Source: Kiritimatiellia bacterium (GTDB lineage: Bacteria > Verrucomicrobiota > Kiritimatiellia > RFP12 > UBA1067). From it: a DNA stretch of 51,785 nucleotides. Positions within the stretch are counted from its first letter, which is position 1, and the number at the start of each line of letters is the position of its first letter. A program made the position numbers and the translations under genes. The stretch covers positions 1 to 51,785 of the forward strand of contig JAKSOZ010000010.1 in NCBI GenBank assembly GCA_024405265.1, in the 5' to 3' direction. The notes beneath the pieces were generated by a model. The model was given only the letters and a program-made list of their open reading frames with translations, had not been told where the DNA came from and ran no database searches. Below are positions 1 through 51,785 of this stretch, piece by piece.

Positions 1-102
1 AATCTAAAGATTACCGAGCGCCTGAAGGATCAGAGTATCGAGCCGTTTTCGCTAGAGAGTACGATTGCCCCCAAATTCGCCGACACGCTGACAAGGCAAT
101 AG
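1..102 (+). CDS. C-terminal end of an unidentified protein (partial)
   Basis: An open frame enters from the left edge and stops at the TAG at 100-102, giving 33 residues that include the run PFSLESTIAPKFADTLTRQ. No family is recognisable from so short a tail. It converges with the minus-strand operon that ends at 148, leaving a 45-nt gap. It could be a chance open frame. Confidence 0.4.
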   Translation, partial: NLKITERLKDQSIEPFSLESTIAPKFADTLTRQ

Positions 103-147
103 TAGGACGCTCGCCTCGGCTCGACTTCCGCCCTCATTCACTTATCA

Positions 148-744
148 CTATAGGTAGGGGTTGGTGGATTTCTCGAAGCCGATTGAAGTGAACGCGCCAT
201 GCCCCGGAATCACGCGAGTATCATCCGGAAGCGCGGCGAGCTTTTTAAGCGACGCCATCATCGCGCTCATACTTCCGCCCGGGAAATCAGTGCGCCCGAT
301 CGAAGAGGCGAAAAGCGTATCACCCGAAAGGAGCAGCTTCTCGTCTTTCAAGTAGTAGCATACTCCCCCCGGAGTATGTCCGGGGGTTTCGATCACTTCG
401 AGAAAATCGAGCTCCCTCGCATCACGAATATTCACGGGCGCCTTGATTTTCGGATACTCGGGCGGCGCGCTATTGAGCGGGTGATTCAAGACGACGAGGT
501 CGTTCGGGTGAACGTAAACGGGAAGCTCGGGATACTCCTTCTGAAGCGTATTGATCGCGCCGACATGATCGAAGTGAGCGTGAGTCAGCAGGATTCCTTT
601 CGGGGACAGTCCCCGCGATCTCACGAGTTCGATCAGCCGCTCGCCCTCGAATCCGGGGTCGACGAAATAGACGGACGCTCCATCGATAAGGAGCGAACAG
701 TTGACCGCGTAATAACCTACTTGAATCGTTTGTACTTCCATCAT
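148..744 (-). CDS. Metallo-beta-lactamase fold hydrolase (glyoxalase II-like)
   Basis: 198 residues with the full metal-binding signature of the metallo-beta-lactamase fold: THAHFDH near residue 54, GHTPGG near 120, SGDTLF near 140 and GHG near 181. The size and the GHTPGG/SGDTLF spacing fit the short YcbL-like hydroxyacylglutathione hydrolase relatives, soluble binuclear-metal thioester or phosphodiester hydrolases. The true substrate cannot be read from the sequence. The start ATG overlaps the upstream stop (ATGA), so it is translationally coupled as the last gene of the long operon starting at 8977. A 13-bp palindrome, GGGGACAGTCCCC, lies inside the coding region at 602-614. Confidence 0.9.
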   Translation of the reverse strand: MMEVQTIQVGYYAVNCSLLIDGASVYFVDPGFEGERLIELVRSRGLSPKGILLTHAHFDHVGAINTLQKEYPELPVYVHPNDLVVLNHPLNSAPPEYPKIKAPVNIRDARELDFLEVIETPGHTPGGVCYYLKDEKLLLSGDTLFASSIGRTDFPGGSMSAMMASLKKLAALPDDTRVIPGHGAFTSIGFEKSTNPYL

Positions 745-1631
745 TTTACCGTCCCGTGGTTTTCATTCATGTTCTCGCCTAAGAGCGCGATCTTCGGATC
801 CGCCGCGGCGAAGTCCTGGATCCAACCGTTTTCGAAACCGAAGTCTTCGGCCGCCTCGACGACTTCTTCGTATTCCTCTTTCAAAACGCCGCGATTAAAA
901 GGCGGAGTCTCAAGCGCCTTGTACGCGGGCGTATACTGGCTCATAATCGAGACCGGCACCTCGTTCGAGAGTTCTGTCGCGAGAAACGCGAGATTCTCTA
1001 TCGCTTCGTCAGCATGACCGGGGAGAACGAGAATACGAACGATGAGCGATAAGGTTTGAGTGTTGAGCGATCGATTATACGCCCACTTGACCGCCGCGCG
1101 CGACGCTTCAACATAATCCTTTACGCCGCTCGCTTTTAGCGCAGTCGAGTTCTTCGAGTAGCGAAGATCGAATAATGCCGTATCGCAGAAATCCGAATAT
1201 TCCTCCAAGGTCTCGACGCGCTCGTACCCGGACGAGTTCCAAACGAACGGCAATCTTATTCCGAGATCGAAAAGCGGCTTAACCGCTTCACGAATCTGCG
1301 GCAGGTACGGCGTCGGCGAAACGAGATTCCAGTTCGAACACTTATCGTCGACGGCGAGCGAGCGAAAGATCTCGCGTAATTCCGCCGCGGATTTATCGAC
1401 GCCCTTCCCTTGCCAGCTCCAAGGCGAGTTCTGACAATAGAGGCACTTCATCGTACAACGCGAGAAGAAAATACAGCCTGAACCGTGCTCGCCTACCAAC
1501 GGCGGCTCTTCGCCGAAATGCGGCCCCCAGCGGAAGACTCGCGCTTTATCGCCTGCTCCGCAATAGCCGACTTTCCCCGCCTCGCGATTCGCGCGGCAAA
1601 GATGCGGACAGAGGTCACAACTTGAGATCAT
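741..1631 (-). CDS. Radical SAM protein, PflA/PflX-like
   Basis: 296 residues. An N-terminal cysteine-rich segment (CDLCPHLCRANR, then GYCGAG) precedes the radical SAM cluster motif CTMKCLYCQN near residue 60, which binds the 4Fe-4S/S-adenosylmethionine centre. This arrangement matches the COG1313 group, homologues of pyruvate formate-lyase activase of unknown target. No pyruvate formate-lyase gene is in the window, so the substrate is unknown. The start lies 17 nt inside the bioWF gene and the stop overlaps the next start by 4 nt, so it is an internal operon gene. Confidence 0.85.
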   Translation of the reverse strand: MISSCDLCPHLCRANREAGKVGYCGAGDKARVFRWGPHFGEEPPLVGEHGSGCIFFSRCTMKCLYCQNSPWSWQGKGVDKSAAELREIFRSLAVDDKCSNWNLVSPTPYLPQIREAVKPLFDLGIRLPFVWNSSGYERVETLEEYSDFCDTALFDLRYSKNSTALKASGVKDYVEASRAAVKWAYNRSLNTQTLSLIVRILVLPGHADEAIENLAFLATELSNEVPVSIMSQYTPAYKALETPPFNRGVLKEEYEEVVEAAEDFGFENGWIQDFAAADPKIALLGENMNENHGTVK

Positions 1632-3420
1632 CGAACTCCTTTCCGTTCAACTTCGCGGAGAGCGAAAGCCGAAGTCTCGCGGCGCCCTTCGCGACCGTCG
1701 GATAGCGAATCGCGGGAATGTAGTAGCCGCGCTCCAAGAGCTCTTTCGACTTCGCCATCGCTCTCGCTTCGTCGCCGATTATGATCGGGACGATCGCGGA
1801 CTGCGCGTTAAAGCGGCGCATGTGTTCGTGAAGACGCTCGACCAACTCCGGATGCTCTTCGAGAATCGTAAGCGCCATATCACTCGCCGCAGCACTTCCG
1901 GGATTATAGGCAGTCGAGAAAATGAAGCTTCTCGCCTTATTGCGAAGATAGTCGACCAAGACTTTACTACCCGCGACGTATCCGCCTTCCGAGCCGAGCG
2001 CTTTCGATAGCGTGCCGAGCATAACGTCCGGATGAGCCGAGCCGAAGTGTTCGCAGATTCCGCGACCCGTCGCCCCGAGTACGCCCGTCGAGTGAGCTTC
2101 ATCGATCATCGACATCGCTCCACCTTCACGGCAAACTTCAAGAAAGCGCGGCAAATCAAGTACGTCGCCATCCATCGAAAAGACGGCATCCGAAACCGCG
2201 AGCTTACGACGACGAGGGCCGGCCGCCTTTATCTTCGCTTTCAAGTCGTTCATGTCGTTATGTCGATAAACGAAGATGTCGGCTTTCGAGAGTCGGCAAC
2301 CATCAATGATGCTCGCGTGATTGAGCTCATCGGAAAAGACGGCGTCGCCCGGCTTGACGAGCGCCGAGATCGTCCCCACGTTCGCCATATAGCCGGTCGC
2401 GAAAGTAATCGCCGCCTCCGTTCCCTTAAAACGAGCGAGGTGTTCTTCGAGGCGAACATGAGCGCGCTTCGTTCCGGTCAAAAGTCGTGCCGCGCCCGCG
2501 CCCGCGCCTTCTTCTTCGATCGCCTTGATCGCCGCAGCTTTCAGCCGAGGATCATTCGCGAGCCCGAGATAATCGTTCGAGCCCAAGTCGACGACGTTCT
2601 CGAAGACTTTCGTTTCGCGCCAGAGCCCCGCGTCCTTAATCGCCCTAAGCTCATCCTCGAGCGAAACCGATCCTTCTACTCGTTCCCCTAACCCAACGAC
2701 ATCGGTTACCAGCACCGGTGTCTTTTCAAGGAACTCGATTGTCTTCGCGACTTCTTCTCTAGGCCCGCGATAAAGGAAGATACGCCCACCCGCGCCATCG
2801 CCTTTCTCTTTAAGCGAAGTGATTCGTTGATAACCGAGGCGCTTCGAAGCGACGTAGCCGGTCACGTAATCGGGATCGTCGGACATGCAAATCTCGGCGA
2901 TTATCCCCGGCGCATTCGCGACCTTCGTCGCCAATACGATCGCCTCAAGGTAGTGATCCTTAACACCAACGCCTCGCTCTACACCTACACCTTGACCTTG
3001 ACTCTCCCTATCCATATACGTCGCACGAATGCCGCGCATTGGGTCAGGCTCGAGACGCTGAAGCGTATCCGCATCGACGAGCATCGCACCGCGCATCGAG
3101 TAGGTAGACTTGAATAGTTCAAGAAGCTTGTCGATGTGCTCGACTCCGTCGGACTTAAGAAGATCCGCCGCGATTCGCCAACCTTCTTCCGGACTCTTCG
3201 CTTCGTTTGTCGTGACCTTAAGCGCCGAGAGCTTACGCGGAGCATTAACCGCTTCGACTTTAACGTTAATGAAGTCCGGCTTACCCTTCGAGTGATTAAG
3301 CGCACGCTCGACCATAGCTTTCGCCACAGTCGAGACTTCGCTTTCTTCCACAATGCGCTCAGCGCCGGAGACGTGCGAGAGCCCTTCCGACGCTCGCATC
3401 TTTAGAGAGAAGAGCGACAT
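1615..3420 (-). CDS. bioWF: BioW-BioF fusion: 6-carboxyhexanoate-CoA ligase plus 8-amino-7-oxononanoate synthase
   Basis: 601 residues carrying two biotin enzymes. Residues 1 to about 245 match BioW (pimeloyl-CoA synthetase): SLKMRASE, HVSGAERIV, SKGKPDFINVK, MRGAM and SDDPDYVTGYVASKRLGYQR. Residues about 260-601 are BioF, a PLP alpha-oxoamine synthase: DLGSNDYLGLA, ATGYMAN, DEAHSTGVLG and the PLP lysine in GTLSKALG (K473). Together they would convert pimelate to pimeloyl-CoA and then to 7-keto-8-aminopelargonate, with possible channelling. The BioF half looks about a dozen residues short before the IVPIIIGD strand and ends abruptly. Fused BioWF proteins have, to my knowledge, been annotated in a few other bacteria. 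No bioA, bioB or bioD is in the window. The ATG abuts the coaC stop. Confidence 0.9.
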   Translation of the reverse strand: MSLFSLKMRASEGLSHVSGAERIVEESEVSTVAKAMVERALNHSKGKPDFINVKVEAVNAPRKLSALKVTTNEAKSPEEGWRIAADLLKSDGVEHIDKLLELFKSTYSMRGAMLVDADTLQRLEPDPMRGIRATYMDRESQGQGVGVERGVGVKDHYLEAIVLATKVANAPGIIAEICMSDDPDYVTGYVASKRLGYQRITSLKEKGDGAGGRIFLYRGPREEVAKTIEFLEKTPVLVTDVVGLGERVEGSVSLEDELRAIKDAGLWRETKVFENVVDLGSNDYLGLANDPRLKAAAIKAIEEEGAGAGAARLLTGTKRAHVRLEEHLARFKGTEAAITFATGYMANVGTISALVKPGDAVFSDELNHASIIDGCRLSKADIFVYRHNDMNDLKAKIKAAGPRRRKLAVSDAVFSMDGDVLDLPRFLEVCREGGAMSMIDEAHSTGVLGATGRGICEHFGSAHPDVMLGTLSKALGSEGGYVAGSKVLVDYLRNKARSFIFSTAYNPGSAAASDMALTILEEHPELVERLHEHMRRFNAQSAIVPIIIGDEARAMAKSKELLERGYYIPAIRYPTVAKGAARLRLSLSAKLNGKEFDDLKL

Positions 3421-3945
3421 TTAAGAATTGATGGCGTTGAAGACTTCTTCGGCCTCGGGCATGCGGCCCTTACCGCTCACGCCGCAGGCGAGCTCGCCGA
3501 TAGTAGGTTCGATGATCTTGATACCGCGAGCTTTCAGCGCGGCGATATTTTCCTGAGTGACCGGGTTCTCCCACATTCCCGTATTCATCACGGGGCAGAC
3601 GACGATCGGCGCTTTCGTCGCAAGCAAAGTCGCGGAAAGAAGATCGTCGGCGAGTCCATAGCGGATCTTCGCGATGATGTTCGCGGTAGCGGGACAAACG
3701 ACTACGAGATCAGGCGCTTCCGCGAGCGAGATATGCTCGGGCTTCCAAGACACGGGCGGCGCGAATTGGTCGACGTAAACGGGATTCTTCGAGAGCGTCC
3801 GGAAAGTAAGCGGCGTCACGAACTCGGTCGCTGCCTTCGTCATCACTACCTGAACCTCATCGCCCGCCTTAACGAAAAGGCGCACGAGTTCACAAGCTTT
3901 ATACGCGGCAATCGAGCCGGTGACTCCGAGTAATATCTTCTTCAT
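3421..3945 (-). CDS. coaC: Phosphopantothenoylcysteine decarboxylase domain (CoaC), standalone
   Basis: 174 residues of HFCD flavoprotein: GVTGSIAAYKACELVR at the N-terminus, the substrate-proximal PVMNTGMWENPVTQEN and the conserved cysteine region ELACGVSGKGRMPE. It would bind FMN and decarboxylate 4'-phosphopantothenoylcysteine in coenzyme A synthesis. In most bacteria this is the N-terminal half of a roughly 400-residue CoaBC; here the CoaB synthetase half is absent and must be encoded elsewhere. Placement directly before bioWF, a CoA-consuming step, may be functional or coincidental. The start overlaps the ispF stop (ATGA). Confidence 0.88.
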   Translation of the reverse strand: MKKILLGVTGSIAAYKACELVRLFVKAGDEVQVVMTKAATEFVTPLTFRTLSKNPVYVDQFAPPVSWKPEHISLAEAPDLVVVCPATANIIAKIRYGLADDLLSATLLATKAPIVVCPVMNTGMWENPVTQENIAALKARGIKIIEPTIGELACGVSGKGRMPEAEEVFNAINS

Positions 3946-4421
3946 TTCGTTTCCTCCAATAATGAGACGGCATGCGCGACGATGCCCTTACCGGCGCCGA
4001 CGTCATCCATCTTTTCGTTCGTCTTACCCTTAACGCTTACGCGCGAAATATCCACCTTCAGAAGTTCGGCAAGGCGCGCTCTGATCGCTTCCACCTTAGG
4101 CCGCAACTTCGGTCTTTCGCAAATCACAGTCGCGTCCAAGTTCCCGAGCTTGTAGCCCGCCTCTTCGATTTCCTCGACGACCGCCGCGAGGAGCTTAGCG
4201 GAGTCGGCTCCTTTCCACTTCGCGTCCGTGTCGGGAAAGTGAGAGCCGATATCACCTAACGCCGCGGCGCCCAAGAGCGAATCGATTACCGCGTGCAATA
4301 AGACGTCCGCGTCGCTGTGACCTTTAAGCCCTATCTCGCCTTCGAAATAAACGCCCCCCAAGAAGAGCTTACGCCCTTCCTGAAAGACATGCGAGTCATA
4401 TCCGTAACCAATTCTCATCAT
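3942..4421 (-). CDS. ispF: 2-C-methyl-D-erythritol 2,4-cyclodiphosphate synthase
   Basis: About 160 residues, normal IspF length. The zinc ligands are in GYDSH at the start and in GHSDADVLLHAVIDSLLGAAALGDIG; the C-terminal part carries KGKTNEKM. It forms MEcPP in the non-mevalonate isoprenoid pathway. I choose the ATG at 4421: it makes an ATGA overlap with the permease stop and has a GAGG Shine-Dalgarno 5 nt upstream. The next codon is also ATG (4418). A longer frame opens at 4436 but has no support. No ispD lies next to it, although the two are often adjacent or fused. Confidence 0.95.
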   Translation of the reverse strand: MMRIGYGYDSHVFQEGRKLFLGGVYFEGEIGLKGHSDADVLLHAVIDSLLGAAALGDIGSHFPDTDAKWKGADSAKLLAAVVEEIEEAGYKLGNLDATVICERPKLRPKVEAIRARLAELLKVDISRVSVKGKTNEKMDDVGAGKGIVAHAVSLLEETK

Positions 4422-5644
4422 TCGTACCTCAAGCAATCGATCGGGTTAAGTTTGGAAGCCCTGAACGCGGGATAGAAACCGAAAAACATTCCGACGAACG
4501 CGGAGAACGCGAAAGCGCCGATCGCGCTCCCGGTCTCGACGACGATCGGCCAATGATTGACCGCTCCGATAGTTTCAGCGGTAGCGACTCCGAGCGCGAC
4601 ACCGATCGCTCCGCCGACCGTCGAGAGTACCATCGCCTCCAGAATGAACTGCGTCAAGATCATGAACGGCGTCGCGCCGATCGCCATTCTTAAACCGATC
4701 TCTTTAATACGCTCCGTAACCGAGACGAGCATGATGTTCATGATGCCGATACCGCCGACTAAAAGCGAGATCGCCGCGACCGCCGCGAGTAGGACTGTCA
4801 TCAAGCTCGATACGGATCCGATAGTGTTCATGATCTCGGTAGTGTCGCGAGTTTCGAAGTCATCATCCTGATAGTCGGCCAGCTTATGACGCTGACGAAG
4901 GAGAAGCGTGATCTCGCGCTTCGCTTCTTCGAGGTCGTCCATATTATGAAGCGAGAGATTCATCATATTGATGTTGTTGAACGCGCTACCCTGAAGAACT
5001 CTCAGGACCGTCGTGTACGGAGCCATAACCGTATCGTCTTGATCCTGACCCCAACCGTTCGCGCCCTTCGAAGCCATGACACCGATGATCTTGAAAGGCA
5101 TATTCTTGATTCGAAGCGTCTGACCGACGGGATCCTCACCCGGGAACATATTAGCTACGATCGTCGTTCCGATCACGCAGACTCGCTGAGCCTGGCGCTC
5201 TTCGACTTCATTGAAGAAGCGACCATCCTTCACGTCCCAGTTTCTCACCTCAGGGTAATCGACGCCTACACCGGAGACGCGCGTCGACCAATTCTTGTCC
5301 TGACGAACGAGCTGGCCGTTCGCGTTAACCGTCGGCGAAGCAGCCGCGACCAAATGGAAGAGCTCTTCCTTAATCGCCTTCACATCGTCCGCAGTCATCG
5401 TCTGACCTCCGCCGAGACCTTGGTGAACTACGCCGGTCTGCTTGCGATCCGGGAAGACCATAACGAGATTATTGCCCATCGACGAAATCTGTTGAACCAT
5501 CATCGTCGAAGCGCCTTTACCGATCGCAAGGACCGCGATAACCGCCGCGATGCCGACGATAATTCCGAGGCAAGTAAGTAAGCTTCGCGTCTTGTTGCGA
5601 AGGATCGCGAGAATCGCCACTTTGAATATCATCGCGAAGCTCAT
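4418..5644 (-). CDS. MacB-type ABC transporter permease
   Basis: 408 residues with the FtsX/MacB topology: one N-terminal membrane helix (about residues 10-40, IVGIAAVIAVLAIG), a large periplasmic core domain, then three C-terminal helices, the first containing LLVGGIGIMNIMLVSVTERIKEIGLRMAIGA, a hallmark of the family. It would couple ATP hydrolysis to periplasmic mechanotransmission toward the outer-membrane channel. Stop and start overlap both neighbours by 4 nt. Substrate (macrolide, peptide, lipid or toxin) cannot be read from the sequence. Confidence 0.93.
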   Translation of the reverse strand: MSFAMIFKVAILAILRNKTRSLLTCLGIIVGIAAVIAVLAIGKGASTMMVQQISSMGNNLVMVFPDRKQTGVVHQGLGGGQTMTADDVKAIKEELFHLVAAASPTVNANGQLVRQDKNWSTRVSGVGVDYPEVRNWDVKDGRFFNEVEERQAQRVCVIGTTIVANMFPGEDPVGQTLRIKNMPFKIIGVMASKGANGWGQDQDDTVMAPYTTVLRVLQGSAFNNINMMNLSLHNMDDLEEAKREITLLLRQRHKLADYQDDDFETRDTTEIMNTIGSVSSLMTVLLAAVAAISLLVGGIGIMNIMLVSVTERIKEIGLRMAIGATPFMILTQFILEAMVLSTVGGAIGVALGVATAETIGAVNHWPIVVETGSAIGAFAFSAFVGMFFGFYPAFRASKLNPIDCLRYE

Positions 5645-6327
5645 CGGCGCTCGTCCTTCACTAACTTACCGTCTTTCATCACAAGGCGACGCTTCGCATA
5701 CGCGGCGATGTCGTCTTCATGAGTGACCATAACGATCGTGATGCCCTCGTTCGAAAGCTCGGTAAAAAGCTGCATGATTTCAATCGAGCTCTTCGTGTCG
5801 AGGTTGCCGGTCGGTTCATCGGCGAAAAGAACGGGCGGCTCATTCATCAGCGCGCGAGCTATCGCGACGCGCTGCTGCTGTCCGCCCGACATCTGCGCGG
5901 GAGTATGCTTTATGCGACCGCCGAGGCCGACGCGCTTCAAAAGTTCGATCGCGCGTTTATGACGCTCCTTGCGCGAAAGGCGTCCCATATAGAGATCGGG
6001 AAGTTCGACCTGCTCAAGCGCGGTAGTGCGCGGAAGAAGATTGAAGTTCTGGAAAACGAAGCCGAGTTTCTTATTGCGAATGATCGCGAGCTCCTTACGC
6101 GAGCGACGCGCGACTTCTATGCCGTCGAGAAGATACGAACCTTCGCTCGGCGTATCGAGACAGCCGAGGATGTTGAGCATCGTCGACTTACCCGAACCCG
6201 ACGCACCCATAATCGCGACGAACTCCCCTTCGTCGATCGAAACCGAAACCCCGTCGAGAGCGTGGACCGGTTCCTCGCCCTGCGCGTAGATCTTCTTGAG
6301 ATCTCGGATTTCGATTAAGTGACTCAC
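5641..6327 (-). CDS. MacB/LolD-type ABC transporter ATPase
   Basis: 228 residues, one complete nucleotide-binding domain: Walker [11 protein letters not shown]-loop FVFQNFNLL, signature MSGGQQQR, Walker B VLFADEPT and the D-loop GNLDTKSS, then the switch histidine in MVTHE. In E. coli MacB this domain is fused to the permease; here they are separate, coupled genes. It energises the neighbouring permease on the cytoplasmic face. Confidence 0.95.
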
Positions 6328-7553
6328 TGTTTCGGAGCGGGTGCGGTACCGCGATTCTTGTTATGTTGAGGAGGTTTGGGCATGAAAGGATTGCTCGTCT
6401 CTTTCGCGGCTTTCGCCGCGCCGGCCGTCTGATATCCGATCGCGACTTCGCAGCCTTCCAAATCGTCGGCGTTCAAAATCTGCGTGAAGGACGCGTCCGC
6501 GACTCCGGCTTCGATCGCTCTCGCTTCGATATCGCCGTCCTTCATAAGCCAAACCTTCTTCCCCTTAAGTTCCGTCACCTTATCGGACGGACGGAAGCGA
6601 AACGCCGCGGAAGTTACGGCGAGCGTATCATCGGCGCGGTCGGTTTCGATCGTAATCGTCGTGGTCATGCCGGGGAAAAGCTTCTCGCCGGGATTCGCGG
6701 CCTCGACGATAATCGGATAGGTGACGACGTTGTTGGTAGTAGTCGCGGAGATACGGACCTGTTTCACGACACCCTCGAACTTATCGCGATAAGCGTCGGC
6801 GGTAAAGGTCACGCGCTGGCCCTCATGAATCGAACCGACATCCGCCTCGGGAACGTTCGCCTCTACCCAAATCGTTTTCAAGTCTTCGGCGATCTTAAGG
6901 AGCGGCACCGCGTTCATCGACGAAACTACCGTCTGACCTTCATCGACCGAACGCGTGATCACGACTCCGTCGACCGGCGACTTGATCGTACAATAGCCTA
7001 AATCCGCCTCGGCTTTCTGAGAAGAAGCGCGAGCTTGTTCGACCGACGACTCCGCGCTTTTCAAATTCGCTTTCGCCTGCTCGACAGCGGCCTTCGCACG
7101 ATCGAGAACTTCCGTCGCCGCGTCCAAGTCGGCGGCCGAAGCGAGCGACTTCTCCGCCAGCGTGGACTTTCGCGCGAAAGTCTTCTCAGCCAGAATGAGT
7201 TCGGCCTGCGCCGAAGCGAGTGCCGCTTTTCTCACCTCGACATTCGCCTCGGCGACATGGAGCTGAGCGACGGCGCTCTTGTAGTTAGCCTCGTAAACGA
7301 GCGGATCGATCAAGGCGACGACTTGACCGTTGGTGACGACCGAGTTGTAGTCGACGAAAAGTTTGATGACGCGGCCATTGACCTGAGCGCCGACTTCGAC
7401 CTTCTTGATCGGAGTGACGGTACCCGTAGCTTCGACGGTCGAGACGATATCCGTGCGAACGATCTTCGCAGTACGATACTGCGGCTTTTGTTCTTCACGC
7501 GCGCAACCGACGACCAGCGCCAGCGCGGCAAAACCGATAAAAACGTTTCTCAT
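6324..7553 (-). CDS. Periplasmic adaptor (MacA/HlyD family) lipoprotein
   Basis: 409 residues. The signal sequence ends with VVGC, a lipobox with Cys17, so the adaptor is probably lipid-anchored. It has the split lipoyl/barrel-sandwich halves (EVGAQVNGRVIKL near residue 50 and GYCTIKSPVDGVV near 190) around a long alpha-hairpin rich in A, E and K (residues about 85-185), then a beta-barrel and C-terminal membrane-proximal domain. It would bridge the MacB-type permease to the TolC-type channel. The tail is Pro/Lys-rich. Confidence 0.93.
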   Translation of the reverse strand: MRNVFIGFAALALVVGCAREEQKPQYRTAKIVRTDIVSTVEATGTVTPIKKVEVGAQVNGRVIKLFVDYNSVVTNGQVVALIDPLVYEANYKSAVAQLHVAEANVEVRKAALASAQAELILAEKTFARKSTLAEKSLASAADLDAATEVLDRAKAAVEQAKANLKSAESSVEQARASSQKAEADLGYCTIKSPVDGVVITRSVDEGQTVVSSMNAVPLLKIAEDLKTIWVEANVPEADVGSIHEGQRVTFTADAYRDKFEGVVKQVRISATTTNNVVTYPIIVEAANPGEKLFPGMTTTITIETDRADDTLAVTSAAFRFRPSDKVTELKGKKVWLMKDGDIEARAIEAGVADASFTQILNADDLEGCEVAIGYQTAGAAKAAKETSNPFMPKPPQHNKNRGTAPAPKQ

Positions 7554-8977
7554 TTCGCTTCCTCCTTATTCGAGACGTATTCGGGGAGCATTCCGATAAG
7601 TCGAAAAATCTTCGACTCCGCCCTTTGTCCGCGGTAGTACGCCTTGACGCGAGTACCGAGCGCCGTTTCATGATCCACGACCGAGTCGTTGAAGTCGACC
7701 TGGCTCAAATCTCCGACGTTATATCTCTCCTCCGCGAGAATCAAATACGCCTGCGCATTGTTGACGCTTTCTTCACTCGTCTCGTAAGCGACGCGCGCGT
7801 TATCACGTTCGGCTACCGCGAGCGAGATCGCGAGCGAAAGCTCATGTTCCGTACGATCGACATCAGAAGCGGCGCTCTTCATTGCGACGACCGCGCGGTC
7901 AACCGCCGTCGTCTTCCTGAAGCCGCTGAAGAGATTCTGGCTCGCCCCGACTCCCCACTTCCACCACCACAACGGATCGGAGAAGTTAAGCGACGCGTTA
8001 AGCGAAAGCGACGGCTTCAAATCGGCGACAGCGTAATCGACTTCATCGCTCGCCGCTCTAAGACGAGCGCGGGCGATTCTGATCGCGGGATAGTTCGCGC
8101 AGCCGAGCTCGAACCCTTCCTCCGTCGTCATCGTCGTTTCGTTAAAAGCGCCGACGTAACGGTAGAAGTCGCTTTCGTTTTCATCGACTACATCGGTCCA
8201 GCGCGCCTGATCCGCGGCGATTCCGAGCGCCGCCAGAATCTTCGCTCCGCTCGTCTCGACTTGATTCTCCGCCGCGACCACCTTGTCTTTCGCTTCGCTC
8301 AAATCAAGCGCCGCTTTAGTGACGTCGAGCTTCAGACTCTCGCCGGCCTCGTATCGTTTCTCGGCTCGCTCCAAGTGAAGCTTCAGCTTTTCTTCCGACG
8401 CTTTCGCAACCGCGAGCAAAGTCCTCGCCTCGCGCAAATCGAAATACGCTTCGGTCACTTCTTCGAACACGTCGTACCTCGCCGAAGCGAGCGCCACTTC
8501 CGCCGCGATAACGTTCTCGGCCGCCGCTTTCAGTTTCGCGTCGTGACGGCCGAAATCATATACGAGCAAATCGAGCGAAACCGCCGCGCCGAGCTTACCG
8601 CGTTCGAGCTTACCATCGAAATCTTTCGCGTGGGCGGGCGCGGAACTCTCGCCATAAGAAGCGCTAAGTCCGACTTTCGGAGCGGTCCAAGGCGTAGACG
8701 AAATAAGCGGCGCATCCGCTCGAAGCGCCTTCATCGCGAGGTGAGCATCTTGTACGTTCAAAGCGGCCTTAGTCAAAGTCTCGCGATGGTCCAAAGCATA
8801 AGCGACCAACTCTTCCAAGGAAGAGCCTACGAGGTTCACCTTTTCGTCGAGGATCGTCGCCGCCTTGTCTTCCGAACATTTATCGGCGAGAGCTTCCTGA
8901 GCTTCTCTCGCCTCTTTGATCGTCGAGCATCCAAGCGCGAACATCGCCGCTAGGGCGAATAAGCTATTCAACTTCAT
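7550..8977 (-). CDS. TolC-family outer-membrane efflux lipoprotein
   Basis: About 475 residues, with two long helical repeats typical of the outer membrane efflux protein family (for example EEVTEAYFDLREARTLLAVAKASEEKLKLHLERAEKRYEAGESL and its second-half counterpart ending EERYNVGDLSQVDF). The N-terminus is a lipoprotein signal, FALGC with Cys17. I choose the second ATG (8977) rather than 8983 because a TGGTAGAAT extended -10 ends exactly 6 nt before it, placing the expected transcription start on the A of this ATG. First gene of the nine-gene operon. Confidence 0.92.
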   Translation of the reverse strand: MKLNSLFALAAMFALGCSTIKEAREAQEALADKCSEDKAATILDEKVNLVGSSLEELVAYALDHRETLTKAALNVQDAHLAMKALRADAPLISSTPWTAPKVGLSASYGESSAPAHAKDFDGKLERGKLGAAVSLDLLVYDFGRHDAKLKAAAENVIAAEVALASARYDVFEEVTEAYFDLREARTLLAVAKASEEKLKLHLERAEKRYEAGESLKLDVTKAALDLSEAKDKVVAAENQVETSGAKILAALGIAADQARWTDVVDENESDFYRYVGAFNETTMTTEEGFELGCANYPAIRIARARLRAASDEVDYAVADLKPSLSLNASLNFSDPLWWWKWGVGASQNLFSGFRKTTAVDRAVVAMKSAASDVDRTEHELSLAISLAVAERDNARVAYETSEESVNNAQAYLILAEERYNVGDLSQVDFNDSVVDHETALGTRVKAYYRGQRAESKIFRLIGMLPEYVSNKEEAK

Positions 8978-8983
8978 GTTCAT

Positions 8984-8994
8984 ATTCTACCAAA
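8984..8994 (-). promoter_or_regulatory. Promoter of the efflux/biotin operon, leaderless start
   Basis: On the minus strand TTTGGTAGAAT, an extended -10 hexamer (TAGAAT at 8989-8984), is followed by 6 nt and then the ATG at 8977. Transcription would begin on or beside the start codon, so no Shine-Dalgarno leader is possible. Confidence 0.6.
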
Positions 8995-9018
8995 TAAGAA
9001 CGCAGGTCGAAAGCGAAA

Positions 9019-10185
9019 TCAACATCTTTTTTCCAGTTCCGCTTCGAAAGCCCCATCCTTGTCCTCGTCGTTCGTTCCGGGAACGATTTCGCCTACGCCG
9101 GTCTTCACGAATTCCGGGTGGCGAGCGACGAAAGCATCCGCCTGCAAGACGTTTTCTTCCTGCTCATTCGAGCACGTCGAATAAACGAGAAGTCCGCCCT
9201 TCTTCACGAGCGGCGCGGCGAGATCGAGTATCTCGGCTTGAAGCTTGACGAGCGCGGCGAGTTTCTCCTCGCTCCAGTTCCATCTCGCGTCCGCTCGACG
9301 TCTTAAAACTCCCGTGTTCGAACAAGGAGCGTCGACGAGTACGCGATCGAACTCTCGTCCTCTAAGCGCTTCGAGCGAATCGACGACTTCGACCTTATCT
9401 TCCAGATGAACGCGCTTCAAATTCTCGATGAGCTTACGGCGACGCTTCGGATTAACCTCGCAAGCCGTGACCTTCGCGCCGGCCCAAGCGAGCTGAATCG
9501 TCTTACCGCCCGGCGCGGCACAGGCGTCCAAAACCTTCATACCGCTTTCGACTTTCATCGCTTCTACCGCCATATAAGTCGCGGGATTCTGAACGATGAA
9601 CTCGCCTTCTTCGAAGCCGGGAACTTCCGTCACCTTTTTGCCGCGCTCGAGCTTGACGTAGCGACCAAGCGGATACGCGAGATAGGTCTCGGCAGGTTCG
9701 TTATGCCAGAGCGCGAGCTTCTCGGCCGTCTCGGCGCCGAAGCGCTTTACCCAGCGACGATAAAGTTCCGACGGGAAACTCTCGCGTTCTTCGACCGACG
9801 CGTTCTTAAGATAGCTTTCGAACTCTTCGCGACGACGAATGAGATTACGAAGAACCCCGTTCACGACTTTCGCGATATTTTTGTTCTCGCACTCCTTCGC
9901 CGCTTCAACGGTTTCGTTAACCGCGGCGAAGTCGGGAACATCCTTCATGAAGAGAATCTGCGCCGCGCCGACGTAAAGAAGCGCCTCCAGCTCTCCCTTC
10001 GGCCATGTCTTCAAAAGCTTCGAGAGGATCGAGCGAAGCGGGCGATAACGACGAATGACCGTATAAACGAGGTCCTGAATGAACGCGCGATCAATCCCCT
10101 TCTCCGGCAATAGATTCGCGGGGAAGTCCTTAGTGATGATCCAGCGAGAGATAATGAACGCGGCTGAGCGACGAGAATTCTTCAT
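9019..10185 (-). CDS. rsmB: RsmB-like 16S rRNA cytosine-C5 methyltransferase
   Basis: 388 residues. N-terminal NusB-like RNA-binding region (to about residue 130), then a Rossmann methyltransferase: VLDACAAPGGKTIQLAW (SAM site), RVLVDAPCSNTGVLRRR with the conserved PC, and YSTCSNEQEEN with the catalytic cysteine of the TC motif. This is the RsmB pattern (m5C967 of 16S rRNA). Start at 10185 is supported by the ATGA overlap with the comEC-like stop and by a TATAAT box 6 nt upstream; a longer open frame to 10269 lies inside comEC and is not needed. Confidence 0.9.
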   Translation of the reverse strand: MKNSRRSAAFIISRWIITKDFPANLLPEKGIDRAFIQDLVYTVIRRYRPLRSILSKLLKTWPKGELEALLYVGAAQILFMKDVPDFAAVNETVEAAKECENKNIAKVVNGVLRNLIRRREEFESYLKNASVEERESFPSELYRRWVKRFGAETAEKLALWHNEPAETYLAYPLGRYVKLERGKKVTEVPGFEEGEFIVQNPATYMAVEAMKVESGMKVLDACAAPGGKTIQLAWAGAKVTACEVNPKRRRKLIENLKRVHLEDKVEVVDSLEALRGREFDRVLVDAPCSNTGVLRRRADARWNWSEEKLAALVKLQAEILDLAAPLVKKGGLLVYSTCSNEQEENVLQADAFVARHPEFVKTGVGEIVPGTNDEDKDGAFEAELEKRC

Positions 10186-11393
10186 AGGTGTATTATACCA
10201 TACTTGTGTTTTGAAATCGAATGGATAAGGAGAACCAAGAGAATGAGCGCCGAATACCAAAGCGCACAAGTGAAGTAGTTCCAGTTCACGACCTCGACCG
10301 TAGCGTAAGGGATCGAAGCGACGATCTTCGAGACGTCGTACATTCCGCCGAGCGCGAGTCCGGCGAGATTATTAAGATGTGAAGCCAGAGCCGTGGAAAC
10401 GAAGCTGAGCGGTAGCGCGACGGAAAGCGAGGCGATCGCGAGCGACGCGAGAGGAACGACGAAAACGTTGGCGATAAGTCCGCCCGGCGTAAAGCGACCG
10501 AAGACATGAGCCATAATCGGAACGCTCGCCGCCCAAATCACGAACGAGAGCATCACCGATGAATACCATATCGATTTGCACTCTCGCTCGAAGCACCTTA
10601 CCCACACGACGATCATAAGCGTGATCGTAAACGACAGCGCGCTTCCGACTTCCAACAGCTTCTCGGGCGAAACCGAATGAAAGATCCAGAACGCGAGACC
10701 CCAGGCGGCGATAAGATTATAACGGCGAAAGAACACCGGCGAAAGCAAAAGTACGCTCGCCATCGCGCCCGCGCGAGTCGCGCTCGAAGTCATCCCGACG
10801 AGATATACGTATCCCCACATGATCGGAATCGTCAGCGCAGCCGAGACGCGATGAGAAATACCGACGGCGAGAAGAAGCAACCTGATCACGAGCGCGACCA
10901 CGCCGACATGAAGCCCCGATACCGCGAAAGCATGTAGCGTACCCGCGTTAACGAAAACGTCTTTATCCTCCTTGGACATCAAAGCTCGCTCGCCGAGCAT
11001 CATCGAACGCGCGAGCTTGGAGCGACGAGCGTCCCATTCGAGCCCGAGCGTTATTCGGCGAGCGACTTCGGCTTTCACTTTCTCGGCGAACTCAGGCGTT
11101 TCTTTTTCGCCTGAGCGATACCGACGACGCTCTTCGAGCGCCCAAGGTTGAAGATCGCGAAGCTCGGGACTAAGCTCTTGAGAGCGAAGCGCGAGCGTGA
11201 AGCCGACGAGCGCGATCAAGGCGATTTGAAAAGGAAGCGTTCGATAGGCGAAAGCCAAGAGTAGCGCGAAGAGCGTCACCGTCGCCGCGACCGGCCAAAG
11301 CGAAGCGTATGAGCTAAGCGTAAGCGCCGCGAAGATCCCGAGCGCGAGCGCGAGCGAAAAGATCAACCAAGCTCTCTCGACCGAACTCAGCAT
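10182..11393 (-). CDS. ComEC/Rec2-type membrane channel, core domain only
   Basis: 403 residues, very hydrophobic. The ComEC competence core is shown by NAGTLHAFAVSGLHVGVV near residue 150, followed by many membrane helices and the TSSATRAGAMASVLLLSPVF segment. Full ComEC proteins are about 700-800 residues with a C-terminal metallo-beta-lactamase nuclease domain, absent here. It may be the DNA-translocation pore of natural transformation in a minimal form. It overlaps the DinG-like gene by 7 nt. Confidence 0.85.
   Translation of the reverse strand: MLSSVERAWLIFSLALALGIFAALTLSSYASLWPVAATVTLFALLLAFAYRTLPFQIALIALVGFTLALRSQELSPELRDLQPWALEERRRYRSGEKETPEFAEKVKAEVARRITLGLEWDARRSKLARSMMLGERALMSKEDKDVFVNAGTLHAFAVSGLHVGVVALVIRLLLLAVGISHRVSAALTIPIMWGYVYLVGMTSSATRAGAMASVLLLSPVFFRRYNLIAAWGLAFWIFHSVSPEKLLEVGSALSFTITLMIVVWVRCFERECKSIWYSSVMLSFVIWAASVPIMAHVFGRFTPGGLIANVFVVPLASLAIASLSVALPLSFVSTALASHLNNLAGLALGGMYDVSKIVASIPYATVEVVNWNYFTCALWYSALILLVLLIHSISKHKYGIIHL
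10192..10202 (-). promoter_or_regulatory. Internal promoter for rsmB
   Basis: TATGGTATAAT on the minus strand; TATAAT occupies 10197-10192 and is 6 nt from the rsmB ATG at 10185. It lies inside the end of the comEC-like gene, so rsmB can also be transcribed alone, as a leaderless message. Confidence 0.6.
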
Positions 11394-13468
11394 TCGAAGA
11401 AGTTCTTGACTCGCGCGAAAATCTCGTCTCGCTCGGTTACGGTATGAACGCTCGCGGGAATCGACTTACGGAAAATAGCGCCGTAGTTCTTCGTCACGAT
11501 TCGAGGATCGGTGATGATCACGACTCCGCGATCGGCCTTCGTGCGGATAAGTCGACCGAACCCTTGGCGGAACTTGATGACCGCTTCCGGGAGATAGTAG
11601 TCGCGGAAACTCGATCCGCCTTCACGGTCGATCTTTTCCGAACGCGCCTCGACGATCGGGTCTTTCACTTGCGCGAACGGAAGCCGCGCCATCACGACGC
11701 AGGATAAAGCTTCGCCGGAGATATCGACCCCTTCCCAAAAACTCTGAGCACCGAAGACGACCGTTCGCTCGTCTTCTTTCAAGCGCCGCGTCATCGCCTC
11801 GCGGCTCATTCCTTCGCCTTGAACGTAAAGAGTGATCCCAGCTTCTTCCAATTCGCGCCGAGCGGCGAGCGCAACCGCGTTCATCATTTCGTAACTCGTG
11901 AAGAGCACGAGTGCGCGACCGTTCGTGGCCGAGAAGAGTTCACGCATAAGCCCTCCGAGTTCCTCGGCGTACTCGCTCGGAGCGGAAGAAGGATCGGGAA
12001 GGCAATCGGGCGCGAGCACCAGCGCCTGTCGGAAATAATCGAAAGGACTCGTAGCGACGAGCGACTGAAAGCGCTCGTTAAGTCCGAGTCTTCGGACGGC
12101 ATACTTGAAATCATTGCCGACTCTTAGCGTAGCCGAGGAAAGGATGACCGAGTCCTTCGTCTCGTAGAACATCGCTTTCATATCTTCAGCGACCGAGAGC
12201 GGCGCGCCGACGAGCTTCAGATACGAGTGGCGACGCTCTAAGCGAACGCGCTCGATCCAGAACGCATGAGTCTCCTTCTCCGCCGTTAAAGTGAACGCGG
12301 CGGAATTCGCGAAGGCGACGAGCATGTCGGCGATGCTGCCGAGCTGATAAGCGGCGTCTTCGCTTTCTTCGTTATCACGTAACTCATGCAGGAACGCGAC
12401 GAGACGAGTGATCTCCGCGTCGAGGCGGGACTCGACCCTGAACATGAGCTCCTTATCCCACGGCGGCGTCTTGTATCTCAGGGCGTCCGTGCGCGGCGGA
12501 AGGGAAGGCGCGATTATCTCGAAGATCTCGGCGGGCGCGCTGACGAGCGCGGCGAAAGTCTGCGTCTTGAATTTGAAGCGACGTTTAAGGCGATTCAAGA
12601 TTCGCGTAAGCTCGACCATCGAAAACTCGGCGCTCAAATACTCCGTCGCGATAGCTTCGAGGTTATGCGCTTCGTCGAAAACGATTCGTCCGTACGCGGG
12701 GAGGATTCCACCCGCCGAAGTCGCCTCGGCGAGAACGAGCGCGTGATTGACGACGACGAGGTGAGCGGCCGCGGCTTTCTTACGCGCCTTGTAAACGAAA
12801 CAGCGCGAGTAGAAAGGACAGTGGCGCCCGCTACACTCTTCGCCCGGACACGTGATCAGCGCACGAGGAAGCCCCTCGTAATTATCAAGATCGCCGTCCT
12901 TCGTCGTCTGAAGAAATTCGATAAGTCCCGGCATCGCATCTTGCTCTTCCTTCGACATCGTCCAATAACCGGAAGCGAAGAACTCGCCGAGCGCACGCAG
13001 GCAGAGATAATTGCCGCGACCTTTTAGCAGCGCGACTTTGAAAGACGAGCGAGCATCATCACTCAGAGTCTTCAGCGCCCTCGGGATGTCGGAGGAGATA
13101 AGCTGCGACTGAAGGTTACGCGTCGCGGTCGAAACGATAACCGGAGTATCGTTAACCGCCGCCCACTGAATGGATGGGATAAGATAAGCGAGCGACTTAC
13201 CGACTCCCGTTCCCGCCTCGACCATCAAATGCTCGCGAGAGTTGTAAGCGCGCGCAATCGCCGCGGTCATGTCGATCTGGCCGGGGCGCTCTTCGTAGCC
13301 GTCCATCGATCCGAGCGTCCCGCCCTTCTTCAGATGAGTCGCGACGAGCTCAGGATCGATCGGCGCGCAATCTTCATGAGTCGGGAGAGCGCGCTTGACG
13401 GCCGGCTCTCGCGACTCGGCGATAAAGTCGGCCCAAGCGGGATTATCGATGAACTCAGCCGGCGTCAA
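11387..13468 (-). CDS. dinG: DinG/XPD-like ATP-dependent DNA helicase
   Basis: 693 residues. Superfamily 2 helicase with Walker A VEAGTGVGKSLAYLIP (near residue 85), DEAH box VFDEAHN, and four spaced cysteines in the inserted segment (CLRALG, CPGEECSGRHCPFYSRC) that fit the XPD/DinG 4Fe-4S cluster. C-terminal motifs include FGAQSFWEGVDI and FRQGFGRLIR. It unwinds 5'-tailed or R-loop DNA in repair. The start is TTG at 13468, overlapping the HIT stop as TTGA; no ATG is available until residue 55. Confidence 0.88.
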   Translation of the reverse strand: MTPAEFIDNPAWADFIAESREPAVKRALPTHEDCAPIDPELVATHLKKGGTLGSMDGYEERPGQIDMTAAIARAYNSREHLMVEAGTGVGKSLAYLIPSIQWAAVNDTPVIVSTATRNLQSQLISSDIPRALKTLSDDARSSFKVALLKGRGNYLCLRALGEFFASGYWTMSKEEQDAMPGLIEFLQTTKDGDLDNYEGLPRALITCPGEECSGRHCPFYSRCFVYKARKKAAAAHLVVVNHALVLAEATSAGGILPAYGRIVFDEAHNLEAIATEYLSAEFSMVELTRILNRLKRRFKFKTQTFAALVSAPAEIFEIIAPSLPPRTDALRYKTPPWDKELMFRVESRLDAEITRLVAFLHELRDNEESEDAAYQLGSIADMLVAFANSAAFTLTAEKETHAFWIERVRLERRHSYLKLVGAPLSVAEDMKAMFYETKDSVILSSATLRVGNDFKYAVRRLGLNERFQSLVATSPFDYFRQALVLAPDCLPDPSSAPSEYAEELGGLMRELFSATNGRALVLFTSYEMMNAVALAARRELEEAGITLYVQGEGMSREAMTRRLKEDERTVVFGAQSFWEGVDISGEALSCVVMARLPFAQVKDPIVEARSEKIDREGGSSFRDYYLPEAVIKFRQGFGRLIRTKADRGVVIITDPRIVTKNYGAIFRKSIPASVHTVTERDEIFARVKNFFEC

Positions 13469-13815
13469 GGCAGGAACTTAAGCGGCTTGCCGTCGTAGCG
13501 CGGGATGATATGGAAATGAATATGCTTAACGGTCTGTCCCGAGGCTTCGCCGTTGTTCTGAAGAATATTGAAGCCGTCCGCGTTATACTTCGTCTTCACT
13601 TCCGCCGCGATCTTCTTCACTTTCAAAACGAGCGCCTTAAGAACTTCGTCATCGGTATCGAGGAGACCTTCGGAGTGTACTTTCGGGATCACCAGCGTAT
13701 GACCTTCGGAGGCGGGGTTGATGTCGAGAAACGCAAGCACCTCGTCGTCCTCATAGACTTTCGTGGAAGGAATCTCACCCGCGGCAATCGCGCAAAAAAG
13801 GCAGTTGTTCTTCAT
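13465..13815 (-). CDS. HIT family nucleotide hydrolase
   Basis: 116 residues. N-terminal CLFCAI, central GHTLVIPK, and the histidine triad HIHFHIIPR near residue 99. This is the HINT/Hit branch, which hydrolyses AMP-lysine or nucleoside phosphoramidates. Overlaps both neighbours by 4 nt. Confidence 0.93.
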   Translation of the reverse strand: MKNNCLFCAIAAGEIPSTKVYEDDEVLAFLDINPASEGHTLVIPKVHSEGLLDTDDEVLKALVLKVKKIAAEVKTKYNADGFNILQNNGEASGQTVKHIHFHIIPRYDGKPLKFLP

Positions 13816-14408
13816 AAGGCAATATAAACCAAAATCGGACGATCGGTTTTAAGACGCAGCTTCTCGGCGTTCGTCCGATTCAAAGTAGCCGAGTAGAGCG
13901 TAGTGAATTTATGATTATCGAGCGGCCACGCAAGCCCCTCGGAAGTAACGCGGGTATCGGGATCGGTCGCGAAGATCGAAACCGGCTGACCTAAGCGGCA
14001 GTCAAGCTCAAGCTCATCGTCGACCGGAAAGAAAGTCCCGTAATCGCTGATCAGCTTCACTTTCTTATCAAGCGCGAGAAAGACGTTCGCTATCGCGTGG
14101 TCTTCACGTTTACCCGAAGCGCCGAGAACGACAATATCCTCCCAACCTTTCGAGCGGCAGAAGTCGATCGCCTTCGCGAGGTCGTTCGTATCTTGATCGG
14201 GAATACGAAAGACATTCGAGAAGGTCGAAAGGGTCGAGGCGTCGATGCTGTCGAGATCGCCGACCACAACGTCCGGCTCACGCGCGAAATCATTCAAGTA
14301 ATTCTTCGCCGCGCCGTCACATGCGACGACTCGAGTCGCGGACTCCAAGAGCGTATAAGCCTTCGACGTCTTCTTAGGATAGTCGCCCGCCGCGAGAATA
14401 ACGGTCAT
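13812..14408 (-). CDS. Thiamine pyrophosphokinase
   Basis: 198 residues. Motifs of bacterial TPK: ACDGAAKNYL, PDVVVGDLDSID, QDTNDLAKAIDFC and GASGKREDHAIANV, which build the ATP/Mg and thiamine sites. It converts thiamine to thiamine diphosphate in the cytosol. Overlaps the glycosyltransferase gene upstream and the HIT gene downstream by 4 nt each. Confidence 0.9.
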   Translation of the reverse strand: MTVILAAGDYPKKTSKAYTLLESATRVVACDGAAKNYLNDFAREPDVVVGDLDSIDASTLSTFSNVFRIPDQDTNDLAKAIDFCRSKGWEDIVVLGASGKREDHAIANVFLALDKKVKLISDYGTFFPVDDELELDCRLGQPVSIFATDPDTRVTSEGLAWPLDNHKFTTLYSATLNRTNAEKLRLKTDRPILVYIAL

Positions 14409-15487
14409 CGAACGACCTCCTCGTACGCGCTCAGCGTCTTGGATAGCATCACGCTCTCGTTAAAGCGTTCACGCGCCGAAGCGCTGACCGTAGAATAGTC
14501 GAGGGTAAGCGCTCTCTCGATCGCCGCGACGAAGTCGCCGTCTTTAACGAGCACGCCGTCGATTCCGTCGCGCACGATATCAAGAGCTCCGCCGAACGCT
14601 TTCGCGACGACTCCCTTACCCATCGCGAGCGCCTCAGCCATCGAGAGTCCGAAGGCTTCTGGTTTACGAACGTTCGAGGACACGACGATATCGGCGAGCG
14701 AAAGACATTCGGGAACGCGCGACTGAGCGCCGGCGAAAATCACCTCTCCGGGAGCGGTCAGTTCGCAGGCGAGCGTTTTCAAGGAGGCGAGATATTCTTC
14801 TTTATCCTTATCGGCGCCGCCGACGATCACGAGCTTCTTCGAAGCGCGATCTTTCAGTTTCGAGAAAGCGCGAATAAGCTCGTCGAAACTCTTAAGCTGA
14901 GTGATGCGCCCGACGGCCATGATAACTCGCTTGCCCTCCGTCCCCCACTCGCGACGCTTCTCGGCGACGAACGCTTCGTCGAGCGCGGCGGGGTTGAAGC
15001 GCTCGAAATCGATCGCGAGCGGAATCACGCGCAGCTTCTCTTCGGGAACGGGATAGTTCGCTTTAAGGTAGTCGGCGATGAACCGGGACGGCATGATCGT
15101 AAGCTCACCCTTCGTCATCACCTCGCTATAACGAGAAACGGAATTAGCGCCATGAGCGTAAGTGATGAAGTGAAGGCGAAGCGAGCGATTCGCCCAAACG
15201 AAAAGCCACGCGGGGACGCGCGAGTGAACGCAAACGAGATCGGGCTTCTCCGATTTCAATAGGCGGCGAAGCTTATAAGCGCGAGCGAAGTAACTCAGCG
15301 GATTTGTGGACGTCGGGTCTTTCGGGATATGACGCGAGCCTTCTTGCTCGAGCGTCGCAACGAGCTTACCTCCGCGCGAGACGACGACGTTCTCGTGACC
15401 GGCGCGAGTCAGAAGTCTCGAGAGCGACAAGACGACGCTTTCGACGCCGCCTTGTTCCATCGCCGGTACGAGATGTACGACTTTCAC
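14405..15487 (-). CDS. GT4-family glycosyltransferase
   Basis: 360 residues with the GT-B fold of family 4: GGVESVVLSLSRLL near the N-terminus, VIPLAIDFERFNP mid-protein, VIMAVGRITQLKSFDELIRAF, and the nucleotide-sugar-binding region EAFGLSMAEALAMGKGVVAKAFGG. Probable role in capsule, LPS or glycolipid synthesis; donor and acceptor unknown. The start codon is GTG, 5 nt after the purH-domain stop, with GAGAAAA as a weak ribosome site. Confidence 0.88.
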   Translation of the reverse strand: MKVVHLVPAMEQGGVESVVLSLSRLLTRAGHENVVVSRGGKLVATLEQEGSRHIPKDPTSTNPLSYFARAYKLRRLLKSEKPDLVCVHSRVPAWLFVWANRSLRLHFITYAHGANSVSRYSEVMTKGELTIMPSRFIADYLKANYPVPEEKLRVIPLAIDFERFNPAALDEAFVAEKRREWGTEGKRVIMAVGRITQLKSFDELIRAFSKLKDRASKKLVIVGGADKDKEEYLASLKTLACELTAPGEVIFAGAQSRVPECLSLADIVVSSNVRKPEAFGLSMAEALAMGKGVVAKAFGGALDIVRDGIDGVLVKDGDFVAAIERALTLDYSTVSASARERFNESVMLSKTLSAYEEVVR

Positions 15488-15492
15488 TTTTC

Positions 15493-16173
15493 TCAGTGCT
15501 GATTGTAGGTCATATCGACTTCAGCGAAATCGCGCGAGGCGAAGAAGCCGGCGATCGCGGTATCGTAAGAAGCGGTATGCGCGAACGACTTCTTCATGAG
15601 ATTGAAGCGCGTTTCCAAGGAGAGCGTGCCGCCGTTCTTGGCGAGCTCATCGGTAAGCGCCGCGTAATCGGCGGGGTCGGTAACCGAAGCGACGCGGAGA
15701 TAGTTCTTCGCCGAGGCGCGAACCATGCAGGGGCCGCCGATATCGATATTCGTACGGGCCATCTCGGGAGTGACGCCTTCCTTCGCGATCGTTTCCTTGA
15801 AAGGATAGAGATTGACGACGACCATATCGAGAGCTTCGGCGCTGAGGCGCTTGATATCGGCCTGATGAGCGTCGTTGTATTTCTCGGAAAGGATGCCGAG
15901 GTAGATCTTGAAGTCAAGCGTCTTGACGAGGCCGCCCTGCATCTCGGGCTGACCCGTGTAGTCGGAAACCGCAACGAGCGTACCCTCGGCCTTATCGCCC
16001 AAAATCTCTTTCACCTTCGTATAAGTTCCGCCGGTCGAATAAATCTTGACTCCGGGGCAGGCGGCGACGAGCGCGGGGACGAAAGTCTCGAGGCCGGTCT
16101 TATCGCTGACGCTCATGAGGACATGCTTGACGGCGACGCGGTTGTCGATTTCGGTAACGATATTAAGCGACAT
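15493..16173 (-). CDS. IMP cyclohydrolase (N-terminal PurH domain only)
   Basis: 226 residues from the ATG at 16173. It contains MSVSDKTGLETF, STGGTYTKVKE, GGLVKTLDFKIYLGILSEKYN, VVVNLYPFKETIAKEG and IDIGGPCMVRASAKNY, all from the methylglyoxal-synthase-like IMP cyclohydrolase half of PurH. The about 300-residue AICAR formyltransferase half is missing, so the penultimate purine step must be done by another protein. Start is chosen for AAGGAAA ribosome site; a frame extending to 16251 crosses the promoter. Confidence 0.9.
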   Translation of the reverse strand: MSLNIVTEIDNRVAVKHVLMSVSDKTGLETFVPALVAACPGVKIYSTGGTYTKVKEILGDKAEGTLVAVSDYTGQPEMQGGLVKTLDFKIYLGILSEKYNDAHQADIKRLSAEALDMVVVNLYPFKETIAKEGVTPEMARTNIDIGGPCMVRASAKNYLRVASVTDPADYAALTDELAKNGGTLSLETRFNLMKKSFAHTASYDTAIAGFFASRDFAEVDMTYNQH

Positions 16174-16207
16174 GGTTCTTTTCCTTTCTACAAATCGTAA
16201 TAGCGGT

Positions 16208-16218
16208 ATTATACCATA
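16208..16218 (-). promoter_or_regulatory. Promoter for the purH-domain operon
   Basis: TATGGTATAAT, identical to the boxes before rsmB, 36407 and 49551. TATAAT ends at 16208; the start codon is at 16173, so this transcript keeps a leader of about 28 nt with an AAGGAAA ribosome site. Confidence 0.6.
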
Positions 16219-16228
16219 TTTCCCTCGG

Positions 16229-16888
16229 TTAGATGAACATGGTCTCGACATCGAGCGCGGCAGTTTCGCGCATCAGCGCCTTCACTCCATAAGTCTCGGA
16301 CTCGTAATGGCCGAGCGTCGTAAGCTTAATGCCGACGTTCTCCGCCGCGATCACTTCCGCCCAGTTGGCCTCGCCCGTGATGAACTCCTCACACTTAAGG
16401 AATTTCGCCGCAGGGGCGAACTCGCCGGCGCCGCCCGAGCATACGCCGACCTTTCGTCCGTCGGGAGTATAGCCGGTAAGCCCGATCACGTTTCCATGAT
16501 ATGAGAACGCGGGCTTGATCTTCTTAAGCTTCATTTCGCGAGCTAGTTCCCAGTTATTGCCGCAGAGCTTATTCGCGTCGAGCGGGAGATGCGAAGCGTA
16601 AATCGCGAGATCGGCATTGATCGCCGTCTTCACGATCTCGTACATCGCGCCGTCGATTCGCTTGATCCCGCCGCCCCAAGAAAGCCCATGGTGGACGACG
16701 AGGAGATCGGCGCCAGCCTTCGCCGCGGCCTTGACCGTCTTCAGACTCGCGTCGACCGCGAAAGCGATACGCTTCACCTCTTCCTTCGAACGCGCGACCT
16801 GAATCCCGTTATTGGAAACATCATCGAACTCCGACGGCTTCAAAATATCGTCGAAGAACTTCACGACTTCATTCAATTTAACACTCAT
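16229..16888 (-). CDS. Nif3-like dinuclear metal-centre protein
   Basis: 219 residues. Contains VHHGLSWGG (metal ligands), NGIQVAR near the start, YASHLPLDAN, and the C-terminal GEANWAEVIAAENVGIKLTTLGHYESE that supplies the remaining metal ligands. Length is that of the short Nif3 form without the PII-like insert. Often annotated GTP cyclohydrolase I type 2, but the true substrate is not settled. Follows the GH18 gene after 3 nt. Confidence 0.88.
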   Translation of the reverse strand: MSVKLNEVVKFFDDILKPSEFDDVSNNGIQVARSKEEVKRIAFAVDASLKTVKAAAKAGADLLVVHHGLSWGGGIKRIDGAMYEIVKTAINADLAIYASHLPLDANKLCGNNWELAREMKLKKIKPAFSYHGNVIGLTGYTPDGRKVGVCSGGAGEFAPAAKFLKCEEFITGEANWAEVIAAENVGIKLTTLGHYESETYGVKALMRETAALDVETMFI

Positions 16889-16891
16889 CGT

Positions 16892-19372
16892 TCACTCCAA
16901 TGTAAGCACAGCCTTGAAGAACTTAGCGCCCTCAAGATTCTCGCTCCACTCTCCGTCGAGCGCACTAGCGCCGAGGATCGTGAGCTTACCGTTAAACTCA
17001 ACGCCGTTGATCGTCGTCAACGTTTCGCCGCGCATGAGCGCCGCCAGGTCCTCGGACGTGAACTTGAAGGCCGCATTCTTTTCAGCAAGCTTGTCGAGAT
17101 CGCAGTTAAAAAGATAGGCATCGCGCACGTCGACTCCACTTGTAATCGTCGCAACGATCGCATTCGCCTTCTCGCCGATATTCGCCATGCCACTCTCTGA
17201 ATAGGCCGCGCAGTTGTCAATTGTGACCGTAGAGCCGGTGCCGACACTCGCCGAAGCGATGAGCGAGCCGACAAGCTTCTCGGTTACGGCGATATCCGAT
17301 TCCGCCGTGTTGCGCGCGAGCGAGTGTACAGTACCTTCGATTATCGCCTTCGAATTCGTAATCAAGGCCTTGTTGCCTAGCGAAACGAAGACATCAGCAA
17401 TGAGCGCGGAAGTTCTGACCGGACCTTGAACTTCCGCTCCGGCGTGAACCACAACCGTAACGTTATCCACGCTCGCTCCCCAGCGCGCCCGAGCGGCAAG
17501 CACGGCGGCGCAATGGTCGTTGAGCGGTGTCGTCAAAGTATTCTCGCCCGTCGTACACGCGGTATCATTCCATCTTGAAGCGCGGGAAACAACGCGTCCA
17601 TAAAGATCGATGGTAAGGTTCTTCACCGTACCGTTAAGCGTGCGGATGAGGGCGGGATTATCGTCGTAGCAAAGCCAAGTATCACGCGGGATAATGAGCT
17701 TATGTCCGTTACCGTCAAGCGTACCCTGCCAAGATTCGATCGGCAAGGGATCGTGCTCGAGTGTAATATCCGCAGCAAACTTCGCCTTGACCTTCGAATT
17801 ATCGCGAAGCCAGAACCAATCGGACTCGGTCTTAAGGAGATACCACCCTTCCTGATCTTGTTCGGGCGTCGGCCACGTCTTCGACGTGATCGGCCAGCAG
17901 CTCTTCGCCTGATGGCGCGCAAGCGACATGAGATCGTCACCGTTCCACGCGACATCCGTATAATAACCCCAACTCATCACTCCGCCGTAATCATTCGCGC
18001 GGCACCAATTGCATTTCGCGTGATACGAACTCGGTCCCTCGTAAGTCTCTTTGGTCGTACCGTCTCTCAGCACGTAATCGGCGTCCCACCAACGAATCTT
18101 ATCATCGCCATACTGCTTCTTGATCCAATTGACGACGCCGCTCCATCCCGGATTGCCGTTCTCATACGCGTACATCGCCTGACCGACTACGATGCGACGA
18201 TTGGGAACGCCACGGTTCGTGCAGACGGCAATACCTGTTTTCATAACACCGGGCGACGCGTTCATCGGCTTTCCGCCATAGGCCATCGAGTCGATGTAAT
18301 CAGGAACATGAAATACGCCATATTGGGCTTCATTCGGCATCAGATAACCTAAATTCGTGCAGATCGACAACACCCAACCTTCTTCGAAGAAGATCGGCGA
18401 GAGATCACGCAAGAGCTTACCGTAGGAAATCCATTCGCTTGCGCTTTCGGGATACTCCCAGTCAACGTCGAGACCGTCAACGCCGGTAGTCTTCATAATC
18501 GAAACGATAGATTCGACCAACTGAGCACGCTTCGCATCATCAGCAATGTCGTTCATCGAGGCGCCCTTGGTAAAGCCGAGTCGCACCATCGCGTCGGGGT
18601 GATAGGTGTCGCGGAGCGATTTGATGTAAGCGACCTTCTCAGACTCACCCGCCGGCCACGTCGCATACAAGGATCCGTCCGTGCGATGTCCGAGATACAT
18701 ATTGTTGATGAGGATGAGGTCCGTCAAATTCTTGACTCGCTCGGACGTCGCGTCCCCTAGCGGCGCACAACTTGTCGCGCTGACACGATCGGAACGGAAA
18801 TAGGCACCGATCTGATAGTAATGAGGGAAAGCACGATGAGGCGACTGCGCCGTACCGTTTTTGACGATGTACTCCGAAGTGCCGAGGACAATTCGGTCGT
18901 TCTCAATCGAAACCTTAATCTCAGCCGCGGTCGAAATATTCGGATTAACCTTGGCGGTTATCCAAAGATAATCGGAATCGGCTCTGGTACCGACATGAGG
19001 ATAGATATGCTCTGTAGCCGTAAAGCTGACGCGCAATAGAGCCGCAGACTTTTCGACGGTTACCGCGTCGGCGATCTTCTTGGCCTTGGCTTCATAGAAG
19101 GCATAGGGCAAAGGATCAAACGGCTGCCTCCACATCGCAAGCTCGCTCAGATCCTCGCTCGTACAATGATTGAATTCGAGCGCGACCGTGATCGTCGACG
19201 GAGCGCCGCCGAAATTGTCATCGAATCGAATACCGATCAGCGACTCCTTTTCAAGCCCACGCGTGAGACGCGGGTGAGCGCGAACGACCGTAGCCGTCCC
19301 GACCGCTTCAGCGACAAAACTCCCGAGCGAACAGATCGCCGCCAACACGTAAATCGATATCCGCTTTCTCAT
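16892..19372 (-). CDS. Secreted GH18 glycoside hydrolase with beta-helix-like tail
   Basis: About 826 residues. A Sec signal (MRKRISIYVLAAICSLG..., predicted cut after AEA near residue 23) leads to an extra N-terminal beta region, then a GH18 TIM barrel: DGLDVDWEYP gives the DxxDxDxE catalytic motif, D299, D302, D304 and E306, and the barrel closes with GGVMSWGYY. Likely endo-acting on chitin-type or N-glycan GlcNAc linkages. Residues from about 530 resemble repeat-rich parallel beta-helix sequence (GTLDGNGHKLIIP, LNGTVKNLTIDLYG). The C-terminus ends AKFFKAVLTLE, resembling the ends of the other two secreted proteins. The start forms ATGA with the transposase-like gene's stop. Confidence 0.85.
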   Translation of the reverse strand: MRKRISIYVLAAICSLGSFVAEAVGTATVVRAHPRLTRGLEKESLIGIRFDDNFGGAPSTITVALEFNHCTSEDLSELAMWRQPFDPLPYAFYEAKAKKIADAVTVEKSAALLRVSFTATEHIYPHVGTRADSDYLWITAKVNPNISTAAEIKVSIENDRIVLGTSEYIVKNGTAQSPHRAFPHYYQIGAYFRSDRVSATSCAPLGDATSERVKNLTDLILINNMYLGHRTDGSLYATWPAGESEKVAYIKSLRDTYHPDAMVRLGFTKGASMNDIADDAKRAQLVESIVSIMKTTGVDGLDVDWEYPESASEWISYGKLLRDLSPIFFEEGWVLSICTNLGYLMPNEAQYGVFHVPDYIDSMAYGGKPMNASPGVMKTGIAVCTNRGVPNRRIVVGQAMYAYENGNPGWSGVVNWIKKQYGDDKIRWWDADYVLRDGTTKETYEGPSSYHAKCNWCRANDYGGVMSWGYYTDVAWNGDDLMSLARHQAKSCWPITSKTWPTPEQDQEGWYLLKTESDWFWLRDNSKVKAKFAADITLEHDPLPIESWQGTLDGNGHKLIIPRDTWLCYDDNPALIRTLNGTVKNLTIDLYGRVVSRASRWNDTACTTGENTLTTPLNDHCAAVLAARARWGASVDNVTVVVHAGAEVQGPVRTSALIADVFVSLGNKALITNSKAIIEGTVHSLARNTAESDIAVTEKLVGSLIASASVGTGSTVTIDNCAAYSESGMANIGEKANAIVATITSGVDVRDAYLFNCDLDKLAEKNAAFKFTSEDLAALMRGETLTTINGVEFNGKLTILGASALDGEWSENLEGAKFFKAVLTLE

Positions 19373-20598
19373 TTCACTTCCTCCATTTCCGCCGCTTCCC
19401 ACGCCATCGCATCAACATCCGTCGGCGTCATCCCGTGATAATTGATCTCCGCCGCACCTTCTCGCGCTAGCGCCTGGCAAAGACGATTCATCGCCGTCGC
19501 ATCATCGCGCGTCATCGGCTTCTCGTTAGTTTGATAAGGCCAAGCCGCTGGCGCCAGCATCAGAAGTCGTCCCTCCGAGCAAGCATCGAAGAGACGTCCG
19601 GACGGCTTTTGAAGCTCGGCAAATCCTTTATTCGCCATCGTTACGAGCGCGAGTTTCGCTTCATGAGCGAGTCTCGCGATTTCGCGCTCTCCATCGCTCA
19701 CGCAAGGCGAGAGCAACACCGCGCCGTGCTCCGCCGCAGCGAAGGCTTCGGCGCGCCGTTCATCAAACTCCTTCGTCGCGAAGTCGACAAGCGGCACACC
19801 CGCCGCGTCGCGAGCGATCTTCAGACCGCCTCCCGTCTTCGCTTGCCGTTGGTAGCGAAAGAAGCGCCGCGAAACCTGAACCTGATAAAGCGGACGCTCA
19901 AGTAAAAAGCGATTTCCTATAGTCGTGAACCAACCTCGGCAGACTCGGCTCTCGGACCACACGAGCGGTAGCGCCACACGATTCGCAACCGTAAAGAGAT
20001 CGGGCGCAAGACGTTTAAGCGCCAACCGACGCGGGTTATCGGCGAGGTAGTTGATCATCTTCTTTAGCTGCCCTTCACCGAAGAGAATCGAATCCTGAAA
20101 CCCCTCGGCGAAAACCCCGCCGGTCGTTAAACGTCTCGTACTCGGCGACAAGCTCTCGTGTCCCGTACTCGGCGCTAAACTCTCGCGTACCGTGCTCGGC
20201 GACAATGTCGTCGAGTTCAAGACGCCTAGCGCTCGCGCCGCCTTATTACACCCGGTCTTAAACCCCTTTATAACCTGGCCGAGATGAACCGACAGCGGCT
20301 CTTTTACCCAAAGGATCCCGTGAAAATGATCGGGCATTACCTGCTTGCCGATAATCTTAATCCCCGAATAATAGCGAGGTATCGACTCCCAACAATCGGC
20401 GACCGCGATACCGAGCGGAGATAGCTCTATCGTCGCGTCGCTTTGGTCTGATCGCGCGCCGAACTTAAGCGAGCCGAAAGGCGACGCGGCGCGATCAGCC
20501 GCGACGATCGTAATCTGATAAATTGCGGGCGCGCGGTAATCCCAATCGATCAACCGCCGCGTCATTCTATGAATCGTCTCGCGCCGCACTTCGCCCAT
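19369..20598 (-). CDS. REP-type Y1 transposase fused to a Rossmann/SLOG-like domain
   Basis: 409 residues. Residues about 20-200 resemble TnpA-REP (RAYT) enzymes: HUH motif in MPDHFHGILWV (H91, H93) and a candidate nucleophile Tyr184 in INYLADNPRR. From about residue 265 a second domain reads LLSPCVSDGEREIARLAHEAKLALVTMANKGF, KPSGRLFDACSEGRLLMLAP, TRDDATAMNRLCQALA, which looks like a DprA/SLOG-type Rossmann fold. Between the halves of the first domain, three 9-residue repeats (LSPSTVRES, LAPSTGHES, LSPSTRRLT) come from 27-bp DNA repeats. Possible activity: single-strand nicking and joining. A GATAAT box lies 8 nt upstream. Confidence 0.75.
   Translation of the reverse strand: MGEVRRETIHRMTRRLIDWDYRAPAIYQITIVAADRAASPFGSLKFGARSDQSDATIELSPLGIAVADCWESIPRYYSGIKIIGKQVMPDHFHGILWVKEPLSVHLGQVIKGFKTGCNKAARALGVLNSTTLSPSTVRESLAPSTGHESLSPSTRRLTTGGVFAEGFQDSILFGEGQLKKMINYLADNPRRLALKRLAPDLFTVANRVALPLVWSESRVCRGWFTTIGNRFLLERPLYQVQVSRRFFRYQRQAKTGGGLKIARDAAGVPLVDFATKEFDERRAEAFAAAEHGAVLLSPCVSDGEREIARLAHEAKLALVTMANKGFAELQKPSGRLFDACSEGRLLMLAPAAWPYQTNEKPMTRDDATAMNRLCQALAREGAAEINYHGMTPTDVDAMAWEAAEMEEVK
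20137..20213. repeat. Three tandem 27-bp repeats inside the transposase-like gene
   Basis: Units starting CGTACTCGGCG / CGTACTCGGCG / CGTGCTCGGCG begin at 20137, 20164 and 20191, a strict 27-bp period that keeps frame and encodes three 9-residue repeats. Confidence 0.8.
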
Positions 20599-20610
20599 TA
20601 ATCGATATTA

Positions 20611-23600
20611 TCAAAACGAGACGTCGACCTTGTAGAAGCGCGAAGTGGTGTCGCTCGGCTTGGCCTCGAGCGTCAGGGGCTTGGACGACTCGGCCTTCGT
20701 CGACGCGTCAGCTTCCCACGCCTCCGCGTCGAGCGTCGCCGCCGACTTGAGCGCGTAGGTGAGACCCGCGATCGGCGCGGCGATCGTCACCGTCGTGGTC
20801 TCGCCGAGCGTCAACGCGACGATCGTCGGCTGCGCATTCTCAGTCACCGCAAGGTCCTGAACGACACCATCGGAATCGATCGTATACGAAAGATACCCGT
20901 TCTTCTTCAATATCGACGGCGAGGAGGTTGGAAGGATGACGACGCTCTCATTCGCAACGGTGCCGTAGAATTCGGACGCGTCGAGAACCGTATAGGTCAT
21001 CTTCGTGTACTTACTGGTAATCGTACCCGTTCCCTTCAAACACGACAACGTGTTCTGACCGCCGAAATATCCATTCGCAAAGTCGAACTCGCCGGTAATG
21101 ATAATCGGTCTTTCGATTACGGCATCCTTCGCGCAAAAGCCCTTACAATTCCAAAGCTCGACCTGACTTCCCGCGTTGCCATAGTTCGAAGGATCGAAAT
21201 TCCACAAATCATCACTACTAACATTCCCCTCCAATCCCTTCAACACAAACGTACCGGTCCAAGAATCCTTCGTCAGCGAATCCTTGAGAACATCACTCGG
21301 CGCGGCGGTCGTGATGACGCGTCCGGAACCGATGACGGGTTGCGGCATCGCGAACGTGAGCGTCAGCTCGCCATCCTTCGTGACTTCAATCGTATCGCCC
21401 GTATGGAAGTCACTCGGCAACGCATCCCAAATCTGCGCGTCTTCGATGACATAGCGCCGCCAAGCAACAGCGGACTTGATCGTGTAGGTATAGTTCTCTC
21501 CATCCTTCGCAGAAATGGACGCAACATCAATAAACGAACCATACCCTTCATAAGTGTCGGAACGCTTATACCCCTGACCGTACTGATAAGCCTTAATCGT
21601 AGCCCCGTCTTCGATCAACTTGAGATTGACGAACTTAACTCCAGTGAAAGTATTATCACTGTCTTTAGCCTGAAGCTGGACATTGACTTCATTCCCGGAC
21701 TTCTCTCCAAACACGGCCTTATCGGCGGAGATATTGGAGTTGCCACCCTTAATCCACGCGCCGCCAATCTCGCCGACGAGCGTATAGCGATCGCTCATCA
21801 GATCATCAAGCGTAATGCCGGTGAAGAGTACCACCGGAGAAGCGGAATCATGCGAAATCCCCGATTCGCTTTCCCAATGACGTGAGACAATAGCTGGCGG
21901 TTCAACAACCTCCTCGGCGACATACGTTGTCGTCGTACCTTCGGTTGTCGTCTTGAGCTTGTAGCCTTCCGGAACAACGATGTCATTTGAGATCGTGCCG
22001 GTGGATGTGATCGTCACGCCGACAGGAAGCGAGATCGTCGCCGTTCCCGAGATATTACCGCAGTTTACCAGCGGCGCATCATTCGCGTCAATCGTCACAA
22101 GCCCTTTACCATCCAAAACAACTCCGTCTGCAAACTTGATCGGATTGGTCAGTTTCTGCCCGCCATTTCCCCAACCGCAAAACGTAACGCTTGAGCCGTC
22201 ATCGACAGTTACCTTAAAGCCCGTTCGTAGATTCCACTTCTGAGAACTCTCTCCGCCGATAATAAGCGACGTGTTGTCAGATACATGAATATTTTTCGTC
22301 GTAACAGCCGATTCGATATAAAGCGGAACCGTCGGACAATTTGCGCCTTGCGCGAAAATAATCTCGCAATTCCCTTCGGGTGTTACATTCGGCTCGCTGT
22401 CTTTATCCAAGCTCATCTTAGTAGAGCCAGTCCAAGTCCAATTCAGCTCATCATTCCTCATGACCGGCTGAGCAGTATAGTAATACTTCGTCACATACTT
22501 GGAACCGTCGACCGTCTTATCCTCGCTCAATGTCGTCGTTTCGGCACCGCAAGCGATCTTCGCGCCGGACTTGAGAGTCGCCGTACCGGACGAGAGCAAA
22601 TCGTCGAGCGTCTTCCCCTCGGGAATTACGAGCGTCGCGCCGCTTTCGACGGTCAGCGTTGAAATCTTTGAGAGCGGAAGTTCCTTGAGCGTCAGCTTCG
22701 CCTTATTCGGCACCGTGACCGTTCCACCGAGGCCATCACGAGCATCAACTTCATACGAAAGGTAATTCGCGTTCGATAAGGCCTTGGTCGGAGTGAAGAG
22801 TCCGCCCTTTTCCACGCGGATCTTCGCCGGCGCATCGGCCGTCACGCTCATCGGCGTAATCGTGGCATTGAGCGACTCGCCGCGATCATTGCCGTCGTGA
22901 TACCACGGATTTGCGCCGATAATCAATTCGGAATTCTTGGCAAGATAAACGACGCCATCCGTCGCCGAACCGAACGCATTCCACGTCGCAAGGCGCACAT
23001 TACCATTGCGCGGCACAGAAAGGTTGTTCTTGATCTTCGAGAACGCACCTTCTTTTGCACTACGGATCGTGATATCATCCGCCGACGAGATCGTGAGCTG
23101 CCCCATCGTCGAGCCATCGAGCTCGACATTATCAAAGTCAATCGTCTGGTGCGACCCGCTAATCTTCATGCTCGCAACATTCTTAACTCCCGCGACATAG
23201 AACGGATCGTCGCCGGCGAGAGTCAGCGCACCCTTCTCACCCGTAAAGACTACACCCTCTCCGCCGATGCCGCCTTCACCCGTGCAAATCGTGAGCGAGG
23301 ACCCGCTCGTCGTAAGACCGTTCATCACCTTCAAGGGCACCGACGGCGTATTGATGACCTTATCGCCCTCGATCTGCATCGAGACAACAACATCCTTCTT
23401 ATTCTCGATTCCCTTATAGGTAATACCGTCGGCATACGAGAGATTCTCTGTAACCGCCGGAAGCTTGACGAGCGGATCGCCGAGGAGCATTTCTTCCGCG
23501 AGCATCCACGTATCGAGAGCGGAGTTATTGAACCTGTAGTTCGTCACGAAATCGGTCACGTTATATTTCCAAGCCTCGCCGACGTTCATATTCTCCTGAA

Positions 23601-24948
23601 CGAAACCGACGAGGTAGTTGTTTGCATAGCGCCACGAATCGTTCGGCTGAAAGCCTTTGAAGAAGTTATTCATATCGCCAATACCGAAATCGGTATTGTT
23701 GATCGTTGTAAGCGAACCTCCGAACGGAGACATCACGCAGCCGATCGCGTAGTTCATCAGATAAACTCCGTTCGCGTCGAACTCGATCTTGCCCGTCGAG
23801 CAAGGACCCGCGCAGTCGTCAAAGAGTGTGAGACCACACCCTTTGTTGATATAGTCATCCATACCGAAACCATGTCCGCCGCCGCGATTACCGTGCGCAT
23901 AATAAAAGCGGAGCGCATAATTCTCGCCTGTCCAAGAGGATCTGGCTTCCTCGCGTGTCTTGTGCTTACTGCTGAATGTCTCTTCGTAAAATCCATTCAC
24001 CGCATCGACCGGACGCGCCTGAGCAATCTGATCTCGAACATGTCGCCGAGACACTCCTTCAGCTAGGACAAACCTGTCATTTGCGCGGGCAGGATCAAAC
24101 ATGTTATAGCCGCCATCGTAAAAGGCTGTCTCCTTGCGTTCGACATAGGCATCACAGTCCCCACCGAGTTCCTGCACCGTTATCTCGCGGCCCGTACCAT
24201 TGCCCTGATTCTCAATATCAATGACGAAGGCATAAAAACCATACCGATTCATTCCATCGAAGTCTGCGGCAAGCCCCTTCTGAAGCTTCGCGACATAAGC
24301 AGCCAGAAGTTCGCGCTGCGTGAAGGGCGTACCGTCCTCATGCTTCCACTCGGCGTACGTCACGAGCGGGATGCGCGTGACAATGACATTTGCCGTCATG
24401 GCAGAGTCAGCAAACTCAGTTGATTCGAGGTATTGTCCATCACCATCCGAATCCCATGCATAGGTATTTTGCGAATCAAAACATGCGTAGTACATATCGG
24501 AAGGCGAAATGTAGATTTCGCCTCTATTGTTCTTATATGTATTTATGTGTATGCCCGGCACGGTGTTTGACAAGCCCAGCGATTCTCCGGTCGTAAGCTT
24601 CATCACCTTACCGGCGGCGAGATCATCGATATCCACCCACGGACCGCCGAGAATGAAGTACTGCACTTCGCTCGCCTTGGATTCGATGAACTTATGAATT
24701 GACTCCGCAGGATTGCGCGGCTTGCCACCAGTGTTCTCGGCGGCATAGGGATGAGCCTCGTAGATCGTCTCCGTCGAGACGACCTCGTATTCACCGCCCG
24801 TGATCGCGGGGACTTTCGCCGCGTACTCGGTCTCCCACGCCTCGACGAGGTCGTTCGGCGAAATGATGATGACCTTGGGAGAATCAGTAGTATCCGCGAA
24901 ACCAACTAAGGTCGCGACAAGGGAAAGCGCGAGAAGATATTTTTTCAT
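20611..24948 (-). CDS. Secreted C25 (gingipain-like) cysteine peptidase with long repeat region
   Basis: 1445 residues. Sec signal MKKYLLALSLVATLVGFA. Residues about 25-510 match the C25 peptidase domain: ISPSDMYYACFD, DGDGQYLE, TRIPLVTYAE, the histidine in RFYYAHGNRGGG (H352) and the cysteine in YAIGCVMSPFGGS (C404), closing with EEMLLGDPLVKLP. This predicts an extracellular endopeptidase with a His/Cys dyad. The remaining about 900 residues are beta-strand-rich repeats (GSGTATLKSGAKI, GTGTITS), ending in a domain LTYALKSAATLDAEAW...SRFYKVDVSF. A TGGTATACT box ends 9 nt before the ATG. Confidence 0.82.
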   Translation of the reverse strand: MKKYLLALSLVATLVGFADTTDSPKVIIISPNDLVEAWETEYAAKVPAITGGEYEVVSTETIYEAHPYAAENTGGKPRNPAESIHKFIESKASEVQYFILGGPWVDIDDLAAGKVMKLTTGESLGLSNTVPGIHINTYKNNRGEIYISPSDMYYACFDSQNTYAWDSDGDGQYLESTEFADSAMTANVIVTRIPLVTYAEWKHEDGTPFTQRELLAAYVAKLQKGLAADFDGMNRYGFYAFVIDIENQGNGTGREITVQELGGDCDAYVERKETAFYDGGYNMFDPARANDRFVLAEGVSRRHVRDQIAQARPVDAVNGFYEETFSSKHKTREEARSSWTGENYALRFYYAHGNRGGGHGFGMDDYINKGCGLTLFDDCAGPCSTGKIEFDANGVYLMNYAIGCVMSPFGGSLTTINNTDFGIGDMNNFFKGFQPNDSWRYANNYLVGFVQENMNVGEAWKYNVTDFVTNYRFNNSALDTWMLAEEMLLGDPLVKLPAVTENLSYADGITYKGIENKKDVVVSMQIEGDKVINTPSVPLKVMNGLTTSGSSLTICTGEGGIGGEGVVFTGEKGALTLAGDDPFYVAGVKNVASMKISGSHQTIDFDNVELDGSTMGQLTISSADDITIRSAKEGAFSKIKNNLSVPRNGNVRLATWNAFGSATDGVVYLAKNSELIIGANPWYHDGNDRGESLNATITPMSVTADAPAKIRVEKGGLFTPTKALSNANYLSYEVDARDGLGGTVTVPNKAKLTLKELPLSKISTLTVESGATLVIPEGKTLDDLLSSGTATLKSGAKIACGAETTTLSEDKTVDGSKYVTKYYYTAQPVMRNDELNWTWTGSTKMSLDKDSEPNVTPEGNCEIIFAQGANCPTVPLYIESAVTTKNIHVSDNTSLIIGGESSQKWNLRTGFKVTVDDGSSVTFCGWGNGGQKLTNPIKFADGVVLDGKGLVTIDANDAPLVNCGNISGTATISLPVGVTITSTGTISNDIVVPEGYKLKTTTEGTTTTYVAEEVVEPPAIVSRHWESESGISHDSASPVVLFTGITLDDLMSDRYTLVGEIGGAWIKGGNSNISADKAVFGEKSGNEVNVQLQAKDSDNTFTGVKFVNLKLIEDGATIKAYQYGQGYKRSDTYEGYGSFIDVASISAKDGENYTYTIKSAVAWRRYVIEDAQIWDALPSDFHTGDTIEVTKDGELTLTFAMPQPVIGSGRVITTAAPSDVLKDSLTKDSWTGTFVLKGLEGNVSSDDLWNFDPSNYGNAGSQVELWNCKGFCAKDAVIERPIIITGEFDFANGYFGGQNTLSCLKGTGTITSKYTKMTYTVLDASEFYGTVANESVVILPTSSPSILKKNGYLSYTIDSDGVVQDLAVTENAQPTIVALTLGETTTVTIAAPIAGLTYALKSAATLDAEAWEADASTKAESSKPLTLEAKPSDTTSRFYKVDVSF

Positions 24949-24957
24949 GATACCTAT

Positions 24958-24968
24958 AGTATACCAAA
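24958..24968 (-). promoter_or_regulatory. Promoter of the C25-like peptidase gene
   Basis: TTTGGTATACT on the minus strand, TATACT at 24963-24958, 9 nt before the ATG at 24948. The transcript would carry only a 2-3 nt leader. Confidence 0.55.
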
Positions 24969-25001
24969 AAAACGCGAAGGATGTATCGGAAATTTTAGTT
25001 T

Positions 25002-25155
25002 TAGGGTATAACCCTCTTCAAAAACCAAGTATTTCTCTAACTCGTGAGAGGGTATACCCCTCTCTTGTCTAAGGGTATACCCCTCTCGCTCTTTAGGGTA
25101 TACCCCTCTCGCACGAGAGGGTACTACCCTCTCACGTCTAAGGGGTATACCCTCT
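25002..25155. repeat. Array of palindromic 23-bp units (GAGGGTATACCCTC type)
   Basis: Six copies of a palindrome of the form AGAGGGTATACCCCTCT have their GGTATAC cores at about 25005, 25051, 25074, 25097, 25120 and 25144, i.e. intervals 46 (two slots, one degenerate), 23, 23, 23 and 24 bp. Each unit can form a near-perfect hairpin on either strand. It lies between the cupin gene end (25207) and the promoter of the C25-like peptidase gene. Confidence 0.85.
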
Positions 25156-25206
25156 GACGAGTTGGGCAGAGGATAAGACAGCTCAGGCCAAAAGGCTCGA
25201 AAAAGC

Positions 25207-25530
25207 TTACTTCTTAACGATAAGCGCCATAAAAACGAAGTCCTCGGCGCCTTTCGAGTTATCAACACCGTGGCCCGAGCCGTCGGGCGTCCAAGTCGAG
25301 TCGCCCGGCTTGATAACGCGGCAAGTTCCGTTATCGTTATAGACGGCCTCGCCGGAAAGAACGAAATAGCTTTCGCCTTCGCCATGGTGCTCATGATAGC
25401 CGAGTTCCGAACCCGCGGGGATCGTCACCTTCGCGTAAAGTCCGCACTTATCGCCGAGTTCTTCTTCAAGAATAAGTTCGAGTTTAAGATCCTTGCCACC
25501 GCAAGCGCTGGGCTTGTAAATCGTATTCAT
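25207..25530 (-). CDS. Small cupin-fold protein
   Basis: 107 residues. Cupin motif 1 is GYHEHHGEGESYFVLSGEAVYNDNG (His and Glu metal ligands) and motif 2 is PGDSTWTPDGSGHGVDN. A single-domain cupin of unknown ligand, possibly a sugar isomerase or sensor. Start is the ATG at 25530 with AAGGAG 6 nt upstream, rather than the TTG at 25536. A TATGATATAAT box at 25560-25570 serves as promoter, overlapping the end of the regulator gene. Confidence 0.85.
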   Translation of the reverse strand: MNTIYKPSACGGKDLKLELILEEELGDKCGLYAKVTIPAGSELGYHEHHGEGESYFVLSGEAVYNDNGTCRVIKPGDSTWTPDGSGHGVDNSKGAEDFVFMALIVKK

Positions 25531-25565
25531 TTCCAACTCCTTCTTTTTGTTTTGTATTTATTATA

Positions 25566-26933
25566 TCATATTCTCTTAAATTCACCCAAACTTTCGCGGC
25601 AGTCGATAAGTGCCGCTTCCAAATCCTTCAAGTCAGGGATCGACGAGATCGAAAGCCGAAGAAACGACTTCGCCTTCCCGGAACGCGCCGCGAAACGATC
25701 GGAATGGCAAAGACGAAGACCTCGCTCCGATAGCGCCCTTTCAATCTCCGGCCCACGTCCGCTCGTCCCTTCGAACGGGACGACCCGCGAAAAACCGAAG
25801 CCCTTATTATCGGGGAAGATCTTATCGAAGAGCTTGTTCGCCGCCTTGAGTTTAGCGAGCTTCTCTTTTAAGATCCTTTCCGCTCCGCCCGATAAAATCA
25901 ACTCCGCCATAATCTCCGCATCGAGCGTACTCGCCTTGATCGCGAGGTGATGGAAAGCCGAGGTAAGTCTCGCCGCGCTCCATTTCGGAAACGCGACGAA
26001 CGCGATGCGCAGCCCCGAAGCGATAAAGCGCGCGGCAGGTGAAAGATGAATCGTTCGCTCGGGCACGATCGTGAAGAAAGATTTCTCCTTGAGCTCGTCT
26101 CTGAAAACGGCGCTACTATCCTCGACCACGAGCAGCTCGTTTCGTTTCACGATTTCGGCTATGGCCTCGCGTCTCGAAGTCGGCATCGTGATCAACGTCG
26201 GATTCGCCTTGTTGGGCATCAGATAGATCCCTTTCAAGCGCTCCTTCTCGCAGGCCGCTTTAAGCTCACTCGGTAACATCCCGTTTTTATCGCCTTCGAT
26301 CGGAACGAGTTTCAAATGGGCGAGGTGCGAAAGCTTGATGAAGTTCGAGTACGTGTATTCATCGACGGCGAGCTTATCGCCCGGCTTGAAGAGCGAAAGA
26401 AGGATAACCGAAAGCGCGCTCTGAGTTCCCGGGAAGATCACGACTTGGTCGGCGCTGACGGAAACGCCTTCTCGTTTAAGCCACTTGAGCGCAGCCTCCT
26501 TCGCCCTCGGCCTACCCTCGCGCTCGGCATAGCTGAAGAGTCTCGTCGCGTCGCCTCGACTTAAAACGCTCTTCGTAGCTTCGATGATCTCGTTTACTCC
26601 GACTTCCGGGAACGCTTCGACGACGCCGAGTTCAACTACGTTACCCTTTCTCGTCTCAGGCTCGGAAGCGACGAAAGTGCCGCGCCCGACGACGCCGTAA
26701 ATAAGCCCCTTCTCGCGGCAGATATCATAAGCTCTCGTTACGGTCGTGAAGTTGATGTCGAGATAATCGGCGAGTTCACGCTGAGGCGGAAGCGCGGTTC
26801 CGCTTTTAAGCTTCCCCGATAAAATATCCTCCTCGAGTTTAGAAGCGAGTTCAAGGTACTTCGGGATCTTCGCGTCGGATTTAAGACGCGGCTTCCACGT
26901 TAGCGGATAGTTCTCGAATGAGTTGACGCTCAT
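25566..26933 (-). CDS. pdxR: MocR/PdxR-type GntR regulator with aminotransferase-like domain
   Basis: 455 residues. Residues about 20-85 form a GntR winged helix (LASKLEEDILSGKLKSGTALPPQRELADYLDINFTTVTRAYDICREKGLIYGVVGRGTFV); the rest is a fold-type I aminotransferase-like domain (FPGTQSALSVIL, EYTYSNFIKL, EDSSAVFRDE). Such regulators sense PLP. Divergence from pdxS across a palindrome strongly suggests PdxR, activator of pdxST and repressor of itself. The stretch HLSPAARFIASGLRIAF corresponds to the region that holds the PLP lysine in active aminotransferases, but no SK pair is evident, so PLP attachment may differ. Confidence 0.85.
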   Translation of the reverse strand: MSVNSFENYPLTWKPRLKSDAKIPKYLELASKLEEDILSGKLKSGTALPPQRELADYLDINFTTVTRAYDICREKGLIYGVVGRGTFVASEPETRKGNVVELGVVEAFPEVGVNEIIEATKSVLSRGDATRLFSYAEREGRPRAKEAALKWLKREGVSVSADQVVIFPGTQSALSVILLSLFKPGDKLAVDEYTYSNFIKLSHLAHLKLVPIEGDKNGMLPSELKAACEKERLKGIYLMPNKANPTLITMPTSRREAIAEIVKRNELLVVEDSSAVFRDELKEKSFFTIVPERTIHLSPAARFIASGLRIAFVAFPKWSAARLTSAFHHLAIKASTLDAEIMAELILSGGAERILKEKLAKLKAANKLFDKIFPDNKGFGFSRVVPFEGTSGRGPEIERALSERGLRLCHSDRFAARSGKAKSFLRLSISSIPDLKDLEAALIDCRESLGEFKRI

Positions 26934-26943
26934 TATTATATTC

Positions 26944-26965
26944 CATACAATTCCGTGATTGTATG
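26944..26965. promoter_or_regulatory. Palindromic operator between pdxR and pdxS
   Basis: CATACAAT (26944-26951), 6-nt spacer, ATTGTATG (26958-26965): a perfect 8-bp inverted repeat. It covers the predicted +1 of pdxR, whose TGATATAAT box is at 26967-26975, and the TTGTAT -35 (26959-26964) of pdxS. Best candidate binding site for the PdxR-like protein. Confidence 0.65.
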
Positions 26966-26988
26966 TATTATATCACAAATGTTAGAAT
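26959..26988 (+). promoter_or_regulatory. Candidate pdxST promoter
   Basis: TTGTAT at 26959-26964, 18-bp spacer, TAGAAT at 26983-26988 preceded by TGT. The -35 overlaps the palindrome arm. Confidence 0.45.
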
Positions 26989-27014
26989 AGCGCCAAACGA
27001 AAGGAACAGGAAGA

Positions 27015-27890
27015 ATGAAACCGAACCAAGCCGAACTCAATCGTAACCTCGCTCAAATGCTTAAGGGCGGAGTCATCATGGACGTAACCACTCCCGAACA
27101 GGCGAAGATCGCCGAAGCCGCCGGTGCCTGCGCGGTAATGGCGCTCGAGAGAATCCCCGCCGATATCCGCGCGGCGGGTGGAGTCAGCCGCATGAGCGAC
27201 CCTGCGATGATCAAAGGGATTCAAGAAGCGGTTTCGATTCCCGTTATGGCGAAGTGCCGAATCGGGCATATCGCCGAGGCGCGAATCTTGGAAGCGATTG
27301 AAATCGACTATATCGACGAGAGCGAAGTCCTCTCGCCCGCCGACGATCTTCATCATATCGACAAGACCAAGTTCGCGGTTCCTTTCGTCTGCGGAGCGCG
27401 AGATCTCGGAGAAGCGCTTCGTCGAATCGCCGAGGGCGCGACGATGATTCGCACTAAGGGCGAACCCGGCACGGGCGACGTCGTTCAGGCTGTCCGTCAC
27501 ATGCGTAAAATGCAATCCGAAATTCGCCGCGTTACCTCGCTTCGTGAAGACGAACTTTACGAAGTCGCGAAGGAGCTCCAAGTCCCCGTTGAACTTTTGA
27601 AGGAGGTTCATTCCACCGGCAAGCTCCCCGTCGTCAATTTCGCCGCGGGTGGCGTAGCGACTCCGGCCGACGCGGCGCTGATGATGGAGCTCGGAGCGGA
27701 AGGCGTTTTCGTCGGCTCGGGCATTTTCAAAAGCGGCGATCCCGCGAAGCGCGCCGCGGCGATCGTTCAGGCGGTCACGAACTACAAGGACGCGAAGAAG
27801 CTCGCCGAACTCTCCGAGAACCTCGGCCCGGCTATGGTCGGCATCAACGCCGACGAGATCGAAACGATTATGGAAGAGCGCGGCAAATAA
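27015..27890 (+). CDS. pdxS: Pyridoxal 5'-phosphate synthase lyase subunit
   Basis: 291 residues, full length. Signature segments [47 protein letters not shown] (catalytic lysine region), [40 protein letters not shown] and [14 protein letters not shown]. It condenses ribose 5-phosphate, glyceraldehyde 3-phosphate and ammonia from PdxT into PLP, forming dodecamers. Ribosome site AGGAAG upstream. Divergent from pdxR and followed by pdxT. Confidence 0.98.
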
Positions 27891-27898
27891 GCCGCGCT

Positions 27899-27931
27899 CA
27901 GGTCAAGGTCAAGATGAAGGTCAAGGTGAAG
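27899..27931 (+). repeat. Short purine-rich repeats before pdxT
   Basis: Tandem near-copies of AAGGTCAAG/AAGGTGAAG occupy most of the 43-nt gap; the last copy sits at ribosome-site distance from the pdxT ATG. Confidence 0.6.
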
Positions 27932-27933
27932 AT

Positions 27934-28467
27934 ATGAGAGTTGGAGTTTTAGCGTTACAAGGAGCGTTTATCGAGCATGAGCTTTATTATAAAAACTTGG
28001 GTCACGAGGTCTTCGAGATTCGGCAACTTGCCGACCTCTCCCTCTTCTCTCTAACTAACCACTATCCACCAACCACTAACAACTCCCTTCTCATCCTTCC
28101 CGGAGGCGAGTCGACCGTTCAGGTGAAGCTCCTTAAAGATCTTGGACTCTACGAGCCGCTGAAGGCAATGATCGCCGCGGGATTACCGACGATCGGAACT
28201 TGCGCGGGGCTTATCCTCCTCGCGAATCACTTTCAACTTCTCCCCGTTACCGTTAAGCGTAATGCCTACGGTCGTCAGCTCGGCAGCTTCACCTACGTCG
28301 GCACCTTCGACGGTAAAGCGAACGTGCCGATGACCTTCATCCGCGCCCCCGCGATCGAGTCGATCTCCAAGGGCGTCGAAGTCTTATCCGAGTTCGAGGG
28401 TAAGGCGACCGCCGTTCGTTATAAGAACATAACCGCCTTCTGCTGGCATCCGGAACTGAACTCTTAA
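27934..28467 (+). CDS. pdxT: PLP synthase glutaminase subunit
   Basis: 177 residues. Class I glutamine amidotransferase motifs: LALQGAFIEHE, LPGGEST, nucleophile Cys90 in GTCAGLIL, and H172/E174 in CWHPELN. It supplies ammonia to PdxS. Two oddities: a roughly 10-residue insert (NHYPPTTNNS) before LLILPGGEST, built from ACCA/CTAAC-rich low-complexity DNA, and a tail that ends 3 residues after the catalytic HPE, where usual PdxT proteins continue about 15 residues. Preceded by repeated GGTCAA/AAGGTGAAG that includes the ribosome site. Confidence 0.93.
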   Translation: MRVGVLALQGAFIEHELYYKNLGHEVFEIRQLADLSLFSLTNHYPPTTNNSLLILPGGESTVQVKLLKDLGLYEPLKAMIAAGLPTIGTCAGLILLANHFQLLPVTVKRNAYGRQLGSFTYVGTFDGKANVPMTFIRAPAIESISKGVEVLSEFEGKATAVRYKNITAFCWHPELNS

Positions 28468-28566
28468 GATATCTCGTTTGAAAAACAACGAAAGTCGACA
28501 AGTCGCGATTTACTTCCCTTTCTTTTCGTGCTATACTTTCCTACGTAACGAAAGGAAGGTGACGCT

Positions 28567-29217
28567 ATGATGATTCCGATTATGTCGAAACTGTTCCGCG
28601 GCATCGCGCCGGAGGACGGCATTAAGCTCATGTCGCGCTTCGGCGCTACGATTCGCAACATCCCCAAGGGCGCTCCCGTTTTACGCGAGGGTCAACTTAA
28701 GCGCAATATCGGCATTCTCCTTTCGGGCCACCTCGAGATGTTCGAAACCGACAAAGACGGTCATCGTTCGATGGTCGGCTTCGTGAAACCGCCCGAGAGT
28801 TTCGCGGTGGTCTTCGCTTTCGCCGACGTCGTGAAACATCCCTGCTCGGTATTCGCGACCGAAGATTCGAAAATCCTCGTGATCCCGATCGAGAAGATTC
28901 TGCCGCGCCCCGGAGAGACCATCGACGCGACATATTGCCGCTTTCTCGACAACCTCTTTCAAGACATGGGCAACACCACATGGACTCTCCGATCTCGCGC
29001 GTTCATTCTTTCGCGTCGCTCGACCGAAGAAAAGCTCATGACTTATTTAAGGGAGAAGAGCAACGCCGTCGGCTCGAAGGACTTCAAGATCCCATTCAAT
29101 CGACAGGAACTAGCCGACTTCCTTTGCGTCGATCGTAGCGCGCTCTCGGCGCTTATGAGCCGCCTTAAAGATCGCGGCGTTTTCACCTACCACAAAAATC
29201 ACTTCATACTCGCGTAA
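28567..29217 (+). CDS. Crp/Fnr-family transcription regulator
   Basis: 216 residues. N-terminal cyclic-nucleotide-binding beta-roll (KGAPVLREGQLKRNIGILLSGHLEMF), a long dimer helix, and a C-terminal Crp-type helix-turn-helix (FNRQELADFLCVDRSALSALMSRLKDRGVF). No Fnr-type N-terminal cysteine cluster is seen and the phosphate-binding RxS of CAP is not evident, so the effector is unknown. Two consecutive ATGs (28567, 28570) follow AAGGAAGG; a TGCTATACT box is at 28529-28537. Its end overlaps the convergent transporter gene by 19 bp. Confidence 0.88.
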   Translation: MMIPIMSKLFRGIAPEDGIKLMSRFGATIRNIPKGAPVLREGQLKRNIGILLSGHLEMFETDKDGHRSMVGFVKPPESFAVVFAFADVVKHPCSVFATEDSKILVIPIEKILPRPGETIDATYCRFLDNLFQDMGNTTWTLRSRAFILSRRSTEEKLMTYLREKSNAVGSKDFKIPFNRQELADFLCVDRSALSALMSRLKDRGVFTYHKNHFILA

Positions 29218-30494
29218 ATCGCGGCAGTCGTGCAGAGCGTCGCGAAGTAAATCGCGATGATCGACATCAAATAGCCGGGCGTATTCAAACTCAGCGTCAG
29301 CGCGAGCGCCGCAATCAGCGATAAGAGATACGTGATCTGGCCCGCCATCACCGCGCGAGGACGACGACGATACGCCGCGATCCCTTCGATGCGCGCGCGA
29401 ATCGCGAGGAAGATCGGCCAGAGCGCATAGAGCGCGACGGCGCTCCTCGCCATCCAAATATGCTCCGCGTTCACGTTCTGATAGCTCCCGAAATAGAGAT
29501 TCGAAATTCCCGGAAGCGAAAAGACGAGGAGCGCGATGCCCAGGACCGCGCCCGCGCCGATCGAATAATAGAGCGTTCTTAAATCGCCCTTCTTTTCGGG
29601 CGGGAACTGAATCGAGACGGGCTGCATGCGAAGCGCACCGAAGCCGATCGGGTTCGCGACGCCCATCGTGACGTAGTGGATCGCGAGCATGATCGCGGCG
29701 TTTTCACTTCGTCCGACGAACGCGGCGATCGCGAGCGGGGAGGCCGCGAGCAGGCAAGTTCCGAACGATAACGGGAGCGTGAAGCGGAACTGGATAAAGG
29801 CGAGCTTCCAAGAGAGATTCGGAACGCCGACGCGCATCTTACGAACGTAAGGAATCGCGTATAACTCCGTTAAAACGTACTCGAGCGCGACGCCGAGCGT
29901 CAAAGCGAGCAACCCCCATTTCGGACCGACCAAATTCATGCGACGGAAAACGAAAGCGAGGATAAACGTGAGGATCAATCGCGCGATCGTCGCGTTGTTC
30001 GCCTTGCCGCTTTCGAGGTTATTGAAGAGAACGACCATCGGGACGTTTCGGAGAAAGAATAGCCCGTTCATCACGACGCCCGTTAGGAGCGTCCAACGCG
30101 CGACTTCGGCGAGCGGAGGCGGGAGCTTAAGGAAGTCGGTGAAGATCCAAACGTCGAACGGATGGAACGCCATCAGCGCCTGAAGCGCAAGAAGCGCGAT
30201 CATCATGTACGCGTTAAGACGGCGAAAAGCGAGATAACCGCTTAGGGTGCGCGCGTGGACCATGCCGGTCATGACGAGGCCCCCGCCCAAACAGCCGATC
30301 ATGAACATGATCTGTTGGCCCTGAGCGAAAGCGGTAAGGGCGTCGACGCCCAAGGCTCCGGCGGTCACGATTCCCGCGACGAGCGGATAAGAAACCGACT
30401 GCGAAAACGCCTGAAAAAGAAGCGGCAGATAAAACCGCGTCACCTTCCAAATTCCAAACTCGCGATCTATCGCGCTCGAACCGTTTTCGCTCAT
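29199..30494 (-). CDS. Multi-pass membrane protein, MATE/MVF-like
   Basis: About 431 residues and roughly 12 hydrophobic segments, with two half-repeats (FYLPLLFQAFSQSVSYPLVAGIVTAGALG near the start; the second half begins around LSWKLAFIQFRFTLPLSFGTCLLA). Layout and P-L-x-x-x-F-S-x-S-x-x-Y resemble the MOP (MATE/flippase) superfamily, but no diagnostic motif fixes the substrate. Start is ATG at 30494, exactly 6 nt after a TGGTATAAT box; the frame extended to the TTG at 30512 would run through the promoter. Confidence 0.7.
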   Translation of the reverse strand: MSENGSSAIDREFGIWKVTRFYLPLLFQAFSQSVSYPLVAGIVTAGALGVDALTAFAQGQQIMFMIGCLGGGLVMTGMVHARTLSGYLAFRRLNAYMMIALLALQALMAFHPFDVWIFTDFLKLPPPLAEVARWTLLTGVVMNGLFFLRNVPMVVLFNNLESGKANNATIARLILTFILAFVFRRMNLVGPKWGLLALTLGVALEYVLTELYAIPYVRKMRVGVPNLSWKLAFIQFRFTLPLSFGTCLLAASPLAIAAFVGRSENAAIMLAIHYVTMGVANPIGFGALRMQPVSIQFPPEKKGDLRTLYYSIGAGAVLGIALLVFSLPGISNLYFGSYQNVNAEHIWMARSAVALYALWPIFLAIRARIEGIAAYRRRPRAVMAGQITYLLSLIAALALTLSLNTPGYLMSIIAIYFATLCTTAAIYASMK

Positions 30495-30500
30495 GCAACA

Positions 30501-30511
30501 ATTATACCACA
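30501..30511 (-). promoter_or_regulatory. Promoter of the MATE-like gene, leaderless start
   Basis: TTGTGGTATAAT on the minus strand; TATAAT at 30506-30501, 6 nt from the ATG. Confidence 0.6.
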
Positions 30512-30569
30512 ATCAACTCAGCCTTAGGAGCCTTAATCGTGTTCGAAAGCTTGAAGCGCTTCTACCGTG

Positions 30570-30668
30570 CTATCCGCGACATACTAAAATTTTCGCTCCG
30601 CGTTCAATGGCTGCTACAGCCAAACGAATGCGACGATAAGACATATCTTGAGTAATGGGGTTCCTCAT
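30570..30668 (-). CDS. Possible 32-residue peptide or transposase fragment
   Basis: ATG at 30668, TAG at 30572-30570. The start NPITQDMSYRR is reminiscent of N-termini of IS3-type helix-turn-helix transposase subunits (ITQDMxYR), as I remember them, so this may be a decayed remnant. A TATGATATAAT box (TATAAT 30683-30678) lies 9 nt before the ATG. No ribosome site. Coding status uncertain. Confidence 0.3.
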   Translation of the reverse strand: MRNPITQDMSYRRIRLAVAAIERGAKILVCRG

Positions 30669-30720
30669 AGTGCTTACATTATATCATATCCCAGGGCTAA
30701 ACACAACACGCGGGGCTTAC

Positions 30721-30890
30721 GGGGGACGGCAGCGGTGAGTAGCTGTACTCGCTGAATCGCAAGCGATTCCCGGCAAGGAAAGCAAGGTCGACATCGATTT
30801 CGCGCCTTTCATTTCAACCGGCGTCGAAATCGGGTCGCGTGCATGCTTTCCTTGCCGTCACTGCGTAGGCTACTCGCCGCTCCGTCCCCC
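30721..30890. repeat. 170-bp imperfect inverted repeat (long hairpin locus)
   Basis: Outer arms GGGGGACGGCAGCGGTGAGTAGC (30721-30743) pair with 30868-30890 apart from about four mismatches; inner arms CGGCAAGGAAAGC (30771-30783) and GCTTTCCTTGCCG (30845-30857) are perfect; a further GATTTCG-centred stem lies inside. One side carries a local hairpin GAATCGC-AA-GCGATTC (30754-30769). This may be a palindromic mobile repeat or a structured RNA. Two smaller hairpins follow at about 30903-30914 and 30941-30966, the latter a possible terminator for the 966-aa gene. No coding sequence was found between 30669 and 30994. Confidence 0.75.
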
Positions 30891-30994
30891 TCCAGCCTGA
30901 AACCGCCTACGGCGGGAACTCAAGACATAATAACATGACACGCGGCAGTTCTTTCGAACCGCCGCGCGTCGTTTATGTTCGCTATCGAACGAGA

Positions 30995-33895
30995 TCAGTT
31001 ATCAGTAGGAGTAGTCTTGATCGTGATCGAGAGCTTGTAGAAAGCCGACTTGCCTTCTTCCGCCTCGATTTCCTCTGCTACAACGAGCGAAGCAACAAGG
31101 CCCTTCTCCGCGAGCTCGGTGTTGAGCGCCTCAAGCGCGGCCTCTTCGCCTTCGCCCGCAAGCGCACCAAGATCGATCTCCTTCAGAAGATCCTCGACCT
31201 TCGTCTGTGCGGCATCGAGCGCATCAGCAACAGTCTCTACTTCCGTAGCTCCGAGCAAGAAACCAATAACAAGCTTATCGGCATTATCGGCATCAGCCTC
31301 CGTAACCCCGATACCAGTAGCCCAAGTCTTATACTCAGCCGCCTTATCGGTATCGCTGATAAGCTCTTCACCAGGAAGTGTTTCGGTCTGGTCGAACGGA
31401 GTAAGCTGATAGGTCGTGACTCCATTGTCATCAGTCTTCGTATAGAGCGTCGAACCTTCGGCTACCGTGATCTTCGCAACAGGCGTCTCATCAGTTGTCA
31501 TCGGAAGAACAGCTCCAGCCGTCGTGACGATCTTACCGGCGTTAAGGGTAAAACCAGCAAGAGTGCCATAGTTACCGTCAATCTTGAGGGTGCCCTCACC
31601 AGCCTTGTTGATGACATCCTTGCGAGCATCCGTCGACGAGGAGTTGGTCTCCGTCAAGTTGAGCGTCAACCCTTCCGCGACATCAAACGTCACCGCACCG
31701 CCCTGCGGACCGATGATCGCCGAAATCGTCGCCTCAGTCGCATCGTTCCCCGCTTCGGCCGCCAGCGTCAGCGTCGGACGATTGAAGAAGTTGAGATGGC
31801 AACCGTTATCAGTGCTCGTCGCATCGGCAATGATCTGCGCACCCGGATAGAGCGTGATCGGGTTGTTCGGATAGAGAGTCTGGCGCTTGCCATTGAGGTT
31901 CAACGTTCCCTTGATGACGATATCCTGACGCGATGCGGCGCGGAACTTGATCCAATCGCCCTGAGCAACCGAAACCGTACCATTCGCACCAATAGTCAGC
32001 TTTTCAACCACCTGACCGGTGGCACCGTTATTGACCGTCAGTGTACCGTCAACCACGAGGCCGTTAGCTGCTGTGAACGCCTTGCCGGACGCAATCGTCA
32101 TTGCCTTTCCAGCCTCAATGGTAATAGTATTGTCGAGGACGAGATTACCCGTGTAATCTGCCTTCGGCTCACCGACTACCACTTTCATATTCGTTGCGGT
32201 GAGATTACCTGCAAAAGCCGAGGCATCCTCAATGATGAAGAGCGGATTAATTGTACCTTTCGTGCAGCGAAGAGTTCCCGTGCCCGAAACTTTGCGGAAA
32301 TACGTAAAGTAATTCGGGGTTCTGTCGGACTGAGAAAATCCGTCGTTCAATGCGACATCTCCTGCAATAACGATCTCGGGAAGAATCTTAACAACGTCAG
32401 AGCCATTGTTCTTAGAAAGGCTCATATAACCATTGCAGTTACCAAATTCAATCTTCGACCCTTCGTTACCGAAGTTATTTAGCGTCGTAACATAATTGGA
32501 GTTTTGGCAAATCGCAGACCCAGTCACAACCAGCGATCCGGCCCACGCCGCATCCTGAAGAGACGTCTTAACGGCATCGGTCACCTGCGAGAAAGCCGTG
32601 TAGCCCGCAAGCTTGCCGGTGCCCTTAACCGCAGAAGCGAAGGTGGCGGGGACGGTCAACGTGCCATTCTGCTGGATGAGAATCTTATTCCCGGCCGACC
32701 AATTCTTACCTTCAGCAATCGTGATATTCGAGCCGCCGCCAATCACGATCGAACCATTGCAATTGTTCTGATAGGCACCAACATTGGCAAAGACCACGCT
32801 CTTGCCCGTACCTTCAATCGTCACAGTACCGGTGAAGTTCGCCGCGCTCTTGATAATCGTCTGCTGTGTCGCGCCGTTATTCGTGCAATAGAACGTACCC
32901 GAACCCGACAGGGCCTGAATCGCATAATAGTTATTGGAGTCGCCGTTATTGACCGTCAACGCCTTCGTATCGCCGTTATCCTCAAGAATGAGCTCGCCGG
33001 GGAAGGTCTTTCCGTTATCGAGATGACCGGCAACGCCAGTCACCTTGACCTTGCCAACACCAACAAACTTATTGAAGTCGCAATAAGCCATCGTTGTACC
33101 GACGAGGTGAAGCGTACCGGTCCACTCGGCACCAAATGTCACCGGCGACGTATAAGCACGGTTAATTGTCATCGAACCCGTCACCTTGAGCGTACCCGCA
33201 CCAGCCAACGTGACATTGGCGAGAGCAGAAAGATCAGTAACGGAAAGCGTCACGCCTTCGTCGATCGTCAGAACACCGGGATTCGTCTCAGACGGCGTTT
33301 CGTTCGACCATGTGATTTCAGAGACGCCTTCCGTGTTGGTCGTAATCTCGGCCGTCGTCGTCGTGATTTTCTCGCAGACAATCTTCGTCAACGGCTGATA
33401 AGTCGTATTACCGATACCAATCATGTTATCTGTATCGCCATTTGCCTGCGTCGGACACGCACGAAGCGTTCCGGGACCCGTAGTCGCAACCGTGGTCGCA
33501 GAACCGACCGTCAAAATCGGCTTCGTACCGGAGAAGGTATATGTCGAAACCGTACGACCGCCATCCCAATTAGCATCCGTACCCGTCGCATCGCTGCGCG
33601 TCGCCGTAATACCTGCAATCGTCAGCGTCGCAGGCGTGTTTTGCGCGTCAGTATTATAGCTCGATGCCTTGACGATCTGAATCGACGAGAGCGCATAGGT
33701 ATCACCTTCGACAAGAGTCCCTTCCTTAACCGGAAGCGTCACCGTAAAGCTCGTGACTCCGTTCCAACCGTAGTTACTGTCGTTATAAGCAGTATTGATG
33801 ATGGTTACTGTATTACCGTCAACAGCTACCGTTGCCGCCCAAGCCGAGGTAAGCGTTGCCACCGCGGCAGTTAGTAGAGCTATTAGTTTTTTCAT
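30995..33895 (-). CDS. Large secreted beta-helix repeat protein
   Basis: 966 residues. Sec signal MKKLIALLTAAVATLTSAWA. The body is strand- and glycine-rich with autotransporter-passenger-like repeats (TLAGAGTLKVTGS, LSGSGTFYCTNNG, VSGTGTLRCTKG, GEGTLKIDGN), predicting a long parallel beta-helix. No C-terminal beta-barrel is seen; it ends with an acidic helical stretch (AEEIEAEEGKSAFYKLSITIK). The FYK ending resembles those of the C25-like and GH18 proteins. No catalytic domain is recognised; an adhesin or surface-layer role is possible. Two large open frames on the other strand are shadows. Confidence 0.75.
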   Translation of the reverse strand: MKKLIALLTAAVATLTSAWAATVAVDGNTVTIINTAYNDSNYGWNGVTSFTVTLPVKEGTLVEGDTYALSSIQIVKASSYNTDAQNTPATLTIAGITATRSDATGTDANWDGGRTVSTYTFSGTKPILTVGSATTVATTGPGTLRACPTQANGDTDNMIGIGNTTYQPLTKIVCEKITTTTAEITTNTEGVSEITWSNETPSETNPGVLTIDEGVTLSVTDLSALANVTLAGAGTLKVTGSMTINRAYTSPVTFGAEWTGTLHLVGTTMAYCDFNKFVGVGKVKVTGVAGHLDNGKTFPGELILEDNGDTKALTVNNGDSNNYYAIQALSGSGTFYCTNNGATQQTIIKSAANFTGTVTIEGTGKSVVFANVGAYQNNCNGSIVIGGGSNITIAEGKNWSAGNKILIQQNGTLTVPATFASAVKGTGKLAGYTAFSQVTDAVKTSLQDAAWAGSLVVTGSAICQNSNYVTTLNNFGNEGSKIEFGNCNGYMSLSKNNGSDVVKILPEIVIAGDVALNDGFSQSDRTPNYFTYFRKVSGTGTLRCTKGTINPLFIIEDASAFAGNLTATNMKVVVGEPKADYTGNLVLDNTITIEAGKAMTIASGKAFTAANGLVVDGTLTVNNGATGQVVEKLTIGANGTVSVAQGDWIKFRAASRQDIVIKGTLNLNGKRQTLYPNNPITLYPGAQIIADATSTDNGCHLNFFNRPTLTLAAEAGNDATEATISAIIGPQGGAVTFDVAEGLTLNLTETNSSSTDARKDVINKAGEGTLKIDGNYGTLAGFTLNAGKIVTTAGAVLPMTTDETPVAKITVAEGSTLYTKTDDNGVTTYQLTPFDQTETLPGEELISDTDKAAEYKTWATGIGVTEADADNADKLVIGFLLGATEVETVADALDAAQTKVEDLLKEIDLGALAGEGEEAALEALNTELAEKGLVASLVVAEEIEAEEGKSAFYKLSITIKTTPTDN

Positions 33896-33942
33896 TTGTT
33901 TAGCCTTGTTTTGGTTTTATTGATTATTACAGGTTAAGAAAT
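33858..33942. repeat. Direct repeat copy 1 (5' end of the secreted-protein gene)
   Basis: 85 bp spanning the upstream region and first codons of the 966-aa gene. It recurs at 34324-34407 with two substitutions and one 1-nt deletion. Confidence 0.9.
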
Positions 33943-33947
33943 ATATG

Positions 33948-34220
33948 TTATACAAGCACGCCTTCTTGGAATATCGTTTCCGGATCGATATCTACACACT
34001 TGTACTCATTGCGATTTCCTGCTACGTCGAAAGCAAGCGTGCCGTTAATAACAGTCATCGTCGACATGAATGTCTTGCGATCACGGAGCGGTTGAAAGAC
34101 GGGACCACAGTTCGGTTTTAGTAGCGGTGCCATATCAAAACGCTTCACATGGCCTGTTGTAAAATAACAGTCCACCTTGCGTCCTGTCGCCGCCTTAACT
34201 TGGCATATTTCTCTAATCAT
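33948..34220 (-). CDS. DUF2442-like small protein
   Basis: About 90 residues. The pattern KVDCYFTTGHVKRFDMAPLL, FQPLRDRKTFMSTMTV and CVDIDPETIF matches DUF2442-type proteins, frequently found near toxin-antitoxin genes. Start is the ATG at 34220; a TTG at 34229 is the alternative. A TGCTATACT box lies at about 34271-34279. The gene sits between the two 85-bp direct repeats. Confidence 0.7.
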   Translation of the reverse strand: MIREICQVKAATGRKVDCYFTTGHVKRFDMAPLLKPNCGPVFQPLRDRKTFMSTMTVINGTLAFDVAGNRNEYKCVDIDPETIFQEGVLV

Positions 34221-34316
34221 AAGTCTCAACCGTTAATCGTCGGCACGCTTTATTTCCCTCTCAAACTATTTGTAGTATAGCATTTCCAAACCGCTCTGAC
34301 AAGTACTTATGAGAAA

Positions 34317-34361
34317 CTAATGCGCCACCGCAGCAGTTAGTAGAGCTATTAGTTTTTTCAT
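34317..34361 (-). pseudogene. Truncated duplicate of the secreted-protein start
   Basis: The second repeat copy still encodes MKKLIALLTAAVA, identical to the signal-peptide start of the 966-aa protein, then runs into His-stop. It is a duplication remnant with its upstream region intact. Confidence 0.7.
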
Positions 34362-34407
34362 TTGTTCAGCCTTGTTTGGTTTTATTGATTATTACAGGTT
34401 AAGAAAT
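34324..34407. repeat. Direct repeat copy 2
   Basis: 84 bp, near-identical to 33858-33942. The interval between copy starts is 466 bp. Confidence 0.9.
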
Positions 34408-34409
34408 TG

Positions 34410-34715
34410 CTACGCCGCGATCTTCTTCATCCTTCGATACCAAAAACCAGGTCTCCGGCGATGATGACGACATGCTAAAATAACGATATCATTTTCTCTT
34501 TCAAGAAAAACCAAAGAATACGGAAACGTTCCTAAATCCGCCTCACGCGTTTTCTTGTACTTCACAGGAAATATTTGCGGAGATTCTTCAATCAATACGC
34601 GTAGCTCATCAACTCGATTAACAAAACGCAACCCGAGACCGAGTTCTTCGGTCTCATAATATGTCGCCGCCTCGTCAATATCCTCCGCAGCGTCCTCGTG
34701 GAACCAAGACTTCAT
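34410..34715 (-). CDS. ParE/RelE-superfamily toxin
   Basis: 101 residues. ParE-type features: FHEDAAEDIDEAATYYETEELGLGLRFVNRVDE, P-x-I-F-P, LGTFPYSLVFL, and the C-terminal HHRRRPGFWYRR. Likely a gyrase- or ribosome-targeting toxin. Its ATG overlaps the antitoxin stop by 4 nt, the usual antitoxin-first order. Confidence 0.85.
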   Translation of the reverse strand: MKSWFHEDAAEDIDEAATYYETEELGLGLRFVNRVDELRVLIEESPQIFPVKYKKTREADLGTFPYSLVFLERENDIVILACRHHRRRPGFWYRRMKKIAA

Positions 34716-34864
34716 CGTGTGAATTTTTCTCTTAGCTTCTCCAAGGTGGAATCGGCAGGATATAGTTTTGCGGAGCCATCGGCAATGCCGCGAAGGCGAG
34801 AATCAATCTCGACTTCCCACGCCGCATTTACGCTCTCTTGGCTTTCTATAGCTATTAATTCCAT
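34712..34864 (-). CDS. Short antitoxin (addiction-module component type)
   Basis: 50 residues from the ATG at 34864: ESVNAAWEVEIDSRLRGIADGSAKLYPADSTLEKLREKF. The AWxxEIxxRLxxIxxGxxKLxP pattern is that of the Unstab_antitox family, but at 50 residues it lacks most of the usual N-terminal helix. Start supported by AGGA 6 nt upstream. A TTGCTATAAT box (TATAAT 34930-34925) is the promoter. Confidence 0.75.
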   Translation of the reverse strand: MELIAIESQESVNAAWEVEIDSRLRGIADGSAKLYPADSTLEKLREKFTR

Positions 34865-34924
34865 ATATATTCCTGTTTGGAAACTACAATGTGCCCGAAG
34901 AGTTGTTCCCCTCGAACTGAGAAC

Positions 34925-34935
34925 ATTATAGCAAA
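34925..34935 (-). promoter_or_regulatory. Promoter of the toxin-antitoxin pair
   Basis: TTTGCTATAAT on the minus strand, extended -10; leader of about 55 nt to the antitoxin ATG. Confidence 0.55.
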
Positions 34936-35063
34936 ACGCGAAAACTTCCGCAAGAGCTTTGGAAAAGATTCTTGGGCCGAACTTCTGCGGTTGCCGCAAG
35001 GCAACTGCGGTAAAATAAAACAATTCGCGACAACCCGAAGACCGCCGCGACTAAGGTTGCCCA

Positions 35064-35092
35064 TTGACATCGCAAACGTTTTGTAGTAGAAT
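35064..35092 (+). promoter_or_regulatory. Strong sigma70-type promoter
   Basis: TTGACA (35064-35069), 17-bp spacer, TAGAAT (35087-35092). It is the only consensus -35/-10 pair noted in this gap and faces an interval with no gene, pointing to an RNA product. Confidence 0.65.
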
Positions 35093-35098
35093 GTTCAC

Positions 35099-35285
35099 AT
35101 CCATTGAGGTTAGGACGTTGGGCAGGGTTACGACCCTCGCGGTTCCCGTCAGAACCTCGATGTTGCTTATTTCATAGGAATATGCCTTAGTTGGCATCGA
35201 GGTAGGGCTTTCCCCATTTGTTCTAATGTGTCAAAATTACGAGACGGAAGGTCAGACCTTCTTTCCCATAATTTTGACACATCGC
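35099..35285 (+). ncRNA. Possible structured small RNA
   Basis: Downstream of the promoter at 35064 no open frame is seen, but stems can be drawn: GAGGTT (35106-35111) with AACCTC enclosing GACG/CGTC and the hairpin AGGGT-TACG-ACCCT; then ATGCC-TTAGTT-GGCAT, flanked by CGATG/CATCG. The 57-bp palindrome at 35226-35282 followed by CGCTTTTT could terminate it. I do not recognise the class; 4.5S and tmRNA hallmarks are absent. Confidence 0.4.
35226..35282. repeat. 57-bp palindrome, left of the RAYT gene
   Basis: Begins ATGTGTCAAAATTA and ends ATAATTTTGACACAT, with inner arms GAAGGTC/GACCTTC. It matches the reverse complement of 36305-36361 at 55 of 57 positions. CGCT follows both copies on the plus strand. 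Confidence 0.9.
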
Positions 35286-35306
35286 TTTTTCCCTCTCTTA
35301 ACGCGT

Positions 35307-36263
35307 TTACAACTCACCGATACAGCGATAAACCGAGCTTCGAGAGGCTCCCGTCGCTTCACAAATCGCCGCGCGACTCATACTCGGATTCTCCGCTAAT
35401 AATTGGCGAATCCTTTGTTTGAGACCTTCCTTTGAACTCGGCCTCCCCGCTGCCTTTCGAATCGATTTCTCTTCGACTATCGCCTTCGCGACTTCTTCGC
35501 GATGCGCAATCTCCTGCGCAACCATCGCCTCACTCGTCAAATGATCTACCGGCGCCGCTAATCCCGCCGCGCGCATATCCGCGATCTTACTCGCGCGCTC
35601 CTTCTTGATTCCGTCGAGACACTTCTCCATGAGTTCGCTATGCTCCGAAAGAATCTTCTCGACGGACATATTCTCGTAGATCATCCGCATTCCCGCGAGC
35701 GCGACTTCGTCCCCGCGCTTAAGCGCGTTGAAGCTGCTCCATAGATATCCCGTAAAGTCGGTCGTGATCGCGGCCTTAATCGGATTCAAGTGAATATAAG
35801 CCGCGCGTTTCGCGAGCTCTATCGGCTCTTCTTTAACGAGCACGTCTTTATAAACGCCCTCCCATAAAGTACCCGTATGCTGATATCGCGCGTTATACTC
35901 CTGTGTAAACCACTGCTTGAGTATTTTCATGAAACCGCCAACCGAGTACATCTGCTTTTTAAGGCGATCGATCTCTTCCTTGGAAACGGTACCGAGCTCC
36001 ATACCCTTCAAGATTCGATAGCGACGCCGAAGTTCGAGGTCATCGATTTCCACTCGCTCGGGAAGATACGCGAGGATATGAAAGTGATTCTCCATTATGC
36101 ACCAAGCGAGCAGCTTGAGGCCGGTGAATTCGGCAACGCGGCGCATCATTTCGATGAAGGAATCGCGTTCTTCGTTCTTCATGAAGAAGACTTTGTGGGC
36201 GATACGACTCATCAGGTGATGATAAGTCATCGGGACTTTTACTCGTTTATTAGAAGCTGACAT
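35307..36263 (-). CDS. REP-associated tyrosine transposase (RAYT) with C-terminal HTH
   Basis: 318 residues. Y1 transposase domain with HUH motif in IMENHFHILAYLP, then TGTLWEGVYKDVLV, and AAYIHLNPIKAAITTDFTGYLWSSF with a candidate catalytic tyrosine. A C-terminal extension ends KQRIRQLLAENPSMSRAAICEATGASRSSVYRCIGEL, a resolvase-like helix-turn-helix. RAYTs nick and join single strands at REP palindromes and are usually domesticated. The gene lies between two inverted 57-bp palindromes. The ATG (36263) is exactly 6 nt from a TGCTATAAT box, so the mRNA is probably leaderless; the frame extended to 36299 is not used. Confidence 0.9.
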   Translation of the reverse strand: MSASNKRVKVPMTYHHLMSRIAHKVFFMKNEERDSFIEMMRRVAEFTGLKLLAWCIMENHFHILAYLPERVEIDDLELRRRYRILKGMELGTVSKEEIDRLKKQMYSVGGFMKILKQWFTQEYNARYQHTGTLWEGVYKDVLVKEEPIELAKRAAYIHLNPIKAAITTDFTGYLWSSFNALKRGDEVALAGMRMIYENMSVEKILSEHSELMEKCLDGIKKERASKIADMRAAGLAAPVDHLTSEAMVAQEIAHREEVAKAIVEEKSIRKAAGRPSSKEGLKQRIRQLLAENPSMSRAAICEATGASRSSVYRCIGEL

Positions 36264-36269
36264 GAGAGA

Positions 36270-36280
36270 ATTATAGCATA
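36270..36280 (-). promoter_or_regulatory. Promoter of the RAYT gene
   Basis: TATGCTATAAT on the minus strand, TATAAT 36275-36270, 6 nt before the ATG. Confidence 0.6.
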
Positions 36281-36304
36281 ATCCGCCTAAAACATGCAAC
36301 TATA

Positions 36305-36361
36305 ATGTGTCAAAATTATAGGAAAGAAGGTCTGACCTTCCGTCTCATAATTTTGACACAT
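36305..36361. repeat. 57-bp palindrome, right of the RAYT gene
   Basis: Inverted copy of 35226-35282 (2 mismatches in 57). The inner segment is flipped relative to the left copy, while the flanks TA and CGCT are in the same orientation in both. Confidence 0.9.
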
Positions 36362-36388
36362 CGCTCGCTATTCTTCTCCCCGGGGAAA

Positions 36389-36399
36389 TATGGTATAAT
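36389..36399 (+). promoter_or_regulatory. Promoter of the 36407 gene pair
   Basis: TATGGTATAAT, TATAAT at 36394-36399, 7 nt before the ATG at 36407. Confidence 0.6.
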
Positions 36400-36406
36400 G
36401 TAGAGC

Positions 36407-37006
36407 ATGAAAAATTTCCTCAAGAACAATAACGTGAAAGAAGCGCTTAAAAAGTCCAAGCTCAGCGCTTCCGTCGGTCGTACCGATAAGCAGATGCTCT
36501 CCGCGATGCGTTCCGCCATCCGTCAAATGCGCGAGAAGCTGAACACGAGCCGCGAAAACTTCGGCGCGTCGCTTCTCGGCACCTTTATCGAACAAGGCGC
36601 GACGGTCGATACCGCGGCAGAATCGCTCATCCGCTTCAATCTGATCGCCGTGCCGGACCACGAGATCCGAAACGCTTCGGATCTTCTTAATTTCTACTCG
36701 TTCCACACTATCGCCGTTTTCACGCCCCTCGCCGATAACTTGACCTACGACGAAGAAGAGGCGCTAAGCTCGATCTCCACACAAGTTCGCGATTCTTGGC
36801 GTAAGTTCTTCGGCGCGGTTCGCTTAAGACGCGGAGAACTCTTCGATTCGTCGCTCAAAGCCGAAGAAGCGATGATGGCGCTCCAGGACTTCATGGACGA
36901 TTTTTATCTCGGCGAAATCGAAAGCGAGCTTGATGAGAAATACGCTACGGCCATGTACGAGGTACGCGATTTCTTGGATAAACTTCTTCAGAAAGGCGCT
37001 CAGTGA
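36407..37006 (+). CDS. Unknown protein paired with the DnaB/RepA-like ATPase
   Basis: 199 residues, mostly helical, basic at the N-terminus (NVKEALKKSKLSASVGRTDKQMLSAMRSAIRQMREKLNTSRE) and acidic at the C-terminus. I recognise no family. It shares a TGATG overlap with the following ATPase gene, so the two are one unit; a replication initiator or helicase-loader role would fit the context but is inference only. The start is probably leaderless. Confidence 0.75.
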   Translation: MKNFLKNNNVKEALKKSKLSASVGRTDKQMLSAMRSAIRQMREKLNTSRENFGASLLGTFIEQGATVDTAAESLIRFNLIAVPDHEIRNASDLLNFYSFHTIAVFTPLADNLTYDEEEALSSISTQVRDSWRKFFGAVRLRRGELFDSSLKAEEAMMALQDFMDDFYLGEIESELDEKYATAMYEVRDFLDKLLQKGAQ

Positions 37007-38559
37007 TGGCGAGAGTCGATCTTGAATATGGCGTAATCGGCGATTTCTTGATGGGAAACGTCGAGAAAATGCTTACTTTCGCCGAAAATCACGGACTTAA
37101 AGCGGAGCATTTCGTCGACAATACGGCGAGAGCCTCATTTGAGCGCATAAAAGAGCGCAAAATCTATGATAACGCGCTCGTCCAGCGCGACATCGAGAAG
37201 ACTTTCGGAGTCGAGTTCGCGCTTAAGTGCGCCGATCGCTCGCGCTACCAAACGAGCTTCGTCGACGCGGAGCTTAGAGTGGGCGAACTCGCCGAAACCG
37301 GACGCAAGGACGAAATAAAATCCGTCCTTTCCGATGTCAATCGTCTCGGCGCGGATACGAACACCAATTCTTCGCTGTTCGCGGCGAAAGCGATCGAACG
37401 CCTTCGACCCTTCGCTCGGAATTCGAACGGCGCGATAATGGCGCCGCCGATGAAGCTTTCGGATTTGGGAGAAACCGTAAGCGAAGAAGAAAATCCGCTC
37501 GGACTTTTTGAAAACGGCTGGCTTCGCAAGGGGCAAGCGGCGTTTCTGACCTCCGTTTCCGGCTCGGGTAAGTCGGTAATCACCATGCAGTTCTGCTACG
37601 CCTGGGCGTTAGGCGAGGAAATGTTCGGAATAAAGCCGCTCAGACCGCTTAAAATCGGAGTTTTCCAGACGGAGGACGACGATGACGAACTGAGGTTTTT
37701 CCGCGACTCCATGCGATACAATTATTCCACGCGCTATAACTGGAGCGAGGAAAAAATAGCGCAAGCCGAATCGAACATCGACTTTTTCCCGATGGTCGGC
37801 AAAATGGGCGATGAGTTCATTAAGATGCTCGACGACGCGCAATCCGCCTACAACTATGACCTCGTCATAATCAACCCCTTTCAAGGCGTTACCGACTTCG
37901 ACATCGCGCAAAACGACAAGGTTCGCGATTTCGTCCGCGGCAAAATCGATCCTATCATCAAAAACGGTTCGAAACCTTGCGGATTGTTTATCGTGCACCA
38001 CACGAATAAGCCGCCGATGCAAAAGGAGCGCGGCGGATATGGGAAAGACGCGTTCGCGCAGTACGTCGGCGCGGGCGGAGCGGAAATCAACAACTGGATG
38101 CGCGCGGGGCTTATCATCATGCCCGACGTCGAAGGAGGTTATCAGTTCGTAGCGGCAAAACGAGGCGGGCGCTTGAAATCGTGGCGTAAACCCGAGGGAC
38201 GAGTTCTTCCGACCAAATACATCAAGCACTCGGATAGCGAAAGCCGCTACCCCTTCTGGCTCGAATTCGACCCGATAGTCGAAAAGCAAGAAGAAGCTGC
38301 CGCGGAAGCTAAAAACGATCTTGCAGAAATCGAAAAGCGCATTGATGATGACTGTAAGCTGATCGCGTCGCTTATTACCTGCAAGATGCCCGCGATGATG
38401 CTTCGCGAGCTCACCGAGCACCGTCTAGGAGTGAACCGTAGTCGCGTAGCATTGAAATACTTTAGTGAAAATCTCGAAAAATACGGAATTATGTATAAGA
38501 AAGATCCGATTACCCGAGGTAAAACCTACGGAACGATAAAGATGTTTCAAGCGGATTGA
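37006..38559 (+). CDS. DnaB/RepA-like RecA-fold replication ATPase
   Basis: 517 residues. The N-terminus (EYGVIGDFLMGNVEKMLTFAENHGLKAEHFVDNTARASFERI) resembles the DnaB N-terminal domain. The RecA core has Walker A SVSGSGKS near residue 185, Walker B YDLVIINPF near 286, and GLFIVHHTNKP, as in plasmid RepA and AAA_25 helicases. A C-terminal extension (from about 425) looks winged-helix-like. Start is the ATG in TGATG; a GTG lies 1 codon earlier. The iteron array directly downstream suggests a replicon-type helicase. Confidence 0.8.
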   Translation: MARVDLEYGVIGDFLMGNVEKMLTFAENHGLKAEHFVDNTARASFERIKERKIYDNALVQRDIEKTFGVEFALKCADRSRYQTSFVDAELRVGELAETGRKDEIKSVLSDVNRLGADTNTNSSLFAAKAIERLRPFARNSNGAIMAPPMKLSDLGETVSEEENPLGLFENGWLRKGQAAFLTSVSGSGKSVITMQFCYAWALGEEMFGIKPLRPLKIGVFQTEDDDDELRFFRDSMRYNYSTRYNWSEEKIAQAESNIDFFPMVGKMGDEFIKMLDDAQSAYNYDLVIINPFQGVTDFDIAQNDKVRDFVRGKIDPIIKNGSKPCGLFIVHHTNKPPMQKERGGYGKDAFAQYVGAGGAEINNWMRAGLIIMPDVEGGYQFVAAKRGGRLKSWRKPEGRVLPTKYIKHSDSESRYPFWLEFDPIVEKQEEAAAEAKNDLAEIEKRIDDDCKLIASLITCKMPAMMLRELTEHRLGVNRSRVALKYFSENLEKYGIMYKKDPITRGKTYGTIKMFQAD

Positions 38560-38565
38560 CGTTTT

Positions 38566-38776
38566 CCGAAAACCTGCCGAAAATGAGATTTTCGGCCCCC
38601 AGCCGAAAACGCCAAAACCGAAAACGTGGATATCTACGAAGAAACGACTCTTACTGGGTCGTTTCTTAACATTTTCGGCCCCGAAAATGTGGTCGCCGAA
38701 AACCTGAAAATCTGATTTTCACATTTTCCAGGAGCATATATATAGATATGCTCCCGAAAGTGAAAATGCGGAAAAC
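38566..38776 (+). repeat. Hairpin cluster built from CCGAAAA/TTTTCGG
   Basis: CCGAAAA occurs at 38566, 38577, 38603, 38618, 38682 and 38696, and its complement at 38589 and 38672. Perfect hairpins: 38577-38595 (8-bp arms), 38639-38667 (AAGAAACGAC/GTCGTTTCTT, possible operon terminator), 38670-38689 (9-bp arms), 38706-38720 (7-bp arms), 38731-38754 (GGAGCATAT/ATATGCTCC), the last enclosed by TTTTCAC/GTGAAAA. No gene is present between 38560 and 39066. Confidence 0.85.
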
Positions 38777-38832
38777 GTGCTGGAGGCGTAAACGCAAACG
38801 ATAAAACACCCCCTCCTGACGAGGCTACGATT

Positions 38833-38996
38833 CTAGGCTAGAGCGGACGTAACTCTAGGCTAGAGAATCGCTTTTTTCTAGCTAGCGCGGCACTTCGCCT
38901 AAGCTAGTGATCACCGGTTCTCTAGCTAGAGTTCATCGCCGCGCTAACCTAAACTCGACTCTTGCGCTAGCTAGAATCGTCGCAAGCCTAGAGGGA
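38833..38996. repeat. CTAG iteron array, 8 units at 21-23 bp spacing
   Basis: Units of the form CTAGGCTAGAG, CTAGCTAG or CTAAGCTAG begin at 38833, 38855, 38878, 38899, 38922, 38944, 38967 and 38988 (steps 22, 23, 21, 23, 22, 23, 21). Twelve CTAG tetramers fall in 160 bp, although CTAG is rare in most bacterial DNA. Two-helical-turn spacing is typical of iteron origins or operators. Confidence 0.88.
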
Positions 38997-39012
38997 GGTG
39001 TAATATCAGAGC

Positions 39013-39087
39013 TGTAACAACTTCTCACTTGATTTTCGCCGAAAAAGTTGTTACAATATTCTCACAATGAGCAAAGAAGTTGTTACA
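39013..39087. promoter_or_regulatory. Three 11-bp boxes around the fic promoter, 32 bp apart
   Basis: TGTAACAACTT at 39013-39023 (inverted), AAGTTGTTACA at 39045-39055 and at 39077-39087. All three match exactly and start 32 bp apart. The middle one overlaps the -10 (TACAAT 39052-39057; TTGATT -35 at 39029-39034, 17-bp spacer); the third is inside the first codons of fic. Confidence 0.8.
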
Positions 39088-40044
39088 GAACGCGGAAAAC
39101 CTTTCCAATCCAAACTCGCTCCTTACGAAAGCGAGATTCGCGAATTGTTGCTTAACGAGGGTAAGTCGACTCGCGAGATCAGCAGAGAAATGCTCCTCAG
39201 ACACCAACTCGCGGTCTCGCACAACTCCGTAAGCTCCTTTATCAAGACCCATAAACTCAGTCGTCGCAGCTTTCTCGACGATGTTCCCGCGGCAAAGCGA
39301 GGAGAGCTTCTTCAGGCCATCAAAGCAATCTGGACCCACGACTCCACCGCGATAGAAGGTAATACGCTGACTATCGGCGACACGATGATTGTGCTTAAAT
39401 ATGGTCTCACAATCAACGGGAAGCCGCTTAAAGATCATCAAGACGTCGTATCACATGCGAATGCCGTCGACCTCATTTCGAAACTTGTCGAAAAACCGAA
39501 ACTCGAGATCGACGATTTGTTCGCCTTACACAGACTCGTAATCGGCGAAATTCCTCATGACATTTATAAGCCGGTCGGAGATTTCAAGCGCGAGATTAAC
39601 GGCACCTATGGCGAATACAAAGGTAAAAGCGTTTATATGGCTTATGCCGAAGTGGACGAAACGCCCAAATTAATGGAAAGTTGGCTTATAAAGTTCAATG
39701 CTCTTCTCGCGGGCGACTTGACCGAAGAAGAGGTCCTTGACGCATATCTTTTCGCCCACACGGCTTTCGTCCGAATCCACCCCTTCTACGATGGGAATGG
39801 GAGAATCGCCCGGCTCATAGCGAATCTTCCGGTCTTGAAAGCCGGTTTTCCGCCCATTGTAGTCGCCTCGGAGTCGCGCGTAAACTACATTCGTTCACTT
39901 TGGGATTATCAGCATGAAGTCGGCGTTATCTCTCTCAAGAACGCGGATATGCTACCCTCGACGCCGTCACTTGCCGCTTTTCGCGAATTGGTCAAAGCAT
40001 CTTGGGCCTCGACCCTCTCCCTCGTCTCCGAAGCGTCCAGGTAA
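39067..40044 (+). CDS. Fic-domain protein (class II) with N-terminal HTH
   Basis: 325 residues. Fic motif HPFYDGNGR at 238-246, with catalytic His238. The inhibitory [S/T]xxxE(G/N) motif STAIEGN is N-terminal, with Glu97, so a class II self-inhibited enzyme transferring AMP or a similar group to a target. An upstream region (STREISREMLLRHQLAVSHNSVSSFIKTHK, residues 35-65) looks like a DNA-binding helix-turn-helix, suggesting autoregulation at the three boxes. The -10 lies 9 nt before the ATG. Next to the iterons it may act as a toxin-like stability gene. Confidence 0.9.
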   Translation: MSKEVVTERGKPFQSKLAPYESEIRELLLNEGKSTREISREMLLRHQLAVSHNSVSSFIKTHKLSRRSFLDDVPAAKRGELLQAIKAIWTHDSTAIEGNTLTIGDTMIVLKYGLTINGKPLKDHQDVVSHANAVDLISKLVEKPKLEIDDLFALHRLVIGEIPHDIYKPVGDFKREINGTYGEYKGKSVYMAYAEVDETPKLMESWLIKFNALLAGDLTEEEVLDAYLFAHTAFVRIHPFYDGNGRIARLIANLPVLKAGFPPIVVASESRVNYIRSLWDYQHEVGVISLKNADMLPSTPSLAAFRELVKASWASTLSLVSEASR

Positions 40045-40062
40045 ATAGCCGGAATACGTCAA

Positions 40063-40509
40063 TCAGCGGACGTAGGGTTCGCCGCAGAAGGAGCAAATCG
40101 CGCCTTCGTGAAGCGCCGCGCCGCAATTCGGGCAACGCTTCTCAAGGACTTCACCGCACAAGGCGCAGAACTTGCCCATCACCGGATCCGCCGCGAGAAC
40201 ATCGATCTTGTAAAAATCGCGACCATCGATCATGTAGTGATGATTCGAGGGGCAAGAGTGATTCGGGCAAAAGCCGTGGACATGAAGCGGAATAGGGGCG
40301 GGGGCCGGTTCTTCGGCTTCCAAGGAAACCCCGAACTTCTCGGCGATCTTCTTTACCGTCTCTTCCGAGAGCTTCGTACCATCGCCCGCCTCGAACATCG
40401 ATATGGCCGACTGCTTGCAACCGACTTCGGAAGCAAGTTCGCCCTGAGAGAGCTTCGCCGCGCGGCGAGCCTCTTTAAGCTTCAGACATATAGACGAATC
40501 GAGTTTCAT
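40063..40509 (-). CDS. XRE-type HTH protein with zinc ribbons
   Basis: 148 residues. Residues 8-65 are a Cro/C1 helix-turn-helix (LKEARRAAKLSQGELASEVGCKQSAISMFEAGDG). After a Pro/Ala linker come cysteine/histidine sites CPNHSCPSNHH, CALCGEVLEKRCPNCG and CSFCGEPY, two or more zinc ribbons. Probable DNA-binding regulator of unknown signal. A GGCTATAAT box lies 14 nt before the start. It converges with fic, 18 bp apart. Confidence 0.8.
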   Translation of the reverse strand: MKLDSSICLKLKEARRAAKLSQGELASEVGCKQSAISMFEAGDGTKLSEETVKKIAEKFGVSLEAEEPAPAPIPLHVHGFCPNHSCPSNHHYMIDGRDFYKIDVLAADPVMGKFCALCGEVLEKRCPNCGAALHEGAICSFCGEPYVR

Positions 40510-40570
40510 ATCAACGGTCGGATATTATAGCCTTTTTTCGGGCGAGGCGCAATGGGGTAAATATAAACAG

Positions 40571-40688
40571 TTATCAACAGACTTATCAACGATTGTTTAT
40601 ATTCTTCCGACTTTTATCAACACGTGTTGATATGATTGTTGATAATCGCGACATCTCTTGTTGATTTCCGTTCGCCGTGTGTTGATTA
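40571..40688. promoter_or_regulatory. Cluster of seven TTATCAACA-type boxes
   Basis: Forward TTATCAAC(A/G) at 40571, 40583 and 40614; reverse TGTTGAT(A/T)(A/T) at 40625, 40637, 40659 and 40680. They differ from the E. coli DnaA box TTATCCACA by one base and match boxes seen around dnaA and mnmG. The gap is AT-rich. Possible DnaA-titration or origin-like locus. Confidence 0.6.
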
Positions 40689-42620
40689 ATGCTTCACAAC
40701 GGCGGCATATTTGACATGAATCTTTTTCATGACTTCCGGGAGATCCGCGCGGGGAGTCGGGGGGAGCTTGACGATAAGGATATTCTTATCGAGCTCGGCG
40801 CAGCGTCTAACGAACTCTTCCGCCGAAATCTTACCTTCGTGATATCGGAAGAACCATTTCCAACGCGTGCGATAATAATATTTGATAAGTCCCGCATAGG
40901 CGCGGTGGGCATATTCATGAAGGCCGCTATCCCAAGCGGTATAAAGGTCGCCAGTCCAGGAAGTTATCATGCGCCGATATCCGGGGACAGACCCCATATT
41001 ATTATTGGGGACTGTCCCCATTTTTCCCGCACGCCGCGCTTCCTGATAATCGAGGCGCCAAAGGTCGCTGCAAGAGGCTATTTCTTCGGCTAAATCGAGT
41101 AATTCCATGAATTCCGTACGTTTCGACTTGTCTTTCTCGCAGTCCTCGATAATCTCGCGAGCACGATCGGCGATTACCTGCATGAAAATTTCGACCGCGT
41201 CGAAACGGAAGTTTTCGTTCTCCAAGAGAGACGGAAACTCGTTCACCGCGGCAAGATAGTTCGAGGCCGCCTCGCGTACGAGCGTAAGATCGTAAGTCGT
41301 ACCGGTTTGAGTTCCCCAAGTAGAAACCGCGCGAGTCTTCAAATCGAAGGCGGGGTAGGCGCAAAGAATGTTCTCGACGCACCCTTCCGTCGGAGTCGGA
41401 GAGGGGTCGACCCAAGCGCTCTTCATAAGCGAGTCGATCGCGAGGTGAATCGCCGCGCTTTCGACGCCGTAGCGCTCATCGAAGTAGCGCTCGAGGAAAG
41501 ATCTTATCTCCTCTTCCGTCATCGCTTCGCCGGGGGGAAGGAGCATGTTCCGCTCGAACAAGGCGTACATCGAGGGATTCGTCTCGAGGCCTTCCGAAAG
41601 CATCGCATAACCGCGGAACGAGTCTTTCGCCTCGGGATCGATTACGTTCATCGTCGAAAAGCGAGTTAAGGCGCCGCGCGTTCCGGGATTGCCGCCGAAA
41701 TTCGAGACTTCCGCCCAAACCCAAGGAAGATGTTCGCCCGCGGCGTTTTTAAGGTCACAAGTTAAAGGCGCCGACGAGCCCATGTGCTTATCTAAAACTT
41801 CGATAAGCGTATTTTCGGTATTAAGCCCCTTGATGAGCGCTTTTTGCGCCGGGTTCATTTGCCAAGCTTGGAGAACCCAAGTAACCCCCTTCCCGAACTT
41901 CTCGATCTCAAGCGCCTGAATCGAACGGCCGATTTCGGCGAGTTCCCCGTCGCTGAGTCCGCCCGTAAGCCCACCTTCGTGAAAGAGGTCGCCGACCAAG
42001 TACTTCGCGTCCCCATTCTCGTCCATGTCATAGACTTTTTTGAGCGTATCATACCAAAGCGAGGAGATTTCATCGAATTCCTTCGAGTTCGGCATCAAAA
42101 TCGCGGGGCGCGTGTAGATTTGGCACCACTTACCTTGGTCGAAGGCGGGGAAGCGGCCGACGGCGGAATGAGGGAGAAAGCCGACATATCCTTGAATCAT
42201 CGGCTCAATCCCGCGGCGCTTCATTTCCTTATAAAGCCACTTACCAAGCTCCAAATCCGCGGCGAATTGTTCTTCGGATAGCGGTCCGCCCAGTCCCTCC
42301 AAATTTCCCATGTGCCACCAAGCGCGGGCGGAGTCATCGGCGATAAAGGAAAGTATCTCTTCTTCGGAGAATCCTGAGGCTCTCAAAACTTCGCGCCATA
42401 CTGTCGGCAGGCCATTCAGTAAAAGCGCCGCGTTGTAGCCCGCTTTTTCAAGGCGATCAAGCTCCTTCGTCCACTCCGCCTTCCCCCAATAGGCGAAAGT
42501 ATAAGAAAGAGTGCAGTAGTTATACGCGATGCGAACGCTCGGAGTTTTCTTAGCTGCCGAAGAAACACAATCGCACCCGGCTAAAAGCACGAGCGCGATC
42601 AAGGTCAAATTTTTGATCAT
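40686..42620 (-). CDS. GH89 alpha-N-acetylglucosaminidase (NAGLU-like) lipoprotein
   Basis: 644 residues. Lipobox LLAGC (Cys16). The TIM-barrel core matches NAGLU: YNYCTLSYTFAYWGKAEWTKELDRL, NGLPTVW, MGNLEGLGGPL, GDLFHEGG (candidate acid Glu215), WVWAEVSNFGGNPGTRGAL and LSEGLETNPSMYALF (second candidate Glu), then a helical C-terminal domain. The about 100-residue N-terminal domain of animal NAGLU is absent. It would remove terminal alpha-linked GlcNAc from glycans. Two palindromes (GGGGACAGACCCC, GGGGACTGTCCCC) are inserted in frame at 40983-41019. Starts 7 nt after the coiled-coil gene, without a clear ribosome site. Confidence 0.85.
   Translation of the reverse strand: MIKNLTLIALVLLAGCDCVSSAAKKTPSVRIAYNYCTLSYTFAYWGKAEWTKELDRLEKAGYNAALLLNGLPTVWREVLRASGFSEEEILSFIADDSARAWWHMGNLEGLGGPLSEEQFAADLELGKWLYKEMKRRGIEPMIQGYVGFLPHSAVGRFPAFDQGKWCQIYTRPAILMPNSKEFDEISSLWYDTLKKVYDMDENGDAKYLVGDLFHEGGLTGGLSDGELAEIGRSIQALEIEKFGKGVTWVLQAWQMNPAQKALIKGLNTENTLIEVLDKHMGSSAPLTCDLKNAAGEHLPWVWAEVSNFGGNPGTRGALTRFSTMNVIDPEAKDSFRGYAMLSEGLETNPSMYALFERNMLLPPGEAMTEEEIRSFLERYFDERYGVESAAIHLAIDSLMKSAWVDPSPTPTEGCVENILCAYPAFDLKTRAVSTWGTQTGTTYDLTLVREAASNYLAAVNEFPSLLENENFRFDAVEIFMQVIADRAREIIEDCEKDKSKRTEFMELLDLAEEIASCSDLWRLDYQEARRAGKMGTVPNNNMGSVPGYRRMITSWTGDLYTAWDSGLHEYAHRAYAGLIKYYYRTRWKWFFRYHEGKISAEEFVRRCAELDKNILIVKLPPTPRADLPEVMKKIHVKYAAVVKH
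40983..41019. repeat. Pair of GGGGACAG-type palindromes inside the GH89 gene
   Basis: GGGGACAGACCCC (40983-40995) and GGGGACTGTCCCC (41007-41019). The stretch encodes MGTVPNNNMGSVPG, a duplicated low-complexity loop. The same 13-bp palindrome occurs at 602-614. Confidence 0.85.
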
Positions 42621-42626
42621 GATTTA

Positions 42627-43328
42627 TCAGTAAGTACGTTTGATGACTTCCGAAGGAAGGAGGTAGGTCTCGCCGTCTTTATGAGCGATACCGTACTCTT
42701 TCAGCTTCGCGATAACTTCACCGTCGAAGATGTTCTGATGATCGGCGAAGAACTTCTCGAGAGAAGCGCGCTTCTTTTCGATCTCGCCCGTGGACTCGTT
42801 CGCGACGAGCACGCCTTCGAGGAGCTGAGCGCGGCGAATTCTCCCGTTTTCGCGGGCTTCTTCGAGCGCGACTTTAACGGCGTTGATAACGTGCTCGCGC
42901 GTCTCTCCGATAAAGCGATCGGGAAGTTCGAGGTTACGATCGAGAAGCGCGATCTGGCTCGAAGTATTCGACTCGGTATTCGCGGCGAGCGCGGAAACGA
43001 GCGCGGCGTTTTCTTCTTTGAGCTTAACGTTCTCCGCTTCCTTCTTGATCGTATCGTTCGCGGCGTTTTTGATTATGAGCTTTTCTTCTTCGAGCTTCTT
43101 ATTCGCTTCGACGAGAGAAGTTTTCTCCGCTTCGAGTTCCGCGATCTTCTTAACGAGATCTTCGATCTTCAATTCCATCGCGACCTTTTCCGCGGCGAGT
43201 TCTTCGACGACGGCTTTCTGCACGTCGATATTCTCATCGGCTACGATCTCGGCAGCGGCTTCAGTATCGCTCGCTGGCTTTTCCGCTTCCGTCGGCTCGC
43301 TCTTCTTAAGAAAATCAGTGTAATCCAT
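42627..43328 (-). CDS. Coiled-coil protein of unknown function
   Basis: About 233 residues from the ATG at 43328, chosen for AAAGGTGAG just upstream (the 43337 start lies inside the previous gene without one). Residues about 40-125 form a heptad coiled coil (AVVEELAAEKVAMELKIEDLVKKIAELEAEK); the C-terminal about 95 residues are a compact conserved-looking domain (PDRFIGETREHVINAVKVALEEARENGRIRRAQLLEGVL). No family recognised. Soluble; lies between the THUMP methyltransferase and the GH89 lipoprotein. Confidence 0.7.
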   Translation of the reverse strand: MDYTDFLKKSEPTEAEKPASDTEAAAEIVADENIDVQKAVVEELAAEKVAMELKIEDLVKKIAELEAEKTSLVEANKKLEEEKLIIKNAANDTIKKEAENVKLKEENAALVSALAANTESNTSSQIALLDRNLELPDRFIGETREHVINAVKVALEEARENGRIRRAQLLEGVLVANESTGEIEKKRASLEKFFADHQNIFDGEVIAKLKEYGIAHKDGETYLLPSEVIKRTY

Positions 43329-44556
43329 TGTTCTCACCTTTCAACTCGCAGCCCTTGTAAATGAAGAGGCGACAATCGATAGGACCGTTGAAGAACGGAA
43401 CGCGAGTTTGGTAATAGAGATTAACGAGATGAGAAAGCTCGGGACTTCCGGTAATGAGCGCGCCGGTCCAACCCTTACACTTCTCATTCATGAAAGTTCC
43501 GATTCGCTCGTACAAGGGAGCGAGTTCCTTCGGGTCTCCAAGACGAATACCGTATTCGGGGTTGAAGAAGATACAACCCTTATCGTTTTCGGGAATCGGA
43601 GTTTCGGCGAAGTCGCACGCCTTGAACTCGATGTAGGGAGCGACACCCGCGGCGATCGCGTTAGTGTGAGCGTTTTCGACGGCTTCAGGAGAGATATCGG
43701 TCGCGATAATGCGCGGCAAATTTTCGGTGGTCTCTTCTTCCTTAGCGTCCAAGACGATCTCTTTCCAAATCTGTTCGGGAGTGGCGCCCGCTACCTGACG
43801 AGGAGCGACTCGCGGAGCTTTTTCGCCGGGGATAATACGCTCATAGCCCTTTATGCTCTGGAAAGCGAAATGACCCTTCAAACTGCCGGGCGCGCGATTC
43901 ATCGCCATCATCACCGCTTCGATCGCGGGAGTACCCGAACCGCACATCGGCGAGAGGAACGGAGTCTTCGGATTCCAATTCATCGCCATAAGGCAAGCGG
44001 CAGCCAAGGTCTCCTGCATCGGAGCGGAGCCGGGAATCTTACGATAGCCGCGCTTCGACAAAGGTTCACCCGACGTATCGAGATAGATGATGACTTCGTC
44101 GCGTTCCCAATAAACGAAAACCGCCGCGCCAAAATTTTTGTTACCGGAGTCGGGACGACGCTGGCACTTCTCGCGCATGCGATCTACGATAGCGTCCTTA
44201 GTGTAGAGCGAAGGAATTCGCGTATCGCGAATCGTGTAGTTATGAACGATCGACGAAACCGAGAAGTAGCCGTCGGCCTCGATTAAGTTTTCCCAATCGA
44301 TCGAATAAACCGATTCGTAAAGATCGCGAATATTACGACACTCGGTACGAAGTAATGGAACGAGAACTCGATGAGCCGTACGAAGCTTCAAGTTAAGCTT
44401 CATCATATCTCTCATATCGCCGCGCACGACGACGGTGTTCTCGGTAACTTCGATGGGAGTATACCCCATTTTCATCACCTCTATTTCAGTCCAACGCGAA
44501 AGTTCCTTCGCGCAAGAGATGATTATCGGATAGTTTTTGTCGGTCCAGATTTTCAC
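43315..44556 (-). CDS. THUMP-domain RNA methyltransferase (RlmL/TrmN-like)
   Basis: 413 residues. N-terminal THUMP-type region (residues about 50-160), then SAM motif FLSPMCGSGTPAIEAVMMAMNRAPG and GCIFFNPEYGIRLGD. It resembles the RlmL N-terminal half that methylates G2445 of 23S rRNA. The catalytic motif normally reads NPPYG; here the second Pro is Glu (codon GAA). Overlaps the coiled-coil gene by 14 nt and dnaN by 4 nt, so it follows dnaN where recF is more usual. Confidence 0.85.
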   Translation of the reverse strand: MKIWTDKNYPIIISCAKELSRWTEIEVMKMGYTPIEVTENTVVVRGDMRDMMKLNLKLRTAHRVLVPLLRTECRNIRDLYESVYSIDWENLIEADGYFSVSSIVHNYTIRDTRIPSLYTKDAIVDRMREKCQRRPDSGNKNFGAAVFVYWERDEVIIYLDTSGEPLSKRGYRKIPGSAPMQETLAAACLMAMNWNPKTPFLSPMCGSGTPAIEAVMMAMNRAPGSLKGHFAFQSIKGYERIIPGEKAPRVAPRQVAGATPEQIWKEIVLDAKEEETTENLPRIIATDISPEAVENAHTNAIAAGVAPYIEFKACDFAETPIPENDKGCIFFNPEYGIRLGDPKELAPLYERIGTFMNEKCKGWTGALITGSPELSHLVNLYYQTRVPFFNGPIDCRLFIYKGCELKGENNGLH

Positions 44557-45647
44557 GAGATTCTAAGAGGCATGAGGACGTAAAGGAAAGGAATGGAACA
44601 CTTGATAACGGCAGGGGAATGACCGTCGTTCAAGTTAATCGAAACTTCATCGTCATCAATCGCCTTCAAAGGATCCATGACGTAAGCGGGGTTGAAGAGA
44701 ATTTCGATGGTTTCACCGGCATACTTGATCGGCACTTCGTCTTTCGCTTCACCGATGTCGGACGCGGCGGAAGTGACGGTAAGCTTACCTGAAGTGAAAA
44801 TGAGTTTCGTCGAGTGAGCTTCATCCATCGTCATGACGCTCGCGCGATCGAGAGCTCGAAGAAGAAGTTCACGATCTATTTCTATCTTCTCTTTCGTTTC
44901 GCGAGGAATGACCTGACGATAGTTCGGATAAGCTTCTTCCATGAGCTTCGAGTAAATCGTGAGGTTCCCTAAGTTAAAACAAATGAAGCCCTTCTGAACC
45001 ATGAGCGTTATGTCGCCTTCTCCGGAGAGCGAACGCTGAAGTTCTTGGACAGCCTTGAAAGGAAGAACTATATCGCGCTCGGCGGTTTTAGCGAACTCCA
45101 TTTCCTTTTCAACGAGAGCCAAACGACGTCCGTCGGTAGCTACCATCGTAAGCTTCTCATCCTTGAAGCTCATAAGAACGCCCTTCAAGCTGCGACGAGT
45201 ATCATCTTGACTCGCGGCATAGCTGGTCTTGCGAAGCATTTCACGAAGAGTTGCCTGTTCTATAGTGTAAATAGAAGCTTCACTTTCCTGAGGAAGACGA
45301 GGAAATTCATTCTCAGCCATACCGGAAAGACGAAACTTAGCACTACCCGCTTTTATGGTAGCTTTATCCTGTTCGTCAACTTCTACTTCGATAGGTCCTT
45401 CTTCCATCTTCTGAATGGAGTTGAAAAGAAGCTTTACAGGAAGAGTGGTAGCTCCTTCTTCTTCAACGATGCACTCTACACTCGACTTGATGGAAATATC
45501 AAGATCGGTAGTAGTCATCTTAAGCTCTTTTCCATAAGCCTCTATCTTGACGTTCTGTAAAATGGGAAGCGAACCCTTTCCGGCTACGATGTTCTGCACT
45601 CCCTTAAGTGCTTCAGCAAACTTCGATCTTATAATTGTAAATTTCAT
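44553..45647 (-). CDS. dnaN: DNA polymerase III beta sliding clamp
   Basis: 364 residues, normal length, three clamp domains. Typical segments: MKFTIIRSKFAEAL, TTTDLDISIKSSVE, FRLSGMAENEFPRLP, MVATDGRRLALVEKE and the C-terminal SIPFLYVLMPLRI. Encircles DNA as a processivity clamp. Ribosome site AGAGG 8 nt upstream. Confidence 0.97.
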   Translation of the reverse strand: MKFTIIRSKFAEALKGVQNIVAGKGSLPILQNVKIEAYGKELKMTTTDLDISIKSSVECIVEEEGATTLPVKLLFNSIQKMEEGPIEVEVDEQDKATIKAGSAKFRLSGMAENEFPRLPQESEASIYTIEQATLREMLRKTSYAASQDDTRRSLKGVLMSFKDEKLTMVATDGRRLALVEKEMEFAKTAERDIVLPFKAVQELQRSLSGEGDITLMVQKGFICFNLGNLTIYSKLMEEAYPNYRQVIPRETKEKIEIDRELLLRALDRASVMTMDEAHSTKLIFTSGKLTVTSAASDIGEAKDEVPIKYAGETIEILFNPAYVMDPLKAIDDDEVSINLNDGHSPAVIKCSIPFLYVLMPLRIS

Positions 45648-45909
45648 TTGAGCTACCTCTTGTATTCCACTTTCTTATATTGTATCAAATACTGCTTAAT
45701 AATGAAACCACTATCTTATTATTATTATTTGGATGTTGATAATGTAGATAAGTGATTTCGGACCTTTGTTTTATAGGGTTGTGAGAAGTTTTTAAGGTTA
45801 ACAATTTTTAAGATAAGAGAAGAACAAATATTGATAAGTGTTATTGGCTGTAGGTTACTGTTTATAGATCAAGCATATATCAACAAGCTGTATAGAACAT
45901 TTAGACCTC
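45648..45909. other. AT-rich dnaA-dnaN gap with DnaA-box-like sites
   Basis: 262 bp rich in A/T. TGTTGATAA at 45734-45742 and ATATCAACA at 45877-45885 match the box type seen elsewhere; no gene found. The dnaN promoter (TTGATACAAT) is at the dnaN-proximal end. Confidence 0.55.
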
Positions 45910-47331
45910 TTATTTAGCTATTTCATCCGTAAGTTGGTAACCGAATGAAGAGAGAATATCGGCAATGGAAGCCTTGAGTTCAGGTTCCACTTCCATTCGC
46001 TTTTCAATGGTTTTAACTCCGTGTATGACTGTAGCATGAGACTTATCGAAGGACTTGGCAATCTCCGGAAGAGAGTGAACGGTAAACTTGCGACTTATAT
46101 ACATAGCTATCTGGCGAGGAGTTACTAAGGTTTGAGTTCGCTCGGAAGATAGTATTTGAGAAAGAGTAACGTTATACTTTTTAGCTACAGCTCCTTGTAT
46201 TTCCTCTATAGTAAGGCGCTTTAGAGTTTGTTCCTTTTCTATAGAGTCTTTGAGAAGATAGGTAAGAATATTATTATCCAGCTTAAGATTAGGTTCGGAA
46301 GCTAGGAATATAGCTACTTTACTTAGAGCTCCTTCCATAGCTCGAACGTGACTTTTGATATGGTAAGCGATAAATTCGAGAACGTTATTGTCTACATTTA
46401 AGGAAGCGTCTTCTTTCTTCTTATTTAAGATAGCGAGACGTGTTTCGTAACTGGGAGACTCGACTTCTTGAACGAAACCTCCTTCAAATCTCGAGATGAG
46501 GCGAGTTTCGATAGCAGGCAAATACTTAGGAGCTACATCGCTAGTCATAACGATCTGTTTTTTAGCCTGCTGAAGAGCGTTGAAAGTATTGAAGTACTCT
46601 TCTTGAATATCTTTACCACGCTGGAAGAACTGAACGTCGTCGAGAAGAAGTACATCTACTGATCTGTACTTATTTCGGAAGACGTTAAGAGAATTCTTCT
46701 GCATGTAGTTAACGTACTCATTCAAAAATTGTTCTGCAGTTAGATAACAAATGGAAAGAGAAGGATCTTTTCTCTTAAGTTCGTTACCGATAGCCTGCAT
46801 CAAATGAGTCTTACCTAAGCCGGTACCGCCGTGGATGAATAGAGGATTATAACCTGTCTTACCGGGATTTTCCACTACAGCTTTAGCGGCAGAAAAAGCG
46901 AAACTATTTGAAGGACCCTTAACGAACTTGTCGAATGTGTAGTCTTCGTTCAAGGGCATCGTGGAAACGAAAGTAGTAGCTTTAGCGGATATCGGCTGGT
47001 TCGCGTAGATGGGCTGAGCGGAAACGGGAGTAAGAGAGTGAATTTCTTCGTTTGGAGGAACCTCTACTTTTTCTTCCTCTATTGTAATATCTCCTTCCGA
47101 CCCTGCGAGCACCATACAGCTCTTGAGTTTTTGGATATGGTTGGTAGTGAGCATCTCCGCGGCATAAGAATTAGCGGTGAATACTTTTAATTTACCGTCT
47201 TTTTCTTCAGCTCTAGTCACCAGTGAAAAAAGACGATTAACCTTGCTTTTATCATCTTCGCTGAACAAAGTGGTAAGGTAAATCGCTTTGACGCGATCCC
47301 ACAAAGAGTTCAACATAGGTTGGTTATTCAT
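45910..47331 (-). CDS. dnaA: Chromosomal replication initiator DnaA
   Basis: 473 residues. Domain I at the N-terminus, a linker (residues about 85-130), AAA+ domain with Walker A HGGTGLGKTHLMQ and Walker B VLLLDDVQFF, and a C-terminal DNA-binding helix-turn-helix with the signature KSFDKSHATVIHGVKTI. It melts oriC. A TGATATAAT box (TATAAT 47371-47366) gives a leader of about 30 nt. Its codons are more A/T-rich than those of the operons at the left. Confidence 0.98.
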   Translation of the reverse strand: MNNQPMLNSLWDRVKAIYLTTLFSEDDKSKVNRLFSLVTRAEEKDGKLKVFTANSYAAEMLTTNHIQKLKSCMVLAGSEGDITIEEEKVEVPPNEEIHSLTPVSAQPIYANQPISAKATTFVSTMPLNEDYTFDKFVKGPSNSFAFSAAKAVVENPGKTGYNPLFIHGGTGLGKTHLMQAIGNELKRKDPSLSICYLTAEQFLNEYVNYMQKNSLNVFRNKYRSVDVLLLDDVQFFQRGKDIQEEYFNTFNALQQAKKQIVMTSDVAPKYLPAIETRLISRFEGGFVQEVESPSYETRLAILNKKKEDASLNVDNNVLEFIAYHIKSHVRAMEGALSKVAIFLASEPNLKLDNNILTYLLKDSIEKEQTLKRLTIEEIQGAVAKKYNVTLSQILSSERTQTLVTPRQIAMYISRKFTVHSLPEIAKSFDKSHATVIHGVKTIEKRMEVEPELKASIADILSSFGYQLTDEIAK

Positions 47332-47503
47332 AATATGAGTCTACTTATTTTTTCAAAACGACAGCATTATATCATTATGTGAGTGACTAATGTTGAAAAA
47401 AGATGTCTTCTTATGTTTACAAGTTATCAACAAATATTGTAGATATTAACAGAAATTGTTAATATGTTTATTACTTTTGAATTTTTTCAGCTGATATGAA
47501 AAA
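47332..47503. other. AT-rich gap upstream of dnaA
   Basis: 172 bp with the dnaA promoter, one TTATCAACA box at 47424-47432 and a hairpin-like ATTAACAGAAATTGTTAAT. No gene. Confidence 0.55.
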
Positions 47504-49276
47504 TCAGACGCTGCCTCTTTTTATAATAATAGCAAGCACGGAAATATCTGCCGGGTTCACGCCCGGTATTTTTGATGCCTGTGCGAGGGTTTCAGGGAGG
47601 TACTTCTTAAGCTTCTCTCTGCTCTCGAATCTAACGGCGGTACACTTATCGTAGTCGAGCCATTTCGGTATCTTTATATTCTCGTCCTGCTTAGCGCGTT
47701 CCGCAGCTTTTCGCTCTTGTTCGATGTATGGAGCATAATGTCGCATAACGGATAGTTCTCTACGCGCTCTTTCAGATAATTCATTTTCTTTTTCGCTCTT
47801 ACCTTCCGGATAATTTACCAATTCGTTCATCAACTTTAGCTCAGTTTCAAACTCATTCAATTCGGATTCACTTCTGATTTTAATTTTCTTGGCATAGGGA
47901 AGTAATCGATAGATTGCATTATCTTGGCGGAGTAACAATCTACGCTCGGCGCGGCTGGTGAACATTCTATAAGGTTCGTCCGTTCCCTTGGTAACCAAGT
48001 CGTCAATCATAACTCCTATGTATGCATCTTGCCGACTTAGAACGATTTCATTCTCCCCTTTTACCTTGAGCGCTGCATTGATACCAGCCATAATTCCTTG
48101 TGCAGCAGCTTCTTCATAGCCGGTCGTACCATTGATTTGACCAGCAAAGTATAGTCCTTCAATTCGTTTTGATTCCAATGTATGTTTCAATTCTCTTGCG
48201 TCGATGCCGTCATATTCAATCGCGTATGCGTACGCTAAAAACTCAGCATTCTCAAGACCGGGAACTGATCGTACCATCTGTTCTTGTACTTCCTTAGGTA
48301 AACAGCAACTTAATCCATTAGGATATATAATCGTTCCATCTGAGTCTTCCGGCTCAAGTATTACATGGTGATGTTCAGCATCTTTAAATCGAACAATTTT
48401 ATCTTCAATACTAGGACAATATCTCACTCCAGTTCCTTCAATAGCTCCACCATACAACGCTGAAAGACTCAAATTGTCACGAATTATTTTGTGGGTCTCA
48501 ATGGTTGTGTGTGTCATCCAGCATGGATATTCAGGTAATGTTCCACGTGGAACATTACTATCTTCGGAAGAATTTTCTTTGGTTTGTTCCACGTGGAACA
48601 ATGGGCGCGGCAGTTCTCCATCCTGCTTCGAACAAACGGAAAAGTCGCAGCTAGAAGCGCTAAGACGAGGAGGAGTTCCTGTTTTAAGGCGAATCAATTT
48701 AAAGCCGAGTTCTTCCAATGAATAGGAAAGTTGATCTACAGCGGGTCTATTATCGCCGCCTGATTCAATAGATTCCTTACCGATCCAAGTGCGTCCGCGG
48801 AGGGTAGTTCCGGAAGTAACGACAACGGCGGAGGATCTGATTATACCGTGTGAAGCGGTCTCGACGCCGGTGATGATATCGTCGCGAACGATAAGACGAA
48901 TTACGCTGTCTTCCAGTACAGACAGATTATCTTGTTCGGCGATCACTTTCTGCATGCGCTCGGTGTATTCTTTTTTGGCGCATTGAGTTCTAGTAGCTCT
49001 TACGGCTGGACCGCGAGACATGTTTAAAGTCTTGGATTGAAGGGCGGTAGCGTCAGCGTTTTTACCCATTTCTCCGCCGAGAGCGTCAAGCTCATATACT
49101 AAATGACTCTTCGCTAAGCCTCCGATAGAAGGGTTGCAAGGCATGCGCGCAATCGCTTCTTTCATAGCGGTAATCAAAAGCGTGCGAACGCCCATTCGTG
49201 CAGCAGCGAGGGCTGCCTCAGCTCCGGCGTGACCTCCGCCTACTACAATCATTTCTATATTAGAATATTCTTCCAT
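47504..49276 (-). CDS. mnmG: tRNA uridine-5-carboxymethylaminomethyl enzyme MnmG
   Basis: 590 residues. FAD-binding [19 protein letters not shown] at residues 11-29, [29 protein letters not shown] and the tail [14 protein letters not shown]. With MnmE it modifies the wobble uridine of tRNAs. Compared with standard MnmG an insert ([23 protein letters not shown]) follows the [11 protein letters not shown] segment; its DNA holds two parS palindromes. TGATATAAT box 9 nt before the ATG. Confidence 0.96.
48539..48600. promoter_or_regulatory. Two parS sites inside mnmG
   Basis: TGTTCCACGTGGAACA at 48539-48554 and 48585-48600, both perfect 16-bp palindromes identical to the ParB-binding parS consensus, 46 bp apart, in an MnmG insert. 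They mark the origin-proximal segregation region. Confidence 0.9.
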
Positions 49277-49532
49277 GGCAAAGAAATTATATCAAATTAT
49301 CCACTGATTTGTGAACAAGTATTTCAGAATATTTATGCGACAATATATCTGCACTAAATCGTGCGAAAAAACGCATATTTTCGTAATATTGTAAGTTTTA
49401 ACTTGTTGTCAAGCGTATATTTATAAAATCTTATCATCGTTTATCTTCAAGTTATCAACAGGTGTTGACTATTGAGAATAATATTCTTGAAAGACGAATA
49501 TTTTTAGCACAAATGAAGATGAATATGGTATA
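49277..49532. other. oriC: Putative chromosomal origin of replication
   Basis: About 256 bp, strongly AT-rich, between divergent mnmG and the plus-strand gene at 49551, where gene orientation switches. Contains TTATCCACT (49297-49305) and TTATCAACA (49452-49460), and an ACAATAT...ATATTGT inverted repeat. Box count is low, so a neighbouring gap (45648, 47332 or 40571) may take part or be the true origin. Confidence 0.5.
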
Positions 49533-49534
49533 AT
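49524..49534 (+). promoter_or_regulatory. Promoter of the 49551 gene
   Basis: TATGGTATAAT, TATAAT at 49529-49534. The ATG at 49533 overlaps this box, so translation should start at 49551. Confidence 0.6.
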
Positions 49535-49550
49535 GTCATCAACAGGAACG

Positions 49551-50408
49551 ATGAAAGCGATATACTTATTCATTGATGGCGTAGGTTTAGCCCCTGCCGC
49601 GAGCGATAACCCGGTAAATCCCGAGGTTTGTCCAACGCTTTGCCGCCTTATCGAAAAACACGGTAAGCCGATCGACGCTTGTCTTGATGTCGATGGTCCT
49701 CCGCAATCCGCTACCGGACAGGCTACCATGTTCACAGGTGTCAATTGCTCGAAAGTGATGGGTAAGCATTGTGAAGGTTTCCCGGGACCGGCGCTTAGAA
49801 AAATAGTGGAAGACAATAATATTTTCCTTCAACTCAAACGCCGCGAGAAAAAAGTCAAGTTTGCCGATGCCTATCTTGTTGATGAGGTCGAGGAGCTCGA
49901 ATCACGCCGTTTCAAGTCGGTCACTACGGTTATGGCATTAACGACTCCGGAAGTGGTCGCAACAGTAAATGAGCTTTTTGAGGATAAGGCGGTAATGCAG
50001 GATTTGACGCGCGAGTCGATTCAAGACCGTTATCCCGATATTCCGACGATCATTCCGAGAACTGCCGCGGAACATCTATTCAGTATCGCTCGCGATGCCG
50101 ATTTCACGTTGTTCGAGTTCTTTCAAACCGATGTCGCGGGACATTCGATGGACTATAATCGCGCGTGCGCCGTACTTAGAACGTACGATCGATTCTTGGC
50201 GGCACTCGTCAGACTCGCTGAAGCGGCGGGGATCACGATCGTTATTACGGCAGATCATGGCAATATAGAATCGATTTCCGAGCGCGGACATACGAGGAAC
50301 CCGATTCCGTTCATAGTCTACGGGAACAAGGAAAGCTTCATTCGTGATCGCGTCGAAAGTCTTATCGACGTGATGCCTGCCTTGCTTGCGGCGTACGACC
50401 AATTGTGA
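49551..50408 (+). CDS. Alkaline phosphatase-superfamily metalloenzyme (phosphoglycerate-mutase-like)
   Basis: 285 residues. Metal sites in YLFIDGVGLAP, the likely nucleophile region PPQSATGQATMFTGVN, TDVAGHSMD, TADHGNIE and RGHTRNPIPFIVYG. This is the metalloenzyme superfamily of iPGM and phosphopentomutase, in a short form without the iPGM insert domain. Substrate unknown. First plus-strand gene right of the putative origin. Confidence 0.85.
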   Translation: MKAIYLFIDGVGLAPAASDNPVNPEVCPTLCRLIEKHGKPIDACLDVDGPPQSATGQATMFTGVNCSKVMGKHCEGFPGPALRKIVEDNNIFLQLKRREKKVKFADAYLVDEVEELESRRFKSVTTVMALTTPEVVATVNELFEDKAVMQDLTRESIQDRYPDIPTIIPRTAAEHLFSIARDADFTLFEFFQTDVAGHSMDYNRACAVLRTYDRFLAALVRLAEAAGITIVITADHGNIESISERGHTRNPIPFIVYGNKESFIRDRVESLIDVMPALLAAYDQL

Positions 50409-50460
50409 TACAATATAATATAGTGATTTAATCCAATAAAACCACAAGGAGAAACAAAAT

Positions 50461-51785
50461 GGCCTGCAAATGCGGAAAGTGCAACTGCAATCATGAGTTC
50501 ATCGCGCCGATGAGTGTCCTCTGGGATATCTATTCGGGTATCGAAGGCGACGCCGACGTCGTCTCAATCGCTTGGGAGCGTGAAGAAGGTAAGATCTTCC
50601 GCTATGACCTTCCGATTCCGAAGACGCTTTCCGCTGACGCTACGAACATCGTCAAGCTCGCCGTCGATCGTATCGCGAAATTCATCGTTTGGTCCGCCGG
50701 TGGTTGGAAGCTTTACCTTTCGGGACCCGATAAGATCGTCAAGCCCGTCGCGAAGGCCTATACCAAGAAGGGCGCTCGCGCGTTCGACTACGACTTCTTC
50801 ACCTCGATTTACGGTCGTCCTGTCGAAGTCGTGATCGTTCCTCAGGATAAGATGCCCGAAACGAACGAGAAGCCCGCGATCGTCAAGACGGTTGCCGACG
50901 GTTGCCGCATCGGTTTCGACCTCGGCGCTTCGGACTTCAAGATCTCGGCTCTCAAGGACGGCGAAGTCGTCTTTTCGAAGGAGTTCCCCTGGGATCCCGT
51001 TCCTCAGACCGATCCCGAGTATCACTATCAGAAGCTTACCGCAGGCCTCAAGGAAGCGGCTGCCGCGCTCCCGAGAGTCGACGCGATCGGCGGTTCGACC
51101 GCGGGTACGCTCGTCGGTCAGAAGATGGGTATCGCCAGCCTCTTCCGCGGCGTCAAGACTCACAGCCCTGAAAAGTTCGAAACCGCGCAGAACATGTTCT
51201 ATCGCATCGAGAAGGACTGGGGCGTTCCGTTCGCGATCTATAACGATGGCGACGTTACCGCTCTCGCCGGTATGATCACGATGAACAAGAAGGGTATCCT
51301 CGGCGTCGCGATGGGCTCTTCGGAAGCCGTCGGCTATGTCGATATGAAGGGCCGCATGACGGGCCGTATCTCCGAACTCGCTTTCGCTCCTGTCGACTTC
51401 AACCCCCACGCGCCTTGCTGCGAATGGTCGGGAGACTTCGGCGTCGGCGCGATGGCGTTCTCTCAGCAGGCCGTCAACTGGCTCGCTCAGAAGTACGGCT
51501 TCGAATTCCCGAAGGAAATGAAGCTCCCCGAGCGACTCAAAGTCGTTCAGGCCGCGATGGAGAAGGGCGACAGCCGCGCGCTCAAGGTTTACCTCGAAAT
51601 CGGTCGCTTCCTCGCGCACGCGATTCCGTGGTACAACGAGTTCTACGATTACGAGAACATGATGATCCTCGGTCGCGTCACCTCGGGTCTCGGCGGCGAA
51701 GTCATTCTCGAATCGGCGAAGACGATCCTCAAGGACGTCTATCCCGAGTGGGCCGAGAAGATCGACATCTTCATGCCCGACGAAA
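50461..51785 (+). CDS. ROK/hexokinase-like sugar kinase (partial, runs off the end)
   Basis: At least 441 residues, open at the right edge. The N-terminus is cysteine-rich (MACKCGKCNCNH), a possible metal-binding motif. After about 140 residues of unknown type comes a kinase core: RIGFDLGASDFKISALKDGEVVFSKEF (phosphate 1-like), AIGGSTAGTL, YNDGDVTALAGM and ILGVAMGSSEAVGYVD. This fits ASKHA sugar kinases of ROK type, larger than usual. Strong ribosome site AAGGAG. A 351-codon open frame on the other strand is a shadow. Confidence 0.75.

Follow-up and report, generated by a model that had tools for sequence, protein, structure and literature searches.

The closest described counterparts of the element considered here are the TIRtrons, in which a RAYT-like gene (a TIRYT) is flanked by inverted repeats rather than by GTAG REPs (Di Nocera et al., 2013, PMC3733652). 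Some of the published TIRs are self-complementary, moderate repeat families are possible, and some of the repeats, not all, carry the motif GGGGWSAS (PMC3733652). Similar enzymes are found in TnpA_Y1 subclass 2.1, or RAYT group 1, which comprises long proteins with the class 2 Y---NP signature and a C-terminal helix-turn-helix (HTH); a 2018 survey searched the neighbourhood of subclass 2.1 genes both automatically and manually and reported no REP-like sequences there (PMC6006769). In REPtrons, such as those of E. coli and S. maltophilia, TnpA_REP is paired with GTAG REPs or REPINs that combine a fixed short recognition element with a variable stem. Each enzyme has one repeat family, the repeats are dispersed and non-autonomous, and the gene is usually present as a single copy (PMC8266576, PMC3116915). 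The IS200/IS605 insertion sequences, exemplified by IS608 and ISDra2, likewise have a HUH/Tyr Y1 domain and hairpins near their ends.

The window analysed here, a contig of 51,785 nucleotides from a Kiritimatiellia bacterium, holds an element that resembles each of these systems in part. Its transposase has the C-terminal HTH extension of the TIRYTs and its gene has inverted-repeat flanks (matching at 55/57 positions), and this combination of an HTH-bearing protein with TIR-like flanks places it with TIRYT/TIRtrons and not with GTAG REPtrons (PMC3733652, PMC6006769). It differs from published TIRtrons in having full palindromes round an invariant GGTCWGACC, arms that are specific to the adjacent gene, and occupied and empty sites in relatives. 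Of the TIR motif GGGGWSAS, the last six bases are shared with the GGTCAG found here, whereas the GGGG start is missing, AAGGTCAG differing from the motif at its first two bases. In contrast to REPtrons, there is no conserved GTAG, the fixed element sits at the centre of the palindrome, the protein carries an extra HTH and copies are far fewer. We put the probability at roughly two in three that we are dealing with a TIRtron-like element, akin to REPtrons, whose palindromes would be mobile units processed by the cognate enzyme. The first-pass annotation had described a complete, possibly active REPtron; a RAYT-type transposase with cognate palindromes and an intact gene, HUH and Y---NP motifs included, is indeed present, but the classical GTAG type of REPtron is not what it represents.

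The transposase gene and its flanking palindromes

Domain, family and homologue searches identify an intact gene for a RAYT/TIRYT-type HUH-Tyr transposase on the minus strand (35307..36263), which encodes 318 amino acids from an ATG at 36263, a start backed by the starts of homologues, to a stop at 35307. The Y1 transposase domain is matched by PF01797 (E 1.4e-7), and the best NCBIfam match is NF047646, REP_Tyr_transpos, at 54.7 bits (E 1e-14), below the curated cut-off of 80 bits. On the same strand, the HUH motif reads HFH (H61-F62-H63; 36078..36086) and the class 2 Y---NP signature reads YIHLNP (35781..35798), with Y157 as the presumed catalytic tyrosine (PMC6006769); residue numbers are those of the alignment, one above the numbering from the ATG, and both motifs are invariant among 12 aligned members of the subfamily described below. 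The C-terminal HTH (35325..35417, minus strand) was recognised by HTH_7 and other HTH models, which match residues 284-319 slightly under their Pfam cut-offs but are mutually consistent. It also appears in the predicted structure, which was computed without an alignment and has a mean pLDDT of 45, confident in the HTH only (about 86-93). Searching the PDB with the protein sequence returned weak matches to IS200-type transposases (E 0.4-0.8) or to HTH proteins. Remote matches to the transposase were all that a plasmid collection yielded, a further contig scan gave two remote matches only, and neither viral relatives of the transposase nor the window's arms in viral contigs were found. A 70-nt internal piece of the gene, 97% identical, stands alone on another contig of the same assembly (G000:C11, about 5740-5809; L076:1041-1110), with no palindrome found nearby.

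As first annotated, the gene is bracketed by two 57-bp palindromes, recognised by self-complementarity, folding and alignment. The downstream one (35226..35282) has outer arms ATGTGTCAAAATTA...TAATTTTGACACAT and the centre GGTCAGACC at 35250..35258, and the upstream one (36305..36361) has the centre GGTCTGACC at 36329..36337. Each is self-complementary at 48/57 positions, and they are inverted copies of one another, agreeing at 55/57 positions as reverse complements and at 48/57 in direct orientation. Folded as single-strand DNA they reach -15.5 to -18.5 kcal/mol (z -6.8 to -8.3, with 0/200 shuffles as good), and the inverted match between the flanks of the gene scores 52, whereas shuffles reach 12 at most. 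A promoter-like TTGCAT-N18-TATAAT, seen by eye only, lies on the minus strand between the upstream palindrome and the ATG (36270..36299). Adjoining the element, at 34410-35008 on the minus strand, are genes for a ParE-type toxin and a putative addiction-module antitoxin.

Both palindromes are preceded by TA and followed by CGCT in direct orientation, as had been pointed out, yet this agreement covers 2 + 4 bases only and does not recur at a third copy of the palindrome (C54:59272-59328), where the flanks are GCGCG and CAAAAC. Agreement over four flank bases is too slight to bear an argument on mechanism. The accompanying proposal that AGCG, the complement of CGCT, forms the foot recognised by the enzyme did not survive a wider comparison, in which AGCG/CGCT fell within 32 nt of the centre in 4/36 palindromes beside subfamily genes, two of these being the window's own. 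The idea that flipped cores within direct flanks betray a special mechanism was also rejected: at another locus (L064) the two copies differ at the middle base while their arms keep their orientation, so that either A or T seems to be tolerated at the middle position.

A fixed centre and gene-specific arms

Members were collected by a protein search of 145 relatives and by profile searches of the family (115 genomes) and the order (162 genomes), which together delimit a subfamily of 19 members, the window's included, in 15 of the 162 genomes of the order. GGTCWGACC-centred palindromes adjoin the gene in all 19, and among these are four members from another genus that were found after the rule of the fixed centre had been noticed; at L034 the contig ends just past the gene, and at L189 the upstream palindrome is about 280 bp off. 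The first 15 members comprise the window gene and 14 homologues; leaving redundant ones aside, these homologues share 44-58% identity with the window protein. Mean identity among members is 0.62-0.63 for the Y1 domain and 0.28-0.33 for the HTH. In 93/93 well-paired sites the palindrome has A or T in the middle, a figure that is partly built in because the pattern used to retrieve most dispersed sites itself specified A/T there; likewise, the invariance of the centre at sites away from genes is in part a matter of ascertainment, since the centre was the search pattern, whereas the gene-flanking sites were found via the protein. A conserved GTRG beside the hairpins was sought and is not present in the subfamily, GTAGGTC occurring in some relatives only. 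A 41% identical homologue (L066; G032:C1:45700-50200) is accompanied by 28-nt inverted hairpins, GAACTAATGTATTTGATACATCAGTTCG, that have no GGTCWGACC centre. In L046 and L047, relatives more distant still, the inverted repeats are of the GGGGACAG and AGGGTCTGACCC type, as published for TIRYTs.

The arms go with the gene that they adjoin. At arm positions 7-10, upstream and downstream palindromes are identical at a level of 0.88 within a locus as against 0.36 between loci (14 loci, permutation p 0.0002). Three clearly distinct transposase genes within a single genome, G033, each have different arms. The same pairing extends to palindromes dispersed without a transposase: in 61/67 of them the arms are closer to those of a transposase from the genome that carries them than to the average over the remaining genomes, with 5.1/6 bases matched in the one case and 3.2/6 in the other. 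Clean copies with cognate arms stand in unrelated surroundings in G032 (four, of 54-55 bp) and in G083 (three, of 61-65 bp). The centre itself is associated with the gene: AGGTCWGACCT occurs at 90 sites in 11 genomes that have the gene, where the reversed control pattern occurs at 5, and at 138 sites in 134 genomes without it, where the control occurs at 114 (Mann-Whitney p 1.8e-7; within the genus p 2e-5). Sites in gene-less genomes are concentrated in G040, G061, G065, G012 and G010, and those in G012, G040 and G061, where the subfamily gene was not detected, perhaps stem from other RAYT types or from lost or unassembled genes. In G040 there are also tandem arrays (L126, L128, L129, L131, L132) of about 22-bp units, GGTCNGACCTTTTNNNNNAAAA with some CGTCAGAC variants, a BIME-like expansion of the centre.

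Which part of the protein might read which part of the DNA is a question on which the comparison of members gives a mixed answer. In a two-part code, the Y1 domain would read the invariant GGTCWGACC and the fast-evolving HTH would read the arms, separating transposases that share a genome. Among the first 15 members, arm similarity tracks HTH similarity with the Y1 domain controlled for (partial Mantel, partial r 0.42-0.52), and in two distant members GCAA arms accompany the helix motif VRTAY; once the set is extended to 19 members and scored position by position, any preference for the HTH is weak or absent, and we regard such a code as tentative and rather unlikely. A narrower version, which assigns the tetranucleotide at positions 7-10 of the arms to the HTH (VRTAY with GCAA, xMTY with C[CT]AC), was discarded, as a scan of the whole protein found no segment above permutation (maximum 0.18, p 0.95).

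Dispersed copies, occupied sites and empty sites

The window is contig C2 of an assembly, G000, of 1.71 Mb in 56 contigs that is 77% complete, and genome-wide counts rest on searches of it. The genome-wide count of the 57-bp palindrome that had been suggested gives, in this incomplete assembly, one further full copy, the gene-less one on C54, plus some half copies. A second set of palindromes in the assembly has the same centre and other arms, TTTTCCATAAAATACTGG... (C41, C26 and C53; L007, L009, L012, L013). A transposase cognate to the TTTTCCATAAAATACTGG arms was not found in the 77% complete assembly and may lie in its missing part. A third palindrome type occurs on C9. Palindromes or half palindromes also lie within a few hundred bases of the ends of contigs C54, C55, C24, C9 and C26, as if repeats or rearrangements broke the assembly at these points.

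Mobility was examined by joining the flanks of dispersed palindromes and searching for the joined sequence in relatives. One example comes from G054, where a palindrome with GCAA arms, cognate to that genome's own transposase, lies in frame within a glycosyltransferase gene (L241; G054:C18, about 54439-54479). The protein there reads FEK-HFCETLQCRSDLLCNVSDEG-RIDALYADIRF, where that of G025 reads FEE-NIDAVYADIRF; relative to a related genome, the palindrome adds close to 20 residues. The palindrome is missing at the matching place in G048, G027, G046 and G025, with different extra residues in G046 and a stretch that leaves the frame in G027. A further comparison concerns the 3' end of another orthologous gene, where palindromes are present in G054 and G044 and absent from G060 and G035; the two palindromes differ in their arms, and each resembles the arms of a transposase of the genome in which it lies. 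In G033 and G036, some palindromes coincide with synteny breaks relative to G012/G036. These comparisons support the mobility of such palindromes, although the empty sites are seen between species and in poorly conserved stretches, so that insertion points and target sequence are only approximate. For the window's own unit, the occupied/empty comparison that had been proposed came out negative, no empty site being found in relatives with the joined flanks. In the window's own genome, with a single further full copy in an incomplete assembly and no empty site found, the current activity envisaged in the first-pass annotation is no more than possible.

Probably mobile palindromes and competing explanations

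The likeliest explanation is that the palindromes move as non-autonomous repeats, with the cognate enzyme acting on them as single-strand hairpins. The steps of folding, recognition and tyrosine-mediated cleavage and joining are drawn from TnpA_REP and IS200/IS605 enzymes (PMC8266576, PMC6006769). A palindrome rendered single-stranded, as on an exposed lagging strand, would fold into a long hairpin with GGTCWGACC at its tip, and the enzyme would recognise this hairpin, cut it and rejoin it via the tyrosine, allowing transposase-less copies to land elsewhere. The fixed centre would probably serve as a common recognition or guide element, in a role like that of the GTAG foot of REPs, and the arms, being different for every transposase, would assign to each enzyme a repeat set of its own. 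The gene would for the most part remain in place.

The palindromes might instead be double-strand operators through which the HTH represses its own gene, other copies being regulatory or relics and the transposase domain being inactive on them. Such a role would suit the spacing of 38-39 nt that separates the upstream centre from the start codon at six other loci, the promoter-like sequence that adjoins the window's upstream palindrome, and the similarity between arms and HTH in the first 15 members (partial r 0.42-0.52). Moreover, many arms are imperfect inverted repeats, for example TTTCCAATATTTGGAAA (summed score 69 against 50.1 +/- 2.9 for shuffles, maximum 64), which fits the expectation for sites of HTH dimers. 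As a replacement for mobility this explanation is nonetheless improbable, because it leaves the downstream copy, the dispersed copies and the glycosyltransferase insertion unexplained, and the HTH preference faded with 19 members and position-wise scoring. An operator role is compatible with mobile palindromes, and both can hold.

It is very unlikely that palindrome, gene and palindrome travel together as an insertion sequence bounded by the two palindromes, despite the matching inverted ends about 1.1 kb apart and the TA and CGCT flank bases that are alike on both sides. No near-identical second copy of the gene is present in the 77% complete assembly, the three genes of G033 differ clearly and have different arms, and the IS200/IS605 family model NF033573 scores 13.2 bits on the window protein against a cut-off of 55 bits. 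Unlike IS200/IS605, the unit is not multicopy, and what is repeated is the gene-less palindrome instead of the gene. We consider it more improbable still that the palindromes exert their effect chiefly at the RNA level, terminating transcription in both directions or stabilising mRNA at the ends of genes, and were spread by ordinary duplication. Their strong folding, their frequent position right at gene ends and the TTTTT four bases beyond the left palindrome speak for this, but the right palindrome has no T run after it, the centre is fixed while arms change wholesale, and the arms are tied to the adjacent transposase. A search of the palindromes against Rfam gave no family at threshold, with matches at chance level only.

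Protein and flanks agree with what has been described for TIRYTs (PMC3733652) and subclass 2.1, with two departures: GGGGWSAS is not strictly kept, and repeated palindromes adjoin the gene in every subfamily member, which was not reported for the subclass in the 2018 survey (PMC6006769). For the question of how HTH-bearing RAYT/TIRYT enzymes choose their DNA, this lineage supplies natural pairs of enzyme and substrate, with one fixed centre, about a dozen arm sets that are each tied to a sequenced enzyme, and sites both occupied and empty. Such pairs make substrate recognition and any mobilisation of palindromes in trans directly testable.
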